DNA of 42,424 nucleotides, from the IMG/VR virus record IMGVR_UViG_3300010296_000017, positions 1 to 42,424 of that record; one strand, written 5' to 3'. Position numbers and translations under genes: made by a program. This document shows positions 1 to 42,424 of this stretch, in pieces. The stretch's first letter is position 1; each line of letters begins with the position of its first letter. The notes beneath the pieces were generated by a model. The model did not search any database. It was given only the letters and a program-made list of their open reading frames with translations, and was not told the DNA's origin. The stretch comes from a virus.

Positions 1-216
1 CAACTAGCGCAGCTATACAGCAACCAAGCACAGGCTTACACGGACATAGCCGCCTTGCGTGCAGATGCTCGGAGCGGCTATCAGCACAAAGCTGGCCCGT
101 CGCCTCTTAGTCAGATCGGACAGCTGGCCGGCGGCATTGGCGCTATGGCTATAGGGTTCGGGGGGCTCGGGGGAGCAGGAGCCGCGGGAGCAGCAGCCGG
201 GGCAGCAGGAGCGTAG
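1..216 (+). CDS. C-terminal end of a Gly/Ala-rich protein (5' end outside window)
   Basis: An open frame runs from the first base to a TAG at 214-216, giving 71 residues of the end of a larger protein. The first part is polar with several Gln and Tyr residues. The last 30 residues are almost only Gly and Ala with a few hydrophobic residues, like the membrane-active or flexible tails of phage internal virion proteins. It lies 2 bp before the next rightward gene, so it probably belongs to the same late operon. Function cannot be assigned from this fragment. Confidence 0.7.
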   Translation, partial: QLAQLYSNQAQAYTDIAALRADARSGYQHKAGPSPLSQIGQLAGGIGAMAIGFGGLGGAGAAGAAAGAAGA

Positions 217-218
217 AC

Positions 219-1307
219 GTGGTAGACATCATTCATCAAAGCGGTTTCGGGTACGCGATGCAGGGCTTGGCTGACTTCGTCAAGCCTCTAGCCGAGGGCC
301 TCGAGAAGGGCATCGACCTCAAAGAGAAACGGGAAGCTCAAAAAGAACGCAGCCAGCAGCGCGAGGCGATGCAGGGCATGCAGGCGTACATGCAGCATCT
401 AGCGCGGGGCGAGAACCCGTTTCAGCCGCAACCTGGCCGCGACTGGCTGGACCCGCGACTGGACCCGGACATCATGCGCCTCAAGATTATGGCCGGGGAC
501 CGGGCCGGAGAGATCGACAACCTGCTGACCCCGATTGCTGAGCAGAACAAGCAGGGATTCTACTCAGGCGAGCTCCAGAACACGTTGCACGGCGCCGTTG
601 CTGCGGGGATGATGTCTGAGCATGAGGCCCAAGTAGCGCTACAAAGCGCGGAGCAGAGCGGTGACTATCAAGGCGCATACGACCTGGCCTTGCAGGGCAT
701 CGGTGAGGCTGAAGTGCGGCAGAAGGCGCACCAGACTTTGGAGATTGAGGCCGGTGCCATTGAGATGCAGCTCAGGCAAATGGGCGCAAATGCGCCTTAC
801 CCTGCCGTGGCCCACCTGGGGCGCATGAAGGCGCTCCTGGCTAATCCGCAGGCTGACGTGAATGTCGAGGCGCTGACCGGCGAGTTCTACGAGTTGATGT
901 CAACGCACTACCGCGAGATGCTGAAGCCAAGAGCCGATGCGTTTGGGATTCCGGCGCCGGCTCGCGGGCTGCCGTTGTACTACGATGTGGTGGGCTACCC
1001 TGAAGGGGCGCGGCCAGGCACGCCGTCACCCCCTCCGGCTCAAGGGCCGCAAGCTGGGCAACCGCAGCCGCAGGCTGAGACCAGCGGCGGGCAGCTGACA
1101 GGTGGGCAGCAACAGGCAACAGGACCCGCCAGCCAGGCCGCGACAATTACTGGCATGCTAAACGCTTTGCAGAACCAAAAGCCGGCCGCCATTGGTGTGT
1201 CTGAGTTCACAAGCGATTACGAAACTAGCAACGTGTCTCCGCTGGGCCTTCGCGGCAACGTGCCCGGCAGCTATTACGGGCCGCCGAAGCGAAAGCGGAA
1301 GGATTAG
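219..1307 (+). CDS. Hypothetical protein preceding the giant polyvalent protein
   Basis: 362 residues from a GTG start. An AGGAG about 10 bp upstream (inside the end of the previous gene) supports this start. The N-terminal 60 residues are charged and helical with many Lys, Glu, Gln and Arg. The middle is helix-rich and Ala/Glu/Gln-rich. Residues about 265-310 form a Pro/Gln/Gly-rich low-complexity linker, and the protein ends with a very basic lysine/arginine tail. It is followed after 2 bp by the 3443-aa gene, so the two are probably cotranscribed. By position it may be an internal virion or ejection protein, but I recognise no family. Confidence 0.75.
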   Translation: MVDIIHQSGFGYAMQGLADFVKPLAEGLEKGIDLKEKREAQKERSQQREAMQGMQAYMQHLARGENPFQPQPGRDWLDPRLDPDIMRLKIMAGDRAGEIDNLLTPIAEQNKQGFYSGELQNTLHGAVAAGMMSEHEAQVALQSAEQSGDYQGAYDLALQGIGEAEVRQKAHQTLEIEAGAIEMQLRQMGANAPYPAVAHLGRMKALLANPQADVNVEALTGEFYELMSTHYREMLKPRADAFGIPAPARGLPLYYDVVGYPEGARPGTPSPPPAQGPQAGQPQPQAETSGGQLTGGQQQATGPASQAATITGMLNALQNQKPAAIGVSEFTSDYETSNVSPLGLRGNVPGSYYGPPKRKRKD

Positions 1308-1309
1308 GC

Positions 1310-4300
1310 ATGGCGACAGTCCAAGAGCCTCAGGACTTTACTGCGTTTGCTGACCGCTACTGGCAGGTCAGGGGCAGTGGCGGCCCTATTGGTGATGAGC
1401 AACTTCGTCCGCTGCTGGACGAGTTTGGCTTGCCGTACTGGTCTGGCATGGAGGCGGCGCTAGACGAGGGCGTCGGCAGGACCAAAGACTTTCGGACTGT
1501 TGTTGAAGAATCGGAGCTGGCTGATTACCTGCCGTTCTTCGCTGGGGCGGCTCAGGTTGACGAGCTTCTTCAGATCAGAAGCGCAGCGAATGCGGTAGCC
1601 GAGGGCACCGCTACGCAAGAGCAGGAAGATGTGGTTATCCGCTACATGGTGGATATGGCCACGCCTGGCACGTGGGGCGGCCAAGTTGCTTCGCTGCTGG
1701 TTGACATGCCTGCATTCATGGGTGAGTTTGCAGCTAGTGGCGGCGTTGCATCTTTGCTGAAAACGGGCGGCAAGAAGGTTGCGGGTAAGCTGCTTCGAGA
1801 GACCATTGACCAAGCGGCGCAAAAGCAGGCGGCCGGTGGCGTGATGAAATCGCTGGCCAAGCGGGGCGTCAACGTCGGTACTCACTTTGGCGTTCAGATG
1901 GGGCTTGGTGGAGTCGGCGGGCAGCGCATCATGGCCAGCACGCTACAGCGCACGCTGGGCCAGGCGGGCATGGTTTTGGATGAGAACCAAGCTGGCGAGC
2001 TCGAGGTGCTGATGAGCAGCACTCTGCCGCAGATCGAGGAGTCGCTCGACATTGGTATCACCGACTACGCCATTGAGGTGGCGTCCGAGATGAGCGGCGG
2101 CGCTATTGGCAAGGTCGTGCCTATCGACAAGCTGACCGGCATGGTGCTGCGAGGCATCCAGGCGCGTGCATTTGCCAAGGGAGCTCAAAAGTACGGCGTG
2201 GACAAGGCCATGAACTTCCTGGCCAAGTCTGGGTGGAACGGCCCAATGAACGAGGTCTTGGAGGAGGTAGCCGGCAACGCAATGCGTGCAGCTGCCCCGA
2301 ACCTCGAAGAGACTGCCGATGACATCATCCCGTCGTGGGAAGAGTTCACGGCAATGTACGTCGGCTTTGCGGTTCCGGGTCTGGCCGGCGGTGCTCTTGG
2401 GTTAGGGGGTGACTCAATGACCAGCGGGCCCGGCAAGCTGCCTAAGGGCGCAGCCCGATTTGAAACCGCCGAAGAGGCTGAGCAGGCCGGCCAGCGCATG
2501 GGCCTTGTCGAGCCTGTCGCATCGGAGTCGGCCGATGGCTTTGGCCTGCGGCGATACGCAGACGGACCCCTGGTAAGCGAGCAGGAGGTAAGTGCGCGCG
2601 TTCCGGCCCGGGCCCCGGCCCCCGACGCTGACGTGGACGCTGACGCTGAGCCAGGAACTGTAGATGCCGAGGTTGTAGATACTAAGGCGCCGCCCGCGGA
2701 AGAGCTCTCGGAGGAGGACGAAGACTTCCTGCTACAGCCGGAATACGAAGATTCGGATGTTCTGTACCAGCAGCTTGATGCTGGCGCGGAGGGTGAGTAT
2801 CGCCGGGAGCGCGCGGCCGTGGTCTTTGATGAAGCTGAGCGGTACGCATCGGCCTCGGGGGAGCGCGCATACGTTGTCACGGACCCAAGCAACAGGGCTC
2901 TAAACTACGCGAGTCGCCAGGAGGCAATCGACCTGGTGCAGTCTGGCCAGGGCAAAGTCCTGGCCGTGCTCGAGCCTAGCCGCGAAGCTGAGCCTGCGCG
3001 CACAATCCTTCGCGACGCCCAGCAGGTGTGGGGGGCTAACGCGACCATTGTTGAGCCGAATCTGGAGCGCGAAGACGTGCGCGCAGCGCAAGAGCTGGCT
3101 AAGCGCGCCGGCGTGCGGTTTGTGATGGTTGATCCCGGCGAGGGCGCTGAAGACGCTCCGCTGGGCGCCTCGGCTCGCGTTGGGACAATTATGGTGAACG
3201 CGCGCAACAAGCCGCCGGCCGACGAGATTGCCGCGCATGAGCTTGTGCATGAACTGCGCCGCAGCAACCCGGAGCTCTTTGACCAGCTTGTCGATGTCCT
3301 TCAGCGCACCGCCGGGGAGCGCATCGAAGAGGCGCGCGGCAGCCGGGATATGTCGGACGAAGAAGCGATAGCTCGGTACGCGGAGCCGCTCGCCAAGCTG
3401 ATGCGCCGAATGGGGACGCCACAGGGCCGTAAGCTGCTAAGGGACATTGCCCTTGAGCAACCGAGGCTGTTTGACAAGATTATTGACACTGTCCGCCGCA
3501 TCCTGGCCAAGATCGGCCTTGTGCAGTCTCCGGTTATGGAGCGCAAGCGGCTGCGCATGCAGGAGCAGCTGGCCGATCTGGGCGAGCGCGTCACGCAGGA
3601 AGATGTGCGCGCCGCGCGATTGCTGCACGACTCGCTGACCTTTATTGGCAAAGCGCGCCTAGCCGGTTTGCTGACGGGCGACGAGCAGGGCGAGGTGAAG
3701 CTGCGCGAGGCTTACCTGGAGGAAGATCCTGACCGCGCCTTACGCTATCGCGACGACGACATGCTGGGGCAGAGCTGGGCGGAAGACAAAGAGCGCAAGC
3801 TGATTCTTGCGGACGGCACCGAGATCCCGTTTCGCTACAGAGTCGTCAATGCCAGCGACCTGCTGCCTAGCCATGACGCACGCAGAGGGTTTAGGCAGAA
3901 CCCGGGCGGTGATAAAAACGAGCGCACGTATCACATTGAGAGCCAGTCAAAGGCGTCGCGCAAGAACGTCAGGGATATTGCCAGCGACCCGCAGCCGGAA
4001 CGCATCTTCAATACCGCGCCAGACCCCAACACCGGGCCGCCTATCGTGACCCTAGATGGGGTTGTGCTGGGCGGCAATGCGCGCACCATGGGCTTGCAGC
4101 TGCTGTACCACAATGCGTGGGAAAAGCAGGAGAACGTGGACGCCGCTGAACGCGTGGCACAAGCGGCGGTTCAGTTTGCCGCACGCGAGATGGGCGAAGA
4201 GGCCGAAGCTGTGGCTATTGAGCTGGAGCAACCCGTCATTGTTAGAGAGCTCCAGATCGCCACCATCCCCGGCGCGCTGTCGCGCGAACTAAACAAGGAT

Positions 4301-7300
4301 GCCGCGGCGCCGCGCACACCGTCTGTGGACGCCGTGTCTCGCGGCTCTAAGGTGTCGGAGCAGGCCGCGCAGATGATCGCCCAAACCATTGGCGAGGGCA
4401 CTCTGGGCGATGTCCTAAACAGTCGCTCCAAAACCGCGTCGATGCTTAGCGCGCTGGTCAAGTCCGGCGCCTTCGACGAGGCTGAAATTGAGTCACTCAT
4501 GGAGGGCCAGAGTGGCCTGCTGACTAAGGCCGGCCGCGAGCTGGTTGAAAAAACCATCATTGGCTCGCTTGTCACGGACGTGCAACGTCTGTCGGCTTTG
4601 CCTGCAAGTGCGCGAGGCAAGATGATTCGGTCGCTGCCGTCGCTGATGCGCCTGTCGGCAAGCTGGCCGCAGTTCAAGCATCACCTGGCGGCCATGTTCG
4701 ATGGGCTGGCCACGATGCGCGGGGCCGACACTAATCTGGCAACGGAGGTTGACCAGACTAGCCTAGAGGACGAGCCGTGGAAGCGCGACATGGTGGCCGT
4801 CGCGCTGCTAAGCGAATTCATGGGCCGGGGGCCCAAGTCCTGGAACGAATTTGCCAAGGACCTGGTGACGGCCGTTACCGAGGCCAACATGCAGCAGGGC
4901 GCCATGTTTGGCGAGCCTGTGGCGGCTGATCCGGTAGAGGCGCTGTTGAAGCTGGTTGGCGATACACCGATGGGGCGCCGGCTTGCGCAGGCCAGCAACT
5001 TTGACCCGACCGTTCAAATGCAAGAGGCCGAGGCGGCCCCGGAGGCGGCCCCGGAGGCGGAGGCCGAGGTTGACGCGCCTGCCGCCGAAGAGCCTGCTGC
5101 CGAAGAGTCCGTTGCCGCCGAACTGCCGCAGGTGCCGGCCAGAAAGCGGCGCTACTCGCCTGCCACTGAGCAAATGGCCGACGCGCTCAGGCAGCTCGCG
5201 CTGGAGCCGGAGTTGGTTGCCGGCAGGTCGTTTGGCCGCCTTGAAGATGCAGACATTGCATTCCTGGCTCGCCAGGCGGCTGCGGCCGTGGCTGAAGAGT
5301 GGGGCACGTCTGAGTTTGTGGAGTTCGCTACAGAGCTTGCCACAAAGCATTCTCAGATCGACTTCAACACGGCCATAGCTTTTATCCATGGCGTTGACGC
5401 CCTGGCCCGCTCTGCGGGATCGCAACTGCCTGGCTTTGATGTAAGCGGCACCATTGAGGCCATGCTGAGCTCGGTGGCTGTGGGGCGCGAGCGCTCTGAG
5501 CTCGAGACCGCTGGCCTGGTGGGCAACTACGTCAGGACCACGCTGCAAGCGGAAATGGAGTCCCGTCTCGGGGGCGAGCAGGAAGCCGATGCCGAGGCCC
5601 GCGAAGCGCCGGACCTTGCTTGGTTTGATGCTTCGCGCAAGAGCCCAGCGTTCTCGCAGCTAGGCGAGCTTGCGGACGAGCAAGATGGCGTTCGCAAAGG
5701 CGACGTGGTGGTGGTGCTTGACGGCACCCGCATGCGCATTGATCGGGCAAGCACGGTCAACCGTGACCGGGACGTTATGCGCTACGATAGCGGCGAAGGC
5801 CGCATCGAAGGCACGGAAGGCTCGTTTAGCCCTGGGAGCAAGCGGCCTGTGCGCCGCAACATGCAGCAGCCCGTGCTAGTTATTCCCAAGCGCTTTGTGG
5901 ACAACGACGCGTACCTTGCGCTGTCTACAGGCGACAAGCGGCCGGCTGTAGATACAAGCAGCCAGGAGGCGTACGAGCGCAGCGTGGACGACGCGATGAA
6001 CTTCATTGCAAACAACTTGCTGCGCGAACCGTCCAAGGCTCACCGCAAGGCCGACCGGGAAACTCTACTCAATCTGCGCAACGAGCTCGCTGGCCAGCAG
6101 GCCGCAGCCCCTGAGGCGGCTAAGCCGGCGGCAGACGCAAGCTACGAGCAGATTGAGCGCGAGTACCTGCAAAGCATTCGTGATGCGCTGGGCGTCGATG
6201 AGCAGCAGGCGGCCGTGCTGTCTTACCTAATGGATTCAATGGGCCTCGACCGCAGCACCATTGACTTTATGCGAGGCAGCACGCCAGACCCCCGCTTGCT
6301 CAACCAGCGAGTGTGGCATGGCTCAAGCGCGGCGTTTAGCAGGTTCGACACCGGGTTTATTGGCACCGGCGAAGGCGAGCAAGCCTATGGGTGGGGCCTG
6401 TATTTTGCGTCGCGCAAATCGGTTGCGGAATGGTATCGCGTACAGATTGCGGGTCGCGGAAAGGTAGATCAGCCGCACCTGCTTTTGCAGCAGCGCACCA
6501 GGAGCGACGAGCCTGGCGCAGTTGTTTATAACTATGAAGAGCTTCGCTTCCTCGGCCAGCGCATTCAGGACGCGTGGCGGGAGTGGTTCAGAGCCGCCAG
6601 CCAGTCGGAGACGGGCCCCCCTAGCGCAATGGAGCAGATGGATTGGCTCAACCGCGCGTTGAAGTCAATGCTTGCCGATGCGGAGGCTGAGCTTGCGCGG
6701 CAGCGAGCCGGCGGCCCGAACACGTCGCCAGTGCTTTTGCGCGCAGCCGAGAGAATCGCTGGCAGAATGCGCGATGTCGTCAACGGCACTAATGACGTTG
6801 GGTTTGAGGTGACGCTGGCTGGTCATAGAGGGCAACTGTACGAGGTCGAGCTCCATCCGGCCGAGAGCCAGTATTTGCTCTGGGAGGCAAACGCCTCAGG
6901 CCGTTTCTATCTCGGTGGTGGAAAACAGAGTCGCCGGGTGCAGACCGCGCTTCAGCCGATTGTCGAGCTTGTGTTTACAAGCCAGGGGCGTCGCGTGCCA
7001 CGCTACCTTAGTGGAGAAGAGTTGTACAAGGAGCTGGTCTCCTACTTTGAGCAGAGGCCGCTGCCCAAAGGCCAGTCTGCGCAAATGGCAGCGTCGCTCA
7101 AGCTACTTGAATCGGGTGTGCGCGGCATCAAATACGTAGACGGGGTAAGCCGGAAGAAAGTGGGCCCGCTCCACTACAACTACGTAGTTTTCGACGCGGC
7201 AGACACGCGAATGACGCGTTTCTTCCAGCAGGGCAACGAAGTGCAGGGGCAGGTTGAGTTGGCCCAGGATGGCCGCGCAATCATCACTGGCTTCGAATCT

Positions 7301-10300
7301 GCCAACTTCAGTACCGGCGTCCATGAGATTGCGCACGTAGCTCGCCGCCGCCTGGTCAACCGCGAGGTGCCAGCCAGCGAGCGCGAAGGCATTACGTCGC
7401 AGGACATCCTAGAGGCCGAAACGTGGTGCGGCGTCGAGGACGGCAACTGGACTGAAGAGGCCGAGGAAAGGTTTGCCCGCGGCTTCGAGAAGTACCTGAT
7501 TGACGGCAAGGCGCCGAACGCGCAGCTGCACGCGATGTTCCGCGTCATTGCCCAGTGGATGCGTCGGCTGTACGAGCATGTGCTGACCCGCACGGCCGGC
7601 ACGCCGTACGAGGTCAAGCTGACCCCCGAAATGACTCGCGTGTATGACGCTCTGGTGACGCGGGGCCAGTACACCGGCCCAGAACAGGAGGGCGAGGTTC
7701 ATGGCCCTGTCAAGGAGGTCGATGGAGTCAGGCCAGTTCGGTGGGTTGGAGGCAACGTGGATGTGGCGTACAACCGCCGCTACGACATTGTTCACCGCAC
7801 GTGGAACAAGGACCCGCAGAAACGTAACACGATCATCTACGTGTTCGACGTTGACCCGTCGCGCAACTACTCGCCGGCCGACGTGTATCGAATCGCCTAC
7901 ACCAGCGGCATGATCCCCAAGGGCGGTGGCAGCACAGGCGCCGAGGAGATTCAGACCCCGCACGGATTTTATGTCCGCCGGCAAAAAACCAACCGTGGGC
8001 TCAAGAACGATTGGGTGCTGAATCCTGAGTTCCAAGAGGAAGATGCGGCGACTGAGGCTGCCGCGCCGGACGCCGAGGGCCTGGCCGGAAGCGAGGCAGA
8101 CCCCCAGCCTGATGGCGGGCAGGATCTGAGTCGGTGGTTTGAGCGGCGAAGAAAGCAGCAGATTGATTTTCTGCGGCCGTTCATCGACGCCGTGGTTGAA
8201 GACTTCATCGGCACCTTGCCCGAAAAGTCTCGCGCCAGTGCCCGACAAGCGCTTAGCGGCACAACTTTCAGCAGCGACTTGGCCGTGGGTGATCGCGTTG
8301 TGGCTGCTGCGGCCTTTCGTGGCTACCAGTACGTAGACACGTACCCGGATGGGCCCGCCGATGCCCCGGCGCTTTACAGGGACGGGATGGTTGTTGCCGA
8401 CCGCAACAACTACACCGCGACGGGCATGAAGCTATTCGCCTACATTGCCAGGCAGCGCACCCGCGAGCTCGAGGAGGCCATTGCGGGCGCCCCTAGCTTC
8501 TGGCGCGAAGGGGCAATCGAGGTCGCGCAGCCGGGGTACAGGGTGGTTGGTCTAGTTGACCAAAAGACGCATGAGCTCCAGCAAGACGGAAGCTGGCTGG
8601 AGATTGACCCAGACGCTGAGTCCTACACGGGCCTAGAGCTTCCTGCGCGCCCTGAGGGCCTGCCTGACTGGCACCCGCCGCTAAACGAGCACGACGCGTT
8701 TGGCGATATGACCCGGCCCGCTGAGCCTGAAATGATCGGGCCGGTGATGCCGGAGGATGAACGCCGGGCTCTGGAAGCTGCGCAAATCCTGATTGAGCGC
8801 GAGCGCCGCAAGCGCCGTAAGCTGCCGCCGGGCGAGCAGTCAAACCTCTTCGGCCCTGGCGAACCCGTTGACCTCGACCCGCCTAGCGATTCTGGCGGCG
8901 ATCGTGGCTTGCAGCCGCCGGCTTCGTTTGAGGGCGGGCCCCGGCCCGGACCGGAGGACGTGGAGGGCGTGCGCCGCTCGTTTGCTTTGGGCGCGCAGCC
9001 CAGGGTCAAGCGCGCAAACGTCAGTGGCGACCCGAACGTGCGCAACTACGTGCGCGCCAGCGACGTGCAGATGGGCCGCAAAGGCGAGTACATGGCCAGC
9101 ATCAAGCAGGCCGAAAAAGACGCGACTCGCATGCTCGAGGAGATGGGGGAAGAAGCCTTTGTTGAAAACTTCCTGACCAGGGCCCGCGAGGGAGTGCTGC
9201 ACGATCAGGTGGAGTTCCTTGCAGCCCGACGCATTAGCGCCAACCTGATCAGAGATGCCCTGGGCATGGGGGGCACAGACAGGCATGCGCGTGCCATTGA
9301 GTTCATGTGGGCGTACCGTGCCGCGAGGGGCCAGGTGGCTCGTTCGCTTGGCATGGTGCGCGACGTGTTCCCTCGTACCGCACGCGAGCAGCTGGCCGAT
9401 GTCTTGGCCATGCCTAGCCAGCGAGTGCGCCGCCGGTTCCTGAACCTGGAAAAGAAGCGCCGCGAGCTGCGAGAGAAGGAGCGCGCACAGGCCAGCGAAG
9501 CCAGTCGCAAGCGCCTGCGAAAGGAGCTCGAGCGCATTGAGCGCCAGATCGACGCAGAGCTGAAGCGCGAGTCTGAGCGCATGCAGAAAGCGCTGGAGAA
9601 GCTGCAAGAAGATGGGTTGAACCCCGAGACCGTGATTGAATCCGACCTTATGGATCCCAACACGCGCGGCCGTATCGCCAAGGCTATTGCTGAGGCCAGG
9701 TCGAACAAGTGGGATTGGTTCTTGGCATACCAGTACAATGCAATGCTGTCGTTTGCCGGAACGCACGCGCGCAACATTGCCGGCAACACGCTAAACACTC
9801 TCCAAGAGCAGTTTGTGCAGCGTGGGGTTGAGGCGGGCATTGCCCGCGCCCTGCGGCTGTTTGCTCCTGGGAACTTTGAGGCGGCGCCGAAGTTTGGCGA
9901 GTTCAAGGTAATGGCCCAGATGCTGCCGGAGGCGTTTATGCAAGGCGCCCTGAACGGGTGGCTGGGCTACAAAAACAACGTCAGCGCCACGGCCCTGTAC
10001 TTCCAAGCCATGGGCATCGAGGTGCAGGACATGAGCCGTATCGAGCAGGACATTGCGCGGCAGGTGGGCAGCGGAAAGCTGCTGTACCTTGACTACCTGG
10101 GCACCCGCCTGCTGCAAGGCATGGATGACTGGGCCAAGACGTTCGTGGCTATCATCGAGATGCACGCCCGCTCGTATCGCGAGGCAGTCAACATGGGGCT
10201 CAAGAATCCCAAGGACATTGAGAAGCAAATGCGCATCTTCATGCTCGACGTGCAGCACCCGCTGCATCAAGAGGCGTGGACTGCGGCGCTCAAAACTGCG

Positions 10301-11641
10301 TTCCAGTTGCCGCCGGGCGAGTTCACTACCGGCTTGCTGAACCTGCGCAACAAGGCTGACTCAGCGTGGGATGTCCCGATGGGCACTCTCATGTTCCCGT
10401 TCGTGAACACGCCGACCCAAATCTTCCAAGCGGGCCTGCGCAAAATCCCGCCGTCCAAGCTGATTCAGATGGCTGTGCGAGCCGTGCGCACCGTCAAGGC
10501 TGCCCGAGCCGATGAAGGCGCCGAAGATGTCGCCAAGGGGCGCACCGTGTACACGGGCGCGGAAGGCCAGCGGCAGTTGGTTGAGGATCTGGCCGATTTG
10601 GTGATTGGTGTCGGCGTGTTCTGGACCGTCATTGCCCTACTTGCTGGAGACGACGACGACCCGCGCCCGAAGATTACTGGTTCGCTGAAGCCGTGGGGGT
10701 CAGAGCGGGAGCTCCAGTACCGCGCTGCGCCGGCAATGTCGGTGCGCTTTGGGGACAGTTACTACTCGTATGCCGGGCTCGAGCCCCTTGCCACGTATGC
10801 GGCGCCGGTCGTTGACGCAGCAGAGCGCTGGCTGGGTGCTGTAAATGGCGGAACTAAGGAGCAGATCCTTGCTGCCAACACTAACGTGCTCAACTCCATC
10901 GTCGGTCTGGTTCGAGACAAGACCTACCTCCAGGGCTTTGGCGAGCTGGTGGACTTGGTGCAGTCTGGAGGCAAGTCACAATCGCTTGCAGATTTCATGT
11001 CCGACACGTTCTTCACGCGAATGGTGCCCAACGTCATTCGCGGAACGGCCAGAGAGTCGGACGAGTACCTGCGCCTAAGCCGCACCGCAGAAAAGTCGCT
11101 GCTGGGCCGCACGCTCAACGTAGACAAGCTGTTGCCTGTGCCTCCGCGAGTTGCGCGCTACCTGGGCATTGACCCTGCGCCGCCCAAGCGGGATATCTGG
11201 GGCCGCCCCATTCCTCGAGGCGTGCAGATTGACTGGTCGTTTGGCGGGCTTGCCGGCCACCTGATGAAGGAGGCCGTGGGCCCCAAGAAGATGAACCCGG
11301 TGATGAAGGCCGACCTGGCCATCATGGCCTGGAACAGTATGGTGGAGCGCGGAGAGGCGATTGATCCCCGGACAGGGGACGTTGCAGAGCCGCTAAAGTT
11401 TGCTGGTAAGCGCGTCGGGCAGAACTGGTCGTCCGAAGAGGTTGACTTCGTAATGCGCGAAGGCGGCGGGCGGGCTCAGCGCGCTATCCAGGGGCTTGTT
11501 ATTCGAGACGTATCCAATCCCACGTGGTACGAAATGCAGGCGATTCGGAAGATACTGGATAAATCGTATGACGCTGCCATGAAGCAGGTGCGCGCGCAGC
11601 GCCGTGTGCGCAAGGCCCAGGAGCTCTCAACCACCAGGTAG
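1310..11641 (+). CDS. Giant polyvalent protein with protease, ParB-like and ADP-ribosyltransferase domains
   Basis: A single 3443-residue protein with several visible modules. HELVH at 643-647 fits the zincin motif HExxH. About 840-1000 resembles the DdrB/ParB-like domain of polyvalent proteins (VVNASDLLPSHD, then GPPIVTLDG and GGNARTMG). About 1668-1970 matches a phage ADP-ribosyltransferase domain (VWHGSS, YGWGLYFA at 1693-1700, closing with NYVVFD). A second zincin motif HEIAH is at 2005-2009, followed by a GFEKYLIDGKAPN segment typical of that family. About 2710-2770 is a strong coiled coil. About 2810-3050 has the NAMLSFAGTH and PFVNTPTQIF signatures seen near the end of such proteins, with a probable membrane segment near 3096-3115. 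In known families these proteins are packaged and delivered into the host with the DNA. That role and the targets are inferred here. Confidence 0.93.
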   Translation: MATVQEPQDFTAFADRYWQVRGSGGPIGDEQLRPLLDEFGLPYWSGMEAALDEGVGRTKDFRTVVEESELADYLPFFAGAAQVDELLQIRSAANAVAEGTATQEQEDVVIRYMVDMATPGTWGGQVASLLVDMPAFMGEFAASGGVASLLKTGGKKVAGKLLRETIDQAAQKQAAGGVMKSLAKRGVNVGTHFGVQMGLGGVGGQRIMASTLQRTLGQAGMVLDENQAGELEVLMSSTLPQIEESLDIGITDYAIEVASEMSGGAIGKVVPIDKLTGMVLRGIQARAFAKGAQKYGVDKAMNFLAKSGWNGPMNEVLEEVAGNAMRAAAPNLEETADDIIPSWEEFTAMYVGFAVPGLAGGALGLGGDSMTSGPGKLPKGAARFETAEEAEQAGQRMGLVEPVASESADGFGLRRYADGPLVSEQEVSARVPARAPAPDADVDADAEPGTVDAEVVDTKAPPAEELSEEDEDFLLQPEYEDSDVLYQQLDAGAEGEYRRERAAVVFDEAERYASASGERAYVVTDPSNRALNYASRQEAIDLVQSGQGKVLAVLEPSREAEPARTILRDAQQVWGANATIVEPNLEREDVRAAQELAKRAGVRFVMVDPGEGAEDAPLGASARVGTIMVNARNKPPADEIAAHELVHELRRSNPELFDQLVDVLQRTAGERIEEARGSRDMSDEEAIARYAEPLAKLMRRMGTPQGRKLLRDIALEQPRLFDKIIDTVRRILAKIGLVQSPVMERKRLRMQEQLADLGERVTQEDVRAARLLHDSLTFIGKARLAGLLTGDEQGEVKLREAYLEEDPDRALRYRDDDMLGQSWAEDKERKLILADGTEIPFRYRVVNASDLLPSHDARRGFRQNPGGDKNERTYHIESQSKASRKNVRDIASDPQPERIFNTAPDPNTGPPIVTLDGVVLGGNARTMGLQLLYHNAWEKQENVDAAERVAQAAVQFAAREMGEEAEAVAIELEQPVIVRELQIATIPGALSRELNKDAAAPRTPSVDAVSRGSKVSEQAAQMIAQTIGEGTLGDVLNSRSKTASMLSALVKSGAFDEAEIESLMEGQSGLLTKAGRELVEKTIIGSLVTDVQRLSALPASARGKMIRSLPSLMRLSASWPQFKHHLAAMFDGLATMRGADTNLATEVDQTSLEDEPWKRDMVAVALLSEFMGRGPKSWNEFAKDLVTAVTEANMQQGAMFGEPVAADPVEALLKLVGDTPMGRRLAQASNFDPTVQMQEAEAAPEAAPEAEAEVDAPAAEEPAAEESVAAELPQVPARKRRYSPATEQMADALRQLALEPELVAGRSFGRLEDADIAFLARQAAAAVAEEWGTSEFVEFATELATKHSQIDFNTAIAFIHGVDALARSAGSQLPGFDVSGTIEAMLSSVAVGRERSELETAGLVGNYVRTTLQAEMESRLGGEQEADAEAREAPDLAWFDASRKSPAFSQLGELADEQDGVRKGDVVVVLDGTRMRIDRASTVNRDRDVMRYDSGEGRIEGTEGSFSPGSKRPVRRNMQQPVLVIPKRFVDNDAYLALSTGDKRPAVDTSSQEAYERSVDDAMNFIANNLLREPSKAHRKADRETLLNLRNELAGQQAAAPEAAKPAADASYEQIEREYLQSIRDALGVDEQQAAVLSYLMDSMGLDRSTIDFMRGSTPDPRLLNQRVWHGSSAAFSRFDTGFIGTGEGEQAYGWGLYFASRKSVAEWYRVQIAGRGKVDQPHLLLQQRTRSDEPGAVVYNYEELRFLGQRIQDAWREWFRAASQSETGPPSAMEQMDWLNRALKSMLADAEAELARQRAGGPNTSPVLLRAAERIAGRMRDVVNGTNDVGFEVTLAGHRGQLYEVELHPAESQYLLWEANASGRFYLGGGKQSRRVQTALQPIVELVFTSQGRRVPRYLSGEELYKELVSYFEQRPLPKGQSAQMAASLKLLESGVRGIKYVDGVSRKKVGPLHYNYVVFDAADTRMTRFFQQGNEVQGQVELAQDGRAIITGFESANFSTGVHEIAHVARRRLVNREVPASEREGITSQDILEAETWCGVEDGNWTEEAEERFARGFEKYLIDGKAPNAQLHAMFRVIAQWMRRLYEHVLTRTAGTPYEVKLTPEMTRVYDALVTRGQYTGPEQEGEVHGPVKEVDGVRPVRWVGGNVDVAYNRRYDIVHRTWNKDPQKRNTIIYVFDVDPSRNYSPADVYRIAYTSGMIPKGGGSTGAEEIQTPHGFYVRRQKTNRGLKNDWVLNPEFQEEDAATEAAAPDAEGLAGSEADPQPDGGQDLSRWFERRRKQQIDFLRPFIDAVVEDFIGTLPEKSRASARQALSGTTFSSDLAVGDRVVAAAAFRGYQYVDTYPDGPADAPALYRDGMVVADRNNYTATGMKLFAYIARQRTRELEEAIAGAPSFWREGAIEVAQPGYRVVGLVDQKTHELQQDGSWLEIDPDAESYTGLELPARPEGLPDWHPPLNEHDAFGDMTRPAEPEMIGPVMPEDERRALEAAQILIERERRKRRKLPPGEQSNLFGPGEPVDLDPPSDSGGDRGLQPPASFEGGPRPGPEDVEGVRRSFALGAQPRVKRANVSGDPNVRNYVRASDVQMGRKGEYMASIKQAEKDATRMLEEMGEEAFVENFLTRAREGVLHDQVEFLAARRISANLIRDALGMGGTDRHARAIEFMWAYRAARGQVARSLGMVRDVFPRTAREQLADVLAMPSQRVRRRFLNLEKKRRELREKERAQASEASRKRLRKELERIERQIDAELKRESERMQKALEKLQEDGLNPETVIESDLMDPNTRGRIAKAIAEARSNKWDWFLAYQYNAMLSFAGTHARNIAGNTLNTLQEQFVQRGVEAGIARALRLFAPGNFEAAPKFGEFKVMAQMLPEAFMQGALNGWLGYKNNVSATALYFQAMGIEVQDMSRIEQDIARQVGSGKLLYLDYLGTRLLQGMDDWAKTFVAIIEMHARSYREAVNMGLKNPKDIEKQMRIFMLDVQHPLHQEAWTAALKTAFQLPPGEFTTGLLNLRNKADSAWDVPMGTLMFPFVNTPTQIFQAGLRKIPPSKLIQMAVRAVRTVKAARADEGAEDVAKGRTVYTGAEGQRQLVEDLADLVIGVGVFWTVIALLAGDDDDPRPKITGSLKPWGSERELQYRAAPAMSVRFGDSYYSYAGLEPLATYAAPVVDAAERWLGAVNGGTKEQILAANTNVLNSIVGLVRDKTYLQGFGELVDLVQSGGKSQSLADFMSDTFFTRMVPNVIRGTARESDEYLRLSRTAEKSLLGRTLNVDKLLPVPPRVARYLGIDPAPPKRDIWGRPIPRGVQIDWSFGGLAGHLMKEAVGPKKMNPVMKADLAIMAWNSMVERGEAIDPRTGDVAEPLKFAGKRVGQNWSSEEVDFVMREGGGRAQRAIQGLVIRDVSNPTWYEMQAIRKILDKSYDAAMKQVRAQRRVRKAQELSTTR

Positions 11642-11647
11642 CCAAAC

Positions 11648-11926
11648 ATGGACACTAACGATCCGCAAAACGGCTGGACGGAATATCGCGCACTTGTGCT
11701 TAGCGAGCTGGAGAGACTCGACACAAGCATGAAAAACAACCATGACCACCATACGGCGCAGCTGTTGAACGTGGAGGCCCGCCTGTCCGACAAGCTGCAC
11801 AACATTAACAACCACCTGCAAGCCACCACCGTCGAAGTGACTGCGTTGCAGGTGAAGGCGGGTCTGTGGGGGGCCCTGGCCGGGCTGATCCCCACGCTGA
11901 CAGTTCTACTGCTCCGTACTCTCTAG
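11648..11926 (+). CDS. Small membrane protein, holin or XhlA-like candidate
   Basis: 92 residues starting 6 bp after the giant gene. Residues 1-70 are polar, His/Asn-rich and helical, suggesting a coiled coil. Residues about 72-90 form one hydrophobic segment, and the chain ends two residues later. A cytoplasmic coiled coil with a C-terminal membrane anchor is the layout of XhlA-like holin accessory proteins, but no endolysin is visible nearby to support lysis. Its stop codon shares the palindrome CTAG with the stop of the convergent leftward gene. A tail-associated membrane protein is the alternative. Confidence 0.7.
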   Translation: MDTNDPQNGWTEYRALVLSELERLDTSMKNNHDHHTAQLLNVEARLSDKLHNINNHLQATTVEVTALQVKAGLWGALAGLIPTLTVLLLRTL

Positions 11927-12507
11927 CCTGCTGGCGGAGGGCCGCCAATCAGGCCGGCGCTGTTGGCCGCCAGCGCTTTGACCTCGCGCCTTTGCTGCGC
12001 GTCGCCAGCCATGGCCACGTACGTCTTGATGAAGTTGGGCCGTATGTTGCGCACTGCATCGCCCACTTGGGCCTTGCCAAGATCGCTGGGCTTGCCAAGG
12101 CGCCGAAGCACGGCCGCGGCGCGCGGGTGCTCCTTGCTAAAAGCCTCCTCGAGCATGTGGCTGTCCCACCGTGTTAGGTTGGCCGGTGTCCAGTCGCCTC
12201 GAATGAACTTGTGGGCGACCTCCCACGCCTTGGCCGCCTCGGCGTCCAGAGCTTCGCCCTGCCGGACCTTGCCAGCGCTCTTCAGGGCAAGCATGCGTAG
12301 CTCCCCGGATCGTGGCGGGTGAGGGTGCGCCTCGCGCAGCCACAGGACTGTAGCGGCCAGCAGCAGCTCGTCGTCTACGTCAGCCAGCACGCCCAACCAG
12401 ACCTCTTTCTGCTCCTTGGTTAGGTTGCGTGAAACCCGGTCGCCGTACTCGGCAACCAGCACCTCAAAACACCTCGATATCGCTGTCGGTGATGCCATCG
12501 TTGTCAT
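11923..12507 (-). CDS. Replicative helicase loader-like protein (G39P-like candidate)
   Basis: 194 residues. I chose ATG at 12507; the frame is open further upstream, and a second ATG lies 9 bp downstream. The N-terminal third holds a pattern of helicase-loader proteins such as SPP1 G39P: a short helix, then W-L-G-V-L-A-D-V-D-D with a following Ala-rich helix and HPHPPRSGELR, where the Pro-x-x-x-Glu element marks the end of the domain. The remainder is helical and charged. It overlaps the end of the winged-helix replication gene by 44 bp, which supports a role in recruiting the host or phage helicase. The match is by pattern only. It is the last gene of the leftward operon. Confidence 0.6.
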   Translation of the reverse strand: MTTMASPTAISRCFEVLVAEYGDRVSRNLTKEQKEVWLGVLADVDDELLLAATVLWLREAHPHPPRSGELRMLALKSAGKVRQGEALDAEAAKAWEVAHKFIRGDWTPANLTRWDSHMLEEAFSKEHPRAAAVLRRLGKPSDLGKAQVGDAVRNIRPNFIKTYVAMAGDAQQRREVKALAANSAGLIGGPPPAG

Positions 12508-13189
12508 CCGGCCCGAGCGCCCCCTGCCCAAAAAGCGATTGCTCCTTGAGGGCTGCCCAATCTTGCAGCTTGCGTTGAGCTGCGGCAAACCGCTGCTGGG
12601 CGCCAGCGGTGTTGTTGTGTCGATGCAAGTCCGTGTCGGCCATGCCCTTCTTGGGGTGCAGGCCCTGCCACTGGTTCGCGGTGGACTCCTCCATCATCCA
12701 TATGAGGAGCTCGCGGCCATGCTGCTGCCATTTCTTGCCCGTAAGCCAGAGGCGGCAGGTCTTTTCGGTCCACGCCCTGGCGCGAATGTCCTCGCGCATG
12801 AGGTGGTACTCGGTCCAGGCGTGCGTCAGCAGACGGTCGTCTTTTAGCGGCGGCTCATGCAGCATGCGGCGCCACGGCTTTTCTCCAGTTGCGCGGCGGG
12901 CCTTGAGCTCTCGCTGTACGACCCACGGCAAAGATAGCGCGTTGCGCTCGACCAGGCCGACGCCGGCCAGTTCGTCCCAGGCTGCTCGCACTTGCGCCGC
13001 GTCCATGCGCAGGCTGGCGGCGAGCTCGAACTGCATCTCATCAGGTGTTGGAAACGGGAGCACCCGCTCGCTGTTCCTGGCCATCCAGTTCATCATCCAT
13101 ACGGCCACGGCCAGGCCGCCGTGCGACAACTTCGCACAAGCGGCCTCCCATGCCAGTACGTCTATGCAGAGCACTGGTCGTTCAGGCAT
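12464..13189 (-). CDS. Winged-helix phage replication protein
   Basis: 241 residues from the ATG at 13189, which overlaps the end of the DUF1353 gene by 8 bp. Residues about 45-85 form a helix-turn-helix with a wing (TPDEMQFELAAS, then VRAAWDELAGVGLVER), the usual N-terminal DNA-binding unit of phage origin-binding initiators. The centre is Trp-rich and basic. The C-terminal 50 residues are Gln/Ala-rich then acidic, a common place to bind a helicase loader. The next gene is the loader candidate, so the pair probably starts phage DNA replication. A transcription regulator is the alternative. Confidence 0.65.
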   Translation of the reverse strand: MPERPVLCIDVLAWEAACAKLSHGGLAVAVWMMNWMARNSERVLPFPTPDEMQFELAASLRMDAAQVRAAWDELAGVGLVERNALSLPWVVQRELKARRATGEKPWRRMLHEPPLKDDRLLTHAWTEYHLMREDIRARAWTEKTCRLWLTGKKWQQHGRELLIWMMEESTANQWQGLHPKKGMADTDLHRHNNTAGAQQRFAAAQRKLQDWAALKEQSLFGQGALGPDDNDGITDSDIEVF

Positions 13190-13541
13190 TCTTCCTCCAA
13201 ACCGTCCAGCCAAACAGACGCACGGCAGCCCACATGGTGTAGCGCTTCACCTTGTTGACGCCAGCCTCGCGCATCATGCGCCTGAAGATGCCGTCCGCGT
13301 CTTTGCGGCTGACTTCCCGCGTCACGTACAGATGGTCGTGAATGACGGCCGCTTTGAGATACCGCCCGAACGGCGGCAAAACGTGCCACAAGAAGCGCGG
13401 CACGGATGCACCGTCGGTAGTAAAGCCGGCGTCTACGAAGAACTGCTTTTCGGCGCCTGTATAGCGCAGGGGCCTGACAAGGGTCCATTCGCCCTTGCCG
13501 CCGCTGGGCTCCCTGATCACTAGATCGTCAATAAACGGCAT
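13182..13541 (-). CDS. DUF1353 family protein
   Basis: 119 residues. The core (about 40-75) reads FTTDGASVPRFLWHVLPP, then GRYLKAAVIHDHLY, which is the DUF1353 signature. The second half, with KDADGIFRRMM and a closing RLFGW, also follows the family. The function of this phage-borne family is not established. It often accompanies structural or lysis genes, so its place inside a replication and recombination operon is slightly unusual. Its start overlaps the stop of the beta-helix gene as ATGA, indicating translational coupling. Confidence 0.85.
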   Translation of the reverse strand: MPFIDDLVIREPSGGKGEWTLVRPLRYTGAEKQFFVDAGFTTDGASVPRFLWHVLPPFGRYLKAAVIHDHLYVTREVSRKDADGIFRRMMREAGVNKVKRYTMWAAVRLFGWTVWRKNA

Positions 13542-14845
13542 CAGCTTACAAGGAGCTCCTCAAGCTCTGCTGCGGTGTAGGCGATGAACCGGCCCGACCG
13601 GCTGCTACCGATTCGGCCAATGTGTTTCATCACCGACTCCCGGTCGTAGAACCGAACGGTTCCGTTGACGAGCGGCCCACCGTACTCCGCATCAAGGTCG
13701 ATAGCAGGCTTGGTGCCGCCGATGTCGAAGCGGTTAATGTGGACTTCTTGGACCCCGCTGATCATCACCGCTGCCCGGTTCTTCTCAGGGCGATCCGTGT
13801 CAGGGCTGTAGCGAAGCCCGTTGATCCACAGTTCGGGGCAGGAGTACATCCCCTTAGGAATGGGCTCATCATCCTTGTAGAGGCGGGGCTGCCACCACGG
13901 AACGTCCTTTCCGTTGGCGACCCAAGCTCCCTTGTAGGCATCCGTCCACACCGCGAGCGCGCTGATCGCGTTGAACACGTTGACCCCAGTCAGAACGATG
14001 GGGCCGCAGAAGCCAGCGAACGTGATTTCCGATGCGTCACGAAATTCGTGGTAACGAGCGTTGATCACGATCGCCTGGATGTGGGCTGACCCATTCAGCC
14101 CACTAGGGGGCTGCACCGGGTTGCCATGGTAGTAGCCCGACTCCGTACGCCCGCCCCTGCTCGTCACTTGGATGGCGTTGCCGCCCGTGTCTGCAAAGTC
14201 GCAGTTGTAGATGAGCAGGTTGCGGACATGCTCGCAATAGACCGAGTGCTCTCTTGCCGAGTCGAACCTAGAGTTCAGGAGAAAAAGGGAGTGATCAGAC
14301 TGCGGGTGCAGGTGCATCTTGCAGCCGTAGCCCTTCCACTCTGTAGTGCCCGGCTTCTTCGAGAACGTGCAGTCGTCAAAGTACAGGGTGCCCGCAAAGT
14401 CGGCAGCCTTGTCAGAGTTGAAGTAGTCTTCGCCCTCCGTCACGCCGTCAGGCTGGTGGTCTTGGACGCCAGCGGCGAACATTGCACCGTCGGGCTGTAG
14501 GAGTACCCTGGTAAAGCAGGCCCGGTTGAACCTGCCTTCGGTGTAGATGCCAGTTACGGTGGTGCCAGAGAGAGCCCCAGGCGCAGCGGGGTTGACGATT
14601 TTTCCCTTCCAGTTCTCCGTGATAGGGTACACCGGCTCCTCTAAGGCGCGGGGAATAATCGGCTCCGGCGGCGGGCTCCAACCATCGGGCCCAGGCTCAG
14701 GCTCAGGCCCAGGCCCAGGCTCAGGCCCAGGCCCCGGTTGCGGGTGGTTCACGCGGTTGTCCAGCCGCGCAACGATGGCGTCAAGGTCCGACTGCACCCC
14801 TTGAAGCGCTATCAGCATCTGCTTCTCGAACGGATCGTCACTCAT
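13541..14845 (-). CDS. Beta-helix-like protein with coiled-coil N-terminus and Pro-Gly linker
   Basis: 434 residues. The start at ATG 14845 is supported by an AGGAGG about 8 bp upstream, although the frame stays open further. Residues 1-30 are a short helix, residues about 34-55 are a Pro-Gly/Pro-Glu repeat linker, and the rest is rich in Gly, Asn, Asp and short beta strands (for example LFLLNSRFDSAREHS, LLIYNCDFADTGGNAIQV), typical of right-handed parallel beta-helix proteins such as tailspikes and pectate-lyase-like enzymes. No catalytic residues can be named. It might be a spike or a polysaccharide-binding or degrading protein. It is odd that it sits in the recombination operon and not with the virion genes. 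Its start overlaps the preceding small gene. Confidence 0.75.
   Translation of the reverse strand: MSDDPFEKQMLIALQGVQSDLDAIVARLDNRVNHPQPGPGPEPGPGPEPEPGPDGWSPPPEPIIPRALEEPVYPITENWKGKIVNPAAPGALSGTTVTGIYTEGRFNRACFTRVLLQPDGAMFAAGVQDHQPDGVTEGEDYFNSDKAADFAGTLYFDDCTFSKKPGTTEWKGYGCKMHLHPQSDHSLFLLNSRFDSAREHSVYCEHVRNLLIYNCDFADTGGNAIQVTSRGGRTESGYYHGNPVQPPSGLNGSAHIQAIVINARYHEFRDASEITFAGFCGPIVLTGVNVFNAISALAVWTDAYKGAWVANGKDVPWWQPRLYKDDEPIPKGMYSCPELWINGLRYSPDTDRPEKNRAAVMISGVQEVHINRFDIGGTKPAIDLDAEYGGPLVNGTVRFYDRESVMKHIGRIGSSRSGRFIAYTAAELEELLVS
14691..14732 (-). repeat. Seven tandem hexamers encoding the Pro-Gly/Pro-Glu linker
   Basis: On the + strand seven units of YCAGGC (CCAGGC or TCAGGC) follow one another without a break. 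In the leftward gene they encode alternating Pro-Gly and Pro-Glu. Such short in-frame repeats change length easily by slippage, so linker length may vary between related phages. Confidence 0.9.
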
Positions 14846-14987
14846 CTTTCTGTCCTCCTGGAAAATCGTCGCTGTAGGGGTCGTTGTCGCCCCATTCCTC
14901 AATCGGCGGGCACGCGCACTCAAACGCGTGCTTGTCGTGAACCGTGCAGTACCAATCCTGGCACAGTTCGCACATGATCCAGACCAT
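14838..14987 (-). CDS. Small Cys/His-rich zinc-finger-like protein, 49 aa
   Basis: The ATG at 14987 directly follows the recT stop codon, and the TGA at 14838-14840 lies inside the start of the beta-helix gene. The 49-residue product has Cys6, Cys9, Cys14, His17, His20, Cys24 and Cys26 within 21 residues, then an acidic tail (EEWGDNDPYSDD). This spacing can bind one or two zinc ions. The exact fit between neighbours and the clustered ligands argue that it is real although very short. Function unknown; a nucleic-acid or RecT-associated role is only a guess from position. Confidence 0.75.
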   Translation of the reverse strand: MVWIMCELCQDWYCTVHDKHAFECACPPIEEWGDNDPYSDDFPGGQKDE

Positions 14988-15671
14988 CTATTGCTGGTCC
15001 GGGTCCATAGACTTGGCGGCGCCGTCAAACAGGTCGATCACGTTCACCATGTCTTCGCTGGTAGGCGGCGCATCCTTCTGCGGTTCGGGATCAGGCGTCT
15101 CGACCTGCTGCTCCAGCGGGTGCACTTCAGCCTTGACCTCGCGCTCCTGCCACTGCTCGACCTCATCCTCGAGCATGATGCCTCCGATGCCGTAGGCTAG
15201 GCGGGCGGCCTGACAGAACGCCCTGTTTCGCAGCATACGGTTCGGCATGTTCCGCCATGGCTCCGTGTTGCGCTTGCACTCCTCCAGGTACTCCCGCACG
15301 GTCGTGGGCTTGGCCTTGCGCTTGTCGTGCACGCTGCACTCGACCCAGCTTCCGTCATCTGCATAGGCAAAGGTAGTGCCGTCGTGGTTGGGCTGGCGGG
15401 CGACCAAGGCGGCCCAGCCGTCGTAGCCCATCATGGGGACAATGCCCCCACCCTTGGCCGGGAACGCGTACAGCTGCTTGAGGAACGGGTTGAGGCCGTA
15501 CTGGTCAGCCACGGCAAGGAAAGCCATGACCTCTTCTTTCTTGGCCTGCGGTGACGGCATGACCGTCCGCATCACGGTGTCGTAATAATCCTTTGCGCTA
15601 ACGCCGGTGGCGGAAGCCAAACGGTGCAGTAGCGCGCCCGGAGCGCCGTTAGTAGTAGTCAGTTCAGTCAT
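14988..15671 (-). CDS. recT: RecT/Bet-family single-strand annealing protein
   Basis: 227 residues from ATG 15671. Residues 58-86 carry the family core: YGLNPFLKQLYAF, then a Gly-rich turn, and IVPMMGYDGW. Later segments RNRAFCQAARLAYG and an acidic C-terminal tail also fit. Such proteins bind single-stranded DNA left by a partner exonuclease and anneal it to a complementary strand. The partner is encoded three genes upstream (RecE-like). The tail from about 175 onward is Pro/Glu/Asp-rich and probably disordered. The start overlaps the preceding stop by 8 bp. Confidence 0.92.
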   Translation of the reverse strand: MTELTTTNGAPGALLHRLASATGVSAKDYYDTVMRTVMPSPQAKKEEVMAFLAVADQYGLNPFLKQLYAFPAKGGGIVPMMGYDGWAALVARQPNHDGTTFAYADDGSWVECSVHDKRKAKPTTVREYLEECKRNTEPWRNMPNRMLRNRAFCQAARLAYGIGGIMLEDEVEQWQEREVKAEVHPLEQQVETPDPEPQKDAPPTSEDMVNVIDLFDGAAKSMDPDQQ

Positions 15672-15933
15672 TGGTCTCGTACGGGTAAACGGTGAACGCC
15701 CCATCGGGCAAGTCGGGGTCAGCGGTGATTTGAATGCCGAGTGCTGTGAACGTCGTCACGGCAGTCAGGTCGCCGGGGATGTAGATGTCCCTGATCGTCA
15801 GCTCGCGCAGCACGCCGCTAACGTCCCTGGTCGGAATTTTGATGCAGGCTACCTGCGGGACGCCGCGCTCATCCATGAGGTTGCAGTAGCGGTTGAGCGT
15901 CTCGAGGAAGGTGATGGCGGAGGAGTTACTCAT
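15664..15933 (-). CDS. Hypothetical protein, 89 aa
   Basis: I chose ATG 15933 (MSNSSAITF); ten more codons are open upstream but overlap poorly with the spacing of the operon. The protein has an N-terminal helix with NRYCNLMDERG, then several beta strands and an acidic, Pro-containing end. It overlaps the recT start by 8 bp and lies between two recombination genes, so it may assist recombination. I recognise no family. Confidence 0.65.
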   Translation of the reverse strand: MSNSSAITFLETLNRYCNLMDERGVPQVACIKIPTRDVSGVLRELTIRDIYIPGDLTAVTTFTALGIQITADPDLPDGAFTVYPYETND

Positions 15934-15959
15934 CGTTCGCCTCCAGCTCAGCAGTGCGG

Positions 15960-16355
15960 TCACTCACCCTGCACCTCCTCGGCGTGGATCTGCACCAGCT
16001 CGCGGAGAAGTCCACGGTCGACGGTGATCCAGCTGTAGCGGGGCAGCGGGCGCTCGCCGAAGCCGGTCTCGACGGCGTCTAGGGTCAGGCTCAGGTCCGA
16101 GCCGTCCATCGGCAGCAGGCCGAGCCCTCGGGCACGCTTCAGCAGCGCGACCGTCTGCTCGAGCGGCGCCTCCTGGATCGCGGCCACCACGGCCTGGCAG
16201 GCCATGGCCTTGCGCTGGCTGTCCGTCCAGCCGGCCTCGGCGGGCCACTCAGACCAGTCCGAGCCGGTGTCCAGGGGTTCGTCGATGACCTGGGCAGCGC
16301 TCGCCAGAGCGAAGCCGAGGACGCCTGCGAGGGCGAGCTGCGCCGGGGAGCTCAT
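15960..16355 (-). CDS. Hypothetical exported or membrane-anchored protein
   Basis: 131 residues. The first 22 residues (PAQLALAGVLGFALASAAQ) form a hydrophobic stretch ending in Ala-Ser-Ala-Ala, which fits a signal peptide or an N-terminal anchor, though there is no basic residue before it. The rest is soluble, Trp-containing and helical. Its ATG overlaps the recE-like stop as ATGA. A predicted exported protein between recE and recT is unexpected. Codon use is strongly GC-biased. No family recognised. Confidence 0.65.
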   Translation of the reverse strand: MSSPAQLALAGVLGFALASAAQVIDEPLDTGSDWSEWPAEAGWTDSQRKAMACQAVVAAIQEAPLEQTVALLKRARGLGLLPMDGSDLSLTLDAVETGFGERPLPRYSWITVDRGLLRELVQIHAEEVQGE

Positions 16356-17206
16356 CGGGCAGCCTCCTGGTGCTTCAGCCAGCCCGGCATGGGCAGGACT
16401 TCGATTTCGGGTTTGGCTTCCGGTGCGTCAATGTTGGCCAGCGCTTGATCAACCAGGCCGTCTGCTCGCGCCATCCACGTTCGCATGTCCCACAGCCTCA
16501 CCTGGTACGGCGGGTTCTTTTCCACGGCCAGAATCAGTTGGCCGGCCACGTCGCCCACCGCCGCCTGCCATGCCCTGGTGTACCAGGCCAGCTGGAGGTC
16601 GTAGTAGTAGTCCGTGGCCACGTAGTGGAACGGCCTGGCGCCCCAGTGCGTCGTGCCGGCGTTCTGGCAAGTTTTCACATCCAGAAGCCACGCGCCGTCC
16701 GGCGAGTCGATCCACGCGTCTACACGGGCCTTGCAAGAGTGCCCGCAGTCCGTCACCCACGTGATGGTCCGTTCGGCGCCGGACAGGCTTTCAATGTAAC
16801 GGCTCCAGTGCGGGTGCTCTTTGACTGCGTTGGCAGCCGCGCGAGCCTGCTTCATTTCGTGGGCCAGCAGCAAAGCCTTGCCCGGCGCCTGGTCGGCCTT
16901 CCAGGCTTTGTAGGTCTTCGTTGTGCGCGCCCCACAGCCCGTCTCCGGCGCGACGGCCACATCCTGGTCCAGAGCCTCGGGGGTCAGCAGGAGGGCGTGT
17001 ACGGCCGTCCCAATGGCCATGTCGGGGGTGCTGGCCTTGGGCTGGGACTTGCGGGCCTGCCAGAACTCACGGCCCACCAGCAGGTCCTTCAGCTGGCCGC
17101 TACTGAGCGCATCGAGCTCCAGGTAGTTCTGCATGGGCCAGTTGTCGAGAACGCGTCCTGCGCGCTCCTGGGGCGTGCCTACATTGTCTGTGTCTGTGGT
17201 TTCCAT
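16352..17206 (-). CDS. recE: RecE-like PD-(D/E)xK exonuclease
   Basis: 284 residues. The N-terminal part has LSSGQLKDLL and, after it, MAIGTAVHALLLTPE, both characteristic of RecE C-terminal nuclease domains. Catalytic-type residues are His70, Asp163 (KARVDAW) and Asp176-Val-Lys178 (LDVKT), with the downstream Gln205...Tyr209 motif common to this nuclease group. The expected activity is 5'-3' digestion of double-stranded DNA to expose a strand for RecT. The start overlaps the preceding gene by 28 bp. The protein is far shorter than E. coli RecE and corresponds only to its nuclease portion, as in most phages. Confidence 0.88.
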   Translation of the reverse strand: METTDTDNVGTPQERAGRVLDNWPMQNYLELDALSSGQLKDLLVGREFWQARKSQPKASTPDMAIGTAVHALLLTPEALDQDVAVAPETGCGARTTKTYKAWKADQAPGKALLLAHEMKQARAAANAVKEHPHWSRYIESLSGAERTITWVTDCGHSCKARVDAWIDSPDGAWLLDVKTCQNAGTTHWGARPFHYVATDYYYDLQLAWYTRAWQAAVGDVAGQLILAVEKNPPYQVRLWDMRTWMARADGLVDQALANIDAPEAKPEIEVLPMPGWLKHQEAAR

Positions 17207-17433
17207 CTAGTCGTCCATCCAGTGCTGCCGTTGTGGAATCGGACTTCTAGGGCGACGCGCTGACCGCGCCGTATGCGGTGAGACACCGCTTGGGCCGGCA
17301 CGTCCGGCAGAGTGACGTAGCGGTTGGTTCGCCCGTCGTACATTCGCCCCTTCAGACCCTCGACCCACACCCAGCCGCGGGTTCGCACCAGCGCCCGGGC
17401 CACGTCAGCCTGGGTTTGTCGTTTGGCGCTCAT
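17179..17433 (-). CDS. Hypothetical protein, first gene of the leftward operon
   Basis: 84 residues from ATG 17433. The frame also offers an upstream TTG at 17469, but that start would place the promoter-like sequence and palindrome inside the gene. The N-terminus (RQTQADVARALVRTRGWVWV) resembles a short helix followed by strands, and the protein is basic with several Trp. It might bind nucleic acid or be a small regulator. No family recognised. Confidence 0.6.
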   Translation of the reverse strand: MSAKRQTQADVARALVRTRGWVWVEGLKGRMYDGRTNRYVTLPDVPAQAVSHRIRRGQRVALEVRFHNGSTGWTTRWKPQTQTM

Positions 17434-17440
17434 GCCAGGT

Positions 17441-17469
17441 ATGCTACGCTCGAAACGAGCGGCGGGCAA
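17441..17469 (-). promoter_or_regulatory. Candidate leftward promoter of the recombination operon
   Basis: On the minus strand TTGCCC (17469-17464) and TAGCAT (17446-17441) are separated by 17 bp. Each matches four of six bases of the bacterial sigma-70 consensus. The ATG begins only 8 bp after the last base of the -10 element, so a transcript from here would be nearly leaderless. Weak by sequence alone, but it is in the only gap from which the whole leftward operon could be started. Confidence 0.4.
17447..17461. promoter_or_regulatory. Perfect 15-bp palindrome, operator candidate
   Basis: CGCTCG-AAA-CGAGCG is a perfect inverted repeat with 6-bp arms. It lies in the short divergent gap and falls inside the 17-bp spacer of the candidate leftward promoter, where a bound repressor would block RNA polymerase. 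No second copy was noticed. Confidence 0.5.
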
Positions 17470-17509
17470 GCGCGCCCACGCATGACGTAAACCCTTTCAA
17501 TTCAAGAAG

Positions 17510-17758
17510 ATGACGACTATCAAGCAACGGCACGACAAGCTGGCCGACACACTTTCGCGTGTGCGGGCCGCTACAAACGTGGACGTGCAGATGATTCACG
17601 TGGTTGGCAGCGGCTATAACGGCTACCGTCTGGTGGTGCATGGGGCTGATGGTCAGCCGCTGCAAACTTTGCTGGGTCCCGTTACCATGGCAAGCCTAGA
17701 GAAGCACGTTGCGGGCATGGAACTGGCTGTCGAGCACCTGATCCCCCGCCGCCAATAA
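17510..17758 (+). CDS. Hypothetical protein, 82 aa, first gene of the rightward accessory operon
   Basis: The ATG at 17510 follows an AAGAAG that is only a weak ribosome binding site. The N-terminal helix KQRHDKLADTLSRVR is basic, followed by strands (VDVQMIHVVGSGYNGYRLVV) and a C-terminal helix. It stands just before the RusA gene, with 2 bp between. Small alpha-beta protein with no recognised family. Confidence 0.65.
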   Translation: MTTIKQRHDKLADTLSRVRAATNVDVQMIHVVGSGYNGYRLVVHGADGQPLQTLLGPVTMASLEKHVAGMELAVEHLIPRRQ

Positions 17759-17760
17759 TC

Positions 17761-18324
17761 TTGGCTGATATCAGTCGCTTTTCTGTCTGGGTGCCCGGCC
17801 GGCCAGTGCCGCAGCCTCGGCCGCGATTTGCCGGGCGCCCAATCTATACTGGTCCGGCCTGTCCTGCGTGCAAGCAGCGCCCGCAGCGCCTCAATGTTAT
17901 GGCCGTGTCGGTGCCCCGTAAGTCCCCAATTGCCGAGTGGCGCAGTCACATGCGCGACCTGTTCATGCTTGAGGCTCGCGATGTCTGGGCACCGGGCACT
18001 ACGTGGATCTGGGGCAGGGACGAGCCGGTGCAGATGCACCTGACGTTCTACCTGCCTCGGCCATCTGACCACTGGGGCCGCAACGAAGCGGGCATCGTGC
18101 CCAGGTATCAGGGCGTGCAGCACACGCGCAAGCCCGACATCGAGAACCTAGCCAAGGCCGTCATGGACGAGGCCGAAGGCACGCTGGTTGAGCGAGACCA
18201 GCAAGTCGCCCGCCTTCTGAGTGAAAAGCTCTATGTCCCCGAAACCAATGACCGCTGCGGGTGCTGGGTCGTGGTTGAACCCTTTGCCGAACGAACAGAC
18301 ACATGGAAACCGCCAAGCTTATGA
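17761..18324 (+). CDS. rusA: RusA-family Holliday junction resolvase
   Basis: 187 residues from a TTG start 2 bp after the previous stop. It begins with the family's PVPQPRPRF segment. The catalytic region is HTRKPDIENLAKAVMDEA (about 121-138) with RDQQV at 145-149, giving acidic residues Asp126, Glu128, Asp136 and Asp146. In E. coli RusA the second position of the central pair is Asp, here Glu. The enzyme would cut four-way junctions left by replication or RecET recombination before packaging. A Cys34-Pro-Ala-Cys37 motif in an N-terminal insert could bind metal. It overlaps the next gene by 22 bp. Confidence 0.88.
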   Translation: MADISRFSVWVPGRPVPQPRPRFAGRPIYTGPACPACKQRPQRLNVMAVSVPRKSPIAEWRSHMRDLFMLEARDVWAPGTTWIWGRDEPVQMHLTFYLPRPSDHWGRNEAGIVPRYQGVQHTRKPDIENLAKAVMDEAEGTLVERDQQVARLLSEKLYVPETNDRCGCWVVVEPFAERTDTWKPPSL

Positions 18325-18650
18325 ACACGCCGACCCCGAAGGGGGTTCACCTGCTGGACTTTGCCCCTTGGGGACAGAACTGCCTGGTCGAGGTGATGGA
18401 GCTCAACCTGCAAACCGACGGAGGCATCTTCCTGGCTCCGCGCAAGGTCGATGAAGACGACCCTCTTGGCCTGTATCGAGCCGGGGATCCGCCGATGATC
18501 GGCCAGGTGGTAGGCGTTGGCCCTGACGTGAAAGATGCAAAGGTTGGCTGGATGGTGCTGTACGTCAGCAACTCCGGTGTCCCGTTTACCGCGGATAACC
18601 GCGAATTCGTGCTGCTCGAGGAGCCCTGCTTCCTGGCCGTTCAGCAATGA
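18303..18650 (+). CDS. GroES-like phage co-chaperonin
   Basis: 115 residues, slightly longer than bacterial GroES (about 97). CLVEVMELNLQTDGGIFLAP (27-46) matches the GroES strand and mobile loop, with Ile42-Phe43-Leu44 at the place of the Ile-Val-Leu tripeptide that contacts GroEL. GQVVGVGP (67-74), KVGWMVLY (80-87) and EFVLLEEPCFLAV (101-113) follow the remaining beta strands in order. As with T4 gp31, it probably caps the host GroEL to fold phage proteins such as the capsid, which is inference. A 12-residue insert (about 49-62) follows the mobile loop. Its stop overlaps the sulfatase start as ATGA. Confidence 0.85.
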   Translation: METAKLMNTPTPKGVHLLDFAPWGQNCLVEVMELNLQTDGGIFLAPRKVDEDDPLGLYRAGDPPMIGQVVGVGPDVKDAKVGWMVLYVSNSGVPFTADNREFVLLEEPCFLAVQQ

Positions 18651-19771
18651 AGCCTACGCTGGTCATAGTTCTGGATGACGTTGGGCCGGCCAACCTGGCC
18701 CAAGACTTCTGTGTGCCTAGCCGCCTGACGCCCGAGCTGGCCGACGGCGTGCTGAAGCAGGCCGTGCGTCACCAGCTATGGACGATGCCGTCGTGCAGCG
18801 CAACGCGCGCGGCTTTGTGGACTCGCCGTTACCCCAGCTCTAATGGCATCGGAACGATCGTGCGCCACAACGACGACCTGGGACTGGACCCTAACCTGGC
18901 GGCTTTGCCCGACGTTGGGCCGGGCCGCCGCGTTTACTACGGAAAGCACCATCTGTGCCCGCAGCAGATGATCAACCTGCATCCAGATGAGATGGGCTGG
19001 TCACTATTCCACGGGCACGCGTCTAACCTGGCGGCCGGCGACCAGGGCGGCTACTACGACTGGCTCGAGACGCGGGAGGGCGAGACTCACATGCAGACGC
19101 AGTACGCTCCGACCGTGATGACGGCCGCAGCGCTCGAGACCATCGCCACCAGCCGCGCGACTCTGGTTGTGGTAGGCATGGCCCTGATCCACAAGCCGTA
19201 TCACTATCCGCCCTCCTCCAGCTTCAATGTCGATCAGCCGGAGGCAATGATGCGGCGCCTAGACCAAGATGCGGCGCAGCTTGTCGAAATGGCGCTGTCG
19301 TTTGATTGGCGGGTTGTGATGTTCAGCGACAACGGCGCCACGTCCGACCTCGGCGGCGGCAAGGGGTCGCTGTACCAAGAGGGCATCTGCACAGACCTCT
19401 ACGTTTGGAACCACGACGCCGAGAGCTCAGCGCTCGACGTTGTAGACGTAGGCACGCTGCTAGACGGGCAGCTGTCTGACGACTGGGATGCGCAGCCCAT
19501 TGGCCGGCGACGGTTCCACTTCGCTGAGAAGTTTAGCCCGAACCACAGGGGCCGGCCCGATGAGCCGCCGCCGGGCGCGCACTCCTACGCCATTGCCCGA
19601 GATGAGTGGAAGCTGATCTCCTGGGGCGAAAACCACAAGCCAATAGGCGCGCAGGCCGTGGAGCTCTTCAACCTGGAGGAGGACCCGCGCGAGCAGGTGA
19701 ACCAGGCCGTGCACAACAAGCAGGTGGCGCGCGATCTGATCGAGCTGGCGCACGACGAGGTCCTGCTATAA
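18647..19771 (+). CDS. Sulfatase-family hydrolase (arylsulfatase-like)
   Basis: 374 residues, short for the family (about 450-550). All sulfatase landmarks are in order: Asp10-Asp11 in VLDDVG, the formylglycine motif Cys50-Ser-Ala-Thr-Arg54 followed by AALWTRRYPSSNGIG, the second signature YYGKHHL (Lys100, His102), IHKPYHYP (His182, Lys183, His186), Asp228-Asn-Gly in MFSDNGA, and Lys239. The active site therefore appears intact. The motif is C-x-A-x-R and not the commoner C-x-P-x-R. Activity would need host maturation of Cys50 to formylglycine, because no maturase gene is seen. No signal peptide is visible, so the enzyme is cytoplasmic or virion-bound. The substrate is unknown; a phosphodiesterase-like activity of the same fold is the alternative. 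Confidence 0.88.
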   Translation: MKPTLVIVLDDVGPANLAQDFCVPSRLTPELADGVLKQAVRHQLWTMPSCSATRAALWTRRYPSSNGIGTIVRHNDDLGLDPNLAALPDVGPGRRVYYGKHHLCPQQMINLHPDEMGWSLFHGHASNLAAGDQGGYYDWLETREGETHMQTQYAPTVMTAAALETIATSRATLVVVGMALIHKPYHYPPSSSFNVDQPEAMMRRLDQDAAQLVEMALSFDWRVVMFSDNGATSDLGGGKGSLYQEGICTDLYVWNHDAESSALDVVDVGTLLDGQLSDDWDAQPIGRRRFHFAEKFSPNHRGRPDEPPPGAHSYAIARDEWKLISWGENHKPIGAQAVELFNLEEDPREQVNQAVHNKQVARDLIELAHDEVLL

Positions 19772-19774
19772 GGA

Positions 19775-19808
19775 GGGCCGGAAGCGGAGGGGCATCTGCT
19801 TCCGGCCC
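19775..19808 (+). terminator. Stem-loop after the sulfatase gene
   Basis: GGGCCGGAAGC (19775-19785) pairs perfectly with GCTTCCGGCCC (19798-19808) around a 12-nt loop, beginning 4 bp after the sulfatase stop. No T run follows, so it is a weak intrinsic terminator or an mRNA-stabilising hairpin. Confidence 0.55.
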
Positions 19809-19831
19809 AGTCTGGCCCCTCGCAGAGCCAG

Positions 19832-19874
19832 TGGCGCAGTAGCGGAGGAAGGTGCGGTGCCCGCTAAAGCGCCA
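19832..19874. other. Composite stem-loop, possible structured RNA
   Basis: TGGCGC (19832-19837) pairs with GCGCCA (19869-19874) and AGCGG (19841-19845) pairs with CCGCT (19861-19865). The two stems are separated by a symmetrical 3x3 internal loop (AGT opposite AAA), with a 15-nt purine-rich terminal loop. All 11 pairs are perfect. Function unknown. Confidence 0.4.
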
Positions 19875-20067
19875 AAGGGATGACTGCCGAACTATAGGGG
19901 CCTGCGCGCCAGTCCACAAGCACTAGTGCGAGTCCGAAAACCGCATTGGCGGCCTGCCGAACCGCATGGCTGATCAGGGGAGGTAGGGCAAGGCCGCTTG
20001 GGTTTCCGGGACCTGGAAGAAAAAGGAAGCCTTGTGCGGCCTCGCCCTTGAAGGTGCGGCCCGGCAT
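19864..20067 (-). CDS. Possible small membrane protein (uncertain)
   Basis: A leftward 67-codon frame with ATG at 20067 and a run of Gs just upstream. The product has a possible membrane segment near residues 38-52 (AANAVFGLALVLV). Against it, its start lies within the strong hairpin at 20056-20089, and its composition is not distinct from noncoding GC-rich DNA. I list it only as a possibility. Confidence 0.2.
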   Translation of the reverse strand: MPGRTFKGEAAQGFLFLPGPGNPSGLALPPLISHAVRQAANAVFGLALVLVDWRAGPYSSAVIPLAL

Positions 20068-20089
20068 TGCCCCCCGGCAGCCGGGCCGC
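20056..20089. terminator. Strong bidirectional hairpin between convergent operons
   Basis: GCGGCCCGGC (20056-20065) pairs with GCCGGGCCGC (20080-20089), ten perfect GC-only pairs. The intervening sequence can extend the stem through TGCC/GGCA with a CCCC loop. It lies just past the leftward gene ending at 20130 and could stop transcription from either side. There is no T tract. Confidence 0.5.
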
Positions 20090-20129
20090 TTGCGCAACCG
20101 CTATCCCCGTTGAAGCGGCTTGCTCTAGG

Positions 20130-20498
20130 CTACTCCACCAGGCCGGCCACTTCCAAGACGCGCTTTTCTACGTCGTACAGCACGGCCTTCACGTCGGGAC
20201 GGTCGCCTACCTGCTTTTCCATGGCGGCAACGCCGGCTTTGATAGCTGCGCGGGCAAGTCGCATTTCCTGATCGGTCCAGACGGGCGCGGCCTCTGGTGC
20301 CGTTTGCGCCGGGCTGGGCGCGGCCTCTAGATGCCCCGGCGCCGCGGCCCCTCGCCGCTGGGCCTCTGCCGCAACCGCGGCCTTTGTGTCGGGATACAGG
20401 TCCCGCTCGGGCTGCATCAGCCAGGACAGATAGCTGTCCTCGAGCTCTGTAATCGGGCGCCCCTTGTACTTGCCAAAGGGCATAACGAACGCGTCCAT
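20130..20498 (-). CDS. DUF3820 / QSregVF-like protein
   Basis: 122 residues from ATG 20498, with AAGGTG upstream as a ribosome binding site; a GTG at 20525 is an alternative start. The N-terminus VMPFGKYKGRPITELEDSYLSWLM is the signature of the DUF3820 family (putative quorum-sensing-regulated virulence factor, a name that says little about function). The same motif occurs in phage proteins and in some exonuclease tails. Next is an Ala/Pro-rich linker and a C-terminal helical region of about 50 residues, which may be a coiled coil. It is the last clear gene of the leftward early operon. Confidence 0.75.
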   Translation of the reverse strand: MDAFVMPFGKYKGRPITELEDSYLSWLMQPERDLYPDTKAAVAAEAQRRGAAAPGHLEAAPSPAQTAPEAAPVWTDQEMRLARAAIKAGVAAMEKQVGDRPDVKAVLYDVEKRVLEVAGLVE

Positions 20499-20575
20499 GC
20501 GTTGCACCTTGCTCCGCGCTGGCACGGGCGCGGCCTCTAGTCATCGTGCGGCCTGTGCCGAAACCGCAAACGGCA

Positions 20576-20602
20576 GGGGAGGCGCCCCAGTGGCGCCCCC
20601 CC
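20576..20602 (-). terminator. Hairpin after the 222-aa leftward gene
   Basis: GGCGCC (20581-20586) pairs with GGCGCC (20592-20597) around CCAGT, and the stem extends by GGGG/CCCC beyond one mismatch. It lies about 40 bp past the stop of the leftward 222-aa gene. No T tract; it may be a weak terminator or processing site. Confidence 0.4.
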
Positions 20603-20640
20603 CTAGACCGTTGCAGTTTACCTACGCGGCCTGGCTACCG

Positions 20641-21309
20641 CTACCGCTCGACCTCGAAGCGGCTGCACTGCCACCACCTGTGGTTTGTAAGCAGGTCTTG
20701 CGCCGTCTCTAGCGCAATCTGGCAGGCCCCAAACGTCGCCAAGTCCACTCCCTCGAGCGGCGTACGGACAATGGCCGGCAGATCCCTGGCGACCCACAAG
20801 GGCGGCAACTGGCCGAGCTTGGCGTACGCGTGGGCAATATCCCAGCTCAAGTCCATCCCGCCGCCGGTGAGCGCTAGATAGTGCGCGTCCCCGACCGGAT
20901 CATCGGGCGCCGTCACCAGGCACACCGAAGTATCAATTAGAGCGCACTGGGCCTTACGCTCATCCATATCGAAGAGCTCGATCGGGTAGCGGTAGTTCAT
21001 GGCCGGGCGCCAGCTATCGTCTTTCAGGGCCAGCTCATCGGCCAATGCTTCTAGGTCGTGCTTGTGCATGTCGCGCAGCTCCTCGAGCGGCGCATCGTTA
21101 GACCGTTCGTAGATCCAATCTGCCAGGCGGCCCGGCCACATGCTTTCAAAGTCCGGCAAGATCTGCGCGTACTCGCCCTGCCGCTCGAGCGCGTGCCAGT
21201 CAGTCCAGATTGAGTGCGACCAGAGGTTTGTAGCGTGCAGGCGTCCGAACAGCTCGTGGCACTTGTTGCGCGCGTCTTGCAGCTTGACCGCGTCGGTTTG
21301 GGTTTCCAT
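20641..21309 (-). CDS. Hypothetical protein, 222 aa
   Basis: Starts at ATG 21309, just downstream of hammerhead copy A, so after cleavage this gene would lie on an mRNA with a short structured leader. The protein is acidic, Trp- and His-rich, with helical segments (LEELRDMHKHDLEALADELAL) and a GGGMDLSWDIAHAYAKLG stretch. Its centre (YLALTGGGMDLSWDIAHAY) and end (NHRWWQCSRFEVER) look like a compact alpha-beta domain. No family recognised. The gene is the longest in this early block. Confidence 0.75.
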   Translation of the reverse strand: METQTDAVKLQDARNKCHELFGRLHATNLWSHSIWTDWHALERQGEYAQILPDFESMWPGRLADWIYERSNDAPLEELRDMHKHDLEALADELALKDDSWRPAMNYRYPIELFDMDERKAQCALIDTSVCLVTAPDDPVGDAHYLALTGGGMDLSWDIAHAYAKLGQLPPLWVARDLPAIVRTPLEGVDLATFGACQIALETAQDLLTNHRWWQCSRFEVER

Positions 21310-21324
21310 GTTTCGTCATCCGTT

Positions 21325-21379
21325 GGGGTTTCGGCCTTGCCTGGGCCTCGTCAGGGGAGCGCAGCACGCTCTCGACCCC
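21325..21379 (-). ncRNA. Hammerhead ribozyme, type III, copy A
   Basis: On the minus strand the order is: stem III GGGG, then U and cleavage base C (21374), stem I (21373-21355, 6 pairs with one A-C mismatch and a 5-nt loop), core CUGACGA (21354-21348), stem II GGCC/GGCC with a 7-nt loop, core GAAA (21332-21329), and stem III CCCC (21328-21325). Every invariant core base is present and the cleavage triplet is GUC. Stems I and II are closed and stem III is open, which defines type III. It would cut the transcript between the 83-aa gene and the 222-aa gene. Confidence 0.9.
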
Positions 21380-21389
21380 TTGCGGGGTC
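21374..21389 (-). promoter_or_regulatory. GCAA-tetraloop hairpin competing with hammerhead A stem III
   Basis: On the minus strand GACCCC-GCAA-GGGGUC is a perfect 6-bp hairpin with a GNRA tetraloop. Its 3' arm is the 5' strand of ribozyme stem III plus the cleavage site. Its first bases are the last two bases of the UGA stop codon of the 83-aa gene. Confidence 0.65.
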
Positions 21390-21639
21390 AGGTGTCCGGG
21401 TACTTGTTCAGGCGGACGGCCTCCGCCGGCCTCGTTACCGTTTTGGCCAGGCGCGGCGCGTCCACGCTGGCGAGCTCACTATCCACGAACGGCACCAAGT
21501 GTATATCCGCCGCCGCGGCCTGTAGCGCCTCTGCCAGCGCGCCCGCTCCGGCCACGTTCAGGTAGAACGTGGGCAGGTTTGGCACGCTCACAGCTACCGC
21601 ATCCCGGAACCGGTGCACGCGCCAGGCCCTAAAACCCAT
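21388..21639 (-). CDS. Hypothetical protein, 83 aa
   Basis: ATG at 21639 with an upstream G-rich ribosome binding site, overlapping the preceding gene by 11 bp. The protein starts MGFRAWRVHRF and continues with strands (AVAVSVPNLPTFYLNV) and an Ala-rich helix. Small soluble alpha-beta protein, no family recognised. Its stop codon runs into the hammerhead element. Confidence 0.65.
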   Translation of the reverse strand: MGFRAWRVHRFRDAVAVSVPNLPTFYLNVAGAGALAEALQAAAADIHLVPFVDSELASVDAPRLAKTVTRPAEAVRLNKYPDT

Positions 21640-22006
21640 GGCTGATAAACCCCCGCCAGCCGTTGGGCGCGTTCTCCAGCCAATCCGCGAGGGCATCATA
21701 CCCAGCGAGCCAAGCTTCAATCCGGCCGTGGATGGTGTAATCGGCCACGGCCTCCCATGCGTCCACACCTGGCGGCAGAATGATCCGGCACCATTCATGT
21801 TGGGCGCCGGCTTTCGTTCGGTAGAACCAGCCGAGCTCCGCGCAGCCGACAAACGATATCCGGTCGAGGGCCTTTGCGGCGCTCTGCATCTTTTCGGGCG
21901 CGTCCCCGCCGTCGTCTACCTCGATAAACCCATCGGGGCCGCTGCTCTTGAACATATACTCAACTAGCGCCTGAACGTGCCAGGGAATGTCCTTGTGGCT
22001 ACGCAT
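21629..22006 (-). CDS. Hypothetical protein, 125 aa
   Basis: I chose ATG 22006 (MRSHKDIPWHVQ), which overlaps the previous stop by 8 bp. The frame is open another 28 codons but that part is Arg/Pro-rich, as expected of out-of-frame sequence. The protein begins with a helical, Trp-containing segment and contains an acidic strand-turn (DGFIEVDDGGD), two CysTrp-type aromatic patches (ELGWFYRT, HEWCRIILP), and a C-terminal helix rich in Ala and Trp. No family recognised. Confidence 0.65.
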   Translation of the reverse strand: MRSHKDIPWHVQALVEYMFKSSGPDGFIEVDDGGDAPEKMQSAAKALDRISFVGCAELGWFYRTKAGAQHEWCRIILPPGVDAWEAVADYTIHGRIEAWLAGYDALADWLENAPNGWRGFISHGF

Positions 22007-22415
22007 TGGACGCGGCCTCCGGCTGCTCGGCGTCTGCCAGGGCCTCGGCCTCGGCAAACTTGGCCGCGGCCACCTCCTGCAATCGTTCAAAATATGCGAC
22101 CTGAAGGCCGGCCAGCTCGTATGCGGCGAGCTCGAGCGCCTGCCCTAGCTCCCCGGCCAGGTCGGCAATCATGTCGTGAAACAGGGCCTGGCGCTCGTAG
22201 TGGCTGCTGTTGAGCTCTTCGCAGTCGGCGTCCGGCTCGACGTTGTGCACGGTGCCCAGCTCGTCCACGTATCCGCCCTCGCCGATGCGGTGCACCTGCC
22301 AGCTATCGATAGACGTGAAGGCGCGGCCCCCAACGGTCCACGCGTTGCGGAGCGCTCCCGATATGGTTCTGGCGCGTCCCCAGGTGTGGGGCGCGATAAC
22401 GATGTAATGGTGCAT
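21999..22415 (-). CDS. Hypothetical protein, 138 aa, downstream of hammerhead B
   Basis: ATG 22415 with GAGG about 9 bp upstream. The N-terminal half is a beta-rich domain (HYIVIAPHTWG, then FTSIDSWQVHRIGEGGYVDELG). The C-terminal half is a long Ala/Glu/Leu-rich helix with heptad-like spacing, probably a coiled coil. After ribozyme cleavage this gene would be first on the new transcript. No family recognised. Confidence 0.7.
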   Translation of the reverse strand: MHHYIVIAPHTWGRARTISGALRNAWTVGGRAFTSIDSWQVHRIGEGGYVDELGTVHNVEPDADCEELNSSHYERQALFHDMIADLAGELGQALELAAYELAGLQVAYFERLQEVAAAKFAEAEALADAEQPEAASNA

Positions 22416-22452
22416 CAAGGGTCATCCTCTCGGCCTGGTAGTGTTCTGACGT

Positions 22453-22504
22453 GGCGTTTCGGCCGTCTCGGCCTCGTCAGCGGGGCAGACCAGCCCCGGA
22501 CGCC
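22453..22504 (-). ncRNA. Hammerhead ribozyme, type III, copy B
   Basis: On the minus strand: stem III GGCG (22504-22501), U, cleavage base C (22499), stem I CGGGGC/GCCCCG with loop UGGUCU (22498-22481), core CUGACGA (22480-22474), stem II GGCCG/CGGCC with loop AGA (22473-22461), core GAAA (22460-22457) and stem III CGCC (22456-22453). All stems are perfect and all invariant core residues are present, with a GUC cleavage triplet. It lies between the 86-aa zinc-ribbon gene and the 138-aa gene. Confidence 0.94.
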
Positions 22505-22514
22505 TTGCGGCGTC
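22499..22514 (-). promoter_or_regulatory. GCAA-tetraloop hairpin competing with hammerhead B stem III
   Basis: On the minus strand GACGCC-GCAA-GGCGUC is a perfect 6-bp hairpin. Like the one at copy A it starts within the UGA stop codon of the upstream gene and takes up the 5' strand of stem III and the cleavage site. Confidence 0.65.
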
Positions 22515-22773
22515 ACGGCTCCGCCTCCGCCTCCGCCGCCCGGTCCAGCCGCTCCTCTCGAGCTCGTATGTCTTCGGCAATCTGGCGAGCTAGGCCGCGG
22601 GCCAGCTTATCGGCGAGCTCGCGCAGCCTGGCAGCAGCCTCGGGGGTGCAGTCGGGAGAGCTGGCGACCTCGCTTACGTGGCGGAGCTCGCACGGCCGGC
22701 AGAGCTGACTCGGGCTATCGTAGTCGGCCAAGCTGGCGCCGCAGCTGCCGCAAACACTTTCGGGGTTGTTCAT
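22513..22773 (-). CDS. Zinc-ribbon-like small protein, 86 aa
   Basis: ATG 22773, overlapping the previous stop as ATGA. CGSC near residues 8-11 and CRPC near 25-28 form two Cys pairs with the spacing of a zinc ribbon. The rest is a charged, Arg/Glu/Ala-rich helix, probably a coiled coil. It is the second of two adjacent small Cys-pair proteins, and its stop codon begins the hairpin of hammerhead B. Likely a nucleic-acid or protein-binding early protein. Confidence 0.75.
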   Translation of the reverse strand: MNNPESVCGSCGASLADYDSPSQLCRPCELRHVSEVASSPDCTPEAAARLRELADKLARGLARQIAEDIRAREERLDRAAEAEAEP

Positions 22774-22940
22774 CGGTTGATTCGGACGGCCTGGCCGCCC
22801 TCGGTGTCGGTGTCGTCGGGGAATACGTCGTACTGGAGAGCGGCCGCCCGGCGGTCTAGCCATTCCTCATAGGCTTCCCAGAGCTTTGCGCACTCCGGGC
22901 AAGGGAAGGGGCCTTCCTCGAGATTGCAGCGGCAGCTCAT
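22770..22940 (-). CDS. Small Cys-rich protein, 56 aa
   Basis: ATG 22940 lies within the stop of the previous gene (ATGA), and its TGA overlaps the next start. The product has Cys3, Cys5, Cys14 and Cys17, with the CPEC pair typical of a zinc knuckle, then an amphipathic helix (LWEAYEEWLDRRAAAL) and an acidic end. The fit at both ends strongly supports a real gene. Function unknown. Confidence 0.75.
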   Translation of the reverse strand: MSCRCNLEEGPFPCPECAKLWEAYEEWLDRRAAALQYDVFPDDTDTEGGQAVRINR

Positions 22941-23176
22941 CGCGCCTCCGTAATGGTTGAGACCGTCAGGCTCAGGTTGCCGGCGTGGTCGTGCACGGTT
23001 ACGGTGTGCTCGCCCAGGTGCGTGCGGTAGCTGCTGCCGTACTTGCCCTCAATCGTGTGCCAGTCCAACGGCCGGCGGGCCAGCTTTGTAACGTGGTCCT
23101 GGAACTGGGCCAGGGTCCAGCCTTTGCCGCGCCAGCAGTCCCGGAGCTGCCGGACCTCTTCTGCGTAGGTTCGCAT
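22937..23176 (-). CDS. Hypothetical protein, first gene of the leftward early operon
   Basis: 79 residues from ATG 23176, with AAGGGA upstream. The N-terminal half is helical and basic (YAEEVRQLRDCWRGKGWTLAQFQDHVTKLARR), which looks like a helix-turn-helix-sized unit. The second half is short beta strands with a His/Thr-rich HLGEHTVTVHDHAG. First in an operon and small, so it may be regulatory, but no family is recognised. Confidence 0.65.
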   Translation of the reverse strand: MRTYAEEVRQLRDCWRGKGWTLAQFQDHVTKLARRPLDWHTIEGKYGSSYRTHLGEHTVTVHDHAGNLSLTVSTITEAR

Positions 23177-23290
23177 TGCTATCCCTTTCGGTAGTGTGTA
23201 GCGGCGGAGCTCACCGCGAGCCCTGCCAGGTGGCTAAGTTACCATCGGCAGCCAAGCCTCACGCAATCAAAAAACAGCGGAGATTTCTAT
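23177..23290. promoter_or_regulatory. Divergent promoter region between early leftward and late rightward operons
   Basis: 114 bp between two divergent starts. It contains an imperfect inverted repeat TGGCT...AGCCA (about 23229-23252) and an A-run just before the small terminase gene. Both operons must be started near here, but I cannot fix convincing -35/-10 pairs. Confidence 0.4.
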
Positions 23291-24013
23291 ATGTGGAATG
23301 ATGCCCAAAAACAGGAAGAGCCGGGCGGGCAGCCCGCGGACGCCTGGCTGGCTCTCGGCTTGGCCGGCCCGGACGACGAGCTGCCCGCCAACGTGGGCGA
23401 GCTGCTCCCGCCGCCGGCCGATGGACCAGCCCGGGGAGCTGATCGCTTGCGCGAGCTGCTGCCGGCCCTCGTGGCCCACCTGCGCGCCGGCGTGCCTACT
23501 CCCTCGGCTACTCGGGCTCTCGGCTGCCAGGCCAGTTACCGATGGTGGCGCGAGCGAGCGGCGGAGGGACTCGAGCCCTACTGCTCGGCCCTCGCGTGCC
23601 TCGACCACGCGCGCTACCTGGCGGAGCTCGAGCTGCTGCAAGCGGTGAGGCGCGCGGCTCTGGGCACCCGGCGCAAGACCATCACGGTAGAAGAAGAGGG
23701 CCCCCACGGCCTGCGGCGCTCGGTCAAGCATATCGACGTGGAGCCGGACTGGCGGGCGGCGGCCTGGGCGCTCGAGCACACCCGGCAGGATACCTACGGC
23801 CTGGCGGCCGGGGAGGAGCTCGAGGCGGCGCAGGTAGACCCGCCGGCGATCATCATCGAGGGGCGAGCCGCGGATGCCCTGGCGGAGAGGCTTCGCCTCG
23901 GGCCTGGCGGGGACCAGCCGGCAGAGCTCGTCGGCGAGGGGCAGGAGCTCGAGCACCAGCAAGACGGCCAGGCGGACGGGCAGCGGCCGGCCAGGGGGGA
24001 GCAGCAGCAGTAG
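23291..24013 (+). CDS. Terminase small subunit-like DNA-binding protein
   Basis: 240 residues from ATG 23291 with GGAG 8 bp upstream. Residues 67-90 (GVPTPSATRALGCQASYRWWRER) form a helix-turn-helix. This is followed by a helical stretch with a Tyr-rich segment and DWRAAAWALEHTRQDTYG, a layout usual in phage small terminases. It would recognise the packaging site and hand DNA to the large subunit. The last 45 residues are Gln/Glu/Gly-rich low complexity. Unusually, the large subunit gene lies 7.5 kb downstream. A different DNA-binding protein is possible. Confidence 0.7.
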   Translation: MWNDAQKQEEPGGQPADAWLALGLAGPDDELPANVGELLPPPADGPARGADRLRELLPALVAHLRAGVPTPSATRALGCQASYRWWRERAAEGLEPYCSALACLDHARYLAELELLQAVRRAALGTRRKTITVEEEGPHGLRRSVKHIDVEPDWRAAAWALEHTRQDTYGLAAGEELEAAQVDPPAIIIEGRAADALAERLRLGPGGDQPAELVGEGQELEHQQDGQADGQRPARGEQQQ

Positions 24014-24436
24014 GACGGCCAGCAGCAGCGGCCAGCAGGGTAGGCAGCCCGCGCGGCAACCGGGCCCGGAGTCCCGTTTCCTATAGGGGGGGGTGGATCG
24101 TTCCAGGTAGCCACTCCCCATCAAACCGGGTTGGGACTCCTACTGATCTCCCTGGGGCCACCACGCATATTTGCACACCTACCCAGCGGGGCCGTTTGTA
24201 AGCTGCCTATTTTACACTTCTACCGGAGTAGTAGTTTCAACTGGATGCTAACTGGCCTTGAACTGGAGGGTCGATTTCCTCATCGTGGGGACGGCGGCGG
24301 CGCTCACTGCTTGCTTCGTTTGGTTATCACCAAGGCGGCGCGCTTGGTTTGGAAAGAGTGCCAAGGATGGCATTTTGGTGGTTGGTGCCTTGAGTGGCTT
24401 GCACGTGCGGCGTGGTTGTGTTGATTTGTGTTGGCC
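24014..24436. other. Intergenic region after the small terminase gene
   Basis: 423 bp. The first 100 bp continue the GC-rich CAGCAGC/GGCCAG repeats from the end of the terminase gene. Near 24080 is CCTATAGGGGGG. From about 24160 to 24260 the base composition drops to a lower GC level, as in promoter regions. A frame from TTG 24258 could encode a short membrane peptide (FLIVGTAAALTACFVWL), but it overlaps the next gene by about 50 bp and I do not call it. A packaging site is conceivable here because it adjoins the small terminase gene. Confidence 0.4.
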
Positions 24437-24874
24437 ATGGCGACGATCAGGATTGACCCTAGCGACAACGCGGGAGTGGTGGAGCTGACTGGCTATGCGG
24501 ACCAGGCGTTCGTGGCCGAGCTCTGGGTGTTGCAGCCGCTGGGTACGCAGCTGTCGTCGGTTCCTGGGGGCGTGGAGGAGCGGGGGCGTGTGTATGCTCC
24601 TCTGGACTGCCGCCAGTACGCGAGCTACGACGCGGAGATGCGGCCGGACACGCGCTCGCAGAGCACGGTGTCGCTCTCGGTGTTTCAGACTGCGTCGTTT
24701 CCGTACAACGAGCTGACGTTTGCGATCACCGCGGCTGATGCGGCTACGATGCAGAACTGGCCGGTCTCGCGTGGTGAGGGCATGGCGATGGGGGTGTTGA
24801 GTGGAACAGGCGAGCGCACGCCGTTGCTTCGGTGGCGCTGGCGGATCAGGAACCCTAGTGCTGCGAGGACGTGA
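24437..24874 (+). CDS. Hypothetical protein, 145 aa
   Basis: I chose ATG 24437 (MATIRID) over the GTG three codons upstream. The protein is beta-strand-rich throughout, with many Val, Thr and Ser, ending in a basic helix (LLRWRWRIRNPSAAR). This fits a small virion protein or an enzyme-free structural domain. It begins the appendage block, overlapping the next gene by one base. No family recognised. Confidence 0.65.
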   Translation: MATIRIDPSDNAGVVELTGYADQAFVAELWVLQPLGTQLSSVPGGVEERGRVYAPLDCRQYASYDAEMRPDTRSQSTVSLSVFQTASFPYNELTFAITAADAATMQNWPVSRGEGMAMGVLSGTGERTPLLRWRWRIRNPSAART

Positions 24875-25110
24875 TGACGGATAGTCTGGTTGACGTGCTG
24901 CGTGAGATGGTGCAGGAGTGCCGTCGCTATCGTGTGTCGGATGGTGAAATGTCCCGGATCAGGGTCCGTGCGGAGCATTTGCTGCGGGCGTATGACATGC
25001 CTGAGCAGCCTGTGGGGCCTTCTGAGCCCGTCGAGGACCCGCCGGAGCAGCTGTGGGTGCAGGTGGACGAGCCTGTGAACGCGGTGGAAGAGGACGGGGT
25101 CGATGGCTGA
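24874..25110 (+). CDS. Hypothetical protein, 78 aa
   Basis: ATG 24874 overlaps the preceding stop by one base (TGATG). The N-terminal 45 residues are helical and charged (LVDVLREMVQECRRYRVSDGEMSRIRVRAEHLLRAY). The C-terminal part is acidic and Pro-rich. It ends 8 bp inside the next gene, consistent with a coupled operon. No family recognised. Confidence 0.65.
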   Translation: MTDSLVDVLREMVQECRRYRVSDGEMSRIRVRAEHLLRAYDMPEQPVGPSEPVEDPPEQLWVQVDEPVNAVEEDGVDG

Positions 25111-25849
25111 CGAGCTATTTGCCAAGGTTGTTCCTGGCCTGATCGTTCAGGGAGAGCCTGGGGCCCAGCGCAACCGGGATCAGGTGTACACGGCCACGCA
25201 GGCTGTGACGTTCGACAACACGGGCGACCTGTACCGGGTGGATAACCTGGCGTCTGTAACGCTGCCGGCGTCGTTTCCTGCGACGATTGGGCTGCCGGAT
25301 CGCATGCCTGAGCTGAATCAGGGCCAAGGGCCGTGGTTTACTGCCGGCGAAAAGCTGGTTGTGGAGTGTCGGCTGCGGCTGGATCAGCAAAACACCAACG
25401 CGGCAGCTGCGATTTGGCTCGGGCCGGTGTGGGGTTCTACTGTGGAGACTGGAACTACCACGGTGGCCGATGCGGCAGTCATCATGGGCGGCGTCAACTC
25501 GAGCCTGGCCCAGATTGCGATGAAGACTCCGCCTGGCCAAGAGCCGGTGACTGGCGCGCTGATCACGGCGCGGTGGGAGATTCAGAGCCATGGGCCGCAG
25601 CTGCAAAGCGCAACGGTCGATTTCGACATTTATCAGCTCAACAACGACAACATCGGAGAGCAGCTGCCTGAGCGCGAAGGATATCCGCGCATGCGAACGT
25701 TCACGGAGGACCTCTCCGGCTCTGACTCGCAGCAGTTGTACTTCATGGCCAACGTGGTCACGGCCGACACGGGCGATCTGTCGTCCATTGACCTGAGGCT
25801 GCTGTCGGTCAATGCCTGGGTGTACGGGGCCCCGGGGGTGAACGGGTGA
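25103..25849 (+). CDS. Putative virion protein, 248 aa
   Basis: The ATG lies within the end of the previous gene. The protein is beta-rich with many Thr, Val, Gln and Asp residues and no obvious enzyme motif. Its surroundings (appendage genes, esterase, tail fibre) suggest a structural protein, possibly a small fibre or adhesin subunit. It ends in a Gly-Val-Asn-Gly tail that overlaps the start of the next short gene by 4 bp. Confidence 0.65.
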   Translation: MADELFAKVVPGLIVQGEPGAQRNRDQVYTATQAVTFDNTGDLYRVDNLASVTLPASFPATIGLPDRMPELNQGQGPWFTAGEKLVVECRLRLDQQNTNAAAAIWLGPVWGSTVETGTTTVADAAVIMGGVNSSLAQIAMKTPPGQEPVTGALITARWEIQSHGPQLQSATVDFDIYQLNNDNIGEQLPEREGYPRMRTFTEDLSGSDSQQLYFMANVVTADTGDLSSIDLRLLSVNAWVYGAPGVNG

Positions 25850-26013
25850 CAGAGGCCGTACGAGAGTCTTGGGCGCTAGTGGCGCGCACGGACCTGGAGG
25901 CTGTGGCTAAGCTGGCGGAAGACGTGATCGACGCTCAGAGCCGCGGCGAGTCCACGGAGCTCCTGGTGCTGCTCGGCCAGCTCAAGTTTGCCATTCAGGA
26001 GGCCCGCAAATGA
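25846..26013 (+). CDS. Small helical protein, 55 aa
   Basis: GTG 25846 overlaps the previous stop (GTGA), and its own stop overlaps the next start (ATGA). The product is mostly a single helix bundle of the form LEAVAKLAEDVIDAQ... LLVLLGQLKFAIQEARK, likely soluble. The tight overlaps at both ends are the main support. Function unknown. Confidence 0.7.
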   Translation: MTEAVRESWALVARTDLEAVAKLAEDVIDAQSRGESTELLVLLGQLKFAIQEARK

Positions 26014-26306
26014 AAGGCATCGCCTGTGCCGCTGTGTGCGCCGTTCTGCTGGCCGCTTGCCCGGGCACTATCCCGGGCTTCGTGACGGAAGAACGCTGCG
26101 CTGACGCCATTGAGAAGGCGTACAACGGGCAAATGACGCCGGCCGAGGCCAAGAGGTACATGCGCGAGCCAGAATCGTCAAGCTTCCCGTGGGAGCAGTT
26201 GCTGGTTCTGGGTGGAGCCGCGCTGGGTGTGCCGACGCTGGGCGTCGGCGCAGCTAGATACGTGCGACACCGTCGCGTTCAACACCAGGAGGACGACAAT
26301 GCCTAA
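26010..26306 (+). CDS. Lipoprotein with C-terminal membrane segment, unimolecular-spanin candidate
   Basis: 98 residues. Residues 1-17 are a lipoprotein signal ending in the lipobox Leu-Ala-Ala-Cys17. Residues about 63-81 are a second hydrophobic segment, followed by a basic RHRR stretch that would stay in the cytoplasm. An outer-membrane lipid anchor at one end and an inner-membrane segment at the other is the defining layout of phage u-spanins, which fuse the two membranes at lysis. The middle is only about 45 residues, short for spanning the periplasm, and no lysis gene is adjacent, so the call is tentative. A simple membrane lipoprotein is the alternative. Confidence 0.55.
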   Translation: MKGIACAAVCAVLLAACPGTIPGFVTEERCADAIEKAYNGQMTPAEAKRYMREPESSSFPWEQLLVLGGAALGVPTLGVGAARYVRHRRVQHQEDDNA

Positions 26307-26454
26307 CAAGAAGGGCCTGTACGACAACATTCACGCCAAGCGCAAGCGCATCAAAGCTGGCAGCGGCGAAAAAATGCGCAAGCCTGGGTCTAAGGGAGCG
26401 CCGACGGCCAAGGCGTTCAGGAAGTCGGCCAAGACGGCCAAGAAACGGCGGTAG
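26299..26454 (+). CDS. Small lysine-rich basic protein, 51 aa
   Basis: ATG 26299 follows an AGGAGG, which decides this start over the longer upstream frame. The product begins MPNKKGLYDNIHAKRKRIK, then SGEKMRKPGSKGAPTAKAF, and is about one third Lys/Arg. From memory, very similar short proteins occur in other tailed phages. Function unknown; the charge suggests binding DNA or RNA, or a place in the capsid. Confidence 0.85.
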   Translation: MPNKKGLYDNIHAKRKRIKAGSGEKMRKPGSKGAPTAKAFRKSAKTAKKRR

Positions 26455-26462
26455 CGCACGCG

Positions 26463-27791
26463 ATGGCTGATCCGTACTGGGTGACTGGAGACCCGGCCGA
26501 TGTCAACTCGGACATTGCGCCGCTCAAGTACGGACCTGGGCCGGACGAAGACGCCTACGTTTGGGACCCCAACCCCGACGTGACTCCATCTGGGGGTATG
26601 GCTGTGCTCGTTTGGGCCCACGGTGGCGGCAACCAGGGCGGCTCAGGCTTTACCAGCAACACGGCCGTGCCATTCGGGTTCCTCGAGGCCGTCTACGGGG
26701 TGTATTCGTTCGAGTACAACCACGAAAGTACCCCCGTGATGCTTGTCACCATCTCATACCCCATGGGCATGAGCTTGTGGCAAGGCATGGGGCGGGGAGC
26801 TCGGCCGCTGACCCGCAACCACGAGCCGGAGTCAGGGTGGCGAGCCATGCAAAAGGCCGTTGCCTGGGTCAAAGGCAAGATTGCTCGCGGTGAAGCACCG
26901 TTCACGCGTTGCAACAAGGACCTGGTGTACTCGGGTGGCATTTCTGCTGGCTCCACGTGGGCCATGCAAGCTGCGTTCTACCCACCGCTGCCGCACGCGA
27001 CCTATGGCGAGGACTCGTTGCCCAAGGCGCTGATTCTTCAGCATGGCGTGCCCGACGTAAACACGCACACACCTAGCGTCTCGAGCACGGACTTCATGCT
27101 CAACGGCCATTCGCGCTGGTATGGGCAGGGGCTGGCGCAGGCTGACGCGATCGTGGCGGCCGAGAAGGGCCTCACCGTGAGCTCGAGCGATCCGGCTGGC
27201 GTGGTTGGCTACCACACTAGCGGCTTCAACGAGCTGAAGCGCCGCATGGCCAGCAACGCATCCGGGCAGTACGGCCAGATCCCCATTGTGACGGCCTACC
27301 CGTCAAACAGTCGCACGGAGACCGAGCCGTGGACTATCGCTCACTCGGCTGCGCAGGGCGCTGCCCTGCATAGCTACCTCGCATCCACGCCAGAGTACAC
27401 GGCAACGCACTACCACCTGGCCAACACCGACGGCAATGAGTCCAACGTCACGGACGCGCTGCCGGGCGGCACGTGGGCCTACGCATGGAGCGACCAGGCC
27501 AACTGGGAACGCATGATTCAGGTGATGATCGACACCGGATACGACGTGTCGATTGAGCCTGACGACGCCGGAACGCCTACTTTCCCCGTTGCGCTGTCTG
27601 AGCACGGACTTTGGGCCCAAAACGGCGACAACCTAATGCACCAGAACACCGGCACCGGCATCTTCGACGTGCATTGGCTGTACAACCAGACCGGAGACTT
27701 CCCTAACACGACCACCTTCGCCCTAAACCAGCGAGGACACTACCTAGAAGCGCAGGACGACTCGGCCGTAGCGCTGCAAGCCCACTCCTGA
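26463..27791 (+). CDS. Alpha/beta hydrolase, putative carbohydrate esterase
   Basis: 442 residues. HGGG at 53-56, within VLVWAHGGGNQGG, is the oxyanion-hole motif of hormone-sensitive-lipase-like esterases, and the nucleophile elbow Gly159-Ile-Ser161-Ala-Gly163 lies at the expected distance. The catalytic acid and His cannot be placed with certainty. The chain is longer than a bare esterase (about 300), with a C-terminal segment from roughly 370 that may be a beta domain. Its position beside tail-fibre genes suggests a virion enzyme that removes acetyl or other ester groups from host surface polysaccharide. Substrate is inferred. Confidence 0.78.
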   Translation: MADPYWVTGDPADVNSDIAPLKYGPGPDEDAYVWDPNPDVTPSGGMAVLVWAHGGGNQGGSGFTSNTAVPFGFLEAVYGVYSFEYNHESTPVMLVTISYPMGMSLWQGMGRGARPLTRNHEPESGWRAMQKAVAWVKGKIARGEAPFTRCNKDLVYSGGISAGSTWAMQAAFYPPLPHATYGEDSLPKALILQHGVPDVNTHTPSVSSTDFMLNGHSRWYGQGLAQADAIVAAEKGLTVSSSDPAGVVGYHTSGFNELKRRMASNASGQYGQIPIVTAYPSNSRTETEPWTIAHSAAQGAALHSYLASTPEYTATHYHLANTDGNESNVTDALPGGTWAYAWSDQANWERMIQVMIDTGYDVSIEPDDAGTPTFPVALSEHGLWAQNGDNLMHQNTGTGIFDVHWLYNQTGDFPNTTTFALNQRGHYLEAQDDSAVALQAHS

Positions 27792-27792
27792 T

Positions 27793-28878
27793 ATGGCAAA
27801 CACCAAAATCACCGATCTGACGGCTCTGACTGCGCCGGTTGGCAGCGACCTGGTTTACATCGTGGACGTGTCCGACACTTCGGACGACCCGTCTGGCAGT
27901 AGCTTCAAGGTCACAGTCACGGACCTGCTGCGCGAAGGTATCGAGAACGTGCTGCTGGCCGGCGCGCACTCGATGCTGTACTGCAACGGCAGCACGGTTG
28001 CCTCGCGCCTGGATATCAGCGAGCGCACCGCGCTTATGCGCGGGGGAAGCGGCACTATTGTGGCCGGCACCGGACGATCGCTGCTAGATGAGGTCGTGGT
28101 TGGCGACACCACCAGCGAAACCAGCGCCAACAACTATCAGCCGCACTACTACAACCTGTGGAACGGCACCAACGGCGACCTGGATACCACCACGCTGACG
28201 TGGCCTATGTCCGGCAGCAACCTTGGCGCCGTTTCGGTCTATCACGATCCGACGGCCGACACCGCTGCGGTTATCAACCTGCCGGCCGCCAGCTCGAGCC
28301 TGGCGGGAGACCGCCTGTTTGTGTTCAACCGCAAAGCCGATGCTACATCCGGGTATGTCGAGGTCAGGAGCTCCACGGGCGGGTCTGGCTCTATGGTGGA
28401 CGAAGACACCCAGAACCAGGGGTGGCGTCTGCACTACGGAGACTTCGTTGGCTTTGAATGCAAGCTGGACGAGACCACGTCTGCCTACGAGTGGTATCAG
28501 TGCGCAGGCACCCCTCTCGAGGAGCGATACGAGCGCTTTGAAACCTCGGGCAGTCTGACGTTCGGCAACGGCACGCAGTACACCCCGGGCAAGGCTCACA
28601 TTGACGTGACTGCCGACGGGCAGACTATCACTCTTCCCAGCGCGTCTACCGGGCGTCGCTACCAGTACGCGATCCGCAACTACAACTCAGGCATCACGTT
28701 CACAACCGGAACGACTGTGGCCGCCGCCGGCTCAGACACCATCACTTGGGACCCTAGCGATACCGGCAACACTCAGGCCGTTATCACCAGCGGAACGCAC
28801 GCCTTCACGCGACTCGAGACCCGGGGCGACGGCGTTTGGTACGAAATGTACCAGTCGGGCACCGTGACCTACTCCTGA
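27793..28878 (+). CDS. Putative tail fibre or spike protein
   Basis: 361 residues. The N-terminus (KITDLTALTAPVGSDLVYIVDVSD) matches a common virion-attachment segment of phage fibre and spike proteins. The rest is Thr/Ser/Gly/Asn-rich and beta-stranded, with a repeated GTTVAAAGSDTITWDPSD-like pattern near the end. It follows the esterase gene directly, so the two may form one appendage, with this protein anchoring to the virion. Confidence 0.7.
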   Translation: MANTKITDLTALTAPVGSDLVYIVDVSDTSDDPSGSSFKVTVTDLLREGIENVLLAGAHSMLYCNGSTVASRLDISERTALMRGGSGTIVAGTGRSLLDEVVVGDTTSETSANNYQPHYYNLWNGTNGDLDTTTLTWPMSGSNLGAVSVYHDPTADTAAVINLPAASSSLAGDRLFVFNRKADATSGYVEVRSSTGGSGSMVDEDTQNQGWRLHYGDFVGFECKLDETTSAYEWYQCAGTPLEERYERFETSGSLTFGNGTQYTPGKAHIDVTADGQTITLPSASTGRRYQYAIRNYNSGITFTTGTTVAAAGSDTITWDPSDTGNTQAVITSGTHAFTRLETRGDGVWYEMYQSGTVTYS

Positions 28879-28881
28879 CCT

Positions 28882-29448
28882 ATGGCCGGCATCAAAGAGC
28901 AGCCTCGCGCGCGGGGCACCATTCGGTACGTGCTGATCGACGAGCGCACTGGCGACATTGTGGGCGAAGGTCAGCGCGAAAACATTATCACCGACGCAGG
29001 CATCACGGACATTGCCGAGGCAATGGCTCGAGCCTACGGCAGCGGCACGCCGGCTGTAACTAACGTGATGAACGTGGTGGCTCTTGGCCGTACCAGCCTT
29101 AGCCCGGGGGCGCCGGCCGCGTCTAACACGCTCAACAACATTGGCATTGGCGAAACGGCTGGGCTGGCAACGGTGGACTCTGGCTACCCCAAGCTGAATG
29201 CCACGACGGGCGATGATGCGTCGAACTCAACGTCAGGTGGGGCCGACATCCTGACGTGGCGGGCCACGTGGGCGGCTGGCACGTATGACTACGCTGATAT
29301 TGACGACGTGGCCATTACCGAAAGCGGCGCAGCTATCCCGGCTTCGGGCCAGTCCATCCTCAATCACTCCGATGGGCTTGCTATCGACAAATCCGGCGGC
29401 AACAAGACCCTGCGCCTGTGGGTGAACATCAGCATCACCAGGCCGTAG
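28882..29448 (+). CDS. Putative appendage protein, 188 aa
   Basis: ATG 28882 starts 3 bp after the fibre gene. The N-terminal RGTIRYVLIDERTGDIVGEGQRENIITDAGITDIAEAMARA is a strand-turn-helix unit. The rest is Gly/Thr/Asn/Ala-rich beta structure typical of phage fibre subunits and their chaperones. No known enzyme motif. Likely a structural or accessory appendage protein. Confidence 0.65.
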   Translation: MAGIKEQPRARGTIRYVLIDERTGDIVGEGQRENIITDAGITDIAEAMARAYGSGTPAVTNVMNVVALGRTSLSPGAPAASNTLNNIGIGETAGLATVDSGYPKLNATTGDDASNSTSGGADILTWRATWAAGTYDYADIDDVAITESGAAIPASGQSILNHSDGLAIDKSGGNKTLRLWVNISITRP

Positions 29449-29460
29449 GTTGCATTATCT

Positions 29461-31110
29461 GTGACCAACACGTTCAAGCGGGTCATTTCGACCACGGCGC
29501 CCACCAGTACTGGCACGGTTGACTACACCGTTACCGGCCTGGGCCCGTCTACAGACATCAAGGCTGTAGAGGTCGAGGTTGCGCGCGCGACTGCGCTAGA
29601 CACCAACACGGACGGCCGATCGGGCTGCAAGGGGTTCAGCGACGGAACGACCGAGGCTGTGCTTAGCTGGTCTGGCGAGCACAACGTCGGCACTACAGAC
29701 ACATACACCTACTCTGCGCAGGATAAGGTTGTAGCGTTGATGGACCCGGCGGACGGGTCACTAGAGGCGGTGGCGACGTTTGACTCGTTCATCACCGATG
29801 GCGTCCGGCTCAACTGGACAACGGCTCCCAGCTCAGCGTATCGCGTCGCAGTCGTCATTACCGCAGGGCTTGACGTAGAGTGCGACGTTCAGATTGTAGA
29901 CCCAGCTGACGCCGCCTCGGGCACCGTAACCGTCACGCCGGGGTACACGGCTGAAACGCACCTGGTGCTGTCCCTTGCCGGAACTATCAGTACCGCGTTT
30001 GACGGCACGCTGGAGAGCTCTAGCAGCGTGTCCTGGGGCGCATGCTCCAACGACGGCACGACCGTGACGCAAAACGCTGAGGCTTGGTCCTTTCAAGACG
30101 CAGTTACGACCACGCTCGATAGTGGCATCGTACACCTGGGCCGCATTGCGTCTCACGTAAGCAGCACGGCTTTGGGCGTTGCCTACGCGGCTAGTGGATT
30201 CAACGCGTCTACTGGTGCGTTTACGCTGACAACGGCTGGGGCTTCAGCTACATCTGCTGAACGCCTAGCTGTAATGTTGTTCCATTTTCCGTCGAACGTG
30301 CAGGCCAAGGCGTTCAACCACGCGACGGAGACTTCAACCGGGACGGCTGCTGGCGACCTTGGCTTTCCGCCGCAGTACCTGTGGTATGGGCTTTCGCTGA
30401 TCAACGCGACAAACGCTGTGCGCACCAATGCCCAGGCAGGTTCCTACGGAAGCGGCCACGCAGACGAGACCGGTGTGGAGTGGTGCGCGTCGTACTCGGA
30501 CCAGGACAATCAATCCACCAGCAACACGCAGTCGCTGGTCACTGAGACGCTAATCAGGCTGCCTCTGCACTCAGGATCGGGCGGATACACGGCCAACGTG
30601 GATAGCTGGGATGCTGGCGGTTATACGCTGAACTACACTGCGGTGCTCGGCAGCGGCCGTTACGTCATCGGCTATGCCATTGAGCAGGATGACTCGCTGG
30701 CCGAAACGATTGTGGAGTCAGCTGAGGCGTCAGACGATTTCACGGCGCTGTACGAGCTCGCGCAGGTAGAGTTAGGTGAGGCGGTAGACGCTATTGCGAT
30801 CAAGCATGACGATCCGTCTACCGAGTCCGGCGACGCCACCGACTCTATTGAGTGGGCCCTGCTGGCCGACCAAGAGTTTCCAGAGGTGTCGGTTGCCGAC
30901 TATGGATCGGTCGCAGACCAGATCATTTTCTCGCTATTGCTCGAGCAAGCGCAGCGGCTGTGGCAGCCTCAGGCGTCTGTTGGCTACGGCGAAGTAGCCA
31001 GCAATCGCCATTACATGCCGAAGCCGCAGGCGTCTACGGGGTCCGGGGCCACGTCGGCCAACTATCACTACATGCCTGAACCGCAGGCTATCGTTGGAGA
31101 ATCACCATGA
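29461..31110 (+). CDS. Putative tail appendage protein with C-terminal repeats
   Basis: 549 residues from a GTG start. The protein is almost entirely beta-strand, Thr/Ser/Ala/Gly-rich. The last 55 residues contain a repeat: QPQASVGYGE...NRHYMPKPQASTGSGATSANYHYMPEPQA, that is, two units sharing HYMPxPQA. Similar repeats help fibres trimerise or bind ligands. Its place before the terminase, and beside the esterase and fibre, suggests a host-contacting structural protein. Its stop overlaps the next start as ATGA. Confidence 0.65.
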   Translation: MTNTFKRVISTTAPTSTGTVDYTVTGLGPSTDIKAVEVEVARATALDTNTDGRSGCKGFSDGTTEAVLSWSGEHNVGTTDTYTYSAQDKVVALMDPADGSLEAVATFDSFITDGVRLNWTTAPSSAYRVAVVITAGLDVECDVQIVDPADAASGTVTVTPGYTAETHLVLSLAGTISTAFDGTLESSSSVSWGACSNDGTTVTQNAEAWSFQDAVTTTLDSGIVHLGRIASHVSSTALGVAYAASGFNASTGAFTLTTAGASATSAERLAVMLFHFPSNVQAKAFNHATETSTGTAAGDLGFPPQYLWYGLSLINATNAVRTNAQAGSYGSGHADETGVEWCASYSDQDNQSTSNTQSLVTETLIRLPLHSGSGGYTANVDSWDAGGYTLNYTAVLGSGRYVIGYAIEQDDSLAETIVESAEASDDFTALYELAQVELGEAVDAIAIKHDDPSTESGDATDSIEWALLADQEFPEVSVADYGSVADQIIFSLLLEQAQRLWQPQASVGYGEVASNRHYMPKPQASTGSGATSANYHYMPEPQAIVGESP

Positions 31111-31487
31111 GCCAGGCCAGGCGCATCGGCCGCATTGAAATCGACGAGCATGAACACGTCACCCTGATGGACCGCCAGGTCCTGAATGACGGGTCGTATC
31201 TCACCAAGGCCCAGACGAGCAGCATTCAACTGATTGTCTATAGCCAGTTGGGTGAGGAGGAGTCGTTTGCGCTAGACAAGAACACGGTCGTGGCTGACGT
31301 GCTACAGACCGATGAGTTCTGGTCCCGCGACAAAGTGGGCTACAACGTCAAGTACACGCTCGACACGCAAGGCATCATGGAGGCCGGCCGCGAATACTCT
31401 GTGACGTTGGTTATCGAGACCGTGGACTGGGGGCCCAAATACAGCCAGTACAGAGTCAAGGTGCGTGACGTTCCTGGGGTGAGCTGA
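31107..31487 (+). CDS. Hypothetical beta-sandwich-like protein, 126 aa
   Basis: A protein of regular strands (IQLIVYSQLGEEESFAL, KVGYNVKYTLDTQG, REYSVTLVIETVDWG) that looks like an immunoglobulin-type fold. Small Ig-like proteins are common as decorations of phage capsids and tails. It overlaps the large terminase start by one base. Confidence 0.65.
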   Translation: MSQARRIGRIEIDEHEHVTLMDRQVLNDGSYLTKAQTSSIQLIVYSQLGEEESFALDKNTVVADVLQTDEFWSRDKVGYNVKYTLDTQGIMEAGREYSVTLVIETVDWGPKYSQYRVKVRDVPGVS

Positions 31488-32890
31488 TGGTTGCCAAAGG
31501 CCAGTACCGAGCTCGAGGCGCGGCCGCAGACCTGTTCTTCTGCGAAGACCCCGAGGTGTTGATCGAGGGCCCGGCCGGCACCGGCAAGACTCGCGCGGTG
31601 CTAGAGAAGATCAACTGGCTATGTCAGGAGGTCAAAGGCGCGCGCGCGTTTATTTGCCGCGCCACCAGGGCGTCTATGACGGAATCGGTGCTGGTCGAAT
31701 TCGAGGAATCGGTGCTGACCCCGGGCAAGGGTATTCGCCCTAGGGGCGGATCTGTCGAGCGCAGAACTGCATACGACTACCCGAACGGGTCACACATGGT
31801 GGTGTCTGGCCTGGATAACGCCGACCGGATCATGTCGTCGCAGTACGACTTTGCGGCGGTGTTTGAGGCTACCGAGATTGCGGAAAGCGACTGGGACAAG
31901 ATCCAGACGCGTATGCGTCACAACAGGTTCAGGTATCAGCAGTCCATTGCCGACTGCAACCCTGCCTTCCGCTCGCACTGGCTCAACCGCAGGGCCAGCA
32001 GGATCAGCCGTGAGGGCATCCCCATGATGACCCGGCTTCTGTCGCGCCACGAAGACAACCCATCCGTCACGGCCGAGTACCTGCGCCGACTGGACAACCT
32101 GGCCGGCGCGCGATACGAGCGTCTGCGCCTGGGGCTTTGGGTCGATGAGTCCGGCGTCGTGCTCCCCGAGTTCGACGAAAGAATCCACGTCGTTAGCCCG
32201 CAGCATTCCCTCAACCCGGACGGAACAACCGCAATTGCCTATTATATTGGCGCAATTGACTGGGGCTTTCGCAACCCAGGTTGCTTTCAGGTTTGGGGTG
32301 TTACTTGGAACGACGAAATGTATCGCGTAGCCGAGGTGTACTTTCGGGAAAAGAGCCTTGACTGGTGGAGCGCGGTCGTTTCAGACGCCCACGAACGGTA
32401 CAATCTAAGAACCATTTACTGCGATCCAGCCCAGCCGGAGCACATAGCTATGCTCAACCGACGACTCGGCCCGCAGGGCGGGCGCAACGTCAACGCAATC
32501 GCGGTCAAGGCCAACAACGACTGGCTGGCCGGGCGCGACCTCGTAGCCGAGCTCTTGAAGCCGACGGATGGGTCCAGCCCCAAGATGTATCTGGTCAACT
32601 CGGCTAGTCGCTTCCGAGGCGTAGACAAGACGCTACGCGAAGAGCACCTGCCCGTGTGTTCAGAGGAAGAGTGGCCGGGTATCACGTGGGATGAGGCCAA
32701 GGACGACAAACCCATCAAGGAGCGGCCGATGGCGGGCGTCCCTGACCACGCGTTCGACACTACGCGCTATGCAGCAATGGGTGTCTGGGGCCGTGGCCTG
32801 GTGGAGGCGCCGCAGGACATTCAGCTGCCCGAAAACAGCGTCGGGGCAATCCTCGACTGGACCCGCGATCTGGGAGACGACTGGCAATGA
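31487..32890 (+). CDS. terL: Terminase large subunit
   Basis: 467 residues. The ATPase part has Walker A GPAGTGKT at 28-35 and a Walker B-like stretch AAVFEATE (residues 123-130), with SGL and CNPAF-type elements following. The nuclease part has the acidic triad candidates Asp258 (IGAIDWGF), Asp313 (IYCDPAQPEH) and Asp420/Asp424 (DHAFDTTRY), the usual RNase H-like arrangement. The protein pumps DNA into the procapsid through the portal and cuts the concatemer. Its stop overlaps the portal start as ATGA. Confidence 0.95.
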   Translation: MVAKGQYRARGAAADLFFCEDPEVLIEGPAGTGKTRAVLEKINWLCQEVKGARAFICRATRASMTESVLVEFEESVLTPGKGIRPRGGSVERRTAYDYPNGSHMVVSGLDNADRIMSSQYDFAAVFEATEIAESDWDKIQTRMRHNRFRYQQSIADCNPAFRSHWLNRRASRISREGIPMMTRLLSRHEDNPSVTAEYLRRLDNLAGARYERLRLGLWVDESGVVLPEFDERIHVVSPQHSLNPDGTTAIAYYIGAIDWGFRNPGCFQVWGVTWNDEMYRVAEVYFREKSLDWWSAVVSDAHERYNLRTIYCDPAQPEHIAMLNRRLGPQGGRNVNAIAVKANNDWLAGRDLVAELLKPTDGSSPKMYLVNSASRFRGVDKTLREEHLPVCSEEEWPGITWDEAKDDKPIKERPMAGVPDHAFDTTRYAAMGVWGRGLVEAPQDIQLPENSVGAILDWTRDLGDDWQ

Positions 32891-34734
32891 TTCGGACAAC
32901 GCCCAGCAACCTGTGGGACGAAATCGAGGCCGGCAAGGAGTACGTGTCCCGCCGGCTTCAGCAGCGACGCGACCTGATCGACAAGTACATTGGGCCGCAT
33001 TGGGGTAGCAACCAAAGCGACCGTGCGGGCAACCAGGTGGAAAACCACCCGTACGAGTACATTAGTCTGGTCCTGCCGCAGATCGTCTACAACAACCCGC
33101 AGGTAACGGTCGCGTCGCGCCGTACCACGCCGATTCACCGAATCGTGTCGTCGGCTTTGCAGGACGCCTTGAATCGGTGGATCAAAGATCAGCGCCTGTC
33201 GGACATGCTGCGCCAGGTGTGTTTTGACTACCTGACGGCCTGGGGCGTCACGCTGACGACGTACGAGGAGAACCGCAATATCAAGCTGCCGCGCTCAATG
33301 TCGCGGAAGCTCGGCTACACGAACCCCATGTGGCCGGTGTGCCGTCGGATTAGCCCGGAAGATTTCTTTTTCGACCATCGGGCGACAGAGCCGACAAGCC
33401 GCCGCTGGGAAGCGCACCGCAGACTCTACGACCTCGAGGATCTGCGCGTGATGGCAGAGGAAAACGAGGACGGCACGTGGGATGTGCAGGCAGTCAACGC
33501 CCTCAAGAGCGATGCTCCGCACCCAGAGGATGGGCGCGAGGGTGAATACGGCCCGGACCGTGAGCAGATTTACGTCTATGAGATGTGGATCCCTGAAGAC
33601 ACGGCCGACAACGACGACAACGAGCACGGAACGATCTACACGCTCGTCAAAGGGCCTACCGAGTCCGAAGCGGACGATATCAAGTTCATTCGCAAGCCGC
33701 GGCCGTTCTACGGGCCCGAGACTGGACCGTACACAACCTTCGGCGCGTTCTACGTAAGCGATGAAGCCGCGGAGCTCTCGCCGCTGCTGGCCACCATGCA
33801 GCAGCAGGAGGAGGCCGACGAATTTGCGGCAGCGTTCAGCCGCGGAGCTCGAGACTACAAAAACCTGTTCCTGACCTCGGACAAGAAGCTGGCCGAGAAG
33901 GTTATCAACGAGCCGCACAACACGGTCCACGTCATGGATAGCGTGATGTACGGATCGGACGGCAAGCCGAACTTTGCGGCCGTGGCCGTCGGAGGAGCTA
34001 CGCGGGAACAGATGGAAGGTGTCGTGCAGGCTCAGCGCCGGCTAGAGCGCGTCACCGGCCTTTCCGACGCAATGCGCGGCCAGACCAGCACCGGCGACAC
34101 GACGGCCACCGAGGAGCAGATTGCCTATCAGGGCGGCAGCATCCGTGTTGATGAGCTGCGCCAGAAGTTTCTCGGCTGCCTGACGCGAATGCTGCACGGC
34201 GTCGGCTGGCTCATGTTCACCGACTCGGACTTTATGATTCCGCTGAGTGGCGACGACTTCGGCCGCGACGACTTCTGGTTTGAGGGCGGCGCTGATAGCG
34301 GCGTGGTGGAGCTCGTCGGCATGAGCTACAGCGACCTTGAAGCGCATATCGAGCCTTACTCGATGGAGCGCATTAGCGACTCGAGCCGCATGGCCCGGCT
34401 TGGCGCCGCGGCAGAGCGAGCGGTCGCCCTCGGTCAAGTTATGGCGCAAATGCCCTGGCTGAACTGGGAGGAGATCGTTCAGGACGTAGGCAACGCATAC
34501 AACATGCCGGACTACGCCAGCCGCTTCAATTGGCCGGTGTTGCAGCAAATGTGGGAGCAGGGCGGCATGGCCGTTGAATCTCCTGGGACTGCCAGCGGCG
34601 CCAAGATCGCATCGGTTGCCCCCCCGGGCACGCAATCTGTCAGGGTGACGCAGCCTTCCATGATGCCAGGTGATGAGCCCAGTGGGCGATCGGCTGGCCA
34701 GGTAGCAAGAAGGGACGCTCCTGATGCAGTATGA
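32887..34734 (+). CDS. Portal protein
   Basis: 615 residues. The N-terminal region (VSRRLQQRRDLIDKYIGPHW ... NHPYEYISLVLPQIVYNNPQ) and the later RQVCFDYLTAWGVTLTTYEENRN and VCRRISPEDFFFDH are typical of portal proteins of short-tailed phages. The stem and crown region includes a long helical stretch about 385-435. The last 60 residues are a low-complexity Pro/Gly/Ser tail. It forms the twelve-subunit ring through which DNA enters and leaves. Position between large terminase and scaffold agrees. Overlaps the next gene by 11 bp. Confidence 0.92.
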   Translation: MIRTTPSNLWDEIEAGKEYVSRRLQQRRDLIDKYIGPHWGSNQSDRAGNQVENHPYEYISLVLPQIVYNNPQVTVASRRTTPIHRIVSSALQDALNRWIKDQRLSDMLRQVCFDYLTAWGVTLTTYEENRNIKLPRSMSRKLGYTNPMWPVCRRISPEDFFFDHRATEPTSRRWEAHRRLYDLEDLRVMAEENEDGTWDVQAVNALKSDAPHPEDGREGEYGPDREQIYVYEMWIPEDTADNDDNEHGTIYTLVKGPTESEADDIKFIRKPRPFYGPETGPYTTFGAFYVSDEAAELSPLLATMQQQEEADEFAAAFSRGARDYKNLFLTSDKKLAEKVINEPHNTVHVMDSVMYGSDGKPNFAAVAVGGATREQMEGVVQAQRRLERVTGLSDAMRGQTSTGDTTATEEQIAYQGGSIRVDELRQKFLGCLTRMLHGVGWLMFTDSDFMIPLSGDDFGRDDFWFEGGADSGVVELVGMSYSDLEAHIEPYSMERISDSSRMARLGAAAERAVALGQVMAQMPWLNWEEIVQDVGNAYNMPDYASRFNWPVLQQMWEQGGMAVESPGTASGAKIASVAPPGTQSVRVTQPSMMPGDEPSGRSAGQVARRDAPDAV

Positions 34735-35035
34735 ATTTATGGACCTGGAGACTGGCGACTACCTGGTGATTGATATGCACCCGGATGAGGTATGCGCCAT
34801 TGGCGAATCAATGAGCTATATCGACGGCCAAGTCGTAAGGGTGCCAAGCGTGCCGGCCACCTCGATGGTGCGCCGCAACGTGGCCTTTGTGTCGCGCAGC
34901 GAGCCGCGAACATGGAATGGCGAAGGGCCTGACCCTGCGCCTCGCCGTGACGCAAGCGGGCGTCCGGTGTTTCACAATCGCCGGGAAGCCGTGCAATACG
35001 GCCATGCAACCGGACACCCCTACGACGAACTATGA
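34724..35035 (+). CDS. Hypothetical protein, 103 aa, degenerate FmdB-like candidate
   Basis: The N-terminus (MQYEFMDLETGDYLVIDMHPDEVCAIGES...GQVVRVPS) follows the layout of phage FmdB-like zinc-ribbon proteins, but the Cys pairs that would hold zinc are missing. The C-terminal half is Arg/Pro-rich and polar, ending GHPYDEL. The position between portal and scaffold is where such proteins are often found. The family link is weak, and function is unknown. Confidence 0.6.
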   Translation: MQYEFMDLETGDYLVIDMHPDEVCAIGESMSYIDGQVVRVPSVPATSMVRRNVAFVSRSEPRTWNGEGPDPAPRRDASGRPVFHNRREAVQYGHATGHPYDEL

Positions 35036-36138
35036 GCGACGAAATCGAAAACGCTGCTGACGCGGCCGTGGATCAGTACCTGAGTGGCATCACGCCGCGG
35101 ACGCAGGGCAGCGATCCTGGAATGGATGATTCCGAGCACGCCGGCGCCAGAACCGAAGATCAAATGGACACGCTCTTGGCCAACCTCATGGCCGAGGAAG
35201 CGCTTACCAACTCTGTCGATCCGGCCGATGAGCTGCCGGCCGACCCAAACGAGGAGTACCAGTATGAAGAAGCCGGACTACCAGGCGAAGAGGCAGGCCA
35301 ACGCAGCACGATCAGCAGCACTCAAGAAGAAGAAGATCAGCGGCATCCTGAAGAGCAAGGGCTTCCAGGCGAAGCCGTCAGCAAAGGACATGCTCAAGAA
35401 GAAAATCGCGATGAAGGGCAAGAAGAAGTACAAGCCGCGCAACTTGGGCAACAATATGGGCAAGCTCTAGCAGTTCTGACCCAGAACGGGTGGACGCCGG
35501 CTGATGTTCTTCAGCTAGACCAAGCCGTCGCTATTGAGACGGCAAACGCCCTTACGGGCGATGACACGAATCAACCGCAGGACGGTGAAGCCCCCTCGGC
35601 ATCCGAACCTCAGGCCCTTCAGTTCGACATGGGTGAACTGACTCAGGCGCTTGAACCGGAGCTGGGGGAGGAGGCCACAAGCGCCCTCGTCAAGTTTCTA
35701 GGTGAGGCCATTGCGCCCGGGATTCATGCACGACTCCAAGAGCTTGAGTCGAACGCTGCCTGGTTGCGTAGCCAACACCTGGAGCAAGTGACGCAGGGCG
35801 CGCGTGCGAAGCTCCAAGGTAGCTACCCCGACCTTGCGGATGACGATGTTTATGTGCGAGTCAAAGACCGCATGCGTCGTCTTGCCACTACCGGCGAGTA
35901 CGAGAGCATCGAAACCCTGCTGGAGCACGCCTCCAGAATTGAAATTCCTCAAGCTGCAAAAACAACGCGGGTGGATCGCTCGCGCAAGCAGCGTGGCCAG
36001 ATGACGCCGCCTGGTCAGGCCAAGCCGAGAGGTGTGGTTTCCAAAGAGGATCGCGAGGACGCGGTGTTGAACGCGATTTCCAGCCCTGGCTATGAAGGCA
36101 ACCCGCTTGCCGTTCGCCGCCAGGTCTACGGTCGCTAA
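35032..36138 (+). CDS. Scaffolding-like protein
   Basis: 368 residues, very acidic and Gln/Glu-rich, starting within the previous stop (ATGAG). The acidic N-terminus, the predicted helical core (GELTQALEPELGEEATSALVKFLGEAI... ARLQELESNAAWLRSQHL), and the basic C-terminus (KTTRVDRSRKQRGQ) match the general plan of phage scaffolds, which bind the capsid through a basic tail. Position just before the capsid gene agrees. Residues about 78-146 share their DNA with a nested lysine-rich gene in another frame, and in that section the scaffold sequence is a run of Glu, Gln and Gly. Confidence 0.85.
   Translation: MSDEIENAADAAVDQYLSGITPRTQGSDPGMDDSEHAGARTEDQMDTLLANLMAEEALTNSVDPADELPADPNEEYQYEEAGLPGEEAGQRSTISSTQEEEDQRHPEEQGLPGEAVSKGHAQEENRDEGQEEVQAAQLGQQYGQALAVLTQNGWTPADVLQLDQAVAIETANALTGDDTNQPQDGEAPSASEPQALQFDMGELTQALEPELGEEATSALVKFLGEAIAPGIHARLQELESNAAWLRSQHLEQVTQGARAKLQGSYPDLADDDVYVRVKDRMRRLATTGEYESIETLLEHASRIEIPQAAKTTRVDRSRKQRGQMTPPGQAKPRGVVSKEDREDAVLNAISSPGYEGNPLAVRRQVYGR
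35264..35470 (+). CDS. Nested lysine-rich gene inside the scaffold gene
   Basis: 68 residues in a second frame, from ATG 35264 to TAG 35470. GAGGAG at 35251-35256 stands 7 bp before the ATG, a strong ribosome binding site. The product begins MKKPDYQAKRQANAARSAALKKKK and stays about one third Lys, ending KKYKPRNLGNNMGKL, without long hydrophobic parts. Its size and charge resemble the 51-aa basic protein at 26299. Because GAA/GAG in one frame reads as AAG/AGA in the other, a Lys-rich product over a Glu-rich one is also an expected by-product of composition, so the ribosome binding site is the main support. Confidence 0.55.
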   Translation: MKKPDYQAKRQANAARSAALKKKKISGILKSKGFQAKPSAKDMLKKKIAMKGKKKYKPRNLGNNMGKL

Positions 36139-36152
36139 CCAACTGAAAACCC

Positions 36153-37346
36153 ATGAGTATTACTCTCTTCAACGACTTCATGACGGCCACTGACCAGACC
36201 GTGCTTACGAGCGCGAAAGAGCTGGTCAACGAAGCCGTCGAGCGTAGCTACACGTTCAAGCATCTGATGCGTGGCCAGCCCGACACCGAAGTGGTGCAGG
36301 GCGGATCCAAGATCACGGATCAGATCATGTTCGATGACCAATCCACCTACGAGCAGGTGGCGCCGAACCAAACCTTCAACTGGAGAAACCCGCAGTCGCT
36401 CGAGCAGTGGGAGATCAACTGGCGCTTCGGGCTGGACCACATGGTCTGGACCGACCATGAGATCGAGCTCCAGGTGCCGGCCGGCCTGACTAGAACTGCG
36501 CGTTCGCGCATCTACAAGGACCTGAAGCACAAGAAGGAGCGGAGCATGGCGACTTCGCTCATCAACGGACTCGAGGCCGAGCTTTGGGCTCTGCCGGTGT
36601 CTGCGGAGATGGAATCGGCTACGGGCAAGGCCCCGTACTCCATCCCTGCGCACATCAACGAGTACGCTGAGGGCAAGTATCCGGGCTGGACGACCAAGCA
36701 GGGTCTGCTTGGCGGCACCGGGTCTGGCGAGATTTCAGCGTGGCAGCCGACGCAGATTGGCTACACGTACCAAGACCTGGCGGCTATCACCACGGAAGAG
36801 CCGCTGTCCAACCCCAACGTCATTGCCGCGTTTGACGAGGCATATCTGACGATTGGCTACGACGAGCTCCCGGGCTACCCCGGCATGGCTGAAGCGCCGA
36901 GCAACGCCAACATGATTCTGGCGTCGCTGGCCGGTGTGAACCTGTATCGCCAGGCCCTGCGAACCGGCAACGACACTTACGTTACGCCGGACCGCCAGGA
37001 CCCTGCCTACATGAGTCCGAAGTACGCGGGCATTCCTGTGGTCTACGCCTCCAAGCTGGACACGGCGGCTCTGTACTCGACCGACACTTCGTCGGCCGGC
37101 AACGAGGTGACTGAGCTTGATACTGGCCTTACCGGTGCAGGCAACGCCCAACACGACGGCCCCCGGTACTACTGGATCAACCGCAAGTACTTCCGCCCGA
37201 CGTTCCACTCGCGCAGGTATATGTACAAGCACCCTGTGCGCGTGCACCCGAACCAGCCCTCGACCCACGTTCAGGTTGTCGATTGCTGGCACAACTACCC
37301 GGTGCAGTCGCTTCAGCGGCACGCCATCGTCTACCCCAACGGCTGA
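36153..37346 (+). CDS. Major capsid protein, HK97-fold type
   Basis: 397 residues from ATG 36153. The N-terminal arm (SITLFNDFMTATDQTVLTSAKELVNEAVERSYTFKHLM) leads into the strand-rich shell domain with SKITDQIMFDDQSTYEQV and NWRFGLDHMVWTDHEI. The C-terminal part with KYFRPTFHSRRYMYKHPVRVHPNQ closes it. Size, position after the scaffold and before decoration and adaptor genes, and lack of a protease upstream all fit a capsid of the short-tailed phage type. About 400 copies would build the head. Confidence 0.92.
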   Translation: MSITLFNDFMTATDQTVLTSAKELVNEAVERSYTFKHLMRGQPDTEVVQGGSKITDQIMFDDQSTYEQVAPNQTFNWRNPQSLEQWEINWRFGLDHMVWTDHEIELQVPAGLTRTARSRIYKDLKHKKERSMATSLINGLEAELWALPVSAEMESATGKAPYSIPAHINEYAEGKYPGWTTKQGLLGGTGSGEISAWQPTQIGYTYQDLAAITTEEPLSNPNVIAAFDEAYLTIGYDELPGYPGMAEAPSNANMILASLAGVNLYRQALRTGNDTYVTPDRQDPAYMSPKYAGIPVVYASKLDTAALYSTDTSSAGNEVTELDTGLTGAGNAQHDGPRYYWINRKYFRPTFHSRRYMYKHPVRVHPNQPSTHVQVVDCWHNYPVQSLQRHAIVYPNG

Positions 37347-37366
37347 TCTAGCTCAGGAGAACTGAA

Positions 37367-37834
37367 ATGACTTTCCTCATTCCCCCGACTGGAGGCCCGG
37401 GCAAAGGTCTGCACTTTGGACAGACCGGCTCTGTGACGCTGACCAACTCGACCGGCGGCGCAGTGTCTCTTGGCGAAATCGTCGCTGTGGACCCCGGGGA
37501 CACCGCCAACACGGCGACTCCGGGCAACGACTCCCGGTACGCCATTGCCATTACGCCTGACGCTCAGGTGGGCCTGTTCTATGGCGTCGTGACCAAGGCC
37601 GGCGCGAACAACGCCGACATTCAGGTGACGTTTACTGGACGTTTCCAGAACGTGGCCATCACGGGCACGCCGGCGGCGGGCTCGCGACTCGCTTCGACTG
37701 GTTCGGACAAGACGCTTCAGGCCGTGCAGGCTGACGACCTTTGCATTGCCTACTCTGAAACCGCAGGCGTGGGCGGGCTTGTCGATGTTGTCTTCGACGG
37801 CATCAACGGGTTCGGCCAGGGCGGCGGTTCTTGA
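37367..37834 (+). CDS. Capsid decoration-like protein
   Basis: 155 residues from an ATG with a clear CAGGAG upstream. It is Gly/Ala/Thr-rich and beta-stranded (TGSVTLTNSTGGAVSLGEIVAVDPGD, ADIQVTFTGRFQNVAITGTPAAGSRL), like DUF2190-type decoration proteins that sit on the outside of phage heads. The gene is followed at once by a strong stem-loop, so it ends the head operon. The call rests on composition and position. Confidence 0.68.
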   Translation: MTFLIPPTGGPGKGLHFGQTGSVTLTNSTGGAVSLGEIVAVDPGDTANTATPGNDSRYAIAITPDAQVGLFYGVVTKAGANNADIQVTFTGRFQNVAITGTPAAGSRLASTGSDKTLQAVQADDLCIAYSETAGVGGLVDVVFDGINGFGQGGGS

Positions 37835-37846
37835 TCTGACAACTAC

Positions 37847-37870
37847 GGGCGGCTCCTTCGGGGGCCGCCC
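37847..37870 (+). terminator. UUCG-capped hairpin after the capsid operon
   Basis: GGGCGGCTCC (37847-37856), TTCG (37857-37860), GGGGCCGCCC (37861-37870): ten pairs with one G-U, closed by a C(UUCG)G tetraloop, which is unusually stable. The downstream sequence is CCTCCTGCTG and not a T run. It would reduce expression of adaptor and nozzle relative to capsid. Confidence 0.7.
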
Positions 37871-37899
37871 CCTCCTGCTGTACTGGCCCACCTGACACT

Positions 37900-38658
37900 A
37901 TGAGCTACCACGCACGCGGACTTACGGCGTCCAATGCCATTGAGCACGCTAGGTACACCGTCTTCGGTGCCGGCGCAGAATTTCCCGCGCATATCAGCCC
38001 CATTGGCCTGGTCAACGAGGCCGGCGAGTGGCTGGTGTCGGCGCACCAGTGGGCATGGACGACCAGCCGGATAATGACGCTCGGCACTACGGCGGGCCAA
38101 GATCGCGTGCCGCTGCCGGATGACTACGGCGGCGACCTGGCTGAGCAGCAGTCAAACAGTCTCGTTGCTCGACTGCGACTGACCGACGTTGCCACGATCA
38201 TTGACATGAAGGCGCACGATCCTGCCACCTCGCAGTTGATCACGTACGCCGCAGTCAACTACTGGATCCCCCCGGAAGGTGGGGAGCCTGTTCCGCAGCT
38301 GCTGCTGCACCCCACCCCAACAGTCACAACCGAGGACGCGTTTACGCTCGTCTACACGGCCAGGTGGCAGTACCTGCACGACCCGTCTGACCTGCTGGTC
38401 ATGCCGGGGTACTGCGTGACGCTGTTCCTCGAGGTGCTGGTCGCCATTGCGCGCGGGCGCATGGAAGAGGATCAGGGGTCCGTAGCTACGCGCCTACAAG
38501 GGCTGATGATGTCCGACCTGATGAGCGCGGCCAAGCACGCGGACCGACGGACTCAAAGCGACATGGGCCGCATGCGCCACACGCATACGTCGCTAGGCAT
38601 TCCGCCGGTGCTGACGACCTTCCCGTATAACTGGACATACGCTAACGGACCTTCCTGA
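37900..38658 (+). CDS. Head-to-tail adaptor protein
   Basis: 252 residues from ATG 37900. The segment GLVNEAGEWLVSAHQWAWTT, then QDRVPLPDDYGGD, is typical of short-tailed-phage adaptor proteins. The rest is mixed helix and strand with a helical C-terminal part (RMEEDQGSVATRLQGLMMSDLMSAAKHAD). By location it probably forms the ring that connects the portal to the nozzle, like T7 gp11. Its stop overlaps the nozzle start as TGATG. Confidence 0.72.
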   Translation: MSYHARGLTASNAIEHARYTVFGAGAEFPAHISPIGLVNEAGEWLVSAHQWAWTTSRIMTLGTTAGQDRVPLPDDYGGDLAEQQSNSLVARLRLTDVATIIDMKAHDPATSQLITYAAVNYWIPPEGGEPVPQLLLHPTPTVTTEDAFTLVYTARWQYLHDPSDLLVMPGYCVTLFLEVLVAIARGRMEEDQGSVATRLQGLMMSDLMSAAKHADRRTQSDMGRMRHTHTSLGIPPVLTTFPYNWTYANGPS

Positions 38659-41600
38659 TGGCACAGGCTGAGTTCCCCAAAAGGGGCCTGAACGACGACA
38701 CGCCGTTTGGCGAGCAGCCGGCAATGACGACTCGGGATGCGCTCAACGTGCGCACCATTGATCCGAGTACGGGCCGCAGCCGAGGAGCTCAGCGATCAGG
38801 AACCACCAAGTTCTTGCAGGGGGCCCTCAACGGGGCGCAGCCGGTGCAGGCCCTGGCGCAGACGATGCGCCCAAGAAACCAGTTTACGCTGACGAACCTG
38901 GGGTCCAACAACCTGACGACGACTACGGCCGCTTCGGGGTCCGTGGAAATTACAGGCACCATCACGATCCGCACGGCCATTCCGGGCTTCACGGTCGGCG
39001 ACCGCGTGACAATCAGTGATGGCACCACCGCAATCACGTTTGAGGCCAGCTTTCAGGATGACAACGCCAGCGATAGTTCGTACGTGGCGTGGGAGGCCAA
39101 CCCAAACAACGCGCCGCTGACGATGGCGCGGTTCGCGCAGAAGATCAACGAGCAGTCCTTCAGCATTGGCGCAGCGGTGGACTCGACCAACTCGTCCAAG
39201 GTCCTGCTGCAAAACACCGACGCCGGCAGTGGCGCGCTGGGCAACGTGGCTATTGTGGTCCAGGAGGATCTGGTAACGACCGACTGGGCCGCTACCGGCA
39301 TGTCTGGTGGCACGGGCGGTGGCGACGACAACACCATCGAAGTGGAGTGGCAGCGCCGTCCAGCTGACGCAACTGAGACGAGCTGGATTGAGCTCGATGG
39401 CAACAACGTGTGGACCATCACGGACCGCGGTGTGGCTGAGCTCTACAACCCGGACGGCGTGCTGGTCAACAGCATCGCACCGCGCATCCCTGAGGGGTTT
39501 ACCATCGTCAACCGCGTGGCCGTGGCCAGTGACAGCTCGGTCTATCTGGCGTGCAAGTCTGACGATGGCAAGGAAAGCCGGGTGTGGCGGTTCTACGCCC
39601 AGACGGACGTGTACGACGAGAAGTGGGAGTACGAGCTCCCCGGCACGGTGCGGCAGCTACAGGCCGCATTCGGCGCTCTGTATGTGGTGTCCGACTGCGC
39701 GGACATTGATGGGTCCGAGTACGAGAACACGCCGCCCGGGATCTTTGTTGGCCTAACGGGCCTGAGCCTTAGCACGCCGCTAGAGGCGTTCCGTAACGAG
39801 TGTCCTATGCCCGTCACTAGCATGGACATTTCCAACCAGGGCCTTGTGGCGATGGCGCACCCGGCTGCGTCCAAGCGCGGTTTTCGGTCAGCGTCAGTCG
39901 AAACCCCGGCATCTAGCGCCCCTGACCTGTGGACGCCTTGGGATCTGACCAACTACCGCGAGCGACTGTACTTTTGGTGTCGCGCAGAGGATGCGGTGGA
40001 TGAAAACGGCAGTCTGATTACAGACATTGGCGATCGCGTTGGCGCTGTGCCTGAGCATCGCCTGTCCCCCCCGGATGGCTATGAGCTGCCGTATGACGAC
40101 ACAGATCGTCGCCTGGTGGCGTCTTCTGACCGCCTAGCGCCTAGCTGGCGAACGGAAAACGGGGGCCGGCCGTATCTAGCGTTCAGCGCAAATACAGCTG
40201 AAGGCACCTCGCCGTCGGCCTTGGCCGGCACCGTGCTTGTTTCCAACGGTGACAACTCTGTAGGCAATAAAGGCGCAGACCCGGAAAGCAAGCTGCCTAA
40301 CCAGCAACGGCCGATCCCTAGTGATGACTCACTGTCATGGGTGACTAGCTTCCTGTTGCGGTTGCCGTCAAACACGACTGACCAACAGGTGTTTTTGAGC
40401 TTCGAGCAGGGCATTAGCGGTGGCCCGGACTTCGGAATCATTATCAATACAGAAGGCGGTCTGTACGCTAGTACGCTGGTCGATGGCGAAAATTCAATTT
40501 GGGTGGATGTAGACCCTAGGCAGCTTGTAGCCGACGACATCAACAACTCTGGTGACGCAACGTCTACGAAGATCGTTCGGTACTCCGACGAGCCAGGCCG
40601 CAGTGGATCAGCTCGCATGGCGCTAGTGACGCTAGTGTGGCATAGGGATCTGGCGCAAGACAGGTGCGTTGTCAGAGTCAACGGGCGTCACGTCGATACG
40701 TTTCGTGGCGTGGATAGGTGGGGGGGGTCAAATGGCAACTTTAGCATCGGTTGCCGTCGAGCCGCCGCAGATGGCGTTCCCGCCGACGACGTGTACGAAA
40801 ACAGCAGCGTAGAGCAGTGGAACAGCTTTACAGGGCGGCTTTATGAGTGGGTCACGGTTCTGGGGGACAGCAACAACGGCGTCACCGCCAACCTAGACGA
40901 GATTCCGTGCCCCCGCCCTGACGCAGCCAGCGGGCGCGGCGCAATTGGTGGGCTGGACATTGGCTATGCAGACAGTGGCTCCGTGCCGCATCACGATGGC
41001 CGAGACAATCCAACCTCTGCCACAGAAGTCGAGCTCCTTGAGGGCTACCTGGCGCACAAGTACGGCGTAGCGTACATTCTCCCGCGCAGCTCGAGCTCTG
41101 GGGATCCCAGGTCCAGCTTCGGCTACTACGAGGCACACCCGTTTGGCGGGCCCGGCTGGTTGCCTGAGGGGCCGAACGCCACAAGCAAAAGCGCGTTCTA
41201 CAGGCGCCAATGGACCAACGGAATGACGTTCTGGTCTGCCGGCGGCAACCTCATCGGCGGCTTGACCGGGGCGGGGATGTCTAGCGGTGTCGGGTGGGAT
41301 GGCGAGGCAAGGCTGGTGTCTGGTGGCAAAGCCCAGGCCAAGCGCGGAGAGAGCCTCGACAACGAAACCTCAACGGCCTATCGGCGCACAGTCTTCTTTG
41401 GCAGCCGCGCAGTCACAGGCAAGTGCGCTACGGCCACGATTGACATTTCTGCCAGCGTTAGCGTGGGGGCGACACTGACGCTGACTGACAACAGCAGCAT
41501 CGTTACGTTCGAGTTCACCAATACTGCGCCGACGCCAGGCAACGTGCGGGTTGATACGTCGGTGACGGCTACCAGCCAGGACACCAAGCAGCGCCTCATT

Positions 41601-42424
41601 GCGCTAGAGTTCTTGGACCGCCTAGATGAGTCTGCACTGGACATCGTCGGCTTCATGCACGGCGAGCAGAACGATGGCTCAGACGAGCACTCTGTCCAGT
41701 TGATTCAGGAGCAGATAGGTGTGGTCCGCGAGCTCAACATCGCCGTGACTGGCACGGGCCTTACTGCGCCGACGGCTTTCTCGGGAGCGGAGGACACGCC
41801 GGATGGCGGTTGGCTGGCTCGGGTGCCTGACGATCTTGATCGGTTGTCGGTAGACCCCGCCGTCGGCACCAAGATCCGGTTTGACTCTGCCAACAACATC
41901 TACCTGCCAGATACGACGCTCACTAGCGTCAACAGCATCGTGCGCCGCAGCAAGGACACTGGTTCTGTGCAATGGCGCTACTTGTTCCTGGGCAGCGAAA
42001 CGGCCAACGCCGTCATTCCGCTTGGAGACCCGTTGTCGTACGCAGGCGCCAGCCTTGACGGGCCGGAGTTCGTGTTTGCTGCCAGCCGCAACGGGCCCAT
42101 TGAGAACGACACTCTGTGGAAGCTGCGCATCCTGCGCGTTGACGAGGACCTAACCGGCCAGTTGTCTACACGCGAAGCTATCTACCTGGGCGTTTGTGGT
42201 GGCAGCGTGGTCAAGTTTGAGCGTAACGGAACGGCACAGGCCGTGACCGGCGGGGACAACTTGTTTAGCGCCGGCACGCCGTACATCCAGACTGCGGTTG
42301 TGCAGCAGAAGGTGTTCTTCACGGACGGCATTTCTGCGCACTACTACGACGTGGAGGAGGATGCGGTCAAGCCGTACATCAGTGAGTCGCGTGGGGCCCC
42401 GCCCGTGCGATTCCGTCTGCTGGC
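38658..42424 (+). CDS. Tail nozzle-like protein with inserted lectin-like domain (3' end outside window)
   Basis: At least 1255 residues, with the reading frame open to the last base. The N-terminus (FPKRGLNDDTPF ... RGAQRSGT) and the many short beta strands resemble nozzle or propeller proteins of short-tailed phages. Residues about 435-810 look like a LamG/concanavalin-type lectin, from ERLYFWCRAEDAV to ELLEGYLAHKYGVAYILP, the latter a recognised motif of such domains. A small module of the form GDRVTISDG...ITFEA (113 onward) recurs as GATLTLTDN...VTFEF (about 935 onward), on either side of the lectin insert. The protein probably seals the tail and binds host sugars. Confidence 0.72.
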   Translation, partial: MAQAEFPKRGLNDDTPFGEQPAMTTRDALNVRTIDPSTGRSRGAQRSGTTKFLQGALNGAQPVQALAQTMRPRNQFTLTNLGSNNLTTTTAASGSVEITGTITIRTAIPGFTVGDRVTISDGTTAITFEASFQDDNASDSSYVAWEANPNNAPLTMARFAQKINEQSFSIGAAVDSTNSSKVLLQNTDAGSGALGNVAIVVQEDLVTTDWAATGMSGGTGGGDDNTIEVEWQRRPADATETSWIELDGNNVWTITDRGVAELYNPDGVLVNSIAPRIPEGFTIVNRVAVASDSSVYLACKSDDGKESRVWRFYAQTDVYDEKWEYELPGTVRQLQAAFGALYVVSDCADIDGSEYENTPPGIFVGLTGLSLSTPLEAFRNECPMPVTSMDISNQGLVAMAHPAASKRGFRSASVETPASSAPDLWTPWDLTNYRERLYFWCRAEDAVDENGSLITDIGDRVGAVPEHRLSPPDGYELPYDDTDRRLVASSDRLAPSWRTENGGRPYLAFSANTAEGTSPSALAGTVLVSNGDNSVGNKGADPESKLPNQQRPIPSDDSLSWVTSFLLRLPSNTTDQQVFLSFEQGISGGPDFGIIINTEGGLYASTLVDGENSIWVDVDPRQLVADDINNSGDATSTKIVRYSDEPGRSGSARMALVTLVWHRDLAQDRCVVRVNGRHVDTFRGVDRWGGSNGNFSIGCRRAAADGVPADDVYENSSVEQWNSFTGRLYEWVTVLGDSNNGVTANLDEIPCPRPDAASGRGAIGGLDIGYADSGSVPHHDGRDNPTSATEVELLEGYLAHKYGVAYILPRSSSSGDPRSSFGYYEAHPFGGPGWLPEGPNATSKSAFYRRQWTNGMTFWSAGGNLIGGLTGAGMSSGVGWDGEARLVSGGKAQAKRGESLDNETSTAYRRTVFFGSRAVTGKCATATIDISASVSVGATLTLTDNSSIVTFEFTNTAPTPGNVRVDTSVTATSQDTKQRLIALEFLDRLDESALDIVGFMHGEQNDGSDEHSVQLIQEQIGVVRELNIAVTGTGLTAPTAFSGAEDTPDGGWLARVPDDLDRLSVDPAVGTKIRFDSANNIYLPDTTLTSVNSIVRRSKDTGSVQWRYLFLGSETANAVIPLGDPLSYAGASLDGPEFVFAASRNGPIENDTLWKLRILRVDEDLTGQLSTREAIYLGVCGGSVVKFERNGTAQAVTGGDNLFSAGTPYIQTAVVQQKVFFTDGISAHYYDVEEDAVKPYISESRGAPPVRFRLL

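Follow-up and report, generated by a model that had tools for sequence, protein, structure and literature searches.

Background

What would a self-cleaving ribozyme do between two genes of one viral gene block? The question is raised by the minus strand of virus record IMGVR_UViG_3300010296_000017, analysed here over its 42,424 nucleotides (the window), in which the original prediction, made from the letters of the sequence, placed a complete type III hammerhead that would split one transcript into two. The role of phage hammerheads has been called an open question (PMC6155905).

Results and discussion

A complete type III hammerhead and its score

Read directly on the minus strand from 22504 to 22453, the RNA of the element (copy B) consists of GGCGUC, CGGGGC, UGGUCU, GCCCCG, CUGACGA, GGCCG, AGA, CGGCC, GAAA and CGCC, in this order. 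An RF00008 match and a strict motif search both identify it as a type III hammerhead with the following parts:

22453..22504, minus strand: type III hammerhead copy B
22504-22500/22457-22453, minus strand: stem III, 5 bp including U16.1-A15.1
22498-22493/22486-22481, minus strand: stem I, 6 bp, CGGGGC/GCCCCG
22480-22474, minus strand: core CUGACGA
22473-22469/22465-22461, minus strand: stem II, 5 bp, or 4 bp with loop GAGAC
22460-22457, minus strand: GAAA

The hammerhead is complete, as had been claimed for it: GUC, CUGACGA and GAAA follow in order and the three stems contain no mismatch, stem III being open and stems I and II closed. Since the last base of GUC is C22499, cleavage is predicted between 22499 and 22498, which puts the predicted 5′-OH on nucleotide 22498, the position given originally. 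The two loops contain a 4-bp complement (GUCU/AGAC), a candidate loop I-loop II contact as judged by complementarity alone; a contact of this type is linked to fast cleavage in the available part of Perreault et al. 2011 (PMC3088659). Just 3′ of copy B (window 22440-22480, minus strand), the sequence CGUCAG perfectly complements CUGACG of the core, and its CGUCA could also pair with the upstream UGACG, an arrangement absent at copy A, the second element described below. This pairing is possibly a further switch and possibly chance.

A covariance-model search had been proposed as a check, and its outcome is divided. RF00008 matches copy B significantly over the full model (38.9 bits; E 6e-6 in a 5.5-kb scan with all 4227 Rfam families, E 1.1e-8 as a single family over the whole record), but the score falls under the Rfam gathering score of 48.5 bits, and a search at gathering threshold returned no match. 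This gathering score is a database convention rather than a defining property of hammerheads. Among 12 loci with clean type III hammerheads on other viral contigs none reached it, and 11 RF00008 matches across six such loci scored 37-48 bits. Because phage type III elements in this range miss the cut-off, the cut-off is uninformative for phage sequences, and pipelines relying on it would miss clean phage type III hammerheads, as in the tested loci.

A second copy in the same gene block

Another hammerhead lies on the same strand, 1.1 kb away and downstream of copy B:

21325..21379, minus strand: type III hammerhead copy A, RF00008 30.1 bits

Its core elements CUGACGA, GAAA and GUC are all present, its stems III, I and II measure 5, 6 and 4 bp with one A-C mismatch in stem I, away from the core, and cleavage is predicted between 21374 and 21373. 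Loops I and II offer 3-bp options only, again by complementarity alone. The RF00008 match has an E of 0.0018 with all Rfam families over 5.5 kb and of 3.4e-6 as a single family over the record, where nothing beyond copies A and B matched the model. The motif search found one strict and two relaxed type III motifs in the real window and none of either kind in 150 simulated windows of matched trinucleotide composition. Copy A is a real hammerhead too, and both copies are predicted from their sequences to cleave themselves, which would leave 2′,3′-cyclic phosphate and 5′-OH ends.

Each copy sits between a stop and a start codon, flanked by these genes from the open reading frame (ORF) analysis:

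22513..22773, minus strand: 86-aa gene with CxxC motifs, upstream of copy B
21999..22415, minus strand: 138-aa gene downstream of copy B (139 aa if it starts at TTG 22418)
21388..21639, minus strand: gene of about 83 aa upstream of copy A, start uncertain, its TGA at a hairpin foot
20641..21309, minus strand: 222-aa gene downstream of copy A, its ATG 15 nt past the element

In leftward order the genes and ribozymes read 79-56-86 aa, copy B, 138-125-83 aa, copy A, 222-131 aa. Within the triplets 79-56-86 and 138-125-83 each gene abuts or overlaps its neighbour, and both ribozymes occupy gaps. The next start after copy B, TTG 22418 or ATG 22415, is about 35-38 nt beyond the element and is accompanied by a Shine-Dalgarno-like GAGAGG. 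Sequence, RF00008 match and ORF analysis agree that copy B lies in the gap between two genes of a single leftward block, as originally described. We infer that one transcript spans the leftward genes; the operon, originally described as early, is only putatively so, and a promoter scan found no sigma-70-like promoter.

The genes adjacent to the ribozymes are without known function: the 86-aa gene has no Pfam or PHROG match and no relatives of the 222-aa protein were found, while the 131-aa gene, last in the leftward block, matches PF12843. The record also encodes a terminase large subunit, a Bet/RecT-like annealing protein and an exonuclease, and its terminase shares about 34% identity with its counterparts in Streptomyces and Thermobifida phages. 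Terminase relatives were found on contigs L388 (a 100% identical fragment) and L389 (a 67% sister); both contigs stop short of the ribozyme operon, and no close relative spanning it was found. L016, a contig from the same sample as L388, was considered as kin and rejected as an unrelated phage. On the plus strand, a single 3443-aa open reading frame occupies window positions 1310-11641, and a sulfatase-family protein (PF00884, barely over the cut-off) is encoded at 18647-19771, between leftward gene blocks.

A hairpin on the stop codon shares a strand with the ribozyme

Copies A and B each open, at the UGA of the upstream gene, with a perfect hairpin of the form UGAC(S)CC-GCAA-GG(S)GUC, a feature that the original prediction missed at both sites:

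22499..22514, minus strand: copy B GNRA hairpin GACGCC-GCAA-GGCGUC (sequence and folding energies)
21374..21389, minus strand: copy A GNRA hairpin GACCCC-GCAA-GGGGUC (sequence; layout as in copy B)

Both hairpins have 6 bp and a GCAA loop. In copy B the 5′ arm begins inside the UGA stop of the 86-aa gene (22515-22513, a few nucleotides before stem III) and the 3′ arm (22504-22499) comprises the 5′ strand of stem III and the cleavage triplet; in copy A the hairpin foot lies at the UGA stop 21390-21388. Because the 3′ arm is at once stem III strand and GUC, hairpin and ribozyme are mutually exclusive before cleavage. Nearest-neighbour energies, in which tertiary contacts are uncounted, place the hairpin ahead of the ribozyme before cleavage by 8.5 kcal/mol in copy B and 4.0 kcal/mol in copy A, a balance that could make cleavage slow. 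On the 5′ cleavage product the hairpin has a predicted energy of -10.4 (B) or -11.2 (A) kcal/mol, and the upstream product would end flush with it. The base beside GUC differs on all three strands jointly, being C/G/G in copy B, G/C/C in copy A and U/A/A in phage L247 (IMGVR_UViG_3300008012_000004); both pairings, hairpin and stem III, have therefore survived divergence.

Could the two copies be inactive relics, with slow or no cleavage? The mismatch in copy A, the competing fold and the scores below the Rfam gathering threshold would agree with decay, but copy B is flawless, hairpin and stem III are preserved in both copies despite their differing sequences, and other clean phage hammerheads score below the threshold as well. 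We consider loss of function quite unlikely.

The exact TGACNCC-GCAA module occurred on no viral contig besides this one. Looser overlap patterns on viral contigs retrieved L242, L247 and L100, while an overlap-pattern scan of genome contigs returned matches that the stem check revealed to be false only. The UGA of the upstream ORF stands at the hairpin foot in copies A and B, in L242 and in the two type III elements of L247; L100 also has a TGA at the hairpin foot, but two codons past the upstream ORF's own stop.

This layout invites a second reading, that of a translation-gated ribozyme, in which the stop-codon hairpin hides GUC until a terminating ribosome opens it and later caps the released mRNA. 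The nascent hairpin would form first, masking GUC and the stem III strand; a ribosome at the UGA would then cover the 5′ arm and the loop, and the freed 3′ arm would build stem III. The recurrent in-frame UGA agrees with such a sequence of events, as do the joint base changes beside GUC in B, A and L247. When the 5′ arm is masked, prediction puts the ribozyme fold at the energy minimum, or no more than 0.2 kcal/mol from it, in copy A (0.2), L247, L242 and L100, and no more than 2.2 kcal/mol from it in copy B. However, GAC is the obligatory start of any hairpin containing GUC, and a U in front of it yields UGA cheaply. The UGA layout is confined to three phages and L100, two of which (L242 and L247) were found through a pattern that selects for the overlap hairpin. 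In L247 and L100, furthermore, the hairpin and ribozyme folds are predicted to be about equally stable, so the block would be leaky. Gating by translation is doubtful in our estimation. If it were true, the operon would be cut only downstream of genes under translation, and the overlapping stop-codon hairpin adds a possible natural ribozyme switch.

Sharing of a strand is not clearly enriched as a general feature of the type III class. Among the type III matches listed, strand-sharing hairpins of at least 5 bp number 8 against 5.5 expected, and those of at least 6 bp number 5 against 1.6 expected, two of the five coming from the overlap-selecting pattern.

Upstream hairpins in viral type III and type I hammerheads

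Viral contigs were scanned with core patterns, each scan giving at least 120 matches; these are samples, not a census. The survey sets were drawn with patterns that combined a GC-paired stem II with GAAAC, type I and type III elements were recognised by script, and clusters share less than 15% of their 8-mers with one another. Among the matches listed, 43 of 72 type III clusters (60%) have a hairpin with 5 or more bp whose end lies 0-9 nt ahead of stem III, compared with 14% at random positions of the same loci and 16% in shuffles. Type I clusters among the matches listed have a hairpin upstream of stem I in 13 of 114 cases (11%; controls 7-11%), a difference between the types with a Fisher p of 5e-12. 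A replication used an independent stem II pattern and analysed only clusters unlike the first set; among the matches listed it gave 23/32 (72%) for type III against 2/33 (6%) for type I (p 2.5e-8; controls 8-11%). Altogether, an adjacent or overlapping hairpin is found in 74 of the 106 type III clusters among the matches listed.

Adjacent hairpins are most often flush with stem III, and the 3′ overhang predicted after cleavage has a median of 6 nt (both for type III clusters among the matches listed). Downstream of the ribozyme, hairpins are depleted, occurring in 1 of 72 type III clusters among the matches listed against 15% in the control, as expected for a ribosome-binding site. A stop codon within 60 nt upstream combined with an ATG within 45 nt downstream characterises 59% of type III clusters among the matches listed and 5% of random positions. 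The sequence counts suggest that hairpins systematically accompany type III hammerheads, which may be a clue to the use that phages make of these ribozymes.

Two other explanations of the hairpins meet their evidence here. The upstream hairpin could insulate the folding of the open stem III or stack on it, and would then be unrelated to RNA ends; the flush junctions that prevail among the matches listed are compatible with stacking. The open stem I of type I elements is equally exposed, yet shows no hairpin enrichment among the matches listed, and the hairpins of the window compete with stem III instead of assisting it, which makes insulation unlikely. An intrinsic transcription terminator, to which the hammerhead match would be secondary, is suggested by a G+C-rich hairpin directly after a stop codon. 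We rejected this reading as very improbable: no U-tract follows either window hairpin, neither appears in the output of the terminator scan, and the 8 nt after the hairpins of type III clusters among the matches listed mostly contain 1-3 T.

Several loci of the survey deserve separate mention. The upstream hairpins of many type III hammerheads share GUGUCUUCAAAGACAC (L075, L107, L278, L288, L319, L341 and others), a recurring cassette whose flanking genes differ. A DUF805b RNA near the L047 hammerhead was considered as the identity of the upstream hairpin and rejected, being located elsewhere. L272 (G001:C1:3500-9500), part of a 41.3-kb phage contig, has five hammerhead matches at about 4309-7596 of its record on the minus strand: two type III with overlap hairpins and three type I-like with closed stem III, within about 3.3 kb of one strand. 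In Rhizobium phage RHEph01 (L275, JX483873.1) an unannotated hammerhead-like element at 663-711 lies under the minus-strand hypothetical CDS gp002, which may be spurious. Roseobacter phage CRP-125 (L276, OR420743.1) carries an unannotated type III hammerhead around locus position 1481, within the annotated start of gp49, and the true start of gp49 is probably the ATG right after the ribozyme.

Probable operon splitting with capped 3′ ends

The reading that we favour, and consider probable, is protein-free splitting of the operon by copies A and B, with hairpin-capped 3′ ends on the upstream products; for copy B, splitting one transcript in two is the most likely role to judge from its sequence context. 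The two ribozymes would cut the leftward polycistronic mRNA into blocks encoding [79-56-86 aa], [138-125-83 aa] and [222-131 aa]. After each cut the hairpin would form on the upstream fragment and give its new 3′ end a flush GNRA hairpin, which should be a poor loading site for 3′-5′ exonucleases, while the downstream fragment would start with the stem I hairpin and a 5′-OH. Refolding of the hairpin on the stem III strand should also push cleavage forward by blocking religation.

Splitting with capped ends would also account for the difference between the two types. A cleaved type I hammerhead would keep its closed stem III as a hairpin on the 3′ end of the upstream fragment, whereas a cleaved type III would leave a single strand there. 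Type III, with its open stem III, would therefore need an added hairpin, and the upstream hairpin would repair the deficit; the window copies, by reusing the stem III strand, would be the most compact version of such a cap. An enrichment of upstream hairpins at type III but not at type I elements is the pattern to be expected were the 3′ terminus of the upstream product of importance. Hairpins stabilise upstream mRNA at terminators (PMC11696848), and by analogy the hairpins described here may stabilise the upstream mRNA. Through this pattern the purpose of hammerheads becomes testable, by comparing how long the upstream mRNA lasts when the hairpin is present and when it is absent.

Comparison with known systems

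Clustered hammerheads flanking prophage genes have been described by Perreault et al. 2011 (PMC3088659), whose examples, in the available part of that paper, include the A. tumefaciens ardA triple, C. scindens and A. caulinodans; cleavage was reported in vitro and, in the case of A. tumefaciens, also in E. coli, and mRNA processing was proposed. Like copies A and B, these clusters place several hammerheads around genes or short blocks of one operon. With such precedents (PMC3088659, part available), and with the number of core-pattern matches in every viral scan, the original description of the site as "not a routine feature" is not supported; the intergenic location alone is not new, since hammerheads in phage operons and the processing idea were known by 2011. 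Unlike here, no systematic upstream hairpin of type III elements, link to a stop codon or shared strand is described in the available part of that paper (PMC3088659). More widely, a literature search that stopped short of the 2010-2012 papers on prokaryotic hammerheads found no mention of an upstream hairpin of type III elements or of its overlap with a stop codon.

The hammerhead of haloviruses HF1/HF2 (HHphage) also lies just upstream of a phage gene start, at 13 nt, and a mapped transcript 5′ end falls within three nucleotides of its cleavage site; unlike the window copies it is a variant with an altered core, and an upstream hairpin is not discussed for it (PMC3088659, in its available part).

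Phage L247 comes close to the window in layout. Each of its two type III elements is overlapped by a stop-codon hairpin (GACACC-UCCG-GGUGUC) and has a stem I almost identical to that of copy B, and its operon carries further, type I-like hammerhead candidates; its two competing folds, as noted above, are nearly balanced, unlike those of the window copies. No protein similarity was found between the 10-kb stretch of L247 that was compared and the genes of the window.

In T7, RNase III cuts the early mRNA of the phage operon into units with stable hairpins at their 3′ ends. T7 thus uses a protein enzyme of the host, whereas in the virus studied here the cut would come from the RNA itself.
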